A DNA stretch of 43,552 nt from Parvularculaceae bacterium (GTDB lineage Bacteria; Pseudomonadota; Alphaproteobacteria; Caulobacterales; Parvularculaceae). This document shows, piece after piece, positions 1-43,552 of this stretch. The stretch spans positions 1-43,552 of the forward strand of contig JAGRED010000250.1 of assembly GCA_020446725.1 (NCBI GenBank), given 5' to 3'. Position 1 is the stretch's first letter. Each line of letters starts with the position of its first letter. The position numbers and the translations under genes were made by a program. Under the pieces are notes generated by a model, which saw only the letters and a program-made list of their open reading frames with translations, searched no databases and was not told where the DNA came from.

Positions 1-59
1 GCAATCCAGCCGATCAGGCCGCCGAGTGCGGCAAAAGCTGCGACAAGAGCAGCGCGCAT
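1..59 (-). CDS. Partial CDS, N-terminus of an unknown protein
   Basis: Reading the minus strand from an ATG at 59 gives about 19 codons that run off the window edge. The visible residues (MRAALVAAF then AALGGLIGWI) are hydrophobic and could be a signal peptide or first membrane helix. The start lies 21 bases after the rfbB stop on the same strand, so it may be the next gene of that operon, possibly a glycan-biosynthesis or export gene. Nothing here identifies a family. The call rests only on an open frame, position and hydrophobicity. Confidence 0.35.
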   Translation of the reverse strand, partial: MRAALVAAFAALGGLIGWI

Positions 60-80
60 GTGATTTGTCGGACCGATCCT

Positions 81-1118
81 TTATCCAAGACCGAGCCGTC
101 CGCCGGCTCGCGACCGCAATTTTTCCCACCAGGTTTGATTGTCGAGATACCATCTCACGGTTTGGCGCATGCCTTCCTCGACCGTTACCGCCGGCCGCCA
201 GCCAAGCTCACGTTCGATCTTCGTCGCATCAATCGCATAGCGCAGGTCGTGACCGGGACGGTCTTTCACAAACTCGATCAGATCCTCATGCGGATGGTTC
301 TTGGGAGCCATCTCATCCATCAGGCCGCAGATGAGACGGACAAGGTCGATATTCCGCCGCTCGTTGCATCCGCCGATATTATAGGTCTCCCCGAGCAGGC
401 CTTGGCGCAGGACGGTCAGCAGCGCGTCGGCATGATCTTCAACAAAGAGCCAGTCGCGTATGTTCTCGCCCTTGCCGTAGACCGGGATACGCTTTCCCTC
501 AAGCGCGGCTATCACGACGACGGGTATCAGCTTTTCGGGGAACTGATATGGGCCGTAATTATTCGAGCAATTGCTGGTGACGACGGGAAGGCGGAATGTC
601 TCATGCCAGGCGCGCGCCAGAAAGTCGGAGGACGCTTTCGAGGCGGAATAAGGCGAGTTAGGCCGATAAGGCGTTTCTTCCGTAAATAGGCCGGCGGCGC
701 CCAGCGTTCCATATACTTCATCTGTCGATACGTGGTGAAATCTGAACAGGTTTTTGCGCTCGACCGACAACGCCTCGTAATAGCGCCGACACTCTTGCAG
801 CAACGTGAAGGTGCCGACGATATTCGTTTCGATGAATGCGCCTGGTCCGTCTATGGATCGGTCGACATGGCTTTCCGCTGCGAGGTGCATGACGGCGTCC
901 GGCTGGTGGGACTCAAGCGCTGCGCGGACGGCGCCGGCGTCGCAGATATCGGCCTTCACGAAGGCGTAGCCTTTGCGTTCGTCATAGCCGGCGAGATTGT
1001 CGAGGTTCGCCGCATAGGTCAGCTTGTCGAAATTAACGACGTCAATTCCCTGATCGAGAGCCCGGCGAATGACGGCGGAACCGATGAAGCCCGCCCCCCC
1101 GGTGACCAGAATTTTCAT
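81..1118 (-). CDS. rfbB: dTDP-glucose 4,6-dehydratase (RmlB/RfbB)
   Basis: Second enzyme of dTDP-L-rhamnose synthesis: it converts dTDP-glucose to dTDP-4-keto-6-deoxyglucose with bound NAD in the cytosol. Counting from the ATG at 1118, the Rossmann motif GGAGFIG is at residues 7-13, the STDEVYG motif with the catalytic Asp-Glu pair at 131-137, and the YSASK Tyr/Lys pair at 157-161. Length (345 residues) is normal. An ATG at 1124 is also in frame, but GAGAGG lies 6 bases before the 1118 ATG and directly abuts the upstream one, so 1118 is preferred. The other rml genes are not in the window and may lie beyond the left edge. The gene is divergent from the beta-helix gene. Confidence 0.95.
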
Positions 1119-1167
1119 ATCCATCCTCTCGTCGCGAATTCAAACAGGCCGCGTTCGGCTATTAAAC

Positions 1168-1179
1168 ATGCAATTGCAT
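1168..1179. promoter_or_regulatory. 12-bp perfect palindrome in the divergent rfbB / beta-helix intergenic region
   Basis: The sequence ATGCAATTGCAT is its own reverse complement. It lies in the roughly 170-bp AT-rich gap between two divergent genes, about 50 bases upstream of the rfbB start. A related half site (TTGCATTTGA) recurs near 1249, just before the beta-helix gene. Position and symmetry suggest an operator for a dimeric regulator, but no regulator is identified and the function is inferred only. Confidence 0.3.
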
Positions 1180-1291
1180 TGAAAGCCACCGTCGCTGCAA
1201 GGGTTAAGGTTAATCGTCGTGACGGTTAAAAGGCGCATTTATTGAATCAGTTGCATTTGATTTCCAGCGAATGGGAGCTGATTCTGCCGGC

Positions 1292-2983
1292 ATGAGATAC
1301 CGCCTTGCGCTGTTGGGAGCGTCGTTGCTGGCATGGAGTTCTTCGGCCTTAGCAGCCGACGTGAATGTGTCTTCGCCGGGCGCGCTGTCCGCCGCACTCA
1401 GCGCCGCCACGCCGGGCGATCGCATCCTCCTGGCGCCGGGACGTTACGGCGCCGTTGATCTGCGCAGCGTTCATTTCAGCGAGGCAGTCACCATCGCCTC
1501 GGCCGACATGCGGGATCCCGCGGTCCTTTCGAGCGTTTACCTCAATGATGTCGGCGGCCTCTCATTAGAATCGCTGCGCGTCGAATACGGATCGACGCGG
1601 TCGCCATTATCGGAATATGCCGTCAATATCCTTGGGGGCGCGGACTTATCGATGGACGGGCTCGAGATTTCTTCGGCTGTCAACGGCGCGCCTGACGACG
1701 ACGCCTATGGCATCAACATTCGTAACAGCAAGCGTTTAAAAGTTCGAAATAGTCGAATTCACGATGTTTTTCGGGCGATCGCGGTTTTTGACAGCGAGGA
1801 TGTAGCGATCGATCGGAATCAAATCTCCGCCGTCGCTTCGGACGGCGTGGTTGCACGCGGCGCTGTCCGGCTTTCCATTGTCGATAATTATTTTTCTGAT
1901 TTCAGGATCGTCAATCCTCAAGTCCATCATCCGGACGCGATACAATTGTGGTCGCGCCATGCACGGCGCGCAAATCAGGACGTCGTAATCCGGGGAAACC
2001 TCATCCGCCGCGGCGTCGGGGATCGCAGTCAGGGAATTTTCGTCAAAACGCCTGAAATCGCGACCGTGAATCTCCTTATCGAGGAAAACGTGATTGAACA
2101 GTCAATGGGGCAAGGCATCTATGTTGAAAATGGGAACCGCGTAATTATCCGCAATAATAGCGTTCTTCCTCAAGATTACCGGGTCGATCAACCTGGCATC
2201 GAGGTGCGTGAGAGCGCTGAGAACGTCACCGTCGAGAATAATCTCGCCGCCGCCTTCCGCGTTGCTGACGGCGTTGCGCAATCGGGCAACATCGCGATCG
2301 ACTATTTCAATCCGTGGATTGATACCTTCGTCGGAAATCATATCGCCGCACCGGCAAAACCGGTGAGGGCCGAGGACTTTGCAGCGCTCACCGCAGCCGG
2401 GGCAAAAGATTTCGTAATGGACCTTTGGGCCGGCGCGCCACTCTCTCCCACAGCATCTTTGACGCCGACGGCGCTTGTCACAGATCTCGACTTCTCCGAC
2501 GGCGTTTCCGACCGAGCGCCGGATCCCGCCGCTCTATCGGAAATCGTCGATGAGACAGGCGCTCGTTACTATATGAGCGAACCGACGCGCGCATTAACGG
2601 CGGCGCTGGACCTTTCTATCGCTGCGCGCGCACGTTTTTCATCCGCCGCCGCCGGGTGGCGGCTTATCGCCGCCGTCCCCGGTTCCTATGAGGTGCGCAT
2701 CGATCGGAATCGAATCCGCTTTTCGGTCTGGACGCAAAACGGCGTCACACGTCTCGACGGGGTGTCGGCAGCGCTTCTCGATGGCGCGGCTCATGACATC
2801 GCGCTGCATTATGACGGGGCGTCGGGCGCCATGCGCATCTCTGTTGACGGCGTGGAAATTGCCCAGGGTCTGGCGCCGCGCGGGCCGATCGCCTATCATC
2901 CGACGCGACGGCTCTATGTCGCCGGCGCGCCGTGGGGCCTTTTCTTCGGCGATGGAATTGAGCGCCTCAGAATTTCGCGCTGA
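1292..2983 (+). CDS. Secreted right-handed parallel beta-helix protein with C-terminal LamG-like domain
   Basis: Probable exported polysaccharide-active or surface protein. From the ATG at 1292 it starts MRYRLALLGASLLAW, a signal peptide with probable cleavage after the Ala-Leu-Ala near residue 21. Residues of about 30-360 hold repeated beta-helix coils rich in Asn (patterns such as VRNSRIHD, IRGNLIRR, IEENVIEQ and VIIRNNSV), with the HPDAIQLW motif seen in lyase/epimerase-like helices. Residues of about 400-560 look like a concanavalin/laminin-G sandwich (ISVDGVEIAQG). An in-frame ATG at 1271 would place seven residues before the signal peptide and is less likely. Divergence from rfbB suggests a link to rhamnose-containing glycans. 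No catalytic residues can be assigned, so lyase, epimerase or pure binding roles all remain open. Confidence 0.75.
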   Translation: MRYRLALLGASLLAWSSSALAADVNVSSPGALSAALSAATPGDRILLAPGRYGAVDLRSVHFSEAVTIASADMRDPAVLSSVYLNDVGGLSLESLRVEYGSTRSPLSEYAVNILGGADLSMDGLEISSAVNGAPDDDAYGINIRNSKRLKVRNSRIHDVFRAIAVFDSEDVAIDRNQISAVASDGVVARGAVRLSIVDNYFSDFRIVNPQVHHPDAIQLWSRHARRANQDVVIRGNLIRRGVGDRSQGIFVKTPEIATVNLLIEENVIEQSMGQGIYVENGNRVIIRNNSVLPQDYRVDQPGIEVRESAENVTVENNLAAAFRVADGVAQSGNIAIDYFNPWIDTFVGNHIAAPAKPVRAEDFAALTAAGAKDFVMDLWAGAPLSPTASLTPTALVTDLDFSDGVSDRAPDPAALSEIVDETGARYYMSEPTRALTAALDLSIAARARFSSAAAGWRLIAAVPGSYEVRIDRNRIRFSVWTQNGVTRLDGVSAALLDGAAHDIALHYDGASGAMRISVDGVEIAQGLAPRGPIAYHPTRRLYVAGAPWGLFFGDGIERLRISR

Positions 2984-4051
2984 TCAGGCGCCGGCTTTCT
3001 TCGCGTATTCCCATGCCATCGTTGCGAGCGGCGCAACCGACTCACCCATTTTCATTCCCTCGGGCGAAGACGCATTCCCTTGCAATGCCCGTGCGTAAAC
3101 GCCTTGGGCGATCGAGGCGAGGCGGAACATATTGTAGGCGAGGCAGAAATCGAAATCGGCGAGCGTCTTGCGGCCTGTTTTTTCGCAATAGCGCGCCACG
3201 GCTTCATCAAGCGAGGGAATGCCGAGCGGCGCGAGGTCAAGGCCGGCGAGGCCGCCGCGGATGGTCGGCGGGAAATGCCAGACCATCAGGAAATAAGTGA
3301 AGTCAGCGAGCGGATGGCCGAGCGTTGACAGTTCCCAGTCGAGCACTGCGCGCACTTTCGGCCCGGTTGAATCGAAGATCACATTGTCGAAGCGATAGTC
3401 GCCATGCACGATCGACACGGCGTCGTCGGTCGGGATCGCCGTCGGCAGCCAGTCAATCAACCGGTTCATCGGAGCGATATCGGCGGTCTCGGCGGCCTTG
3501 TATTGCTTCGACCAGCGATCGATCTGACGTTGAAAATAATTGCCGGATTTGCCGAAATCCGAAAGTCCGGCCGCCTCATAGTCGATGAGATGCAATTGCG
3601 CGATCACATCGACGATTTCGAAATACAACGCGCGTCGCTCACTGGCTTTGACGTCGGGAAGGCTCGCATCCCAAAAAATGCGCCCGTCGACAAAATCCAT
3701 AATAAAAAAAGCGGTGCCGATAATGTCGGGGTCTTCGCACAGGGCGTATGTGCGCGGCGCCGGAAATCCGCGCGCGCCAAGCGCTGTCATGACGCGATAC
3801 TCCCGATCGACGGCGTGCGCAGATGGGAGAAGCTGCCCCGGCGGCTTGCGGCGCAGGACATATCGCCGTTCGGACGTCGTCAGCAGATAGGTCGGATTTG
3901 ATTGCCCGCCCTTGAATTTCTCGACGGAGAGCGGCCCACTATAGCCGTCGACGTGCTTTTTCATATAACGGTCGAGCGCCGCCTCATCAAATTTGAGACG
4001 CTCGGGCGTCTCCGTAACGCCGCTGAAATCCGGCGCGTTTGCTTCAGCCAT
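2984..4051 (-). CDS. APH-fold phosphotransferase family protein (ACAD10/11-type kinase domain)
   Basis: Kinase-like protein of the aminoglycoside phosphotransferase fold. The N-lobe contains GGQSNPTY (about 48-55) and a lysine-bearing strand (YVLRRKPPG). The catalytic loop HGDYRFDN is at 216-223 with D218 as presumed base, and the metal-binding VLDWE is at about 236-240. The architecture matches the domain that in eukaryotes is fused to acyl-CoA dehydrogenase (ACAD10/ACAD11), where it phosphorylates 4-hydroxyacyl-CoA; the bacterial stand-alone form is often annotated only as phosphotransferase. GAGGGAG sits 7 bases before the ATG. It is last in a minus-strand operon after the GDT1-like gene, and its stop directly abuts the stop of the convergent beta-helix gene. 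An antibiotic-resistance role is unlikely. An acyl-CoA dehydrogenase occurs 36 kb away at 39936. Confidence 0.85.
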   Translation of the reverse strand: MAEANAPDFSGVTETPERLKFDEAALDRYMKKHVDGYSGPLSVEKFKGGQSNPTYLLTTSERRYVLRRKPPGQLLPSAHAVDREYRVMTALGARGFPAPRTYALCEDPDIIGTAFFIMDFVDGRIFWDASLPDVKASERRALYFEIVDVIAQLHLIDYEAAGLSDFGKSGNYFQRQIDRWSKQYKAAETADIAPMNRLIDWLPTAIPTDDAVSIVHGDYRFDNVIFDSTGPKVRAVLDWELSTLGHPLADFTYFLMVWHFPPTIRGGLAGLDLAPLGIPSLDEAVARYCEKTGRKTLADFDFCLAYNMFRLASIAQGVYARALQGNASSPEGMKMGESVAPLATMAWEYAKKAGA

Positions 4052-4063
4052 GATTTCGCTCCC

Positions 4064-4345
4064 TCAGGCTGTTGCCGAAAAGTGCTCATACACAAGGTAT
4101 GCGCCGATTGCGGCAAAGCCAATTCCCGCGATGAGCTTGAGAGGCAGAAAGGTCAGGTAACGCTCTGCGGCGGCGCCAAGCATGACGGCGATCGCCGCCG
4201 ATGCGACGAGCGCGGCCGATGCGCCGAGAAACACCGTCAGTCGCGACGCTTGTCCGTCGGCGGCGAACAGCATCGTCGCGAGTTGCGTCTTGTCGCCAAG
4301 CTCGGCGAAGAAAACCGTGAGAAAAATCGTCAGGAACGCTTTCAT
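4064..4345 (-). CDS. TMEM165/GDT1 family (UPF0016) half-size cation transporter
   Basis: Small inner-membrane protein of 93 residues with three predicted hydrophobic helices (about 2-25, 37-58, 68-88). The family signature E-L-G-D-K-T is at residues 15-20 in the first helix. Characterised GDT1/TMEM165 members carry two such repeats and move Mn2+ or Ca2+ against protons. This one has a single repeat, so it would need to dimerise. Its ATG overlaps the stop of the upstream hydrolase by four bases (ATGA, 4342-4345), showing translational coupling. The APH-fold gene follows after 12 bases. The ion transported cannot be read from the sequence. Confidence 0.85.
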   Translation of the reverse strand: MKAFLTIFLTVFFAELGDKTQLATMLFAADGQASRLTVFLGASAALVASAAIAVMLGAAAERYLTFLPLKLIAGIGFAAIGAYLVYEHFSATA

Positions 4346-5232
4346 GCCGGGATCGTCCTTTGTCGCCGATGAAAATCCAGAAAGGCGTTTGCCACCGCTT
4401 CGGGCGCTTCGGTCTGCGGATAGTGACCGATCGATTCCAGCAGCACAGCGTCGGCATCCGGAACATTTGCGCGGTAATGATGATAAAGATGAGCGCCGGA
4501 AACAGGATCGGCGCCGCCGTCGATCAATCGGAGAGGGATGCGCGCGGTTTCCAGTGCGCCGACCCAGCGCGGGCGATTGGCGCGCCGTTCCGGAATGTAT
4601 TGCAAAAGCTTGTGCAAGACAGATCGCCCGTCATTTTCGAGAATGAGCGACCAGTGCGTGTCGATTTCTTCATCGCTCGCCTTGCTGTCGGCGCCGAAAA
4701 TGCCGTCAAACGTCTGGCGCAGGCGCGCGCGGCTCATCATCGCGCCGAGAAGAAAACCGAATGGCGTAAGCCCGAGTTTCTGAACCAGCCTTGCGCGATG
4801 CTGCTCAGGGAAGAGGCCGCCGTTCAGGAACACGATTGATCTCAAGGCGAAACTCAATGCGCGCTCATTATTTCGCGCGAGCAGTTCTTGCGCGACCGTG
4901 TCGCCGTAATCATGGGCGAGAATGTGCGCTTCGCTGACGCCGAGATGTTCAAACAGCGCTTCCTGAAGGTCCGCCTGCGTCATGATCGAGTAGGCAATGT
5001 CTTTCGGCTTCTCGGAAAGACCGAAGCCGAGCATGTCGAGCGCGGCGAGCCTGAAATGCGCTGAGAGCGAAGGCCAGATGAAGGTCCAGTCCCATGACGA
5101 AGTCGGGTAGCCGTGGATGAGCAGCAGCCAGGGCTTTTCTTCATCCGCTTCGTTTTCTGTCCAATAGGCGAGGCGGCGGCCGCCCGCCTCAAAGTGTCGC
5201 GCTGCGGCGCGCCAGTCGGACAGCGATTTCAT
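4342..5232 (-). CDS. Alpha/beta hydrolase, MEST/PEG1-like subfamily
   Basis: Alpha/beta-hydrolase of the epoxide hydrolase/haloalkane dehalogenase clan. Numbered from the ATG at 5232, the oxyanion motif HGYP is at 40-43, the nucleophile elbow HDYGDT at 107-112 (D108), an acidic residue in the GGADPV segment at 242, and the catalytic His in IGHYPQ at 270. Segments HDYGDTVAQELL, NGGLFPE, LLQYI followed by a basic stretch and RWVGAL, and HYPQTE match, from memory, the vertebrate mesoderm-specific transcript (MEST) protein better than a typical epoxide hydrolase. Substrate unknown. An in-frame ATG at 5256 exists, but 5232 gives a four-base ATGA overlap with the purD stop and is preferred. No strong Shine-Dalgarno is seen, so translation may depend on coupling. 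Confidence 0.85.
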   Translation of the reverse strand: MKSLSDWRAAARHFEAGGRRLAYWTENEADEEKPWLLLIHGYPTSSWDWTFIWPSLSAHFRLAALDMLGFGLSEKPKDIAYSIMTQADLQEALFEHLGVSEAHILAHDYGDTVAQELLARNNERALSFALRSIVFLNGGLFPEQHRARLVQKLGLTPFGFLLGAMMSRARLRQTFDGIFGADSKASDEEIDTHWSLILENDGRSVLHKLLQYIPERRANRPRWVGALETARIPLRLIDGGADPVSGAHLYHHYRANVPDADAVLLESIGHYPQTEAPEAVANAFLDFHRRQRTIPA

Positions 5233-6503
5233 ATGAAGGCTTTCAAGGCGCGCCATCCGATATCGCGCCGGAAGAACCCTTCCGGCCAGTCGATATGCTC
5301 GACGCCCTCGTAGGCGCGTTCGACGGCGTCGCGTATCGTCGGTCCGCTAGCCGTGACGTTCAAGACGCGCCCGCCATCGGCGAGAAGCGCGCCGTTCGCT
5401 TCTTTCGTGCCGGCGTGGAAAACGATGACGCTTTCGCAGTCTTCAGCCTTATCGACATCGCGGATGATCGAGCCCTTGCCGTAAGATCCGGGATACCCTT
5501 TCGAGGCCATGACAATGAGCGCGCAGGCGTCGTCCGACCATTCGAGCGCGCATCCGTCGAGCGCGCCGGTTGCGGCGGCGTGCAGGACGGGAAGGATGTC
5601 GCTCTTAAGGAGGCGCATCATAACCTGACATTCCGGGTCGCCGAAACGCGCATTGAATTCGATGAGTTTCGGGCCGTCAGGGCCGATCATCAATCCCGCG
5701 AAGAGGACGCCCTTGTAGGGTGCGCCTCGCTTCGACATTTCCGCAATCACCGGTTTGATGATGCGCGTCATTGTCGCCTCGCGCACCGCGTCGGTGAATA
5801 TCTGCGCCGGAGAGTAGGCGCCCATTCCGCCGGTGTTCGGGCCGCGGTCGCCGTCAAAGGCGCGTTTGTGATCCTGGGCCGCGATCATCGGAATGACGGT
5901 TTCGCCATCGCTGATCGCGAAGAAACTTGCTTCCTCGCCTTCGAGGAATTCCTCAATCACGATCACGCTGCCGGCGTCGCCGAGCGCGCCGCCGAAGAGA
6001 TCGTCCACGGCCTTTTCCGCTTCGCTGAGCGTCTCCGCAATGATAACGCCTTTTCCGGCCGCGAGGCCGTCAGCTTTCACGACAAAAGGCGGGTTCTGTT
6101 CGCGCAGATAGGCTTTGGCGGCGCGCGCATCGTCAAACCGCGCAAAGGCGGCGGTCGGTGCGCCGACAGCGTCGGCGATTTCCTTCATGAAGGCCTTTGA
6201 GGATTCGAGGCGCGCCGCCGACGCTTGAGGCCCGAAGCAGGCGATTCCCGCCTCCGTCAGGCGGTCGGCGAGCCCGGCTGCGAGCGGAGCTTCAGGTCCG
6301 ACGACGACAAGATCGACATTTCGTGATCGCGCGGCCGCCAAAATACCGTCGATATCTTCGGCCTTTATCCCAAGCGGCTCGCCAAGCCGATTGAGGCCGG
6401 GGTTTCCGGGCGCTAGATAGAGCTGAGTGAGGAGCGGACTTTGAGCGATTTTCCAGCCGAGCGCGTGTTCGCGTCCGCCGCCGCCGACCAGCAGGACCTT
6501 CAC
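5229..6503 (-). CDS. purD: Phosphoribosylamine-glycine ligase (GARS)
   Basis: Second step of de novo purine synthesis: joins glycine to phosphoribosylamine using ATP in the cytosol. The N-terminal signature GGGGREHALGWK is at residues 7-18. The ATP-grasp core includes VVKADGLAAGKGV, the glycine-rich loop GPNTGGMGAYSP, and the metal-binding EFNARFGDPE(C/T)Q segment, here EFNARFGDPECQ. Length (424 residues) is the family norm. First gene of an operon with the MEST-like hydrolase (ATGA overlap), GDT1-like and APH-fold genes. A 54-base gap separates it from the divergent Pro-Glu-rich gene, so its promoter must lie in or near that gap. GGGAGAAGGA just precedes the ATG. Confidence 0.98.
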   Translation of the reverse strand: MKVLLVGGGGREHALGWKIAQSPLLTQLYLAPGNPGLNRLGEPLGIKAEDIDGILAAARSRNVDLVVVGPEAPLAAGLADRLTEAGIACFGPQASAARLESSKAFMKEIADAVGAPTAAFARFDDARAAKAYLREQNPPFVVKADGLAAGKGVIIAETLSEAEKAVDDLFGGALGDAGSVIVIEEFLEGEEASFFAISDGETVIPMIAAQDHKRAFDGDRGPNTGGMGAYSPAQIFTDAVREATMTRIIKPVIAEMSKRGAPYKGVLFAGLMIGPDGPKLIEFNARFGDPECQVMMRLLKSDILPVLHAAATGALDGCALEWSDDACALIVMASKGYPGSYGKGSIIRDVDKAEDCESVIVFHAGTKEANGALLADGGRVLNVTASGPTIRDAVERAYEGVEHIDWPEGFFRRDIGWRALKAFI

Positions 6504-6557
6504 GATATCCTTCTCCCTTTGATGAAAAGCGTTTAGGCGTCACGCCGGACCGGATCA

Positions 6558-8000
6558 ATGCCGACAGACACCGAGACCGACGCGACGCGACAATCGCAGG
6601 AGACCGCCGATGGCGAGGCCGTATCGGCCGCGCATTCAATGGGCGAAAGGCTGCCGTTTCCGCCGCGCCGCATGCATCTGCGCATCGTTCCGCCAAAGCC
6701 GCTGAGAAAGCCGCTTAGGGTGGTTGATCGAAGCGTTGTTCGGACGATTGAGCGGCTCGCAGCGACGCCCGTCAGTCGGCGGCGCGCTGCGATCACCGGC
6801 GCGCTCGCGCTCAACATTTTGATGCTGGCGGTGCTGGCTGTCTATGGCCGCGTCCGAATCTACGTGCCGAACAAGCCGGCCGATTCGATTTCGATCGTCT
6901 ATGTCGATCTTCCAGCCAATGTGCCGGTCATTGATCTGCGCGATCCGGAAATCGCGCCGCCCGAGCCTGAACCGGAGCCGATCGACGAGCCAGAGCTTAC
7001 CCCCGAGCCGGAACCAGCGCCTGTGCCGGAACCCGAACCAGAGCCGGAACCCAAACCCGAACCCGAACCAGAGCCCGACATTGCGCCTGCTCCGGAACCT
7101 GAACCGATCATCGACCTGACGCCCGAACCGGTTTTTGCGCCGCCGTCGGAGATCGAGGCGGAACCGTTCATCCCTGACGCCACGCCGGCGGAAGCGCCTT
7201 TGTCGCTGGATGAGCCCTTGCCGGGCGATGTGACGGTTACGGGCGAGCAAACGCCGGCGGACGAAGCCCCGCCGCTCATCACTGTCGAACCTGAAATCCG
7301 GAGCGCTGAGAGCGAGCAGGATGCCGGCGATGAGGAAGACGACGACGAGCAGGCGGGCGCAGGAGAGGTCGCCTCCGGTGACGAAGCGTCAGTTGAACGC
7401 GCGCCGGTCGCCGCTGCGGCCTCTGACCGGCCGCGGCCGGCGGACCAGCCTGCGACGGGCGACGACATGTTCGATGAAGAGCCGACATTCTCCGGGCGCA
7501 GATTTGTGCTGCCGCAAGTCGACTTGCCTGCCGGCGATGCGTCTTCGACGCCGGGAACGTCAGGCGTCGTCGCAATTTTTTGTCCTGAAGAATTCAAGGA
7601 CAAGGAAAAGGTCGCTGAATGCGCCGGCCGTCCCGAAATCCGTTCAGGCTGGCGGCCGGGGTCGACCGGCGAGGACTTTTCGAAAGCGGCGTCCATCCTC
7701 AAGGATCGCAACAGGCACGGCGACTTCTCGAATGACGCAACGACATTCGGCCCTGAAATCGCACGCCAGATCGAACAGCGCCGCCGCGTCGAGGACCTTG
7801 AAGATTTCCGTAAGAGCCAGAACCTCGGCGAAGCGAATATCGCCGATGACCCTGCGGCGGGAACGCGCCCCATAGGCGCGCCGGCGATTGAACCGTCATG
7901 GACGAGACGAGATGATCCGCTTGTCAATAACAAGGATGTCGAAACGCTGCGTCGCGAGCTGGAAGAAGCTGAAAAAGCGAAGACCATCCCTGACGAATAA
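6558..8000 (+). CDS. Single-pass membrane protein with Pro-Glu-rich periplasmic spacer, TonB-like layout
   Basis: Unrecognised 480-residue protein. Residues 1-75 are polar and basic (cytoplasmic), 77-97 form one membrane helix ([19 protein letters not shown]), followed by a short [10 protein letters not shown] segment and then an extended Pro-Glu/Pro-Lys repeat (about 134-190) and an acidic low-complexity stretch to about 310. The C-terminal part contains a close Cys pair (FCPEEF and VAECAG, about 20 residues apart), then a charged helical region ending in a coiled-coil-like tail. The layout resembles TonB (inner-membrane anchor and PE/PK spacer), but I see no TonB C-terminal domain, and no exbB or exbD is adjacent. 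It could span the periplasm as a scaffold. It faces the rplU-rpmA operon and diverges from purD. Confidence 0.7.
6957..7127 (+). repeat. Low-complexity Pro-Glu codon repeat inside the TonB-like gene
   Basis: Degenerate tandem hexanucleotide units of the form CCGGAA, CCCGAA or CCAGAG encode alternating Pro-Glu with occasional Lys, Ala, Asp or Ile. Synonymous codons alternate, so this is selected at protein level rather than being a recent DNA slippage array. Large antisense open frames across this stretch are by-products of the repeat. Confidence 0.8.
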
Positions 8001-8006
8001 AAGGCG

Positions 8007-8037
8007 AATAAAAAAGGCCGGGCGCATGCCCAGCCTT
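8007..8037 (-). terminator. Hairpin terminator shared by convergent genes, strongest for rplU-rpmA
   Basis: AAGGC, one mismatch, then GGGC pair across a four-base GCAT loop (8024-8027) with GCCC and GCCTT (8014-8018 and 8020-8023 with 8028-8031 and 8033-8037). Read on the minus strand the stem is followed by a T-rich run (TTTTTATT), the classic intrinsic terminator for the ribosomal operon. On the plus strand the tail is only CTTCTT, so it would act weakly on the TonB-like gene. Confidence 0.75.
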
Positions 8038-8062
8038 CTTAATTCCGAATTGCGCGGTTCAG

Positions 8063-8320
8063 CTATTCGTCCGATGCGACGGACACGAATTGCCGTCCTT
8101 TCGCCTTGACCGCGAACTCAACGCGTCCGCCGGCGAGGGCGTAGAGCGTGTGATCTCTCCCCATGCCGACATTCGGGCCCGCGTGGTATTTGGTGCCGCG
8201 CTGGCGAACGATGATATTTCCGGGAACGACCATCTGGCCGCCGAACTTCTTCACGCCCAGTCGCTTGGATTCTGAATCGCGTCCGTTCTTCGACGAACCG
8301 CCTGCCTTTTTATGCGCCAT
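8063..8320 (-). CDS. rpmA: 50S ribosomal protein L27
   Basis: 85-residue L27 beginning [16 protein letters not shown], the near-invariant N-terminal tail that reaches toward the peptidyl-transferase centre, followed by the [10 protein letters not shown] and [11 protein letters not shown] core. No cleavable N-terminal extension of the Firmicutes type is present. It starts 16 bases after the rplU stop and is followed by the hairpin terminator. Gene order rplU-rpmA is standard. The following obgE/cgtA gene common in many bacteria is absent here, replaced by the convergent TonB-like gene. Confidence 0.98.
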
Positions 8321-8336
8321 GATCCGTCTCCTTTAC

Positions 8337-8981
8337 CTATTCTTCCGACGCGCGCGCGCGGTCGGTTTTAGCGCGCGGCGGTTTGCCGGCGACAAGTTCT
8401 TTCGCCTGATCGACCCACTCGTCGCGCTCTGCGCGGCCATGCAGGTCCAGCGCTTCATCCATCTTCGCGACATCCGCTTGCGACATGTCCGCGATCTGCT
8501 TCAGCGACGTGACGCCGTATTCCGCCAGCTTTTCTTTCAGCTTGGGTCCGACGCCGCCGATGAGTGACACGTCATCGACGAAATCCGCCGCGACAATTTC
8601 TTTCTTCGCCGCTTCTTTTTTGGCAGCCGGTTTTTTCTCCGCCGCTTTCTTGGCGGACGGTTTGGCGCCGTCGGTGAGGATGTCAGTGATCTTCACGACC
8701 GTCAGAAGCTGACGATGGCCTTTCTTGCGGCGATAGTTCTGACGGCGGCGCTTCTTGAAGATGATGATCTTCGGCCCGCGCGCCTGTTCGACGATCTCGG
8801 CCGCGACGGACGCGCCTGCGATAAGCGGCGCGCCGACGGTCACGGCTGACCCTTCGCCGAGCATCAGAACTTCATCGAGCGTGATGATGTCGCCTTCTTC
8901 GCCGGGAAGGCGTTCGATTTTGAGGACATCGTCCTTGGCGACACGATATTGCTTGCCGCCTGTCTTGACGACTGCGTACAT
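8337..8981 (-). CDS. rplU: 50S ribosomal protein L21 with C-terminal helix-hairpin-helix extension
   Basis: Residues of about 1-105 are a full L21 domain ([14 protein letters not shown] start, and [16 protein letters not shown] rRNA-binding loop). An Ala/Lys-rich linker (about 106-130) leads to a helix-hairpin-helix-like module ([16 protein letters not shown], then [17 protein letters not shown]), giving 214 residues against about 103 for E. coli L21. Such extensions are known in alphaproteobacterial L21 proteins, but their role is unclear to me; nucleic-acid contact is a reasonable guess. AGGAG lies 6 bases before the ATG at 8981, so this start is preferred over an in-frame ATG at 9002. Confidence 0.96.
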
Positions 8982-9063
8982 TTCCGACTCCTGTTTGCGC
9001 ACTCGGTGCGCAAGTGTCCTTTTTCGCCCCGGTTTCTGTCGCCCGGTTGTTATGGGAGGCGGC

Positions 9064-9092
9064 TAGCTAGCCTCTGAAGGCGCGCCGGTCAA
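9064..9092 (-). promoter_or_regulatory. Candidate rplU-rpmA promoter overlapping a 12-bp palindrome
   Basis: On the minus strand TTGACCG (9092-9086) is followed after 14 bases by GCTAGCTA (9071-9064). This resembles the Caulobacter housekeeping pattern (TTGAC-type -35, GCTA-type -10). The -10 lies within GGCTAGCTAGCC (9061-9072), a perfect palindrome. The predicted transcript would have a leader of about 75 bases before the L21 start. This is a pattern match only. Confidence 0.4.
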
Positions 9093-9134
9093 GCGGCGAT
9101 TCCCAAGATCGGCAAGCAGGGATAAAGGGCGGGG

Positions 9135-10001
9135 ATGAACTACCGCCACGCCTTTCACGCCGGCAACCATTGCGACGTTCTCAAACACGCCGCCCTCGCC
9201 ATCGTCCTCGCCCGGCTGGCCCTCAAGGAAAAACCCTTCTCGGTCATCGACACCCATGCGGGCAGGGGACTGTATGACCTTGACGGGTCAGAGGCAGGGC
9301 GCTCCGGCGAGCATCGTGGGGGCGTTGCGCGCCTAATTGACGACCCCGCCGCGCCGGCCTCGCTGCGGCCCTATCTCGATTGCGTGCGGCGCCAAAATCC
9401 ATTCGGCGGCCTGCGCTGGTATCCAGGCTCGCCGGTCATGATCAAAGACATGCTGCGGAAAGGCGACAGCGCAAAATTCTGCGAGCTGCAACCGGAAGAA
9501 CGGCTCGCGCTTCAAACCACGGTCGGCGCTCATGGCGCGATCCGCGTGTATGATCGCGACGGGTATGAAGCGGTGCGCGCTTTCCTGCCGCCAGTGGAAC
9601 GGCGCGGTCTTGTCTTGATCGATCCCCCTTTCGAAAAGCCTGGAGAATTTGACCGTCTTTCGGAAGCGGTCGAAGACGGCGTGAAACGCTGGGCGAGCGG
9701 CGTCTTCATGATCTGGCGCCCGATCAAGGACGAAGACGGTTACGCGCGTTTTCTTGAAGCGGTTCGTCACCTCTCCCTTGAGAAAACGCTTATCGCAGAA
9801 CTTTCCGTTGCGCCGCGCATGGCCGGCAAACTGACCGGCAGCGGATTGTACGTGATCAACCCGCCGTTCGGTCTCGCCGATGCGTTTGCTGAACTGCTTC
9901 CCTATCTCGCCGCCCGACTTGCGACTGCCTCCGGCGGAGGCTGGCGCCTTGAGGAAATTGAGAAGGGCGCCGCGATCCGCGATCTCGCCGGCGAGGCGTA
10001 A
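9135..10001 (+). CDS. rlmJ: 23S rRNA (adenine(2030)-N(6))-methyltransferase RlmJ
   Basis: SAM-dependent enzyme that methylates A2030 (E. coli numbering) of 23S rRNA. The family N-terminus MNYRHAFHAGNHCDVLKHAAL is followed by the SAM-site segment IDTHAGRGLYDL and the catalytic (D/N)PP(F/Y) motif as DPPFE in VLIDPPFEKPGEF. Length (288 residues) matches the family. Oriented divergently from rplU with about 130 bases between them. An rRNA modification enzyme next to ribosomal protein genes and a tRNA gene fits a translation neighbourhood. Confidence 0.95.
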   Translation: MNYRHAFHAGNHCDVLKHAALAIVLARLALKEKPFSVIDTHAGRGLYDLDGSEAGRSGEHRGGVARLIDDPAAPASLRPYLDCVRRQNPFGGLRWYPGSPVMIKDMLRKGDSAKFCELQPEERLALQTTVGAHGAIRVYDRDGYEAVRAFLPPVERRGLVLIDPPFEKPGEFDRLSEAVEDGVKRWASGVFMIWRPIKDEDGYARFLEAVRHLSLEKTLIAELSVAPRMAGKLTGSGLYVINPPFGLADAFAELLPYLAARLATASGGGWRLEEIEKGAAIRDLAGEA

Positions 10002-10034
10002 TATCAGCTAGCCAGGATTGCTAATTGGAGACGC

Positions 10035-10124
<90 letters not shown>

Positions 10125-10260
10125 TTCGGTCGAAGTGTGGGGCTTCTAACGGCGCGGCGGGCTTGTCGCAAGGCCGCCAAAGCACAAAACCGCCCCGATC
10201 TGCGCGAGCAGGCCTCGCCCTCTAAGGCGGGCGGGAAGGCGGCCCGCTTCGCGACCTGTT

Positions 10261-11607
10261 TTATGGCGCGGCGACGCCCGCGAGGTCGAGGCTGCTGCGA
10301 TCAATGATGACGCCTGCCTTGATCACGGCGGCGATGTCTTTCGCATTGTCGATATCGACTGAAGGGTCGGCGTTCAGCAGGACGAGATCGGCGGCGAGGC
10401 CGGGCTTCACCGAACCGAAGTCCTTCTCCTTGCCGAGGAAAATCGCCGCATTGCGTGTTGCGATGGTGATTACGTCGAGGGGAGGGATCCCCGCCGCGAC
10501 AAGCAGTTCCATTTCACGATGAACCGCCGGCCCGTTTGATTGATCCGTGCCAAGCGCGATGACGCCGCCCGCCGAATGGATTTTGCGCAAGTTTTCCTGT
10601 GCGATCGGCGTCATGATCTTCATCCACCATGTCCAGCTTCGCTCCTGGTATTCTTTTCTGGTCGTTGTCTTGAGCGCTTCAATCTCTTTTTCTGAAAACG
10701 CCGCCCGATAGAGCGGCTGGTCGAGATAATCAGGGTGTTCCGCGAGACGGCTGTAATTCTCGCCGATGGTCAGCGTTGACGACATCGGAATCTTCTTAAC
10801 GCCCATCAGACGGGCGAAATCATCAGTAATCGGACCCTGAATAACGGGATGCGCGAGCGTGTCGATGCCGGCGTAAATCGCTTCGCGGGCGCGCAGCTCG
10901 CTTGAGGTATGCACGGTCGTGCGAATGCCGCGATCATTATAGAATTCTATCAGGCGCTGAAGGAGATCGACCGGCAAAAAGGGGATGAGCGGCCTTGCGC
11001 CCCAGCCGCGTTCCTCGAGCGTGAATTTGACGACATCCGGATTGCGATCCGCATGTGCGGCGATGAGCGGCAGTGCTTCGGGCCAGTCATCGACAAGCGT
11101 CGCATAAGGACTTGCTCCATGACTGCCGGGATAGGTCACGATGCCGCCGGTGGCGAATATTCGCGGCGCTGCAAGTTTTCCCGATCGTTCTTCTTCCCGT
11201 AGTGAAAAAATCAAGTCGGGATCGTTGCCGGCGTCGTAAATCGCCGTGACGCCGGAATAGAGATAAGATGAGAGCGCTTGCCTCGCCGTTTTTCTGTCGG
11301 CCTTTGCGCCCTTCTTGCCCGGATCCGCAGCGCCGCGCAGATGCACATGCGTATCGATCAATCCCGGGATCAGAAACTTGCCTTCGCCGTTGATGCGTTG
11401 CGCGCCGACAGGGGCCTCGACCGGACGATCAGCGACCGATGCGATCCGATCATTGCTGATAAGGACGAACATGCCGGGCGCCGGCGCGCCGCCATCGCCG
11501 TCAATGAGCGTGACGTTTTCAATCAGAATATCGGCTGCCGCCGATTTCGCCGGAGAGAGGATTGCGGCCGTCGCCAACATAAGAATGCAAATCGTTTTCA
11601 TTTTCAT
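10261..11607 (-). CDS. Exported metal-dependent amidohydrolase (imidazolonepropionase-like)
   Basis: Secreted member of the amidohydrolase superfamily. A signal peptide (residues about 1-25, MKMKTICILMLATAAIL then SAAA) is followed by a beta-sandwich strand, then the metal motif THVHL at 86-90. Further conserved parts are VVKFTLEE (possible ligating Lys), TTVHTSSE and IDTLAHP (His ligands), and GTDQSNG near residue 362 (metal-binding Asp). The C-terminal GSVKPGLAADLVLLNADP strand is typical of prolidase/imidazolonepropionase-like members. Substrate unknown; peptide-like or cyclic amides are possible. Monocistronic, with an AT-rich gap upstream toward asnB. Confidence 0.85.
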   Translation of the reverse strand: MKMKTICILMLATAAILSPAKSAAADILIENVTLIDGDGGAPAPGMFVLISNDRIASVADRPVEAPVGAQRINGEGKFLIPGLIDTHVHLRGAADPGKKGAKADRKTARQALSSYLYSGVTAIYDAGNDPDLIFSLREEERSGKLAAPRIFATGGIVTYPGSHGASPYATLVDDWPEALPLIAAHADRNPDVVKFTLEERGWGARPLIPFLPVDLLQRLIEFYNDRGIRTTVHTSSELRAREAIYAGIDTLAHPVIQGPITDDFARLMGVKKIPMSSTLTIGENYSRLAEHPDYLDQPLYRAAFSEKEIEALKTTTRKEYQERSWTWWMKIMTPIAQENLRKIHSAGGVIALGTDQSNGPAVHREMELLVAAGIPPLDVITIATRNAAIFLGKEKDFGSVKPGLAADLVLLNADPSVDIDNAKDIAAVIKAGVIIDRSSLDLAGVAAP

Positions 11608-11825
11608 TTCCAGTTCGTCGCTCTATCGACATTGGCGCTGTGATCCGTACCCGACAAGCGCATCAACATGCTATGCGTGTTAATGCGAATGCGAATTTAT
11701 TGCAGTTGATTCAAGCAAGGCCGCATTCTTGTCAATCAAATGAGTCCCCCATAGTTTGCCTGCTCGATCGGTATGATGTTTGATTACTGCTGATCGGAAC
11801 TTGCTTACTACCGGGAAGCAAATCG
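11608..11825. other. AT-rich divergent intergenic region (amidohydrolase / asnB)
   Basis: About 218 bases with visibly lower GC than the flanking genes. It must hold promoters for both directions. It contains a direct repeat of GCGAAT (near 11690) and an ATTTATTG then CAGTTG stretch (about 11695-11709) similar to one before the beta-helix gene (about 1238-1255). GGGAAG precedes the asnB start by 8 bases. No ORF or RNA gene is recognised. Confidence 0.5.
11729..11757 (+). promoter_or_regulatory. Weak candidate promoter for asnB
   Basis: TTGTCA (11729-11734; five of six to TTGACA) is separated by 17 bases from TAGTTT (11752-11757), which matches the -10 consensus poorly. Location about 70 bases before the gene is reasonable. 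Treat as a guess. Confidence 0.2.
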
Positions 11826-13778
11826 ATGTGCGGAATTACAGGCGTATTTTACGCTAACGACGAGTCTGTACCTGATCGGAGTCGTATCGCCGAGAGCGTT
11901 CGCCAGCTTCGTCATCGCGGACCCGATGCTGACAGTTTCGTGAGCGGTCCTGGTTTCGCCCTGGGCCATGCACGACTGTCGCTCGTCGATCTCGACCCAA
12001 GGTCGAACCAGCCTTTCGCCGATGCGACAGGTCGCTATCTGCTTGTCTATAATGGCGAGGTCTACAATTTTCGGGAGCTTCGCGCCGAGCTTGAAATGGC
12101 CGGGCGGGTTTTCAGAACCCAATCCGACACGGAAGTCGTCCTTGAGTTGCTTATTGCTGAAGGGCCCGCGGCGGCGCTGCCGCGTTTGAACGGCATGTTC
12201 GCGCTGGGTTTCTATGACCGCCAGACTGGTGAGCTTACGCTCGCCAGGGACCGGTTCGGCATGAAGCCGTTGTTCTGGGCGGAAACGACTTTGCCCGGGG
12301 GATGCGGCCTCGCGTTCGCCTCGGAGATCAAGGCGCTACGACCCTGGATGACGCTTACGCCCGAAAGCGGCGTGTTGACCGCGTACCTGATGAAGTTCGG
12401 CGGGCCGATGCAGGGCAAGACGATGTTTCGCGGCGTCAAGGGGCTTGCGCCCGGTGAGATGCTGACATTTGACCGGAGTGGCCAAACGCGACAGCGCAGA
12501 TTCGCCCCATTGACGGATTTTCTGGACGGGTCGGAGCTGGATCGGCTGGCCGGCCTGACGCCGGATCAAGCCGTCGACGAGTTCGACGAGCGCATCAACG
12601 CCGCCGTAAAGAGCCATCTTTTCGCCGATGCGCGCGTCGGGGCATTCTGTTCAGGCGGCGTTGACAGTTCGCTTATCGTCTCGCTCGCCGCGCGACAGGA
12701 TCGCGGCGTCGCCCTGTTTCACGCCAATGTGGAGGGTCCGTGGTCGGAAGTTGAACCGGCGCGCGCGCTCGCCCGCCATCTGGGTTGCGAGCTGAACGTT
12801 GTCGATGTGACGGAACAGGACTTCGTGGACATGATCCCGAAAGTCATCCGGCATTACGAACAGCCGTTCACCTATCATCCGAACTGCCCGCCTTTGATGA
12901 TGGTCGCCCAACTGGCGCGCGATAAGGGCGTGAAGGGGTTGTTGTCAGGCGAAGGGTCGGATGAGCTGTTTCTCGGCTATCCATGGCTTGGACGGAAAAG
13001 TCTCACCGACGCCTATGAGAAAATCATAGGGCTCGGGACGAAGCTCGTTCGCAGCATTCCCGGCATTGGCCCAATTCTGGCGCCGAATCGCAGCGCCAAT
13101 TTTTCAGAGGTGATGGGGATCCTGACGAACCGCGAAATGGCGGACGATTTCGAACAAGTCGAGGCGGGGTTGCGCGATCACCGGCAAACGCATGGCGATG
13201 CGACCTATGGCTGGTCACTGGACTATATGCACCATCATCTGCGCACGCTTCTTCATCGCAACGATACGATGGGCATGGCGGCCAGCATTGAAGCCCGCTT
13301 TCCGTTTCTTGATCTCGGCGTTGCAAAATTCGGCGTCAATTTGCCGGGTCGATTCAAATTGCGGCGATCGCCGTTCGTCTTCGAAAAAGCGCATCCGTTC
13401 GTACGCGACAAATGGGTCGTGCGAAGCGTTGCCGACCGATATATGCCGCGCGATCTCAGCCAGAGAATCAAGATCGGTTTCTGGACGACGACCTTCCAGC
13501 GCATGGAAGCCTCGCCCGCTTTCTATGCTACGTCCCGGCTTGGAGATTATCTCGGGCTTGGCGCCAGCCAGCTGAAGAGCACGGTTGAAAACGCCGATCA
13601 CGATCTGCGCCTAAGATTGCTGCATTGCGATGTGTGGACGCGGGTCATGATTGAAGGGGAAGATCCGGAAATTTCCGTCGGCCGCCTGCGCGACCACGTT
13701 CACATCCGCAAACATGGCGAATCGCCGCGCTACGTCCGCAAGGTCGGCGCTGTGCGCTCTGCATCCGCTCCGATCTAA
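11826..13778 (+). CDS. asnB: Glutamine-hydrolysing asparagine synthase-type amidotransferase
   Basis: Class II glutamine amidotransferase fused to an ATP-pyrophosphatase synthetase domain. Cys2 (MCGITGVF) is the glutaminase nucleophile, with the RHRGPDA, LSLVDL and YNGEVYN motifs in the first 80 residues. The synthetase PP-loop SGGVDSS is at 276-282, followed by SGEGSDELFLGY and ARFPFLD. At 650 residues it is longer than E. coli AsnB (about 550), the extra length lying mainly at the C-terminus. Proteins of this shape either make asparagine or amidate sugar acids in capsule/exopolysaccharide loci. No glycan genes adjoin it here, so the cellular substrate is uncertain. It is followed by glpK after 118 bases and probably transcribed separately. 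Confidence 0.88.
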   Translation: MCGITGVFYANDESVPDRSRIAESVRQLRHRGPDADSFVSGPGFALGHARLSLVDLDPRSNQPFADATGRYLLVYNGEVYNFRELRAELEMAGRVFRTQSDTEVVLELLIAEGPAAALPRLNGMFALGFYDRQTGELTLARDRFGMKPLFWAETTLPGGCGLAFASEIKALRPWMTLTPESGVLTAYLMKFGGPMQGKTMFRGVKGLAPGEMLTFDRSGQTRQRRFAPLTDFLDGSELDRLAGLTPDQAVDEFDERINAAVKSHLFADARVGAFCSGGVDSSLIVSLAARQDRGVALFHANVEGPWSEVEPARALARHLGCELNVVDVTEQDFVDMIPKVIRHYEQPFTYHPNCPPLMMVAQLARDKGVKGLLSGEGSDELFLGYPWLGRKSLTDAYEKIIGLGTKLVRSIPGIGPILAPNRSANFSEVMGILTNREMADDFEQVEAGLRDHRQTHGDATYGWSLDYMHHHLRTLLHRNDTMGMAASIEARFPFLDLGVAKFGVNLPGRFKLRRSPFVFEKAHPFVRDKWVVRSVADRYMPRDLSQRIKIGFWTTTFQRMEASPAFYATSRLGDYLGLGASQLKSTVENADHDLRLRLLHCDVWTRVMIEGEDPEISVGRLRDHVHIRKHGESPRYVRKVGAVRSASAPI

Positions 13779-13896
13779 CATTGCGCGACGAAACCCGGTA
13801 AGTGAGGCGGTCGTCCGCCCGTCAGGAAGGTGCCGTATCAGCGGTTTCCGACGGATTGGCATTGACCGGAGTTCACCGCGGCCGGGAGCGCTTTGA

Positions 13897-15375
13897 ATGG
13901 CTGACAATCCTTTGATCCTCGCGATCGATCAGGGAACGACGTCTTCGCGGGCGCTCGTTTTTGATCGCAATGCTGACATCGTCGCGCTTGCGCAGTCTGA
14001 ATTTCCTCAAATCTATCCGCAGCCGGGGTGGGTGGAACACGATCCGGAAGCAATCTGGACGACGACGATTGAGACGGCGCGCGCCGCCATGACGAAAGCG
14101 GCGGCGATGGGCGGCCGGGTCGTCGCCATCGGCGTCACCAACCAGCGTGAGACGACAGTCGTCTGGGACAGGAAGACGCTGAAGCCGATCCACAACGCCA
14201 TTGTCTGGCAGGATCGCAGAACGGCTGATGTCTGCGCGAAGCTGAAAAAGGAAGGGATCGAAGAGCGGATTCAGGCCTCGACCGGCTTGCTGCTCGATCC
14301 CTATTTTTCCGCGACGAAAATCGCATGGATTCTCGACCATGTCGAGAATGCGCGCGAACGCGCGAAACGCGGCGACCTGGCGTTCGGCACGATCGATTCA
14401 TTTCTGCTCGCACGATTGACCGGCGGCGCGCATCTGACCGATGCGACCAACGCCAGCCGAACGAGCCTCTTGAACATTCGGGAAAACTGCTGGGACGATG
14501 CGCTTCTCAGCCGATTTGACGTTCCGCGCGCGGTGTTGCCCGAGGTCGTCGACAATATTTCCGAATTCGGCGTCACGAGTGCGGGCCTCTTCGATGACGA
14601 GCTCCCGGTTTTCGCCATGATCGGCGATCAGCAATCCGCGGCGATCGGGCAGGCGTGCCTTGAGCCCGGCGACATCAAGGCGACCTATGGAACCGGTTGT
14701 TTTGTTCTTGCGCCGACCGAAAGATTTTTGACCTCGAAAAACCGTTTGCTGACGACGATCGCACGACGGATGGACGGGGTCACAACTTATGCGCTGGAAG
14801 GCTCGATATTCGTCGCCGGCGCCGCCATTCAATGGCTTCGCGATGCGCTGGGGATCATCAAATCATCGTCGGAGACCGAAGAGCTGGCGCGCTCTTTAGA
14901 GTCGAACAACGGCGTTTATCTCGTTCCGGCTTTCGCCGGGCTTGGCGCGCCTCATTGGGCCGCCGACGCGCGCGGCGTCATAACCGGGCTGACGCGCGGC
15001 GCAGGGAAAGCCGAATTCGCGCGCGCCGCGCTTGAATGCGTCGCCTATCAGACCGCCGATCTGATCGATGCGATGGCGGCGGATGACGCGCCTTGCCGTA
15101 TGCTGAAAGTCGATGGCGGCATGACGGCGAACGGCTGGCTGATGCAATTCCTTGCGGACGTTCAGAAGGCGCCTGTCGATAGACCCGCGATCATGGAAAC
15201 GACGGCGCTTGGCGCGGCGTTTCTGGCGGGCGTGAAAGCCGGCGTCTATGAAAGTCTTGAAAGCGTCCGCGATCTCAGAAAGACAGAGCGCGTTTTTTCA
15301 CCGAACATGCCTGAAAAAGAACGCACAAAGTTGCGTGCGGAATGGAAAATTGCGCTTGATCGCACGCTTCTATGA
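13897..15375 (+). CDS. glpK: Glycerol kinase
   Basis: ATP-dependent phosphorylation of glycerol to glycerol-3-phosphate in the cytosol. FGGY-kinase signatures include AIDQGTTSSRA at residues 9-19 (phosphate-binding loop), NQRETTVVW, WQDRRTAD, GDQQSAAIGQACLEPGDIKATYGTGCF, and the C-terminal DGGMTANGWLMQFLADV adenosine-binding segment. Length (492) is standard. GGGAG lies 8 bases before the ATG. Neither glpF, glpD nor glpR is nearby; the next gene, 30 bases downstream, is the PEPC-like gene, probably co-transcribed. Confidence 0.97.
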   Translation: MADNPLILAIDQGTTSSRALVFDRNADIVALAQSEFPQIYPQPGWVEHDPEAIWTTTIETARAAMTKAAAMGGRVVAIGVTNQRETTVVWDRKTLKPIHNAIVWQDRRTADVCAKLKKEGIEERIQASTGLLLDPYFSATKIAWILDHVENARERAKRGDLAFGTIDSFLLARLTGGAHLTDATNASRTSLLNIRENCWDDALLSRFDVPRAVLPEVVDNISEFGVTSAGLFDDELPVFAMIGDQQSAAIGQACLEPGDIKATYGTGCFVLAPTERFLTSKNRLLTTIARRMDGVTTYALEGSIFVAGAAIQWLRDALGIIKSSSETEELARSLESNNGVYLVPAFAGLGAPHWAADARGVITGLTRGAGKAEFARAALECVAYQTADLIDAMAADDAPCRMLKVDGGMTANGWLMQFLADVQKAPVDRPAIMETTALGAAFLAGVKAGVYESLESVRDLRKTERVFSPNMPEKERTKLRAEWKIALDRTLL

Positions 15376-15405
15376 TGCGACGAGGGCCGCCGATTGGAGG
15401 CTCTA

Positions 15406-18195
15406 ATGCACGGTGACGAAGATCCCAGGACGCTGGATTTGTATCAGTGGTGCGGTGATGAGTTGTCTCACCATGAGGAGAAGGCGCTTCGGGATCCGCT
15501 GGCGAGCAGCGTCAGAATGCTCACCATGGCGTTATGGGATCGTCTTGCGAAAGGCGAGAGCGACCGGAGCGAACTTTCAAATCTTGCAAAGGCGATCAGC
15601 GATCGCGCGCTCATTGAACGGGCGACGCGGCTGAGAGGCAAGACACGGCCCGGCGATTGGGAAGAAGCGGTCAACGAAGCCTTGTCATCGCTCGAAGGAT
15701 TGTCGTTCGAGGAAGCGGCCGACCAGCTTGCCGTGACGAAGGCTGGCGTTGTCTTTACCGCCCATCCGACGTTTTCACTTTCTCGCGCGCTTCGCGAGGC
15801 GATCGGCCGCCTTGCGTCAGGTGAAGAAGGTGACGAGGCGCTGGCGGACCTGCCGCATGCTCCGGATTCATCGATCACTTTGCTTGACGAACATGAAGAT
15901 GCGCAGGCGACAATCGCGCGCGCTCAAGAATCTCTGCGGCGCCTCTATGGATGCGTGTTTGACTGGCTGCAGGCGCGTTATCCCGACGATTGGATGAAGG
16001 CGCGGCCGCACCTGCTCAGCATCGCGACATGGGTCGGCTATGACCTTGATGGTCGCACGGATATCAGCTGGGGACAGACCATAAGGTTGCGACTTGAAGA
16101 AAAAGCCTTGCAGCTTTTTCGCTATGCGCGCGCGCTTGGATCTATTCCGGGCGCCGGCGACATCGCGGCTATTTTGATCGACGCGGGAGAGGAAGCCGCG
16201 CAACAGGCGCAGCTTTTCGCTGGCGATCTCGACGATCCGTCGGCGATCGTCGCGGCGGCCAATCGTCTGACCGAGGAACGGCCTGGAAGGCTGGTGACGC
16301 TAAACGGCGTCAAACAGCGCCTTACCGATTTGATGCCGAGCCTCGACGAGCAATCCCGGAAGGCGCTTTGCATCCTGCTTTCCGAAATGGAAGCGTTCGG
16401 CCTTGGCGTCGCGCGCATTCATCTGCGCGTGAACGCGGCGCAAATCAGGTCCGCCTTGCGCGCCGACCTTGGATTGTCGCCGGGACGCGAGTTTCTAGAT
16501 CGCACGGCGCTCGACGCGGCTGCGCAGAAAAGCGCTGCCGCCCGCGAGAAAGCGATCAATTTCGGCAGCATTCACCTCGAACAGATGACGGCGCGTCGTC
16601 AGCTAATGCTGTGCGCTCAGATATTGAAGCATGTCGACGCTGAGACGCCGTTGCGGTTTCTCATAGCGGAAGTCGAAGCGCCTGCGACAATCATGGGCGC
16701 GATCTATCTTGCCCGCCTTTACGGGGTTGACCACAAGCTCGACATTTCTCCGCTCTTTGAAACGCCCGATGCGATCGAACGCGGCGGACGCTTCATCGAG
16801 CGCCTGCTCGAAGAGGAAGAGTTCCTGTCCTATGTCAGGAAACGCGGGCGGCTTTGCATCCAGTGCGGGTTTTCCGACAGCGGCCGGTTCATGGGTCAGA
16901 TTGCGGCCGATCTCGGCATTGAGCGGCTGCATATTCTCGTCTCGCGCGCCTTGGCGGCGAAGGGCGTGTCCGGCATTGAAGTCGTCATTTTCAATACGCA
17001 CGGCGAATCGATGGGGCGGGGCGGTCATTCCGGCGACCTAGAAGCGCGGCTCGATCATCTGATGACGCCCTGGGCGAGCGCGCGCTTCGCGCGCGACAAG
17101 CTGCAGCTCAACGCCGAATGCAGTTTTCAGGGCGGCGATGGATTTCTCCATTTCCAGACATCGGCGCTATCCGACGCGACGATGAGGACGATCTTCAAGT
17201 GGTCGCAACGCGTTGCCGATGTGAGCCGCGACGATCGCTTCTATAGCGACATCAATTTTTCCTGGGACGTTTACCGCGCGATCAAGGGCTGGCAGGAAAC
17301 GCTCTTCGCCGACCCGAATTACCGCGCTGCCCTGTCGGTGTTTGCGCCAAACATTCTCCCCTCGACCGGATCGCGCAAGACGCGCCGGCAAAGCGGAACG
17401 TCAAAGGACGATGCGGCGAAATCGCTGCGCGCGATACCGCATAACGCCGTATTGCAGCAGCTCGCCGCGCCGGCGAATGTTCTTGGCGGCATGGGCGGCG
17501 CAGCGGCGCGCGAGCCCGAACGATTTGCAAGTTTGGTGCGCGGTTCGCGGCGGATGCGCGGCGTTTTTTCATTGGCGGTTGCGGCGCGGAAACTGACGAG
17601 CCTTTCAATTCTTCGCGCTTATGCGAGCTTGTACGATCCGGGATTCTGGACAGTTCGCGCCGCCAGATCGCCTGACGGCACAAATCATACGGCGCCGCTG
17701 CGGGTCGCGAGCCGTCTGTCCGAGCGCTCGCTCGATGTCGGACTTGATCGGCTGGCGAACTTTCTTTCCGTTGACCGCCAGCAGTTCGACGCCGCCTGCC
17801 GTCAGATGGGTGAACCGGAATGCGCGGATGATGGTTTCAGCAAGGATCTCTACATTCTTCACGCCATTAGGATGGCGTTGATTGCTGACGGATTGTCATT
17901 GGTCGCATCGACGCCGCCTTTTTCTCCGCGCCATGAACTAACGCGGGATTCGCTTGTCGATCTGGCGCTGGATTTGCGTTTTGCGGAGGTCGCCTCGACC
18001 ATCGAGGAGATTTTCCCGGAAACAGAGCAGGAACCGCCGGAATTCGCCGGGCTTTCAGAACGGGCCGATCCGGACGAGAGGCCGGGCGGCTATCCTCAGG
18101 TCAAACGGGAAATCGTGTCGCCGCTACGCACCCTTGATGCGAAGATCAAGGAAATTTCCGTCGGCATTTCGCACTTCTACGACGCGTTCGGCTGA
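15406..18195 (+). CDS. Divergent phosphoenolpyruvate carboxylase homologue with altered catalytic loops
   Basis: 929-residue protein of the PEPC superfamily. Numbered from the ATG at 15406 (GGAGG, 5-base spacer; a TTG four codons upstream is less likely), aligned features are: TAHPTF at 118-123 (H120 equals E. coli H138), IHLR with R341 (R396), PLFET with E452 and GFSDSGR with D491 (metal ligands E506 and D543), FNTHGESMGRGG at 529-540 with R538 (R587), GSR with R657 (R699) and SLRAIP with R675 (R713). Unusual are K546 to R494, H579 to N530, R581 to H532, TAHPTE ending in Phe, and absence of the C-terminal RNTG. The fold, metal site and PEP-binding arginines look kept; the bicarbonate/carboxylation loop is changed. 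It may be a weak or allosterically different PEPC, or a PEP-binding enzyme of another function. It probably forms an operon with glpK. Confidence 0.8.
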   Translation: MHGDEDPRTLDLYQWCGDELSHHEEKALRDPLASSVRMLTMALWDRLAKGESDRSELSNLAKAISDRALIERATRLRGKTRPGDWEEAVNEALSSLEGLSFEEAADQLAVTKAGVVFTAHPTFSLSRALREAIGRLASGEEGDEALADLPHAPDSSITLLDEHEDAQATIARAQESLRRLYGCVFDWLQARYPDDWMKARPHLLSIATWVGYDLDGRTDISWGQTIRLRLEEKALQLFRYARALGSIPGAGDIAAILIDAGEEAAQQAQLFAGDLDDPSAIVAAANRLTEERPGRLVTLNGVKQRLTDLMPSLDEQSRKALCILLSEMEAFGLGVARIHLRVNAAQIRSALRADLGLSPGREFLDRTALDAAAQKSAAAREKAINFGSIHLEQMTARRQLMLCAQILKHVDAETPLRFLIAEVEAPATIMGAIYLARLYGVDHKLDISPLFETPDAIERGGRFIERLLEEEEFLSYVRKRGRLCIQCGFSDSGRFMGQIAADLGIERLHILVSRALAAKGVSGIEVVIFNTHGESMGRGGHSGDLEARLDHLMTPWASARFARDKLQLNAECSFQGGDGFLHFQTSALSDATMRTIFKWSQRVADVSRDDRFYSDINFSWDVYRAIKGWQETLFADPNYRAALSVFAPNILPSTGSRKTRRQSGTSKDDAAKSLRAIPHNAVLQQLAAPANVLGGMGGAAAREPERFASLVRGSRRMRGVFSLAVAARKLTSLSILRAYASLYDPGFWTVRAARSPDGTNHTAPLRVASRLSERSLDVGLDRLANFLSVDRQQFDAACRQMGEPECADDGFSKDLYILHAIRMALIADGLSLVASTPPFSPRHELTRDSLVDLALDLRFAEVASTIEEIFPETEQEPPEFAGLSERADPDERPGGYPQVKREIVSPLRTLDAKIKEISVGISHFYDAFG

Positions 18196-18212
18196 CGTAG
18201 TCGGATTGGCGT

Positions 18213-19052
18213 TCAAAGTCCGGCCGGCAACAGCCCGTCATACTCAAGCTCATAGGGCCCCGTCATGATGACATGGTCATCATCGCGCCATTCGATTGCG
18301 AGCGTGCCGCCGTCAAGTTCGACCGTCGCCTTGCGATCGGTGAGGCGTCGCCGGCTCGCCGCGACGACGGCGGCGCAGGCGGCGGTTCCGCAAGCCTTCG
18401 TTATGCCGACGCCGCGTTCCCACACTCTCAAGCGGATAAGGTGGCGGCCGCGAACTTCAGCGACCGACACGTTCGCCCGCTCCGGAAACATCGGGTGGTT
18501 TTCGATCATCGGTCCGAAACGGTCGAGCGCCTGGCGCTCGGCATCTTCCACGAAAAATATGCAGTGAGGATTGCCCATATTGACGGCCGATGGCCCCCAC
18601 AGCACCGGTTTGTCGATGGGACCGAGTTTGATGTCTACAAATCGCGTGTCCTGCGTTTCTTCAGCGAGCGGGATTTGTTTCCAATTCAGTTTAGGCTTTC
18701 CCATATCGACCGCGACGCGATTGGCGCCGATGCGTTCGGCTGAAATTTCCCCCGACAAAGTTTCGAAGGCGACGCCGGGTTCACCGGATTCCTCCATCAG
18801 GATGGCGCCGACGCATCGGGCGGCGTTGCCGCAGGCGCCGACTTCCGCGCCGTCTGCGTTCCAGACACCCATGAAACTGCCGCCGCGGTCTTCGATGGTA
18901 ATCACCTGATCGCAGCCGATGCCTGTCTTGCGGTCGGCGATCGCGCGCGCGGCGTCTTCCGTCATCCGCGCTTTTGCATCGCGCAGATCGATGACGATGA
19001 AATCATTGCCGAGACCGTTCATTTTTCGAAAAGGCAGGCCGGAAAGGCTCAT
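18213..19052 (-). CDS. dapF: Diaminopimelate epimerase
   Basis: PLP-independent epimerase converting LL- to meso-diaminopimelate for lysine and peptidoglycan. N-terminal FRKMNGLGNDFIVID is characteristic. The two catalytic cysteines are C74 in GACGNAARC and C221 in KACGTAACA. Length (279) is normal. The ATG overlaps the glycosyltransferase stop by four bases (ATGA, 19049-19052), so dapF is translationally coupled as last gene of the XagA/XagB-like operon. In many alphaproteobacteria dapF instead precedes a MiaB-like gene and ftsY, so this neighbourhood is unusual. It converges on the PEPC-like gene with a 17-base gap. Confidence 0.97.
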   Translation of the reverse strand: MSLSGLPFRKMNGLGNDFIVIDLRDAKARMTEDAARAIADRKTGIGCDQVITIEDRGGSFMGVWNADGAEVGACGNAARCVGAILMEESGEPGVAFETLSGEISAERIGANRVAVDMGKPKLNWKQIPLAEETQDTRFVDIKLGPIDKPVLWGPSAVNMGNPHCIFFVEDAERQALDRFGPMIENHPMFPERANVSVAEVRGRHLIRLRVWERGVGITKACGTAACAAVVAASRRRLTDRKATVELDGGTLAIEWRDDDHVIMTGPYELEYDGLLPAGL

Positions 19053-20758
19053 TCTGCGGTTGTCCCTGGTCGCGCACGCTTCTGCTGCGCGCTTTCTTCA
19101 TCCGCCGCAATCTGGCGAGCGGCGGGGTCGCATTCAAGACCGAAGGCGTCGAGGGCGGCGCTCCGCCGCGCCTTCGCTTCTCCGCTGAGGCCATGGTCGG
19201 TTTTCTCCCAAAAGGACGGGCGGTGCAGCAATTGCCAGAGCGCGATCCAGGCGGCGATCGACATCATGATCCAATAGACCGGCGTCAGCAGGGCCGCCGG
19301 GCTCAAGCGCGCCAGCCCGCGTCGGATCGGCGCATAAGCCGCGAGCACCATGCAGGAGAGATTTCCGGCGATGAGCGCGGCGGCGGTCGCGCTCTTCAGC
19401 TGTTGCGGAAAAGGGTCGAGCAGGGAAACGCCGAACTGCCATTCCACAAGGACCGCCGCCCACAGAAAGGGGATCAAAAGGGCTGCGAACGCCGTTCCCC
19501 CGACAAACAGGTCAACGGCGATGAATAACTGCCAGTCGTCGCGGGCGGTGCGGTTCCGGCAATGGACGAGCCATGTCTGCATGAAGCCTTTCATCCATCG
19601 CGAGCGTTGCCGCATCCAGTTGCCGGTCTTGCAATTGGCTTCCTCAAGCGTCGTCGAATCGATCACCGTCGTCCTGTAGCCGCGGCGGGCAAGTCGAAGA
19701 CCGAGGTCAGCGTCTTCAGTGACGTTATGCGGGTCCCATCCGCCCACATCGACCAATATGTCGGTCCTGAATATGTTGGATGTGCCGCCGAGAGGGATCG
19801 GCGCTCCGAGCCGTTCAAGCGCAGGCAGGAAGTGATCGAACCAGAGGCAGTATTCGAGCGTGAAAAGCCGCGTCAGCCAATTCTCGTCCGGATTGTAATA
19901 GTTGAGCCGCGCCTGCACGCAGGCAAGGCAGTCGTCAGCGTCGGAAAAAATTTCAGCAGCAGTTCTAAGCTGATCGGGAGAGGGTTCGTCTTCCGCGTCG
20001 TAAATGACGATGAGGTCGCCGTGCGCGCAGGCGAGTCCGTAAATGCAGGCCTTCGGTTTCGTTTGAGGGTGCGACGGAGGAACGATGATCAGGTCGAACC
20101 GGCTGTCCAGATTCAATCGGTTCGCTTCCTTGATCGTTTCCCGGTCATGTTGTTCAAGAATGAGCTTCACGTCTAATCGATCCGCCGGATAATCAAGCCG
20201 GGAAATCGCCTGAACGAGTCCTGGAAGCGCATGCGCTTCCCTGAACAAGGGCGCGAGAATGGTGATGATGGGAAGATCGGCGTCATCAAGGGCTCTGCGC
20301 TCTTGGGGCTTGGGCTGAAAACACGCGATGACGGTGAGAAAAAGACGCACTGCTGCGACGCCAAAGAAGTAAGCCAGCACGAGAAGCATGGCGCTCGCCA
20401 TGACGAGACGCGGCGACAGTGCAATGAGAGCGGCGATAACTAGGACGGCCGTTATCAGCGCCGACCGCACCGAGCTCGAAAGGAGGAGATTGCGCGCGCT
20501 TTCGCGGGGGCATTGTGCTGCGAATGCCTCCGTCGCCTCATATTTCAGCTCTTCAGCATGGCGATCGCGCAGGAGCGCGCCGAAAGTCCTGCGATCGACA
20601 GGCCGGTCAAGGGAACTCTCGCAGTCGCCGATTGTAAGAAACGCCATCTTGCCATCGCGGATCGCCCATGGCGCGCGGCCGTCGCGGAAATATTTTCGCA
20701 GGAGATCCACCCGCCGCGGAGGGTGATCAGCAATGCTCTCGTCTGAGGAAGCGCCCAT
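19049..20758 (-). CDS. Membrane glycosyltransferase family 2, XagB-like (cellulose synthase-type)
   Basis: Inner-membrane processive glycosyltransferase. A soluble N-terminal region (1-95), with a short helical module that could bind a regulator, is followed by two membrane helices (about 97-119 and 121-147). The GT-A domain holds LFREAHALPGLV, DAED at 254-257 (DxD-type metal site), TEDADLGLRL with TED at 347-349 (base) and QRSRW at 384-388 (acceptor QxxRW). Three or more further helices fill about 405-510. This is the layout of XagB-type enzymes in the biofilm-associated xag locus of Xanthomonas. Nine bases separate it from the upstream outer-membrane gene and its stop overlaps dapF. There is no PilZ domain; c-di-GMP control cannot be judged. 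Polymer unknown. Confidence 0.85.
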   Translation of the reverse strand: MGASSDESIADHPPRRVDLLRKYFRDGRAPWAIRDGKMAFLTIGDCESSLDRPVDRRTFGALLRDRHAEELKYEATEAFAAQCPRESARNLLLSSSVRSALITAVLVIAALIALSPRLVMASAMLLVLAYFFGVAAVRLFLTVIACFQPKPQERRALDDADLPIITILAPLFREAHALPGLVQAISRLDYPADRLDVKLILEQHDRETIKEANRLNLDSRFDLIIVPPSHPQTKPKACIYGLACAHGDLIVIYDAEDEPSPDQLRTAAEIFSDADDCLACVQARLNYYNPDENWLTRLFTLEYCLWFDHFLPALERLGAPIPLGGTSNIFRTDILVDVGGWDPHNVTEDADLGLRLARRGYRTTVIDSTTLEEANCKTGNWMRQRSRWMKGFMQTWLVHCRNRTARDDWQLFIAVDLFVGGTAFAALLIPFLWAAVLVEWQFGVSLLDPFPQQLKSATAAALIAGNLSCMVLAAYAPIRRGLARLSPAALLTPVYWIMMSIAAWIALWQLLHRPSFWEKTDHGLSGEAKARRSAALDAFGLECDPAARQIAADEESAQQKRARPGTTAE

Positions 20759-20767
20759 CGCTTGCGT

Positions 20768-21538
20768 TCAAAAAGTCGACCAGACGCCGACGAATGCCGC
20801 CGTCCCGGACGTGATGTTGCGCGTCTTGAATTCCTTTCTTCCGCCGGCGACGAGCGCCCATTTTTCCGATGCGCGCCACACAACCGAGGCCTGGCCCTTG
20901 TAGAGATCGAAATCGGCGAATGACGGTTCTTCGTTTTTCAGGGAAACGATCGACTGGCCTTCGAGAAGGATCATCAGGCGCCGGTGCGGTTCAACGCCGA
21001 CGAGGAGGTCGGTTCGCACCTGATCCGCGTCTCCGCCGAAGCGCCGACGATAGCCGACCTCCGCCGTTGCAAATATCTTGAACGGCTCGAGCAGGACGTC
21101 GCGGCCGTAGAGCGCGCGGAGCTCAACCTCCATGTTCGGCGTCGGGGCGCCCGATTGCGCGTCGAGCGAGAGCCTGCCGGAACGACCGCCGGTTATTTTC
21201 AATGCGGTCGCCGATCGTGACCCGCGCAGTATCTGACGCTGGATGTAAATCTCTGTTTCGTTGAAGCCGTCTTGCGTCAGGCTGCCGCCGATGAATTCAC
21301 TGAAGCTGACGCCGTAGGAGACCCGTCCTCCCGTCATCCATTTCGGCGTCAGTCCGTATTCGACATAGGTGTCGGAATCGACGCGGGCGTAGCGGCTGAT
21401 GTCGGTTTTCGACCAATAATAATTCGCGGTTGTCGCTGTGAAGAGGCGGCCGTCGTCCCGATTCCACGGACTTGCAGTCGCCGGCGACGCGAAAAGCATC
21501 GCAAGCGCGACGACGCAGCAGCCGATTTTCTCCCCCAT
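20768..21538 (-). CDS. Probable outer-membrane protein, XagA-like
   Basis: From the ATG at 21538 a signal peptide reads MGEKIGCCVVALAMLFASPATA then SPW. The mature part consists of alternating amphipathic strands with many aromatic and glycine residues (YVEYGLTPKWMTGGRVSYG, ALYGRDVLLEPFKIFATAEVGYRRRFGG) and ends in a Phe after Trp (VWSTF), as in outer-membrane barrels. Location directly upstream of an XagB-like glycosyltransferase supports the XagA assignment and a role in export or anchoring of the polymer. A TTG-initiated extension to 21568 is possible but would displace the signal peptide. The promoter is expected in the 126 bases before the start. Confidence 0.75.
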   Translation of the reverse strand: MGEKIGCCVVALAMLFASPATASPWNRDDGRLFTATTANYYWSKTDISRYARVDSDTYVEYGLTPKWMTGGRVSYGVSFSEFIGGSLTQDGFNETEIYIQRQILRGSRSATALKITGGRSGRLSLDAQSGAPTPNMEVELRALYGRDVLLEPFKIFATAEVGYRRRFGGDADQVRTDLLVGVEPHRRLMILLEGQSIVSLKNEEPSFADFDLYKGQASVVWRASEKWALVAGGRKEFKTRNITSGTAAFVGVWSTF

Positions 21539-21664
21539 CGGTCCCCGGAACGCATCAGTTGCAGGCAACTGTCGACACGTCCGGGTTGTCCGAAGGCGCG
21601 ATCAGCAGCCTGCGGAGACTAACGGGAGCAATAGAGTCAGCCCAGCAATCTCAGGTTGCAATCG

Positions 21665-24343
<2,679 letters not shown>

Positions 24344-24397
24344 TGATTGCCTCCGTTCACAAATTCCTCAAGAATCGGCGTCCTTATGACGTATAGG

Positions 24398-24433
24398 CCG
24401 CCGGGGCGCAATTCGCCGGGCTGCGGTCTTTTT
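24398..24433 (+). other. Terminator-like stem plus T-run in the leader of the IalB-like gene
   Basis: CCGC (24398-24401) pairs with GCGG (24423-24426) and GGCG (24405-24408) with CGCC (24414-24417) around a CAATT loop, followed by TCTTTTT (24427-24433). No plus-strand gene lies upstream. It could be an attenuator in the leader of the gene at 24518, or end a short RNA antisense to the acnA 5' end. The stem has an internal loop, so strength is uncertain. Confidence 0.3.
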
Positions 24434-24473
24434 GACGCCATGAAACCGTGCTGAAACGAGCCGGCATGGCGGC

Positions 24474-24491
24474 GCCCGGCGAAAGCCGGGC
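24474..24491 (+). other. Perfect 7-bp hairpin with GAAA tetraloop in a 5' leader
   Basis: GCCCGGC (24474-24480), GAAA (24481-24484), GCCGGGC (24485-24491). A GNRA tetraloop on a GC stem is very stable as RNA. It sits 11 bases before the AGGAG of the IalB-like gene and has no T-run, so it is more likely an mRNA stabiliser or protein-binding element than a terminator. Confidence 0.4.
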
Positions 24492-24517
24492 AAGCGCGCG
24501 CTAGGAGAGTGGGACTG

Positions 24518-25030
24518 ATGATGAAGGGTTTCGTACAGGTCGTGACGGGCGGCGTTCTTGCGGCTTGCGTTTTCGCAGGGTCGGCGGCGGCTGAGCCTCA
24601 GGCGCTCGCGACCTATAAGGCTTGGAGCGTTTTCGTCCATGACACGGGCACGGACCGCATCTGCTTTGCGGCGGCCGAGGCGACCGACAAATCGCCGAAG
24701 ACCGTCAATCACGGCGACATATTTTTCCTGATCGCGACTTGGAAGTCAGGCGCCGCGTCCAACCAGCCGAGTTTTCGCACCGGGTACAATCTCCAGTCTG
24801 CGCCCGCGCCGACGATCCGGATCGGCTCGGACAAATGGGACATGTACGCATCCGACAATGAAGCGTTCATCGAAAGCGGCTCGTCCGAGCAAGAGCTGAT
24901 CACGGCGATGCGCAAAGGCGCCGACATGAAAATCTCGGCGATGTCCAACCGGGGAACGGCGACGAGCTATGTCGTCTCCCTGTCCGGCGTTTCTGCGGCG
25001 CTCGACCGCGTGCGCGACGCCTGCAAGTAG
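24518..25030 (+). CDS. Invasion-associated locus B (IalB)-like periplasmic protein
   Basis: 170-residue exported protein. The signal peptide (MMKGFVQVVTGGVLAACVFAGSAAA) is followed by a mature domain starting EPQALATYKAWSVF. The W-V/F-x-DTGTDRICF opening with its cysteine, the IATWKSGA strand and the terminal DRVRDAC cysteine match the IalB family, which is widespread in alphaproteobacteria and, despite its name, mostly of unknown function. The two cysteines probably form a disulfide. AGGAG (24503-24507) precedes adjacent ATGs at 24518 and 24521; either may start. A longer GTG start at 24509 is too near the ribosome site. The leader contains two hairpins. Confidence 0.8.
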   Translation: MMKGFVQVVTGGVLAACVFAGSAAAEPQALATYKAWSVFVHDTGTDRICFAAAEATDKSPKTVNHGDIFFLIATWKSGAASNQPSFRTGYNLQSAPAPTIRIGSDKWDMYASDNEAFIESGSSEQELITAMRKGADMKISAMSNRGTATSYVVSLSGVSAALDRVRDACK

Positions 25031-25189
25031 GCTTCTCCGAGACTATCGACGAGCCTCAGGCACGCGGCATGAGCGTTCGCCGGCTTGCGAGCTGTCGGCG
25101 GACATATTGTCTCGCAGGCAAATCAGTATACCGTCCGTTCCCTGACGACAGACACGCGCGGCGGGAGAGCGCGCTTTCGGAGGGATCCA

Positions 25190-25585
25190 ATGGGCATTAT
25201 CAAGGAATTTCAGGAATTCGCCGTCAAGGGTAACGTCCTTGACATGGCCGTCGGCATTATTATCGGCGGGGCGTTCGGCACGATCGTCAAATCGCTTGTC
25301 GATGACGTCATCATGCCGCCGATCGGGCTACTGCTCGGCGGCGTCGATTTCTCCGCGTTCAAGATGACTTTGAAGGCGGCGGAAGGTGACACGGCTGCGG
25401 TCACGATCAATTACGGCCTATTCATCAACAACGTGATTTCGTTCCTGGTTGTCGCCTGGGCGGTCTTCATGCTTGTGAAGGCGATGAACAACTTCAAGAA
25501 AAAGCAAGAAGCCGCGCCGCCGCCGGCGCCGCCGGCAGATGTCGTCCTGCTGACAGAAATCCGGGACCTGCTGGCGAAGCGCTAG
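25190..25585 (+). CDS. mscL: Large-conductance mechanosensitive channel MscL
   Basis: Homopentameric inner-membrane channel that opens at high membrane tension during hypo-osmotic shock. 131 residues. N-terminal amphipathic helix [17 protein letters not shown]1 [21 protein letters not shown] with the glycine/alanine pore pattern, periplasmic loop (about 45-72), TM2 [21 protein letters not shown], a Pro-Ala-rich linker, and the C-terminal helix [20 protein letters not shown] lies 5 bases before the ATG at 25190; the frame is open further upstream, but that extension has no ribosome site. A strong terminator follows. Confidence 0.98.
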
Positions 25586-25612
25586 CCTCCGGACAAAAGC
25601 CGTTTCGAATGG

Positions 25613-25640
25613 GCCCGGCGTCGTGCGCCGGGCTCTTTTT
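25613..25640 (+). terminator. Intrinsic terminator after mscL
   Basis: GCCCGGCG (25613-25620) pairs perfectly with CGCCGGGC (25626-25633) around TCGTG, followed by TCTTTTT (25634-25640). It is a textbook rho-independent terminator on the plus strand, separating mscL from lepA. Confidence 0.92.
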
Positions 25641-25743
25641 GTAGGTTTGCCCGGCAGCCGTGCGTGCCCTGGAGAGCCGGATATGTTGATCGGCGGCCCC
25701 GCTGCCTATATCCACCCGCCCGAACGCCCCCCTCGTAAAGATC

Positions 25744-27543
25744 ATGATCCCGCAGAAAAACATCCGGAACTTTTCGATCGTCGCCCATATCGACCATGGG
25801 AAGTCGACGCTCGCCGACCGTCTCATCCAGAAGACGGGCGGGCTCACCGACCGCGAAATGAAGGAGCAGGTGCTCGATTCGATGGACCTTGAGCGCGAGC
25901 GCGGGATCACCATCAAGGCGCAGACCGTCCGTCTCGAATACAAGGCGAAAGACGGCGAGACCTACCTTCTCAACCTGATCGACACGCCGGGCCATGTCGA
26001 CTTCACCTATGAAGTCTCGCGCTCTTTGTCTGCTTGCGAAGGCGCGCTTCTAGTCGTCGACGCCTCGCAAGGCGTCGAGGCGCAAACCCTCGCCAACGTC
26101 TATCAGGCGATCGACGTCAATCTCGAAATCGTTCCGGTGCTCAACAAGATCGACCTGCCTGCGGCCGAGCCCGACCGCGTGCGCGCGCAGATCGAGGACG
26201 TGATCGGGATTGATGCGTCAAACGCGCTTGAGATTTCGGCCAAGACGGGCGTCGGCGTTGAAGATGTTCTTGAAGCGATCGTCACCCGCCTGCCCGCGCC
26301 GAAAGGCGATGAGAAGGCGCCGTTGAAAGCGCTGCTCGTCGATTCCTGGTACGACAGCTATCTCGGCGTCGTCGTTCTCGTGCGCATCGTCGACGGCGTG
26401 CTCAAAAAAGGAATGCGCGTTCGCCTGATGGGAACCGGCGCGACCTACACGATCGAGCAGACGGGCGTGCAAACGCCGAAGAAAGTGCCTGTCGCCTCGC
26501 TTGGGCCGGGCGAGATCGGATACATCACCGCCTCGATCAAAGAGGTCGCGGATACGCGCGTCGGCGACACGATCACTGAAGATCGCAATCCGACGGCGAA
26601 GGCGCTGCCAGGCTTCAAGCCCGCGCAACCGGTCGTCTTTTGCGGCATCTTTCCCGTCGATGCCGCAGATTTCGAGGATTTGCGGGAGGCGATGGCGAAA
26701 CTTCGTCTCAATGACGCGAGTTTCGAGTTTGAAATGGAGACCTCCGCCGCGCTCGGCTTCGGTTTCCGCTGCGGGTTTCTCGGGCTCCTGCATCTGGAGA
26801 TCATTCGCGAACGCCTTGAGCGCGAGTTCAATATCGATCTCATCACGACGGCGCCGAGCGTCAATTACGAAATTTTTCTGACCGACGGGTCGAAGAAGGA
26901 ACTGCACAACCCGGCCGACCTGCCGGATGTCGTCCGTATCGACCATATGGAAGAGCCCTGGATTCGAGCGACCATCATGTCGCCTGACGAATATCTCGGC
27001 GGCATCCTGAAACTTTGCGAAGAGCGGCGCGGCATCCAGCAGGAGCTGACATATGCCGGCTCGCGCGCCATGGTCGTCTACGAACTGCCGCTTAACGAGG
27101 CCGTGTTCGATTTCTCTGACCGGCTGAAATCGATCTCAAAAGGATACGCTTCGTTCGATTACCAGATTCTCGATCACCGGCTTGGCGCTCTGGTGAAGAT
27201 GCAGATCCTCGTCAATGACGAACCCGTCGATGCGCTGTCCGTCATCGTTCACCGCGAAAAGGCGGAAATGCGCGGTCGCTCCATGTGCGAGAAACTGAAA
27301 GACCTGATCCCGCGCCACCAGTTCAAGATCCCGATCCAGGCGGCGATCGGCGGGCGGGTCATTGCGCGCGAAACGATCTCGGCGCTGAGAAAGGACGTCA
27401 CCGCCAAATGCTATGGCGGCGACGCGACGCGCAAGCGCAAGCTGCTTGAAAAGCAGAAGGAAGGGAAAAAGAAGATGCGCCAGTTCGGCCGCGTCGACAT
27501 TCCCCAGGAAGCCTTTATCAAGGCGCTGAAGATCGACAGCTAG
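25744..27543 (+). CDS. lepA: Elongation factor 4 (back-translocase LepA)
   Basis: Ribosome-associated translational GTPase. 599 residues. The G1 motif AHIDHGKST is at about 14-22, with [16 protein letters not shown] (G3) and NKIDLPAA (G4) following, then EF-G-like domains II, III ([23 protein letters not shown]) and V. The C-terminal LepA-specific domain has [25 protein letters not shown]. The ATG at 25744 gives the usual N-terminus ([18 protein letters not shown]); no strong ribosome site is visible. Monocistronic. lepB is not downstream, unlike E. coli. Confidence 0.98.
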
Positions 27544-27591
27544 CGCGCCGGGCCGACGATCCGCTTCACAAGCGAGCAGAAACGCGCTGCG

Positions 27592-28227
27592 TCAATTGAG
27601 CGCGGCGAGGAAGCGGTCTCCCTCTGCGCCGGCGGCGTTGAGGCTTTGCGCAGCCTCGCGCGCGGCCGTGACGGTTGACGCGCGGGACGATGCCCGCGCG
27701 GCGACCGCAGCGCCGCTCGTCGGCGCCTTGCGCAGGGCGACCACTTCCGCGTCGTAAAGGCTCAATGCCGGCGAAAGGCGCAGGCTCGCCGCATCCGTCG
27801 CGGTAAGGAAGGCGCGATAGGCGACGCCGGACGCAGCGAGACGGTCGGCCGATGCGCGATAGGCGGCGTCATCGGGTTTCATCAGCGACAATTCGCGTTC
27901 CTTGTCGGCGAAATAGCGCTCGCTCGCCGCCTTCATGCTGTCCGCAGCAAGGCGCATGTCCTGCGCGGCGAGGGCGGCGCTTTGTCCTTCGCTGCGCGCC
28001 AGATCGAGCCGCCGGGCGAGGGCGGCGCCGTCAAGCCCGTCTACAGCGGCGAGCGCATCGGCCGCCTTGATCATGCTTGTTTCAGCATCGCGCAGCTCGG
28101 CGCGCAGCGTGCCCGCGCGTTCTTTGAGAACATCGACGGAATCAACGCCGCGGCGGTCGAGCGAATCATAGACCGCGGAAGCGCAACCGGTCATCAGCAA
28201 CGCGACGGCGATCATCAGCATACGCAT
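27592..28227 (-). CDS. DUF2959-like lipoprotein
   Basis: 211-residue protein with a lipoprotein signal peptide: MRMLMIAVALLMTGC, the lipobox L-M-T-G-C placing the lipidated Cys at residue 15. The remainder is almost entirely helical and Ala-rich (AVYDSLDRRGVDSVDVLKERAG, then long coiled-coil-like stretches and ADRLAASGVAYRAFLTATDAA). Segment order (opening with a D-V-L basic pattern, central long helices, terminal LSLYDAEVVALRK) resembles the DUF2959 family, whose role is unknown. It starts 15 bases after the SMP-30 stop with AGGGAG in the gap, so the two are co-transcribed. It converges on lepA. Confidence 0.7.
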   Translation of the reverse strand: MRMLMIAVALLMTGCASAVYDSLDRRGVDSVDVLKERAGTLRAELRDAETSMIKAADALAAVDGLDGAALARRLDLARSEGQSAALAAQDMRLAADSMKAASERYFADKERELSLMKPDDAAYRASADRLAASGVAYRAFLTATDAASLRLSPALSLYDAEVVALRKAPTSGAAVAARASSRASTVTAAREAAQSLNAAGAEGDRFLAALN

Positions 28228-28242
28228 GGAAGGACTCCCTGA

Positions 28243-29157
28243 TCAGGCATATTGAGCGAAATTGAGCGCGAGGCCGGGACGAGGCCAGCGGACTTTCGCA
28301 AGTCTTCCGGTTCCAGACAAGGTCACATAGGCGTCACGCCTGTCTTTGCCGCCGAAACAGATATTGGTCGGGAAATGGTCGGGGAACGCCATATGCGACG
28401 TCTCGCCGTCGGGCGTGATCGTCGTTATTCCCCCATTGAGAAGCGTCGCGACGCAAACGGCGCCGCCTTCCTCAACGGCAAGCGAATCGAGAAACTGATA
28501 ACCCGGAAGCGTCGCGACCGGCCGGCCGGGGATCGGGATATCCGAAGGCGCGATTGTTCCGGGCGAGTCAAGATCGAACGCGAGAAGTCGGCCGGAAAAA
28601 GTGTCGGCGACGTAGACGACACATTCATCCGGCGATAGGCCGACGCCGTTGGCGGAGAATATCGGAAACGCCGCCTCAATTATCTTCGATCCGTCGGGGC
28701 GTGCGTAAAAGAGCCCGCCGATATCGCGCGTGCGTCCATGGCCTTTGCCGTGATCAGTGAACCAGAAGCCGCCCGTCCGGTCGAAGACGATGTCGTTGGG
28801 GCCGGAGAGGCGACAGCCGTTCGTTTCTTCGTAAAGCGTTTCAACGACGCCGGTTTTCAGATCGACCGCCTGAATGGATCCGCCGCGATAATCAGTCGGC
28901 GCATCGCCGGAGATCGTCTGCCCCATGACTTCCCGCCACTCAAAGCCGCCATTGTTGCAGACATAAATCCGTCCATCAGGGCCGAGCGCGGCGCCGTTCG
29001 GCCCGCCCGCCATCGCCGCGATCGTTTCCTTTCGGCCGTCGGCGAAAACGCGCGTCAGCCGCTGTCCCTTGATCTCGACGAGGATGATGGAGCCGTCCGG
29101 CATGAAGACGGGCCCCTCAGGGAATTCGAGCCCTTCGGCGATGATCTCGATCTCCAT
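28243..29157 (-). CDS. SMP-30/gluconolactonase/LRE family beta-propeller hydrolase
   Basis: Six-bladed beta-propeller lactonase-like protein without signal peptide. Starting at the ATG at 29157 (AAGAAGG 6 bases upstream; the 29178 ATG lacks one), it reads MEIEIIAEGLEFPEGPVF, where the EGP Glu is a family metal ligand. Further conserved parts are GGPNGAALGPDGRIYVCNN, NGCRLSGPNDIVFDRTGGFWFTD (Asn/Asp ligands) and SANGVGLSPDECVVYVADT. Members hydrolyse sugar lactones or related esters; the substrate cannot be told. It is the first gene of a short operon with the DUF2959-like lipoprotein. Confidence 0.88.
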   Translation of the reverse strand: MEIEIIAEGLEFPEGPVFMPDGSIILVEIKGQRLTRVFADGRKETIAAMAGGPNGAALGPDGRIYVCNNGGFEWREVMGQTISGDAPTDYRGGSIQAVDLKTGVVETLYEETNGCRLSGPNDIVFDRTGGFWFTDHGKGHGRTRDIGGLFYARPDGSKIIEAAFPIFSANGVGLSPDECVVYVADTFSGRLLAFDLDSPGTIAPSDIPIPGRPVATLPGYQFLDSLAVEEGGAVCVATLLNGGITTITPDGETSHMAFPDHFPTNICFGGKDRRDAYVTLSGTGRLAKVRWPRPGLALNFAQYA

Positions 29158-29261
29158 ATCGGTCCTTCTTTGCGGCATTGCCGCAATCCGCGATGCAACC
29201 TACATTAGCGCTCCCTGCGCGACCGGCAATCGCCCTGCGCCGCATCTGCTGAGGAGACCAT

Positions 29262-29825
29262 ATGTCAGGCATCCTGATATTTTTGATCGTAGTTGTTCTC
29301 ATTGGCCTATTCGTCATCGGCATCTACAACCGGATCGTCGGCCTCAATCAGCGCGGGGACCAGGCGTTCGCTGATATCGACGTCCAGTTGAGGCAGCGTC
29401 ACGACCTCATCCCGAACCTCGTCGAGACGGTCAAAGGCTATGCGACGCATGAAAAGACGACGCTCGACGCTGTCATTCAGGCGCGCAACGCCGCTTCGGC
29501 CGCCCATGGCCCGGCCGCGCAGGCGCAGGCCGAAGGCATGTTGAACGCCGCGCTTGGCAAGCTGTTCGCTCTCGCGGAGGCTTATCCAGAGCTGAAAGCG
29601 AACACAAATTTTCTTGAATTGCAGCGTGAGCTTTCCGACGTCGAAAACAAGATCGCTGCGGCGCGCCGCTTCTTCAACAACGCGATCCAGGAATACAACA
29701 CGGCGATTCAGCAAATCCCCGGAAATTTCGTCGCGCCGATGGGCGGCTTCAAGCAACGGGAGTTCTTCGAACTGCCGGCGGAAAGCCGCGCGGCGGTGGA
29801 AGCGGCGCCGAGTGTGAAGTTCTGA
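29262..29825 (+). CDS. lemA: LemA family membrane protein
   Basis: 187-residue protein with one N-terminal membrane helix (ILIFLIVVVLIGLFVIGIY, about 4-22) and a long alpha-helical domain. Family marks are YNRIVGLNQRGDQAFADIDVQLRQRHDLIPNLVETVKGYATHEK, the PELKANTNFLELQRELSDVENKIAAARRFFNNAIQEYN core and the PGNFVA tail. GAGGAG lies 5 bases before the ATG. It is the first gene of a three-gene set with an Asp/Glu racemase and an HtpX-like protease. LemA is frequently encoded beside M48 proteases, which supports a shared membrane function. Confidence 0.95.
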   Translation: MSGILIFLIVVVLIGLFVIGIYNRIVGLNQRGDQAFADIDVQLRQRHDLIPNLVETVKGYATHEKTTLDAVIQARNAASAAHGPAAQAQAEGMLNAALGKLFALAEAYPELKANTNFLELQRELSDVENKIAAARRFFNNAIQEYNTAIQQIPGNFVAPMGGFKQREFFELPAESRAAVEAAPSVKF

Positions 29826-29828
29826 CGT

Positions 29829-30524
29829 GTGAAACGCGTCGGGCTCATCGGCGGCGTCTCTCCGGAATCGACCGAAATCTATGTGCGGCGCTTTAATTTC
29901 GCCGCGCGCAGGCGGATGGGCGGCGAGCATTCCGCGACCTTCATCGTCTGGCATCTCGACTACGGCGTGATGATCGAGCTCTATCGCAAGCGCGACTGGG
30001 CGCGCTTTATCGATGAGGTTGTCACGGCCGGCGAGGGGCTGAAGCGCGCCGGCGCCGCCGCTCTGATGATCGGATCGAACACGACGCATGTCGCCGCAGA
30101 AGCGGTCGCAGAGGCGACGGGCCTGCCGGTCATTCATCTGCTTGACGCTCTCGCCCGCGCGATGCGGGCGGCGAACGTTAAACGGCCATTACTGCTCGGC
30201 ACCGCGTTTACGATGTCCGGTGAATTTTATCGGCCCGCGCTGGCGGCGCGCTATGACGGCGGGCCGATCATTCCGACCGTCGCCGAGCAGAGCGTAATCG
30301 AACGCATCATCCTCGATGAGTTGTGCCACGGCGCTGTCCGGGAAGACTCGCGGCGCGCCATGTTGGATATCGTCGCGGCGCATCCCGACGCGGACGGCGT
30401 CATTCTCGGCTGCACGGAACTTTGTCTGATCCTGTCGCAGGAACATTCCGCCCTGCCGGTCTTCGATACGACCGCGTTGCATGCGGATGCGGGGATGGCA
30501 TTCGCCTTTGGTGAGGAGCCCTGA
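29829..30524 (+). CDS. Aspartate/glutamate racemase family protein with Ser at first catalytic position
   Basis: 231-residue PLP-independent racemase-fold protein. N-terminal KRVGLIGGVSPESTEIY matches amino-acid racemases of the Asp/Glu/hydantoin family. The second catalytic cysteine is C195 in ILGCTEL. The first site, normally C-N-T or, in E. coli YgeA, T-N-T, reads S-N-T-T-H with S83. The YgeA-type Thr/Cys enzyme racemises aspartate and glutamate with a strong L-preference, so the Ser/Cys form may behave similarly or be one-sided. GTG start, three bases after the lemA stop; the M48 gene follows three bases later, so the three genes are one operon. Confidence 0.87.
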   Translation: MKRVGLIGGVSPESTEIYVRRFNFAARRRMGGEHSATFIVWHLDYGVMIELYRKRDWARFIDEVVTAGEGLKRAGAAALMIGSNTTHVAAEAVAEATGLPVIHLLDALARAMRAANVKRPLLLGTAFTMSGEFYRPALAARYDGGPIIPTVAEQSVIERIILDELCHGAVREDSRRAMLDIVAAHPDADGVILGCTELCLILSQEHSALPVFDTTALHADAGMAFAFGEEP

Positions 30525-30527
30525 CGC

Positions 30528-31493
30528 ATGGGCGCTTACGGTCTCCAAACGCATATCTGGAACAATAATTTCAAGTCGATCCTGCTGCTGGCCGGATTTC
30601 CCGTCTTGCTGCTTCTCCTGATGTATGGGCTCAATGTCGGATATGTCGCCATCGCCTATGACTTCTCCGATGTCAACGAGGGCTTACGGCTCGCGTTCGA
30701 GAATATGACCCGCACATGGCCGTTCGCGTTCCTCGGCGCGGGCGTATGGTTTGCGGTCGCATGGATGGCACATCAGGCGCTTATCAACCTGTCGACGGGC
30801 GCAAAGCCAGTTACGCGCCAGGAAGCGCCTGATCTTTACAACATGCTCGAAAATCTCTGCATTTCACGCGGGATCACGATGCCGAAGCTGCAGATTATCG
30901 ACTCGGCGGCGCTGAACGCCTTCGCCAGCGGCGTTTCAGAAAAGAATTATGCGATCACGCTGACGCGCGGCATCGTCGAGGCGCTTGACGACCGCGAGCT
31001 TGAAGCGGTGATGGCGCATGAGCTGACGCATATTCGAAACCGCGATGTTCGGCTCCTCATCATCGCGGTGATCTTCGTCGGCATTTTTTCGTTTTTCGGC
31101 GAGATGGTGTTTCGCAACACCTTTCGCACGGGCGTGCGCATCGGCGGTCATACGCAAAGCCGGAAGGGCGACAGCCGCGGCGGCGGGGTTCTCATTCTCA
31201 TCGCGATAGCGTTGATCGCGCTCGCTTACATTCTCGCTATGGTGATCCGGTTTTCGCTGTCGCAGAAGCGCGAATATCTCGCCGACGCCGGCGCCGTCGA
31301 TCTCACCAAAAACCCTGACGGAATGATTTCGGCGCTGCGGAAGATCTCGGGGCGTTCGGCGATCGATGCGCCGGGCGAGGTGCGCCAGATGATGCTCGAC
31401 AACACGGCCGAATTCGCCGGCCTCTTCGCAACCCACCCGTCTATCGAGAAACGTATTGCGGCGCTGGAGGCTTACGCCGGCGGTCAATCATAG
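30528..31493 (+). CDS. M48 family zinc metalloprotease, HtpX-like
   Basis: 321-residue membrane protease. Two membrane helices (about 18-42 and 64-85) precede the catalytic domain. The zinc motif HELTH is at 164-168 and the third ligand Glu is in KREYLADAGAV. Between them two further hydrophobic segments (about 173-195 and 220-243) flank a Gly/Ser/Arg loop. HtpX-type enzymes degrade misfolded membrane proteins. Operon position with lemA is typical. GAGGAG lies inside the end of the racemase gene. The stop overlaps the convergent TRAP gene by 10 bases. Confidence 0.93.
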   Translation: MGAYGLQTHIWNNNFKSILLLAGFPVLLLLLMYGLNVGYVAIAYDFSDVNEGLRLAFENMTRTWPFAFLGAGVWFAVAWMAHQALINLSTGAKPVTRQEAPDLYNMLENLCISRGITMPKLQIIDSAALNAFASGVSEKNYAITLTRGIVEALDDRELEAVMAHELTHIRNRDVRLLIIAVIFVGIFSFFGEMVFRNTFRTGVRIGGHTQSRKGDSRGGGVLILIAIALIALAYILAMVIRFSLSQKREYLADAGAVDLTKNPDGMISALRKISGRSAIDAPGEVRQMMLDNTAEFAGLFATHPSIEKRIAALEAYAGGQS

Positions 31494-33097
31494 AGCTGCG
31501 CCGGCAGCCATGTCGCCATGCCGGGTTCTAGCGCCAGAATGACTAACGCCAGAATCTGGATGGCTATGAATGGAACGACGCCCCGATAGATATCGATCGT
31601 CCGAACCTGCGGCGGCGCGACGCCGCGCAAATAGAAGAGTGCAAAGCCGAATGGCGGCGTCAGGAAGGACGTCTGCAGATTGACGGCGATCATCACGCCG
31701 AGCCAGACCGGATCGACGCCCATTTTCAGGAGCGCCGGCGCGACAAGCGGCACGACGACAAACGTTATCTCGATGAAGTCGAGGAAAAATCCGAGCACGA
31801 ACATGATCGCCATGACGCCGATAATCGCGCCGACTGCGCCGCCCGGCAGAGCGGCGAGCGCGCCGTGAACGGTTTCCTCGCCGCCGAGGCCGCGAAAGAC
31901 GAGCGAGAACATCGCCGCGCCGATCAGGATCGTGAAAACCATCGTCGTGATGCGCGCGGTCTGGTCGGCGATCGGCTTGAGCGATCGTTCGCGTGAAAGC
32001 GCGGCGCCGCTGGCGATGACACCCCAGGGAATGAGAAGGCAAAGCGCGGCGGCGAGGAATATGCCGGCGCGTTCGACGGCGCTCGCGGCTTCGCGCCCGA
32101 GACGAAGATCGACGAATGCGGTGAGGAGGAGGATGCCGACGACCGCCGCCGCCGCCGCGTAAACGGCGCGGCGTCCAAGGACGCCCTCTTTCGGGGCGAG
32201 GCGCGATCCCGCAATCAGCAGCGCGCCGACGGCGCCGACGCTCGCCGCTTCGGTCGGTGTTGCGACGCCCGCCAGGATTGAGCCGAGGACGGCGATGATG
32301 AGCATGAGAGGCGCGGGCAGTGTTTTCATCGCGGCGCGCCAGATAGCGGCGCGATCGCCAAGTTCGGCGGCCGGGATCGCCGGCGCCTTTGCGCCGGCGA
32401 AGATCGCCACAAAGACCTGATAGGCGAGATAGAGGCCGACCAGCATCAGCCCCGGAATGAGCGCGCCGGCGAAAAGATCGCCGACGCCGACCGTCTTCGG
32501 TGCGAATACGCCCATTTCAAGCTGCGCTTTTTGATAGGCGTTCGAAATGACGTCGCCAAGCAGGATGAGCACGATCGAGGGCGGGATGATTTGTCCGAGC
32601 GTTCCCGCCGCAGCGATGGAGCCCGACGCGAAGGCCGGATCGTATCCGCGTTTCAGCATCGTCGGCAGGCTGAGCAATCCCATGGTGACGACGGTAGCGC
32701 CGACAATGCCGGTCGAGGCGGCGAGAAGCGCGCCGACAATGGTGACGGACAAGCCGAGACCGCCGCGCAGCGATCCGAAAAGTTTCGCCATTTCATCGAG
32801 CAGTTCCTCGGCGATCTTCGCTTTTTCTAGGATGACGCCCATCAGGATGAACATCGGCACGGCGATCAGCGTCGTGTTGGTGACGGCGCCGTAAATCCTC
32901 TGCGGCAACGGGCGGATGTAGCCGATGTCGAAAACGCCGAAAGAAAGGCCGAGAAATGCGAAGAGGAGAGCGGTTCCTGCAAGGCTGAAGGCGACGGGAT
33001 AGCCGGCCAGGATGAGAATGCAGAGCGTAGCGATCATCGCGACGTCGAGCCATGGCGTCACGCCGCAAAGGCAAAAGCCGTGAGCGATCGCGTCCAC
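31484..33097 (-). CDS. dctM: TRAP transporter large permease subunit (DctM), enlarged
   Basis: Sodium-dependent solute importer subunit of the ion-transporter superfamily. Signatures: VTNTTLIAVPMFILMGVILEKA, GGLGLSVTIVGALLAASTGIVGATVVTMG, GTLGQIIPPSIVLILLGD, GVATPTEAASVGAVGALLIAG and LNLQTSFLTPPFGFALFYLRG-type end (here NLQTSFLTPPFGFALFYLRG). At 537 residues it exceeds the usual approximately 430: about 70 residues with two added hydrophobic helices lie between ALLIAGSRLAP and LKPIADQTARITTM. GTG start with AAGGAG about 10 bases before it, three bases after dctQ. Confidence 0.95.
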   Translation of the reverse strand: MDAIAHGFCLCGVTPWLDVAMIATLCILILAGYPVAFSLAGTALLFAFLGLSFGVFDIGYIRPLPQRIYGAVTNTTLIAVPMFILMGVILEKAKIAEELLDEMAKLFGSLRGGLGLSVTIVGALLAASTGIVGATVVTMGLLSLPTMLKRGYDPAFASGSIAAAGTLGQIIPPSIVLILLGDVISNAYQKAQLEMGVFAPKTVGVGDLFAGALIPGLMLVGLYLAYQVFVAIFAGAKAPAIPAAELGDRAAIWRAAMKTLPAPLMLIIAVLGSILAGVATPTEAASVGAVGALLIAGSRLAPKEGVLGRRAVYAAAAAVVGILLLTAFVDLRLGREAASAVERAGIFLAAALCLLIPWGVIASGAALSRERSLKPIADQTARITTMVFTILIGAAMFSLVFRGLGGEETVHGALAALPGGAVGAIIGVMAIMFVLGFFLDFIEITFVVVPLVAPALLKMGVDPVWLGVMIAVNLQTSFLTPPFGFALFYLRGVAPPQVRTIDIYRGVVPFIAIQILALVILALEPGMATWLPAQLYD

Positions 33098-33100
33098 CGC

Positions 33101-33880
33101 CTAGTCGCTCCTTGTCTTCAGCGTTTCCGCCGCGCGCGTCGCGATGACGAAGCCTGCGAGCGCAAGAAGCGTCAGATAAATCGCAATCAGCGATTTCAGC
33201 AGATAGACTCCTTCAATGCCGGACTGCTCCATCGAACCTTCGCGCACCGCCCAGGCGTTCGCGATATAGGGTCCGGCAGCCCACAGGGAGACAAGGCAGA
33301 ACGGAAACAGGAGGAGATAAGTTCCGGCGAGATCGACAAGCGCCTTAAAGCGCGGCCGGGCTTCGCGATAGATGATATCGACGCGCACATGATCGTCGGT
33401 GAGGAGCGCGTATCCGCCTGCGAGCAGGAAGACCGCGCCGTGCATATAGGTGACGCTCTCCTGCATCGCGATATAATTAAGGCCGAAAACGTAGCGCAGG
33501 ATGACGATGGCGAATTGAACCGCGGCCATCGCGAAAACGAGATAGAGCGCAAGGCGCCCCGTCGCCGTGACAAGTTTTCCCATCGGCGCCGCCAGCGCCG
33601 CCGAGAGCCGGTCGGCGCCTTTCGCACCCGCAAGCGCCGCCGCGCCAATCGCGCCGATCGCCATCGCCGCGATCATGCCGGCGGAGAGGCGAGGCGGGTC
33701 GATTTCGACGGCGGCGCGCGCGAAAAGCAAAGCGCCGGCGATGATTGTCGCGACCAGCGCAAGCTGCAACGCGCCGCTTGCCGATTTGCGGCGCGCGAGC
33801 GAGGCGAGCGGCAGCATCATCAGCGGGAACAGCGCCCCCGCAGCCAGCCAGTTCAGCATGTCGCCTATGAGCGCCATCAT
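33101..33880 (-). CDS. dctQ: TRAP transporter small permease subunit (DctQ) with N-terminal membrane extension
   Basis: Small membrane subunit that pairs with DctM. The canonical four-helix domain begins near residue 105 (LALYLVFAMAAVQFAIVILRYVFG) and includes YMHGAVFLLAGGYALLTDDHVRVDI, the conserved H-V-R-V-D motif after the second helix. Upstream is an additional region (1-100) with three predicted membrane helices (about 8-28, 36-56, 68-86), so the protein is 259 residues against roughly 160-200 for common DctQ. The start follows the dctP stop by two bases. The extra helices mirror the enlarged DctM partner. Confidence 0.9.
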   Translation of the reverse strand: MMALIGDMLNWLAAGALFPLMMLPLASLARRKSASGALQLALVATIIAGALLFARAAVEIDPPRLSAGMIAAMAIGAIGAAALAGAKGADRLSAALAAPMGKLVTATGRLALYLVFAMAAVQFAIVILRYVFGLNYIAMQESVTYMHGAVFLLAGGYALLTDDHVRVDIIYREARPRFKALVDLAGTYLLLFPFCLVSLWAAGPYIANAWAVREGSMEQSGIEGVYLLKSLIAIYLTLLALAGFVIATRAAETLKTRSD

Positions 33881-33882
33881 CG

Positions 33883-34998
33883 TCAGAACGAAAACACGGT
33901 TCGCCGGGCCTCGATGAACGCCTCATCCGAAATCTCGGTCCAGCGCTGCATGTTCAGCAGCGCCGCCTTGTAGCTTTCGAATACCCGCCGGGTGATGTCA
34001 TCGCGCGCCGCCGCTTCTTCGAGCACGACTTTCGACTCCCGCGCGAGCGCAGCCAGGACGTCGTCCGGCATCTTGCGAACCTCGACGCCGTGTTCCTTGA
34101 CGAGCTGTTCGAGCGCGACGCCGTTGTAATAGGTGAATTCGGCGAGACACAGATGGTTGGCGCGGTGGCACGCCGCCTCGATGATCGCTTTCTCGGCGGG
34201 CGTGAAGGAATTCCAGACGTCGAGATTGACGCCGACGGCGCATTGCGCGCCGGGCTCGTGAAATCCCGGCCAGTAATAATATTTCGCCTCGCGATAAAAA
34301 CCGAAGGCGAGATCGTTCCATGGGCCGACCCACTCGGCGGCGTCGATCGCGCCTGATTGAAGCGCTGCGTAAATTTCGCCGCCCGCGAGCGCGACAGCCG
34401 ATGCGCCGATGCGGCGCATCACTTCGCCGCCGACGCCCGGCATGCGAATTTTGAGACCTTTGAGATCTTCAAGCGAATTGATCGGTCGCTTGAACCATCC
34501 GGCGAGCTGGTGCCCGGTATTCGCCGCCGCAAACGGCTTGATGTTGAAACGCGCGGCGAGTTCATCCCAAAGCGCCTGACCGCCGCCGAATTCCGTCCAG
34601 CCCATGATCTCTGACGCGGTCATGCCGAAAGGAACGGCCGTGAAGAACGGATAGGCCTGGCTTTTGCCCGCCCAGTAATATTCCGCGCCGTGATAAAGGT
34701 CCGCCGATCCGTTTGAAACAGCGTCAAAACTGTCGAAGGCGCCGACCAGTTCGCCGGCGGCGTAAACATGGATCTTGATCGCGCCGCCGGTCATTCGCGT
34801 CACATAGTCGGCGACGCGCGTAGCCGCCGTGCCGAGGCCCGGAAAATCCTTCGGCCATGTCGTCACCATGCGCAGCTCGCGTTCGCGAAACCCGCCGCCC
34901 GCCGCGACGGGAAGTCCGTCGGGAACGCCGCAATCGCAGCCGGCCGCAAGACCCGCGGTTCCCGCCGCCAAAAGGTTCCTACGATTGATCAGTCCCAT
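33883..34998 (-). CDS. dctP: TRAP transporter substrate-binding protein (DctP/TakP-like)
   Basis: Periplasmic solute receptor of 371 residues. The N-terminus INRRNLLAAGTAGLAAG carries a twin-arginine-like pair before a hydrophobic stretch, so export may be Tat-dependent. The mature domain has VTTWPKDFPGLGTAATRVADYV, DLYHGAEYYWAGK, FGMTASEIMGW, GWFKRPINSLEDLKGLKIRMPG (signature of the substrate-binding Arg region) and AAEWVGPWNDLAFGFY. This pattern fits the TakP/2-oxoacid or lactate-binding branch, but the ligand is inferred only. First gene of the dctP-dctQ-dctM operon. A TATAAA-like -10 on the minus strand lies near 35159-35164. Confidence 0.93.
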   Translation of the reverse strand: MGLINRRNLLAAGTAGLAAGCDCGVPDGLPVAAGGGFRERELRMVTTWPKDFPGLGTAATRVADYVTRMTGGAIKIHVYAAGELVGAFDSFDAVSNGSADLYHGAEYYWAGKSQAYPFFTAVPFGMTASEIMGWTEFGGGQALWDELAARFNIKPFAAANTGHQLAGWFKRPINSLEDLKGLKIRMPGVGGEVMRRIGASAVALAGGEIYAALQSGAIDAAEWVGPWNDLAFGFYREAKYYYWPGFHEPGAQCAVGVNLDVWNSFTPAEKAIIEAACHRANHLCLAEFTYYNGVALEQLVKEHGVEVRKMPDDVLAALARESKVVLEEAAARDDITRRVFESYKAALLNMQRWTEISDEAFIEARRTVFSF

Positions 34999-35205
34999 GC
35001 ATCCGCCTGGCCGCCGCCCGCCGCTTCGAAAGAGCCGGGAAGAATGGCCTGACCCGGCCGTAAAGAAAAGGGTGCGCGCCGGATCGCTCGGCTGTGCGCG
35101 GCGACGATTGATACGTTACCCGACGCCCTTTTGCGCGGGTTCGCGCGCGGCGGCGATCTTTATACGGAAGAAAGCTGCAAGTGAAGCGTCGAATGCGCCG
35201 TTCGA
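34999..35205. other. Intergenic region between bpt and the TRAP operon
   Basis: 207 bases, both flanking genes on the minus strand. No ORF or RNA recognised. A minus-strand TATAAA (35164-35159) without a good -35 partner could be the -10 of the TRAP operon promoter, giving a leader of about 150 bases. No convincing terminator for bpt was seen. Confidence 0.35.
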
Positions 35206-35952
35206 TCAGGCCATGCGCGTCCAGCCGCCGGCGGTAAGCCTTTCGAGCGGCTTATAGGCGGCTTTGTACCCCATCTTCGGCGATCCTTCGACCCAATAGC
35301 CGAGATAGACGTAGGAAAGGCCGAATTCGCGCGCGAGCGCCACATGATCGAGGATCATATAGGCGCCGAGACTCCGCGCTTCTTCATCCGGCTCGAAGAA
35401 GGAATAGACCATCGACAGGCCGTCTTTCAGCCGGTCGGTCAGCGCTGCGGCGAGCAGCGTTTCAGAGCCGTCTTCATTCCGTTTCCAGTATTCCGCGATG
35501 AACGTGTCGACCGATGTTTCCTCGACCATTGAGGAATAGTCGAGCACGGTCATCTCAGCCATGCCGCCGTCATGATGGCGCGCGTCGAGATAGGCGCGCA
35601 GCACCGAAAACTGCGCGGAGCTGGCTTTGGGCGCTTTCAGGCGGCGGACGAGATCGGCGTTGCGTTTGATCGTTCGGCGGCGCGAGCGCGTCAGGTCGAA
35701 TTCATCGGCGACGATCCGCACCGGCGTGCACGCGCGGCAGCCGTCGCAGGCGGGCATATAGATGATGTTCTGCGAGCGGCGGAAGCCGCGCTTCGTCAGA
35801 ATGGAATTGAGCGTCGGCGCGGCGGTCCCGCCCAGATAGGAGAAAACCTTCCGTTCGAGCCGGCCTTTGAGATACGGGCAGGGCGAGGGGGCGGTGATAT
35901 AGAACTCGCCGCCATCAAGGCCCAAACGGCGGGAGATTTCTTCGTTGCGCAT
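35206..35952 (-). CDS. bpt: Aspartate/glutamate leucyltransferase (Bpt)
   Basis: N-end-rule enzyme that transfers leucine from Leu-tRNA to proteins beginning with Asp or Glu, marking them for ClpS/ClpAP. 248 residues. The N-terminal domain has SPCPYLKGRLERKVF and the cysteine cluster MPACDGCRACTPVRI; the GNAT-like C-terminal half has LGAYMILDHVALAREFGLSYVYLGYWVEGSPKMGYKAAYKPLE, the diagnostic signature of the Ate/Bpt family. AGGAT precedes the ATG. An inverted repeat lies just upstream. Monocistronic. Confidence 0.96.
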   Translation of the reverse strand: MRNEEISRRLGLDGGEFYITAPSPCPYLKGRLERKVFSYLGGTAAPTLNSILTKRGFRRSQNIIYMPACDGCRACTPVRIVADEFDLTRSRRRTIKRNADLVRRLKAPKASSAQFSVLRAYLDARHHDGGMAEMTVLDYSSMVEETSVDTFIAEYWKRNEDGSETLLAAALTDRLKDGLSMVYSFFEPDEEARSLGAYMILDHVALAREFGLSYVYLGYWVEGSPKMGYKAAYKPLERLTAGGWTRMA

Positions 35953-35964
35953 CAGCCCATCCTA

Positions 35965-35979
35965 CTAAGAGAATCTTAG
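35965..35979. promoter_or_regulatory. Inverted repeat immediately upstream of bpt
   Basis: CTAAGA, GAA, TCTTAG: a perfect 6-bp inverted repeat with a 3-base spacer, 12 bases before the bpt start on the minus strand and next to its ribosome site. It could be an operator or a small mRNA hairpin limiting initiation. Function unproven. Confidence 0.3.
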
Positions 35980-36057
35980 CGGTCGATTTACGGACCGGCA
36001 ACGGTTCGCGCAAAGGCGTTCGGCCGGTGTGCCAAATTTGACTCACCTGTCCGGGGG

Positions 36058-37944
36058 TCAAAGCCGGCCGATCGCCGTGAAAAAGATCGGCGCCGCGATC
36101 GAATAAGCGATCCAGATCAGCACGATCAGCGGAACGCCGACCCTGACGAAGTCGCTGAATTTGTAGTGTCCGGGGGTCATGACGAGAAGGTTTGTCTGAT
36201 AGGCGATCGGCGTCGCAAAGGAGCAGTTTGCGGCGTAGATGACGGTAAGGACGAGGACATGCGGGTCGATCCCCGCCCTCTGGGCGGCGTTGACGGCGAT
36301 CGGCGTGAAGAGGACGACTGTCGCATTGTTGGAAAGCACATTCGTAATTGCTGCGCACAACAAGAAGAACGCCGAAATCAGGATGGCGGGTCCGAACGGC
36401 GCGGCGATGCTCGCGAACAAGTCGCCGATAAGGCGTGCGCCGCCGGTCTCCTGCAATGCCGCCCCCATGGCGAGCGAAGCGCCGATGAGGAGGTAAATCC
36501 GGCGATCGATCGTGCGAGCGGCCTGGCGAATGTTCAAACAGCCAAGCCCGACAATGCTTGCGGCGCCCGCCGTCGCAGCAACGGCGATCGGCAGAAGGCC
36601 AGTGGCGGTCGCCGCAACGACAAGCACGAAGACGAGGGCGGATATCCGCGCATTTCTGGCGTCCGGCAATCCTTCCATCGACCGTTCCATCAGAACGATA
36701 TCGCGATCGGCGCGAAGCGCGCGAAGGTCGTTTATGTCTCCGAGGATGAGAAGCACGTCGCCCGGCTCAAGCCGGATGCGGTGCAATTGCGTTCTCAGCA
36801 TGCGGCTTCGCCGTTCGACGCCGAGGATGACGCAATTTGTCTGGTAGTGAAAACCGATCTGGCCGATGGTCTGGCCGATCATGCGAGAGCCGGGTGCGAT
36901 GATCGCTTCAACGATATTGAGCTGCGCGCGTTGGCTGGACGCCTCATCGTCGCCGAGACTTGTTTCCGCGATGATCCCTTCAAGAACTTCCGGCCGTGTT
37001 TTCAGAAGGTTCGTAAGCGCGGCGCGCGTTGCGGCGATAATCACGACGTCGCCAAGTTTGAAGCGGAAATCTTCAAACGGCGGCAGGATGGCGTCCTCGC
37101 GGCGCTGAACCATCCTGACGGTGACGTCCGGCAGATCGGGGAAAAGGCCGGCGACCGGGCCGACGCCGATCAGAGGATTGCCGCGGCCTATTTCGATCTG
37201 CGCAATGAATTGTTTTCCTTCGCGGTCGGCTGCCTGGTCGCCGCCCGGCGTCGTTCGCTGGGGCAGCACGCGCCGCCCGTATGTTGCGAGAAAAAGGACG
37301 CCGATCGCCGCCAGGAAAAGCCCCATTGGCGATAGTTCGAAAAAGCCGATATCGCCGCCGGGAACGGTCGACCGGTATGACTGGGCTGCCAGAAGGTTCG
37401 TCGACGACCCGATAATGGTCGTCATGCCGCCGAAGATTGAAAGAAAGGACAGCGGGATCATCACGCGCGAGGCTGCAATTTTCGCCTGCGCCGCCATCGC
37501 GGCGACGATCGGAATGAACATGACGACAACGGGCGTGTTGTTGAGGAACGCGCTGACGATCATGACGATCAGGAACACCGCGGCTGTGGTCAGGCGCGGC
37601 CGCTTTTCCTGAAAGACGAGAAGTTGCTTCGTCGGATATTCAAACGCGCCCGACTGAAACATCGCCTGTCCGATGACCAAGAGGCCCATGATTGCAAAAA
37701 GGGCGGGACTGGCGAAGCCGCGCAGCAACACCTCCGGCGTCAGAAGTTCGCCTGTCGTCGCGCCCGTAAGCGGCGCGAAGGCGAACAGGCAGAGCAGGGC
37801 CGTCAGCGAGCCGAGCGAGACCATTTCAAGCGAGAACCGGTCAAGGCTGAACGCAACGACCGTAGCGAGGATGATCGCGAGGGCGGCCCACATCTGCCAG
37901 GGATGCGCCGTCAGCAAGGCGAGCGCGCCGTCGACGATGGTCAT
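36058..37944 (-). CDS. SLC13-family permease with two RCK_C (TrkA-C) domains
   Basis: 628-residue inner-membrane anion/solute symporter. About five helices and a re-entrant region precede a cytosolic insert, including FLNNTPVVVMFIPIV (SNT/NNT-type sodium site) and GGMTTIIGSSTNLLA. The central cytosolic part holds two TrkA-C-like segments (about 255-345 and 350-425, with LNIVEAIIAPGSRMIGQTIGQIGF and LEPGDVLLILGD). The second transmembrane half contains ITNVLSNNATVVLFTPIAV. Substrate is unknown; sulfate, dicarboxylates and phosphate are family options. ATG at 37944 preferred (GAGGA 10 bases before); a GTG extension to 38007 is possible. Confidence 0.9.
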   Translation of the reverse strand: MTIVDGALALLTAHPWQMWAALAIILATVVAFSLDRFSLEMVSLGSLTALLCLFAFAPLTGATTGELLTPEVLLRGFASPALFAIMGLLVIGQAMFQSGAFEYPTKQLLVFQEKRPRLTTAAVFLIVMIVSAFLNNTPVVVMFIPIVAAMAAQAKIAASRVMIPLSFLSIFGGMTTIIGSSTNLLAAQSYRSTVPGGDIGFFELSPMGLFLAAIGVLFLATYGRRVLPQRTTPGGDQAADREGKQFIAQIEIGRGNPLIGVGPVAGLFPDLPDVTVRMVQRREDAILPPFEDFRFKLGDVVIIAATRAALTNLLKTRPEVLEGIIAETSLGDDEASSQRAQLNIVEAIIAPGSRMIGQTIGQIGFHYQTNCVILGVERRSRMLRTQLHRIRLEPGDVLLILGDINDLRALRADRDIVLMERSMEGLPDARNARISALVFVLVVAATATGLLPIAVAATAGAASIVGLGCLNIRQAARTIDRRIYLLIGASLAMGAALQETGGARLIGDLFASIAAPFGPAILISAFFLLCAAITNVLSNNATVVLFTPIAVNAAQRAGIDPHVLVLTVIYAANCSFATPIAYQTNLLVMTPGHYKFSDFVRVGVPLIVLIWIAYSIAAPIFFTAIGRL

Positions 37945-38099
37945 CAGGGTCCGGTCCTCGAATGAAGTCTCATGCTTTTTATTTGACGTGATTGGTGCTA
38001 ACCGCACAAGCCGACTGAAAGAGTGATGTTGTATCAGGGGAACCGATCAAGGCGCGCCTTACTTGGGCGCCGGCCCTGAAAATTGAGGCTAAAGGCGCC

Positions 38100-38582
38100 G
38101 TGACTGATCCCTTCCGCCCTCTGAAAGACGCTTTCGGCCGGTTTGCGACCGGCGTATGCGTCGCCGCATGCGTCAATCAGCGCGGCGAAGCGACCGCGAT
38201 CACGATCAATTCGTTCACGTCCGTATCCCTTGAGCCGCCGCTTGTTCTGTGGTGCATCGAAAATCGGGCTTCGGCCTTCGATGACTTTTCGCGCGCCCAT
38301 TCCTATTCGGTGAGCATTCTCAAGCAGGATCAGCAGCACGTCGCCGAGCGTTTCGCGCGGCATAATCCGCCGCCGCTCGCGCGCAATGATTTTGATGTCT
38401 GGAAGACAGGCGCGCCCATCATCAAGGGACGGCTCGCCGGCTTTGACTGCGAGATTGTTGACCGGCATCAATCGGGGGATCACGTCATTCTGGTCGCCAG
38501 GGTGGTTCAGTTCGATTCATATCCCGGGGCGCCGCTGCTGTATTTCGCGAGCGGTTATGCAAATGGGCCGCATACGGATTAA
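38100..38582 (+). CDS. Flavin reductase family protein (FMN-binding split barrel)
   Basis: 160-residue flavin reductase-like domain: FRPLKDAFGRFATGVCVAACVN, ATAITINSFTSVSLEPPLVLWCIEN (flavin-binding T-x-x-S-F-x-S-V-S-x-x-P motif), YSVSILKQDQQHVAERFA and GDHVILVARVVQFD. Typically it supplies reduced FMN/FAD to a monooxygenase, but no partner monooxygenase adjoins. GTG start at 38100. The hydroxyacid dehydrogenase begins 18 bases after its stop, so they are probably co-transcribed. Confidence 0.9.
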   Translation: MTDPFRPLKDAFGRFATGVCVAACVNQRGEATAITINSFTSVSLEPPLVLWCIENRASAFDDFSRAHSYSVSILKQDQQHVAERFARHNPPPLARNDFDVWKTGAPIIKGRLAGFDCEIVDRHQSGDHVILVARVVQFDSYPGAPLLYFASGYANGPHTD

Positions 38583-38600
38583 GCGGCGAGGAGTTGACGC

Positions 38601-39449
38601 GTGAAAGTCGCCTTTCTCGGTCTTGGCGTCATGGGATTTCCGATGGCGGGGCATCTCGCCGCCAAAGGGCATGAGGTCGTCGTTTACAACCGGACGCCGG
38701 CGAAAGCCGCCCGCTGGACGGCGGCCCATAAAGGTGTCGCCGCCGGCGATCCCGCCGAGGCCGCGAAGGGCGCGGAAATCGTTTTCGCCTGTCTTGGCGA
38801 TGATCCGGATGTCGAGGCGGTGCTCGACGCCGCGGCGCCGGCGATCGGGGACGGGACGATCGTTGTCGATCATACGACGGCGAGCCCGGCGCTCGCCCGG
38901 CGGCTCGCCGGGCGCTTTCGCGAGGCGGGGGCGGGATTTCTCGATGCGCCGGTCTCGGGCGGACAGGCGGGCGCGGAAAACGGCAAGCTTTCCGTCATGT
39001 GCGGCGGAGAAGCGGCGGATTTCGAACGGGCGCGCCCGGCGATGGAGGCTTATGCCGCCCGCATCGTCCATGTCGGCCCGTCCGGCCACGGCCAGCTTTG
39101 CAAGGCGGTCAATCAGATCTGCATCGCCGGGCTCGTTCAGGCCCTCTCCGAGGGGGTGCATTTCGCCAAGGAAGCGGGCCTAGATCTCGATCGGGTCTAT
39201 GAGGCGATCTCAGGGGGCGCCGCCCAGTCCTGGCAGATGAGCAATCGCATGCAGACGATGGCCCAGGGCGATTTCGATTTCGGCTTCGCCGTCAATTGGA
39301 TGCGGAAGGATTTGCGGATTGCGCTCGAAGAAGCGCGGTCGAGCGGGGCGCGGCTCCCGGTAACCGCTCTGGTTGACCAATTCTATGCCGATATCCAGGC
39401 GATGGGCGGCGGCCGGCTCGACACGTCGAGCCTTATCAAACGCCTTTGA
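38601..39449 (+). CDS. NAD(P)-dependent beta-hydroxyacid dehydrogenase (3-hydroxyisobutyrate dehydrogenase family)
   Basis: 282 residues. Rossmann motif FLGLGVMGFPMAGHL (GxGxMG, 7-12), YNRTPAKA after the second strand, substrate-binding DAPVSGG at 115-121 and catalytic K168 in GQLCKAVNQ with N171. The C-terminal SNRMQTMAQGDFDFGFAVNWMRKDL segment is typical. Members oxidise 3-hydroxyisobutyrate, tartronate semialdehyde or succinic semialdehyde analogues; specificity cannot be told. GTG start with GAGGAG 7 bases before. Confidence 0.93.
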   Translation: MKVAFLGLGVMGFPMAGHLAAKGHEVVVYNRTPAKAARWTAAHKGVAAGDPAEAAKGAEIVFACLGDDPDVEAVLDAAAPAIGDGTIVVDHTTASPALARRLAGRFREAGAGFLDAPVSGGQAGAENGKLSVMCGGEAADFERARPAMEAYAARIVHVGPSGHGQLCKAVNQICIAGLVQALSEGVHFAKEAGLDLDRVYEAISGGAAQSWQMSNRMQTMAQGDFDFGFAVNWMRKDLRIALEEARSSGARLPVTALVDQFYADIQAMGGGRLDTSSLIKRL

Positions 39450-39620
39450 TCGTCGCATCCCCTTCGCGGCATCGGGACGATTGTTAAAATATTCTCAGAA
39501 TTGGCCTTCGCGCGCCTCGACTCTTCGTGATTCGAATTGTAATTATATAACCTCCAGTCGGAGTGGGTGGTCCGACGGGGTATCTGACAAACGTTTGTTT
39601 GCGGAAGGGCGCGTAAACCG
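39450..39620. other. AT-rich intergenic segment upstream of the small membrane protein
   Basis: About 170 bases with TTGTTAAAATATT (near 39481) and AATTATATAA (near 39541), standing out from the GC-rich surroundings. It probably carries a promoter, but no clear -35/-10 pair with normal spacing could be assigned. Confidence 0.4.
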
Positions 39621-39803
39621 ATGCTATCGATCGCTGCGACGGTCGGCATTGTGAGCTTGGGGCTCCTGCTGATCGCGGTTATCGGATTGCTTCGCCAGTT
39701 GGGGGCGGGCGAAGCGGCCAAAGGTCTCCTCTTTCTTACCGGCGCAATCTTTCTCGTGGTCATTGCGTCGACCTATGTCCCGGTGTTGATCAGCGGGTTC
39801 TAA
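39621..39803 (+). CDS. Small two-helix membrane protein of unknown function
   Basis: 60 residues with two predicted membrane helices: about 4-24 (IAATVGIVSLGLLLIAVIGLL) and 37-57 (LFLTGAIFLVVIASTYVPVLI) joined by a short RQLGAGEAAKG loop. GGAAGGG lies about 9 bases before the ATG. The 170 bases upstream are AT-rich (for example AATTATATAA near 39541), as expected for a promoter, and a stable inverted repeat follows. No family recognised. Third-position GC preference and the signals make it plausible, but it could be a chance frame. Confidence 0.55.
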   Translation: MLSIAATVGIVSLGLLLIAVIGLLRQLGAGEAAKGLLFLTGAIFLVVIASTYVPVLISGF

Positions 39804-39827
39804 GGGGCAAGGCTGCACAATCTTTCC

Positions 39828-39857
39828 GGAACCGGCGTCAGCGATGGCGCCGGTTCC
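39828..39857 (+). terminator. Strong inverted repeat after the small membrane protein, terminator-like
   Basis: GGAACCGGCG (39828-39837) pairs perfectly with CGCCGGTTCC (39848-39857) across a 10-base loop; the flanking C/G extends it to 11 bp. The plus-strand tail is GTCGCTTTGC, with only a weak T-run, so termination may be rho-assisted. Confidence 0.5.
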
Positions 39858-39935
39858 GTCGCTTTGCTGCATACGGCGATTGCTGCGGACCGTCCTGCAT
39901 CGCAAAATCGGCTTTCATGAGATGATGGAGGCTTG

Positions 39936-41093
39936 ATGTCCGCGCTGCAAACGGCGACCCCGAACTGGAAAACCGACGATCTCGTTCTTTTCGAAGATGA
40001 GGTCTACAAATTTTTCCGCCGCGAGCTTCACCCGCATGTCGAGACCTGGCGGGACCAGGGCAAGGTCGATCGCTGGGCCTGGGAAAAGGCAGGCGAGGCG
40101 GGATTGCTCTGCATGTCGATGCCGGAGGAATACGGCGGCGCCGGCGGCACTTTCGCGCATGAACAGATCTTCTGCGAACAGCAGGTGCGCGCAGGCGTCG
40201 AAGGGTTCGGCGCGGGGCTCCATAACTGCATCGTCGCGCCTTACATCCTTCACTACGGAACGGAAGAACAGAAAAAGCGCTTGCTGCCGCGCATGGCGAA
40301 AGGCGAGCTGATCGGTGCCATCGCGATGACGGAGCCGGGGACGGGGTCCGACCTTCAGGCGGTAAAAACGACGGCGGTCAGGCAAGGCAACCAATACGTC
40401 GTCAACGGGTCGAAGACATTCATCACCAACGGCCAGACGGCCAACCTCGTCATCGTCGTCGCCAAGACTGATCCGTCGGAAGGCGCCAAGGGCGTGTCGC
40501 TGATGGTCGTCGAAACGGACGAGGTCGACGGGTTTCGTCGCGGGCGCAACCTGAAGAAACTCGGCAACAAGGCGCAGGACACGTCCGAACTTTTTTTTGA
40601 CGACGTGAAAATCCCGACCGAGAACCTGCTCGGAACGCAGGAAGGGATGGGCTTCTTCCAGTTGATGCAGCAATTGCCGCAGGAGCGCCAGCAGATCGCG
40701 GTCATCGCAATCGCCGCAATTGAGCGCGCGCTCGAACTCACCATCAGCTACACGAAAGAGCGTCAGGCCTTCGGTCGGCCGGTGTTCAATTTCCAGAACA
40801 CGCAGTTCAAGCTCGCCGAGTGCAAGGCGAAGGCGACAATGGCGCGCGTTTTCGTCGATTACTGCACCGGCCTTCTCATTGAAGGAAAGCTCGACGCCGC
40901 GACGGCGTCCATGTCGAAAATGCTGCTGACCGATCTCGAGAACGAGATCATCGACGAATGCCTGCAGCTGCATGGCGGTTACGGCTATATGGATGAATAT
41001 CCGATCAGCCGAATGTACGCCGATGCGCGCGTGCAGCGCATCTATGGCGGCACGAATGAGATCATGAAGCTCCTGATCGCGCGGTCGATGTAG
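39936..41093 (+). CDS. Acyl-CoA dehydrogenase (long-chain/isovaleryl-type active site)
   Basis: FAD enzyme catalysing alpha,beta-dehydrogenation of acyl-CoA. 385 residues from the ATG at 39936 (GGAGG four bases upstream; a TTG at 39933 is less likely). Motifs: MPEEYGGAGG, AIAMTEPGTGSDLQAVKT (FAD-binding), YVVNGSKTFITNG, QAFGRPVFNFQN, and C-terminal LQLHGGYGYMDEYPISRMYADARVQRIYGGTNEIM. The last motif has IYGGT rather than IYEGT, so the MCAD-type catalytic Glu is missing; a Glu in LPQER (about residue 250) occupies the LCAD/IVD position. The SDR gene follows with no gap. Confidence 0.95.
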   Translation: MSALQTATPNWKTDDLVLFEDEVYKFFRRELHPHVETWRDQGKVDRWAWEKAGEAGLLCMSMPEEYGGAGGTFAHEQIFCEQQVRAGVEGFGAGLHNCIVAPYILHYGTEEQKKRLLPRMAKGELIGAIAMTEPGTGSDLQAVKTTAVRQGNQYVVNGSKTFITNGQTANLVIVVAKTDPSEGAKGVSLMVVETDEVDGFRRGRNLKKLGNKAQDTSELFFDDVKIPTENLLGTQEGMGFFQLMQQLPQERQQIAVIAIAAIERALELTISYTKERQAFGRPVFNFQNTQFKLAECKAKATMARVFVDYCTGLLIEGKLDAATASMSKMLLTDLENEIIDECLQLHGGYGYMDEYPISRMYADARVQRIYGGTNEIMKLLIARSM

Positions 41094-41945
41094 ATGGAAT
41101 TTTCCGGCATTACCGCGTGGGTCACCGGCGCCTCTTCAGGCATCGGGGAGGCGCTGGCGAAAGCGTTGTCGGCGCGCGGCGCAGCGGTCATTCTTTCGGG
41201 CCGGCGCGTCGAGGCGCTTGAAAAGGTCACTTCGGAAATCGACGGCGCTACGTTTGTCCTGCCTTTTGAAGCGACGGATTACGACGCCTTGCCGGCGGTC
41301 GTCGCAAAAGCTCTAGAATGGCGCGGCGGCGTCGATCTTCTGGTCAACAATGCGGGCGTCAGTCAGCGAAGCCTCGCGCTCGACACCTCGTTCGATGTTT
41401 ACCGGCGGATGATGGAGATCGATTTCTTTGCGCCGGTCCGTCTGACGCAGCTTGTCCTGCCGTCGATGACGCGGCGCAAAAGCGGCGGCATTGTCATCGT
41501 CAGTTCTGTCGCCGGAAAGGTCGGCGCGCCGCTGCGCACAGCCTATTGCGCGGCCAAGCACGCCTGCATCGGCTATTTCGACGCTCTGCGCGCGGAAATC
41601 GAGAAAGCCTACGGCGTCAAGATTTGCGTCGTCACGCCGGGCTCGGTCCGCACGAATATTGCGACCAACGCCATGACTGGCGACGGCGCGAAGCGCGGGC
41701 GCTCCGATGATAATATCGAAAACGGCATGCCGCCGGAACAAGCGGCGGCGATGATCCTTGACGGCCTCGCGCACGACAGGCGCGAGGTGATCGTCGCGGA
41801 GGGAATGGAACTGGCGGCGCTTCAGATGCGCGCCCAGAACCCGGATGCGCTATTCGACTTCGTCGCCGCGGAAGGCGCGCGCCTCGCAGAACAACGCGAG
41901 GCGGGCGCGGACATTGAGCCCGCCTTCGTCAACCGCGACAATTGA
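41094..41945 (+). CDS. Short-chain dehydrogenase/reductase (classical SDR)
   Basis: 283 residues. Cofactor motif TGASSGIG at 11-18, structural NNAG at 85-88, catalytic S138, Y151 and K155 (YCAAK). The Arg-rich second strand (LSGRRVE) suggests NADP(H). The C-terminal extension beyond residue 240 resembles DHRS7-like members. The ATG directly follows the acyl-CoA dehydrogenase stop, so the genes are co-translated and the substrate may be a hydroxyacyl or oxo intermediate of the same pathway. Confidence 0.93.
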   Translation: MEFSGITAWVTGASSGIGEALAKALSARGAAVILSGRRVEALEKVTSEIDGATFVLPFEATDYDALPAVVAKALEWRGGVDLLVNNAGVSQRSLALDTSFDVYRRMMEIDFFAPVRLTQLVLPSMTRRKSGGIVIVSSVAGKVGAPLRTAYCAAKHACIGYFDALRAEIEKAYGVKICVVTPGSVRTNIATNAMTGDGAKRGRSDDNIENGMPPEQAAAMILDGLAHDRREVIVAEGMELAALQMRAQNPDALFDFVAAEGARLAEQREAGADIEPAFVNRDN

Positions 41946-41948
41946 CGA

Positions 41949-42188
41949 CTAGTTCTTCGCGAGCATGGCGGCGACCTCATCCTTGAGCGCCATGCGCCGC
42001 CTGCGCAATTCAGCTTCATGCGCGTCGCTCGCCGTTTCAACGCGCGTTTCAAGCCGGTGAATTTCGCGGTTCACCTCATGATATTCGTCGGCAAGCCGCG
42101 CGAAATGGGCGTTGCTCGTCTTGAGCGCATGAATCTTGTCGGCGGCGTCGGGAAATTCCTCGGCTAGTTCGTGCGGCGTATGGGTCAT
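41949..42188 (-). CDS. DUF465 family protein (YdcH-like)
   Basis: 79-residue helical-hairpin protein. HELAEEFPDAADKIHALKTSNAHFARLADEYHEVNREIHRLE is the DUF465 opening, followed by a second charged helix with LRRRRMALKDEVAAMLA. The family is common in proteobacteria and of unknown function. It converges on the SDR gene with a 3-base gap and diverges from the TRIC gene. Confidence 0.92.
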   Translation of the reverse strand: MTHTPHELAEEFPDAADKIHALKTSNAHFARLADEYHEVNREIHRLETRVETASDAHEAELRRRRMALKDEVAAMLAKN

Positions 42189-42243
42189 TTCGCTCCTCAG
42201 TTTTTGCGAATAGGCATCTTATCCGCCATAGGACGGCGCGGAA

Positions 42244-42951
42244 TTGATGGAAGTCAAACGCACGCCTGCGCCGGCGAATTTTCCCTTTGCGCCGGCTGAA
42301 TCAGCTATTTCTGCCGGCATGGATACGGAAGCGGTTTTCGCCGCGCTCAACGTTTTCGGTCTGTTCGTTTTCGCGATTTCAGGCGCGCTGACGGCGCTGC
42401 GGAACGATCTCGATATTCTAAGCGTCATGATGACCGCTTTCATCACGGGGGTCGGGGGCGGCACCATTCGCGACGTCTTGCTGGGCGAGTTTCCGGTCTG
42501 GTGGATCCGTGACGCCGATGCGGTCGCGATCTGCATCGCGGGGGCTGTCGCCGCGATGGCCGCGCAACCCGTTTTCGCCTCGCGCCTCAAGGCGTTAATC
42601 TGGGCGGATGCGCTCGGCCTTGCCGTCTTCTCCATTCTCGGCGCCCAGGCGGCGCTTGCGTCCGGCGCGCCGACCTTCATCGCGATCTTCATGGGCGGCG
42701 TTTCCGCGACCTTCGGCGGTTTGATCAGGGATGTGCTGTTGAACGAGCCTTCGCTCTTTATGAAACAGGATGTCTATGTGACCGCGGCGCTCGCCGGCGG
42801 CGGCGTCTACGTGGCGTTGCTTGAGATCGGCGTAAGCGAGGCGGCGGCGGCGCCCGTCGCGGCGGTCGTCGCCTTTCTGATCCGGGCGGCCGCCATTCTC
42901 TTCAACATATCGGTGCCGAAAGTCGGTCGTCCGCGTCGAAACGAGCTTTAG
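42244..42951 (+). CDS. TRIC-family (UPF0126/YicG-like) membrane protein
   Basis: Trimeric intracellular cation-channel-type protein with two three-helix repeats plus a seventh helix. Signature segments: GLFVFAISGALTALRNDLDILSV, FITGVGGGTIRDVLLGEFPVWWI and the second-repeat FMGGVSATFGGLIRDVLLNEPSLF. The paired GGGxxRD / GGLxRD motifs line the pore. ATG 42244 gives 235 residues; an in-frame ATG at 42319 would give 210, closer to family length and starting just before helix 1. Neither has a strong ribosome site. Monocistronic. Confidence 0.92.
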   Translation: MMEVKRTPAPANFPFAPAESAISAGMDTEAVFAALNVFGLFVFAISGALTALRNDLDILSVMMTAFITGVGGGTIRDVLLGEFPVWWIRDADAVAICIAGAVAAMAAQPVFASRLKALIWADALGLAVFSILGAQAALASGAPTFIAIFMGGVSATFGGLIRDVLLNEPSLFMKQDVYVTAALAGGGVYVALLEIGVSEAAAAPVAAVVAFLIRAAAILFNISVPKVGRPRRNEL

Positions 42952-43025
42952 CCGCGGCAGGCCGCATCGGCCGCTCATGCGGACCTGCCTAGTCTCGCGT
43001 GTCGGATGCATGAGGAGAAAGACGC

Positions 43026-43552
43026 ATGAGACCTGTCCTCGTTTGCGCGGCCCTGGCGATGATGGCCGGCTGTGCGCGCGAAAGCGCGCCTGCTGCTGAT
43101 GCGGCGGCGGACGCGGCAATCGATCAGGCGTCTTCGCAGGCGGAAGCGGAACCTGCGATCAGGATCGAAACGCTGGCGCGCGGCCTTGTATTTCCGTGGA
43201 GCATGGCGTTTGTCCCGAATGGCGACATCCTCATCATCGAAAAGGCCGGCGGGCTGCGAATTTTTCGCAATGGGGCGTTGCAGCCTAGCGCCGTCGAGGG
43301 ATTGCCTCGCGACGTCATGGTCAATGCGGACAGCGGCCTGCATGACATCGCGCTCGACCCCGATTTCGACGTCAACCAGCGCGTGTTTATAGCCTATGCG
43401 GAAGGCGACGAAGACGCGAACAGGCTCGCCGTCTATCGCGCCCGTCTTGCAAATGACGCGCTGGTCGACGGCGAAGATATTTTTCATACGGGTCCCGACA
43501 AGGAAGGCGCAGGCCATCCCGGCGGACGCATTCTCTTTCTGCCCGACAAGAC
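43026..43552 (+). CDS. PQQ-dependent sugar dehydrogenase-like lipoprotein (partial, 3' end beyond window)
   Basis: N-terminal 175 residues of a soluble aldose dehydrogenase (YliI)-type six-bladed propeller. The lipoprotein signal MRPVLVCAALAMMAGC puts the lipidated Cys at residue 16. After an Ala/Glu-rich spacer, RIETLARGLVFPWSMAFVPNGDILIIEKAGGLRIF and SGLHDIALDPDFDVNQRVFIAYAE (with the L-H-D-I-A Asp/His site) match the GSDH/sorbosone dehydrogenase family, and GPDKEGAGHPGGRILF begins the next blade. GAGGAG lies 8 bases before the ATG. The protein is anchored in the envelope and faces the periplasm. Confidence 0.9.
   Translation, partial: MRPVLVCAALAMMAGCARESAPAADAAADAAIDQASSQAEAEPAIRIETLARGLVFPWSMAFVPNGDILIIEKAGGLRIFRNGALQPSAVEGLPRDVMVNADSGLHDIALDPDFDVNQRVFIAYAEGDEDANRLAVYRARLANDALVDGEDIFHTGPDKEGAGHPGGRILFLPDK

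Follow-up and report, generated by a model that had tools for sequence, protein, structure and literature searches.

Close behind a glycerol kinase gene, in a 43,552-nucleotide stretch of DNA from a Parvularculaceae bacterium (the window), lies a gene whose product resembles phosphoenolpyruvate carboxylase (PEPC) but differs from it at catalytic positions. The locus raises the question of whether this protein carries out the PEPC reaction or a different one on phosphoenolpyruvate (PEP). A preliminary description had favoured an altered or different reaction, possibly linked to the entry of glycerol.

The open reading frame of this divergent PEP carboxylase-like gene (protein P0001, 929 amino acids; 15406..18195, + strand) is complete, with a start ATG at 15406 and a stop codon at 18193-18195, and reading of the sequence placed a GGAGG motif resembling a ribosome-binding site ahead of the ATG (15396..15400, +). 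The gene was assigned from a Pfam match, its family-wide occurrence and an AlphaFold2 model. The neighbouring gene, glpK (13897..15375, +), was identified as glycerol kinase with TIGR01311 (649.9 bits, cut-off 590.35); its stop codon, on the same strand, occupies 15373-15375, so the two genes are 30 bases apart, as first described. Two other open reading frames in the window had no Pfam match, one of 480 amino acids (6558-8000, +) and one of 266 amino acids (20768-21568, -) between a GT2 glycosyltransferase gene and aconitase.

Family membership and predicted fold

Analysis of P0001 with Pfam revealed PF00311 (PEPcase) as the sole match reported, at 56 bits and above the gathering cut-off of 22.4. 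The NCBIfam PEPC equivalog model NF000584 scored 53 bits against a cut-off of 815, which makes the protein a PEPC relative far from the standard enzyme. When the Protein Data Bank was searched with the P0001 sequence, 12 of the 12 matches at E ≤ 1 were PEPCs (best 5e-10), and a search with a profile of the family gave 12 matches at E < 0.09, also PEPCs (best 2e-19). Family-profile scores were bimodal, at approximately 910 or more in full-length members and 76 or less in canonical PEPCs. A tree of 42 family rows and 19 canonical rows was split between the two groups by one branch with an SH-aLRT support of 100 and a combined length of approximately 5.4 changes per column, bearing out a separate clade for the divergent protein.

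Genome contigs encode at least 574 stretches with relatives, and Hyphomonas, Henriciella, Hyphomicrobium, Qipengyuania, Kiloniella and Methyloligella are represented among 80 of these. The divergent proteins apparently constitute a large PEPC-like bacterial family that has so far gone unstudied; a search of the open-access literature, outside which subscription papers mostly lie, found no paper on the clade. One genome of the window's GTDB family (G013) has two divergent copies on different contigs (L033 and L044), and the match to the second copy spans query residues 28-754 only. On present evidence P0001 would function like a PEPC, although it falls outside the canonical PEPC equivalog.

An AlphaFold2 model of P0001, built from a 60-sequence alignment, had a mean pLDDT of 92.2 and a pTM of 0.93. 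The top fold matches of the model were PEPCs along the whole chain, the best being 6mgi_A (Z 32.4, rmsd 4.1, 759 residues aligned, 17% identity), with E. coli PEPC (1jqn) at Z 28.2 over 752 aligned residues; the last residue of the model aligned with the end of the E. coli chain, whose range ends at 883. P0001 is thus predicted to have the whole-length PEPC fold of canonical enzymes such as E. coli Ppc and maize C4 PEPC, and the fold retention claimed earlier is borne out in the model. The archaeal-type PEPC (PepcA, 3odm), which has 526 residues compared with 929 in P0001, shared the core fold in a partial match (Z 18.5, 468 aligned).

Active-site residues

A profile of 83 family members, sampled within the window's own family and its class, was aligned with a profile of 31 canonical PEPCs (Ppc of E. 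coli K-12 and 30 others) at a probability of 99.7, and residue counts were compared with 61 canonical PEPCs. Window duplicates and cut-off or broken copies (L001, L002, L029, L044 and L031, a relative with two in-frame stops) were excluded from the 83 rows. Local and global profile alignments gave identical correspondences; misalignment as the source of the substitutions was thereby ruled out, and every pairing proposed in the preliminary description turned out to be right.

Seven E. coli residues, H138, R396, E506, D543, R587, R699 and R713, were invariant in both groups, with H138 present in all 60 canonical rows that have a letter at that position. Their equivalents in P0001, each found in 83 of 83 members, are the catalytic histidine H120 (first residue of the HPTF motif H120-F123, 15763..15774, +), the PEP-binding R341 (in R341-V-N343, 16426..16434, +), the metal ligands E452 (16759..16761, +) and D491 (in D491-R494, 16876..16887, +), R538, R657 (17374..17376, +) and the PEP-binding R675 (17428..17430, +), respectively. 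Retention therefore extends to the metal ligands and most of the PEP-binding arginines, in line with the earlier claim.

In contrast, other catalytic positions differed between the two groups. The position of E141 is F123 in P0001 and Phe in 83/83 family members (Glu in 60/60 canonical rows with a letter), and that of K546 is R494 and Arg in 83/83 (Lys in 61/61). The equivalent of the GRGG loop reads NTHGESMGR (N530-R538, 16993..17019, +), with N530 for H579, H532 for R581 and E534 for G583 ahead of R538. At the H579 position (16993-16995) the 83 members have Asn in 49, Asp in 33 and Ser in one, and His in none, compared with His in 61/61 canonical PEPCs; the R581 position is His in 82/83 and Arg in 61/61, and the G583 position is Glu in 81 and Asp in two, with Gly in all canonical rows with a letter. 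The changes at E141, K546, H579 and R581 were those named from the sequence at the outset, and the claim of altered catalytic loops holds. Family-specific invariants include N343, T531, N680 and Q685, as well as R417 and E422, two charged residues of the core-strand motif RFLIAE (R417-E422, 16654..16671, +; both 83/83), for which the model has a strand at 416-421. The list also takes in the terminal glycine G929 (18190..18192, +), invariant in 83/83 and, by fold comparison, common to canonical PEPC; the C-terminal RNTG is indeed absent, as noted previously, P0001 ending in DAFG, but its glycine is nonetheless kept. At the aspartate site, K773 pairs with L730, while R832 and N881 lie beyond the ends of the local alignment. 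The four plasmid copies of the gene all have the family residues, and each exceeds 1040 bits against the family profile.

A total of 60 columns were invariant across the 83 sequences, many of them within active-site motifs, which rules out decay to a pseudogene. The substitutions are fixed across a separate clade and reflect neither decay nor misalignment. The loss of residues usually called essential could still be read as the mark of a non-catalytic or regulatory PEPC relative, but this is extremely improbable given those invariant columns, the retention of the metal ligands, H120 and four arginines in 83/83 members, and the replacement pattern described below. A different PEP enzyme, one that hydrolyses PEP in a bicarbonate-dependent way, forms pyrophosphate while carboxylating PEP or passes the enolate to some other acceptor, would account for the change and fixation of the K546, H579, R581 and E141 equivalents, for the new invariant or near-invariant R417, E422, T531 and E534 and for the length of the branch to canonical PEPC. 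We nevertheless regard such an enzyme as unlikely in view of where the gene occurs and what surrounds it.

Occurrence in genomes

Of the 62 genomes that make up the window's GTDB family, 53 had a match to P0001, whereas canonical ppc was present in none and full pyruvate carboxylase (pyc) in three. A PF00311 search of the same family found 50 genomes compared with 53 for the P0001 search, so about 1 in 20 family copies may be missed. The window's own genome, which is 98.5% complete, was searched for both canonical ppc and pyc, as proposed earlier, and contained no canonical ppc, no full pyruvate carboxylase and no ATP-type PEPCK.

Another GTDB family of 249 genomes (f13), which we infer from the tree position of G268, with Erythrobacteraceae, to be the Sphingomonadaceae/Erythrobacteraceae group, contains both types. 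With types assigned by E-value only, and with split or fragmentary canonical genes (e.g. G741, G764, G775, G887, G901, G938 and G946) taken as canonical, 118 genomes had canonical PEPC, 107 had the divergent protein, none had both (50.7 expected) and 24 had neither. Three genera of this family were mixed (3/2, 1/3 and 3/1), the two types being found in different species.

A class sample of 289 genomes contained the divergent family in 50 (37 confirmed with the profile, namely 36 loci and the window, and 13 assigned via PF00311 score alone), canonical ppc in 33 and full pyruvate carboxylase in 50; G198 was counted as canonical from fragments, and odd PF00311 matches in G319, G155, G070, G322 and G185 were all counted as neither, those of the first four (L084, L085, L086 and L123) having no family-profile match. 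The divergent family overlapped with canonical ppc or pyc in 2 genomes compared with 13.8 expected (Fisher P = 7e-6), and when one genome of 2 Mb or more was taken per GTDB family the mean overlap was 0.86 compared with 6.64 expected (median P = 0.001). The genes ppc and pyc do the same metabolic job; as a comparison pair they overlapped in 3 genomes of the class sample, with 5.7 expected. Both PEPC types were found together in G299 (class sample), G350 (Methyloligella) and G351, and the divergent gene together with pyc in G275, G019, G045, G357 and G358.

This avoidance is no proof of need, since all three enzymes are missing from many genomes that are nearly complete, among them 88 of the 202 class-sample genomes of 2 Mb or more. 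Similarly, of the 24 genomes without a PF00311 match in the 249-genome family, the 20 that were checked included none with full pyc, indicating that some genomes live without all three.

No divergent-level score was found outside the class among the genomes listed for a 397-genome phylum sample, in which some genomes had two matches (e.g. G480, G486, G497 and G560). Family members with 35-36% identity were seen in two metagenome-assembled genomes labelled Thermodesulfobacteriales/Thermodesulfobacteriota (L185 and L186), reflecting transfer or mis-binning. For Roseobacter denitrificans, a published study gives PEPC activity in extracts and RD1_4248 as ppc, which may be canonical or divergent (PMC2749216).

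The divergent gene stands in place of the standard enzyme in many relatives, and it is therefore probable that it does the same carbon-fixing job, using a different set of catalytic residues. Avoidance of both canonical PEPC and pyruvate carboxylase, or swapping with PEPC within genera, would not be expected of an enzyme with another reaction on PEP, although a carboxylation that forms pyrophosphate would be compatible with the replacement pattern.

Gene neighbourhoods and proposed function

The 30-base gap on the same strand could be read as a sign of co-transcription with glpK and of a role in glycerol use, with the protein processing glycerol-derived PEP, and the same adjacency was seen in L124 and L125. 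However, these two loci are the closest relatives of the window, and among 137 family loci compared no others had an adjacent glpK (glpK-like genes in L168 and L169 were approximately 7 kb distant); elsewhere the neighbours were eda, gap, mtkB or unrelated genes. The glpK arrangement (3 of 137 loci) was dismissed as lineage-specific, and the proposed link to glycerol entry, which these counts do not bear out, is very unlikely; a functional connection between the two genes is not favoured. In the wider neighbour count, from which 10 of the 137 loci were dropped because the gene was not among the chosen open reading frames, no neighbour common to all lineages was found in 117 non-redundant loci, and the largest neighbour cluster (14 of the 117) comprised AcrB-type transporters in varying positions.

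Loci from Hyphomicrobium and Filomicrobium had, on one strand, genes for an HpcH/HpaI-family lyase, mtkA (malate-CoA ligase beta), mtkB (alpha) and the divergent protein, in that order; mtkA was tested in two loci, with scores of 717.6 and 713.7 bits (cut-off 604). Two canonical loci of the serine type, L082 and L083, have an mtkB 70-79% identical beside ppc, followed in L082 by a 66% identical lyase, but the tree places their PEPCs among the canonical ones, unlike the divergent family. Methylosinus trichosporium OB3b has the same company, mtkA/mtkB and malyl-CoA lyase, around its 'non-regulated' serine-cycle PEPC (Ppc1): the OB3b study gives the neighbours as mclA, ppc1, mtkB and mtkA and states that both OB3b PEPC enzymes keep the PEP-binding residues (PMC3615186). 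In the serine cycle PEPC converts PEP to oxaloacetate (PMC2948502). Analysis of nine Hyphomicrobiaceae genomes revealed the divergent type only in seven (G352-G358) and both types in two (G350 and G351); among the nine, pyc was present in G357 and G358 only, and five of G352-G358 had neither canonical ppc nor pyc. In Hyphomicrobium, the divergent gene sits where the serine-cycle operon would otherwise have its PEPC gene, with no canonical copy in the genome, and the enzyme probably supplies serine-cycle oxaloacetate. A different PEP enzyme would have no reason to adjoin mtkB in genomes without PEPC.

Plasmid copies had other neighbours. On a Phyllobacterium plasmid, a sucC/sucD-type ligase pair lies directly upstream of the divergent gene with overlapping ends, its beta subunit falling short of the malate-CoA ligase cut-off (501.9 bits compared with 604). 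A Sphingobium plasmid (L241:1355-8730) encodes a 2-hydroxyacid dehydrogenase, an APH-fold kinase, a second (true) enolase, an FAA-hydrolase-type protein and the divergent PEPC, a run that looks like a dedicated route from glycerate or hydroxypyruvate to oxaloacetate. The copy on a Burkholderia pyrrocinia BX1 plasmid (L239:6245-10804) sits between RraA-like and 2-hydroxyacid dehydrogenase genes within a 5-oxoprolinase / biotin-carboxylase region, and its presence in a betaproteobacterium suggests transfer out of Alphaproteobacteria. In L120 the divergent gene is the last of a same-strand run, zwf-edd-glk-eda, and nine loci have a same-strand gap gene upstream of it, within 300 bases in seven of them. 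Most of the Hyphomicrobium, plasmid, L120 and gap contexts are sites of PEP production or oxaloacetate use.

Taken together, the distribution and gene neighbourhoods match a stand-in for PEPC and disfavour the altered or different reaction originally proposed. From the predicted fold, the kept residues, the replacement pattern and the operon contexts we consider it likely that P0001 is a functional, deeply divergent PEPC that stands in for the canonical enzyme across many Alphaproteobacteria and feeds oxaloacetate into the TCA cycle. The change of three catalytic residues present in 61/61 canonical PEPCs counts against this, as do the genomes with both PEPC types or with the divergent gene plus pyc, and the setting of the Burkholderia copy. 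The reaction would be PEP + bicarbonate to oxaloacetate + phosphate. PEP would be held by the metal on E452/D491 and by R341, R657 and R675, as in PEPC; bicarbonate would attack the PEP phosphate to give carboxyphosphate and the enolate, and the enolate would then take CO2. H120 and R538 would do the work of H138 and R587, and R494, N/D530, H532 and E534 may assume the roles of K546, H579 and R581. In known PEPCs, H138 and R587 are needed for the formation of oxaloacetate, while changing K546 to Arg or H579 to Asn leaves an active enzyme with reduced affinity or rate, and these effects fit which residues have changed in the family and which have stayed. The change of R581 to His is the hardest to predict. 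Altered affinity for bicarbonate or PEP and altered allosteric control are probable.

A bolder form of this proposal, which we put forward tentatively as somewhat less than an even chance, is that the family represents a third natural type of PEPC beside the bacterial/plant and archaeal types, serving the oxaloacetate supply of a large share of the Alphaproteobacteria with the carboxylation half of its active site rebuilt: Arg for Lys, Asn/Asp for His, His-Gly-Glu for Arg-Gly-Gly, and the new invariants R417 and E422. Such an enzyme might differ in its preference for CO2 or bicarbonate or in its phosphate product, or might lack control by aspartate or malate.

Annotation of the members is mixed, some being named 'phosphoenolpyruvate carboxylase' and others 'hypothetical protein', so that metabolic models using the divergent gene may be correct or mistaken by chance. 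If the protein is a PEPC, then K546, H579 and R581, long treated as essential, are replaceable by another fixed set of residues, and the family would be a natural experiment on PEPC carboxylation as well as a new CO2-fixing enzyme for engineering. It would also provide the PEPC that the serine cycle of Hyphomicrobium otherwise lacks, and close what looks like an anaplerotic gap in many Alphaproteobacteria that have neither ppc nor pyc.
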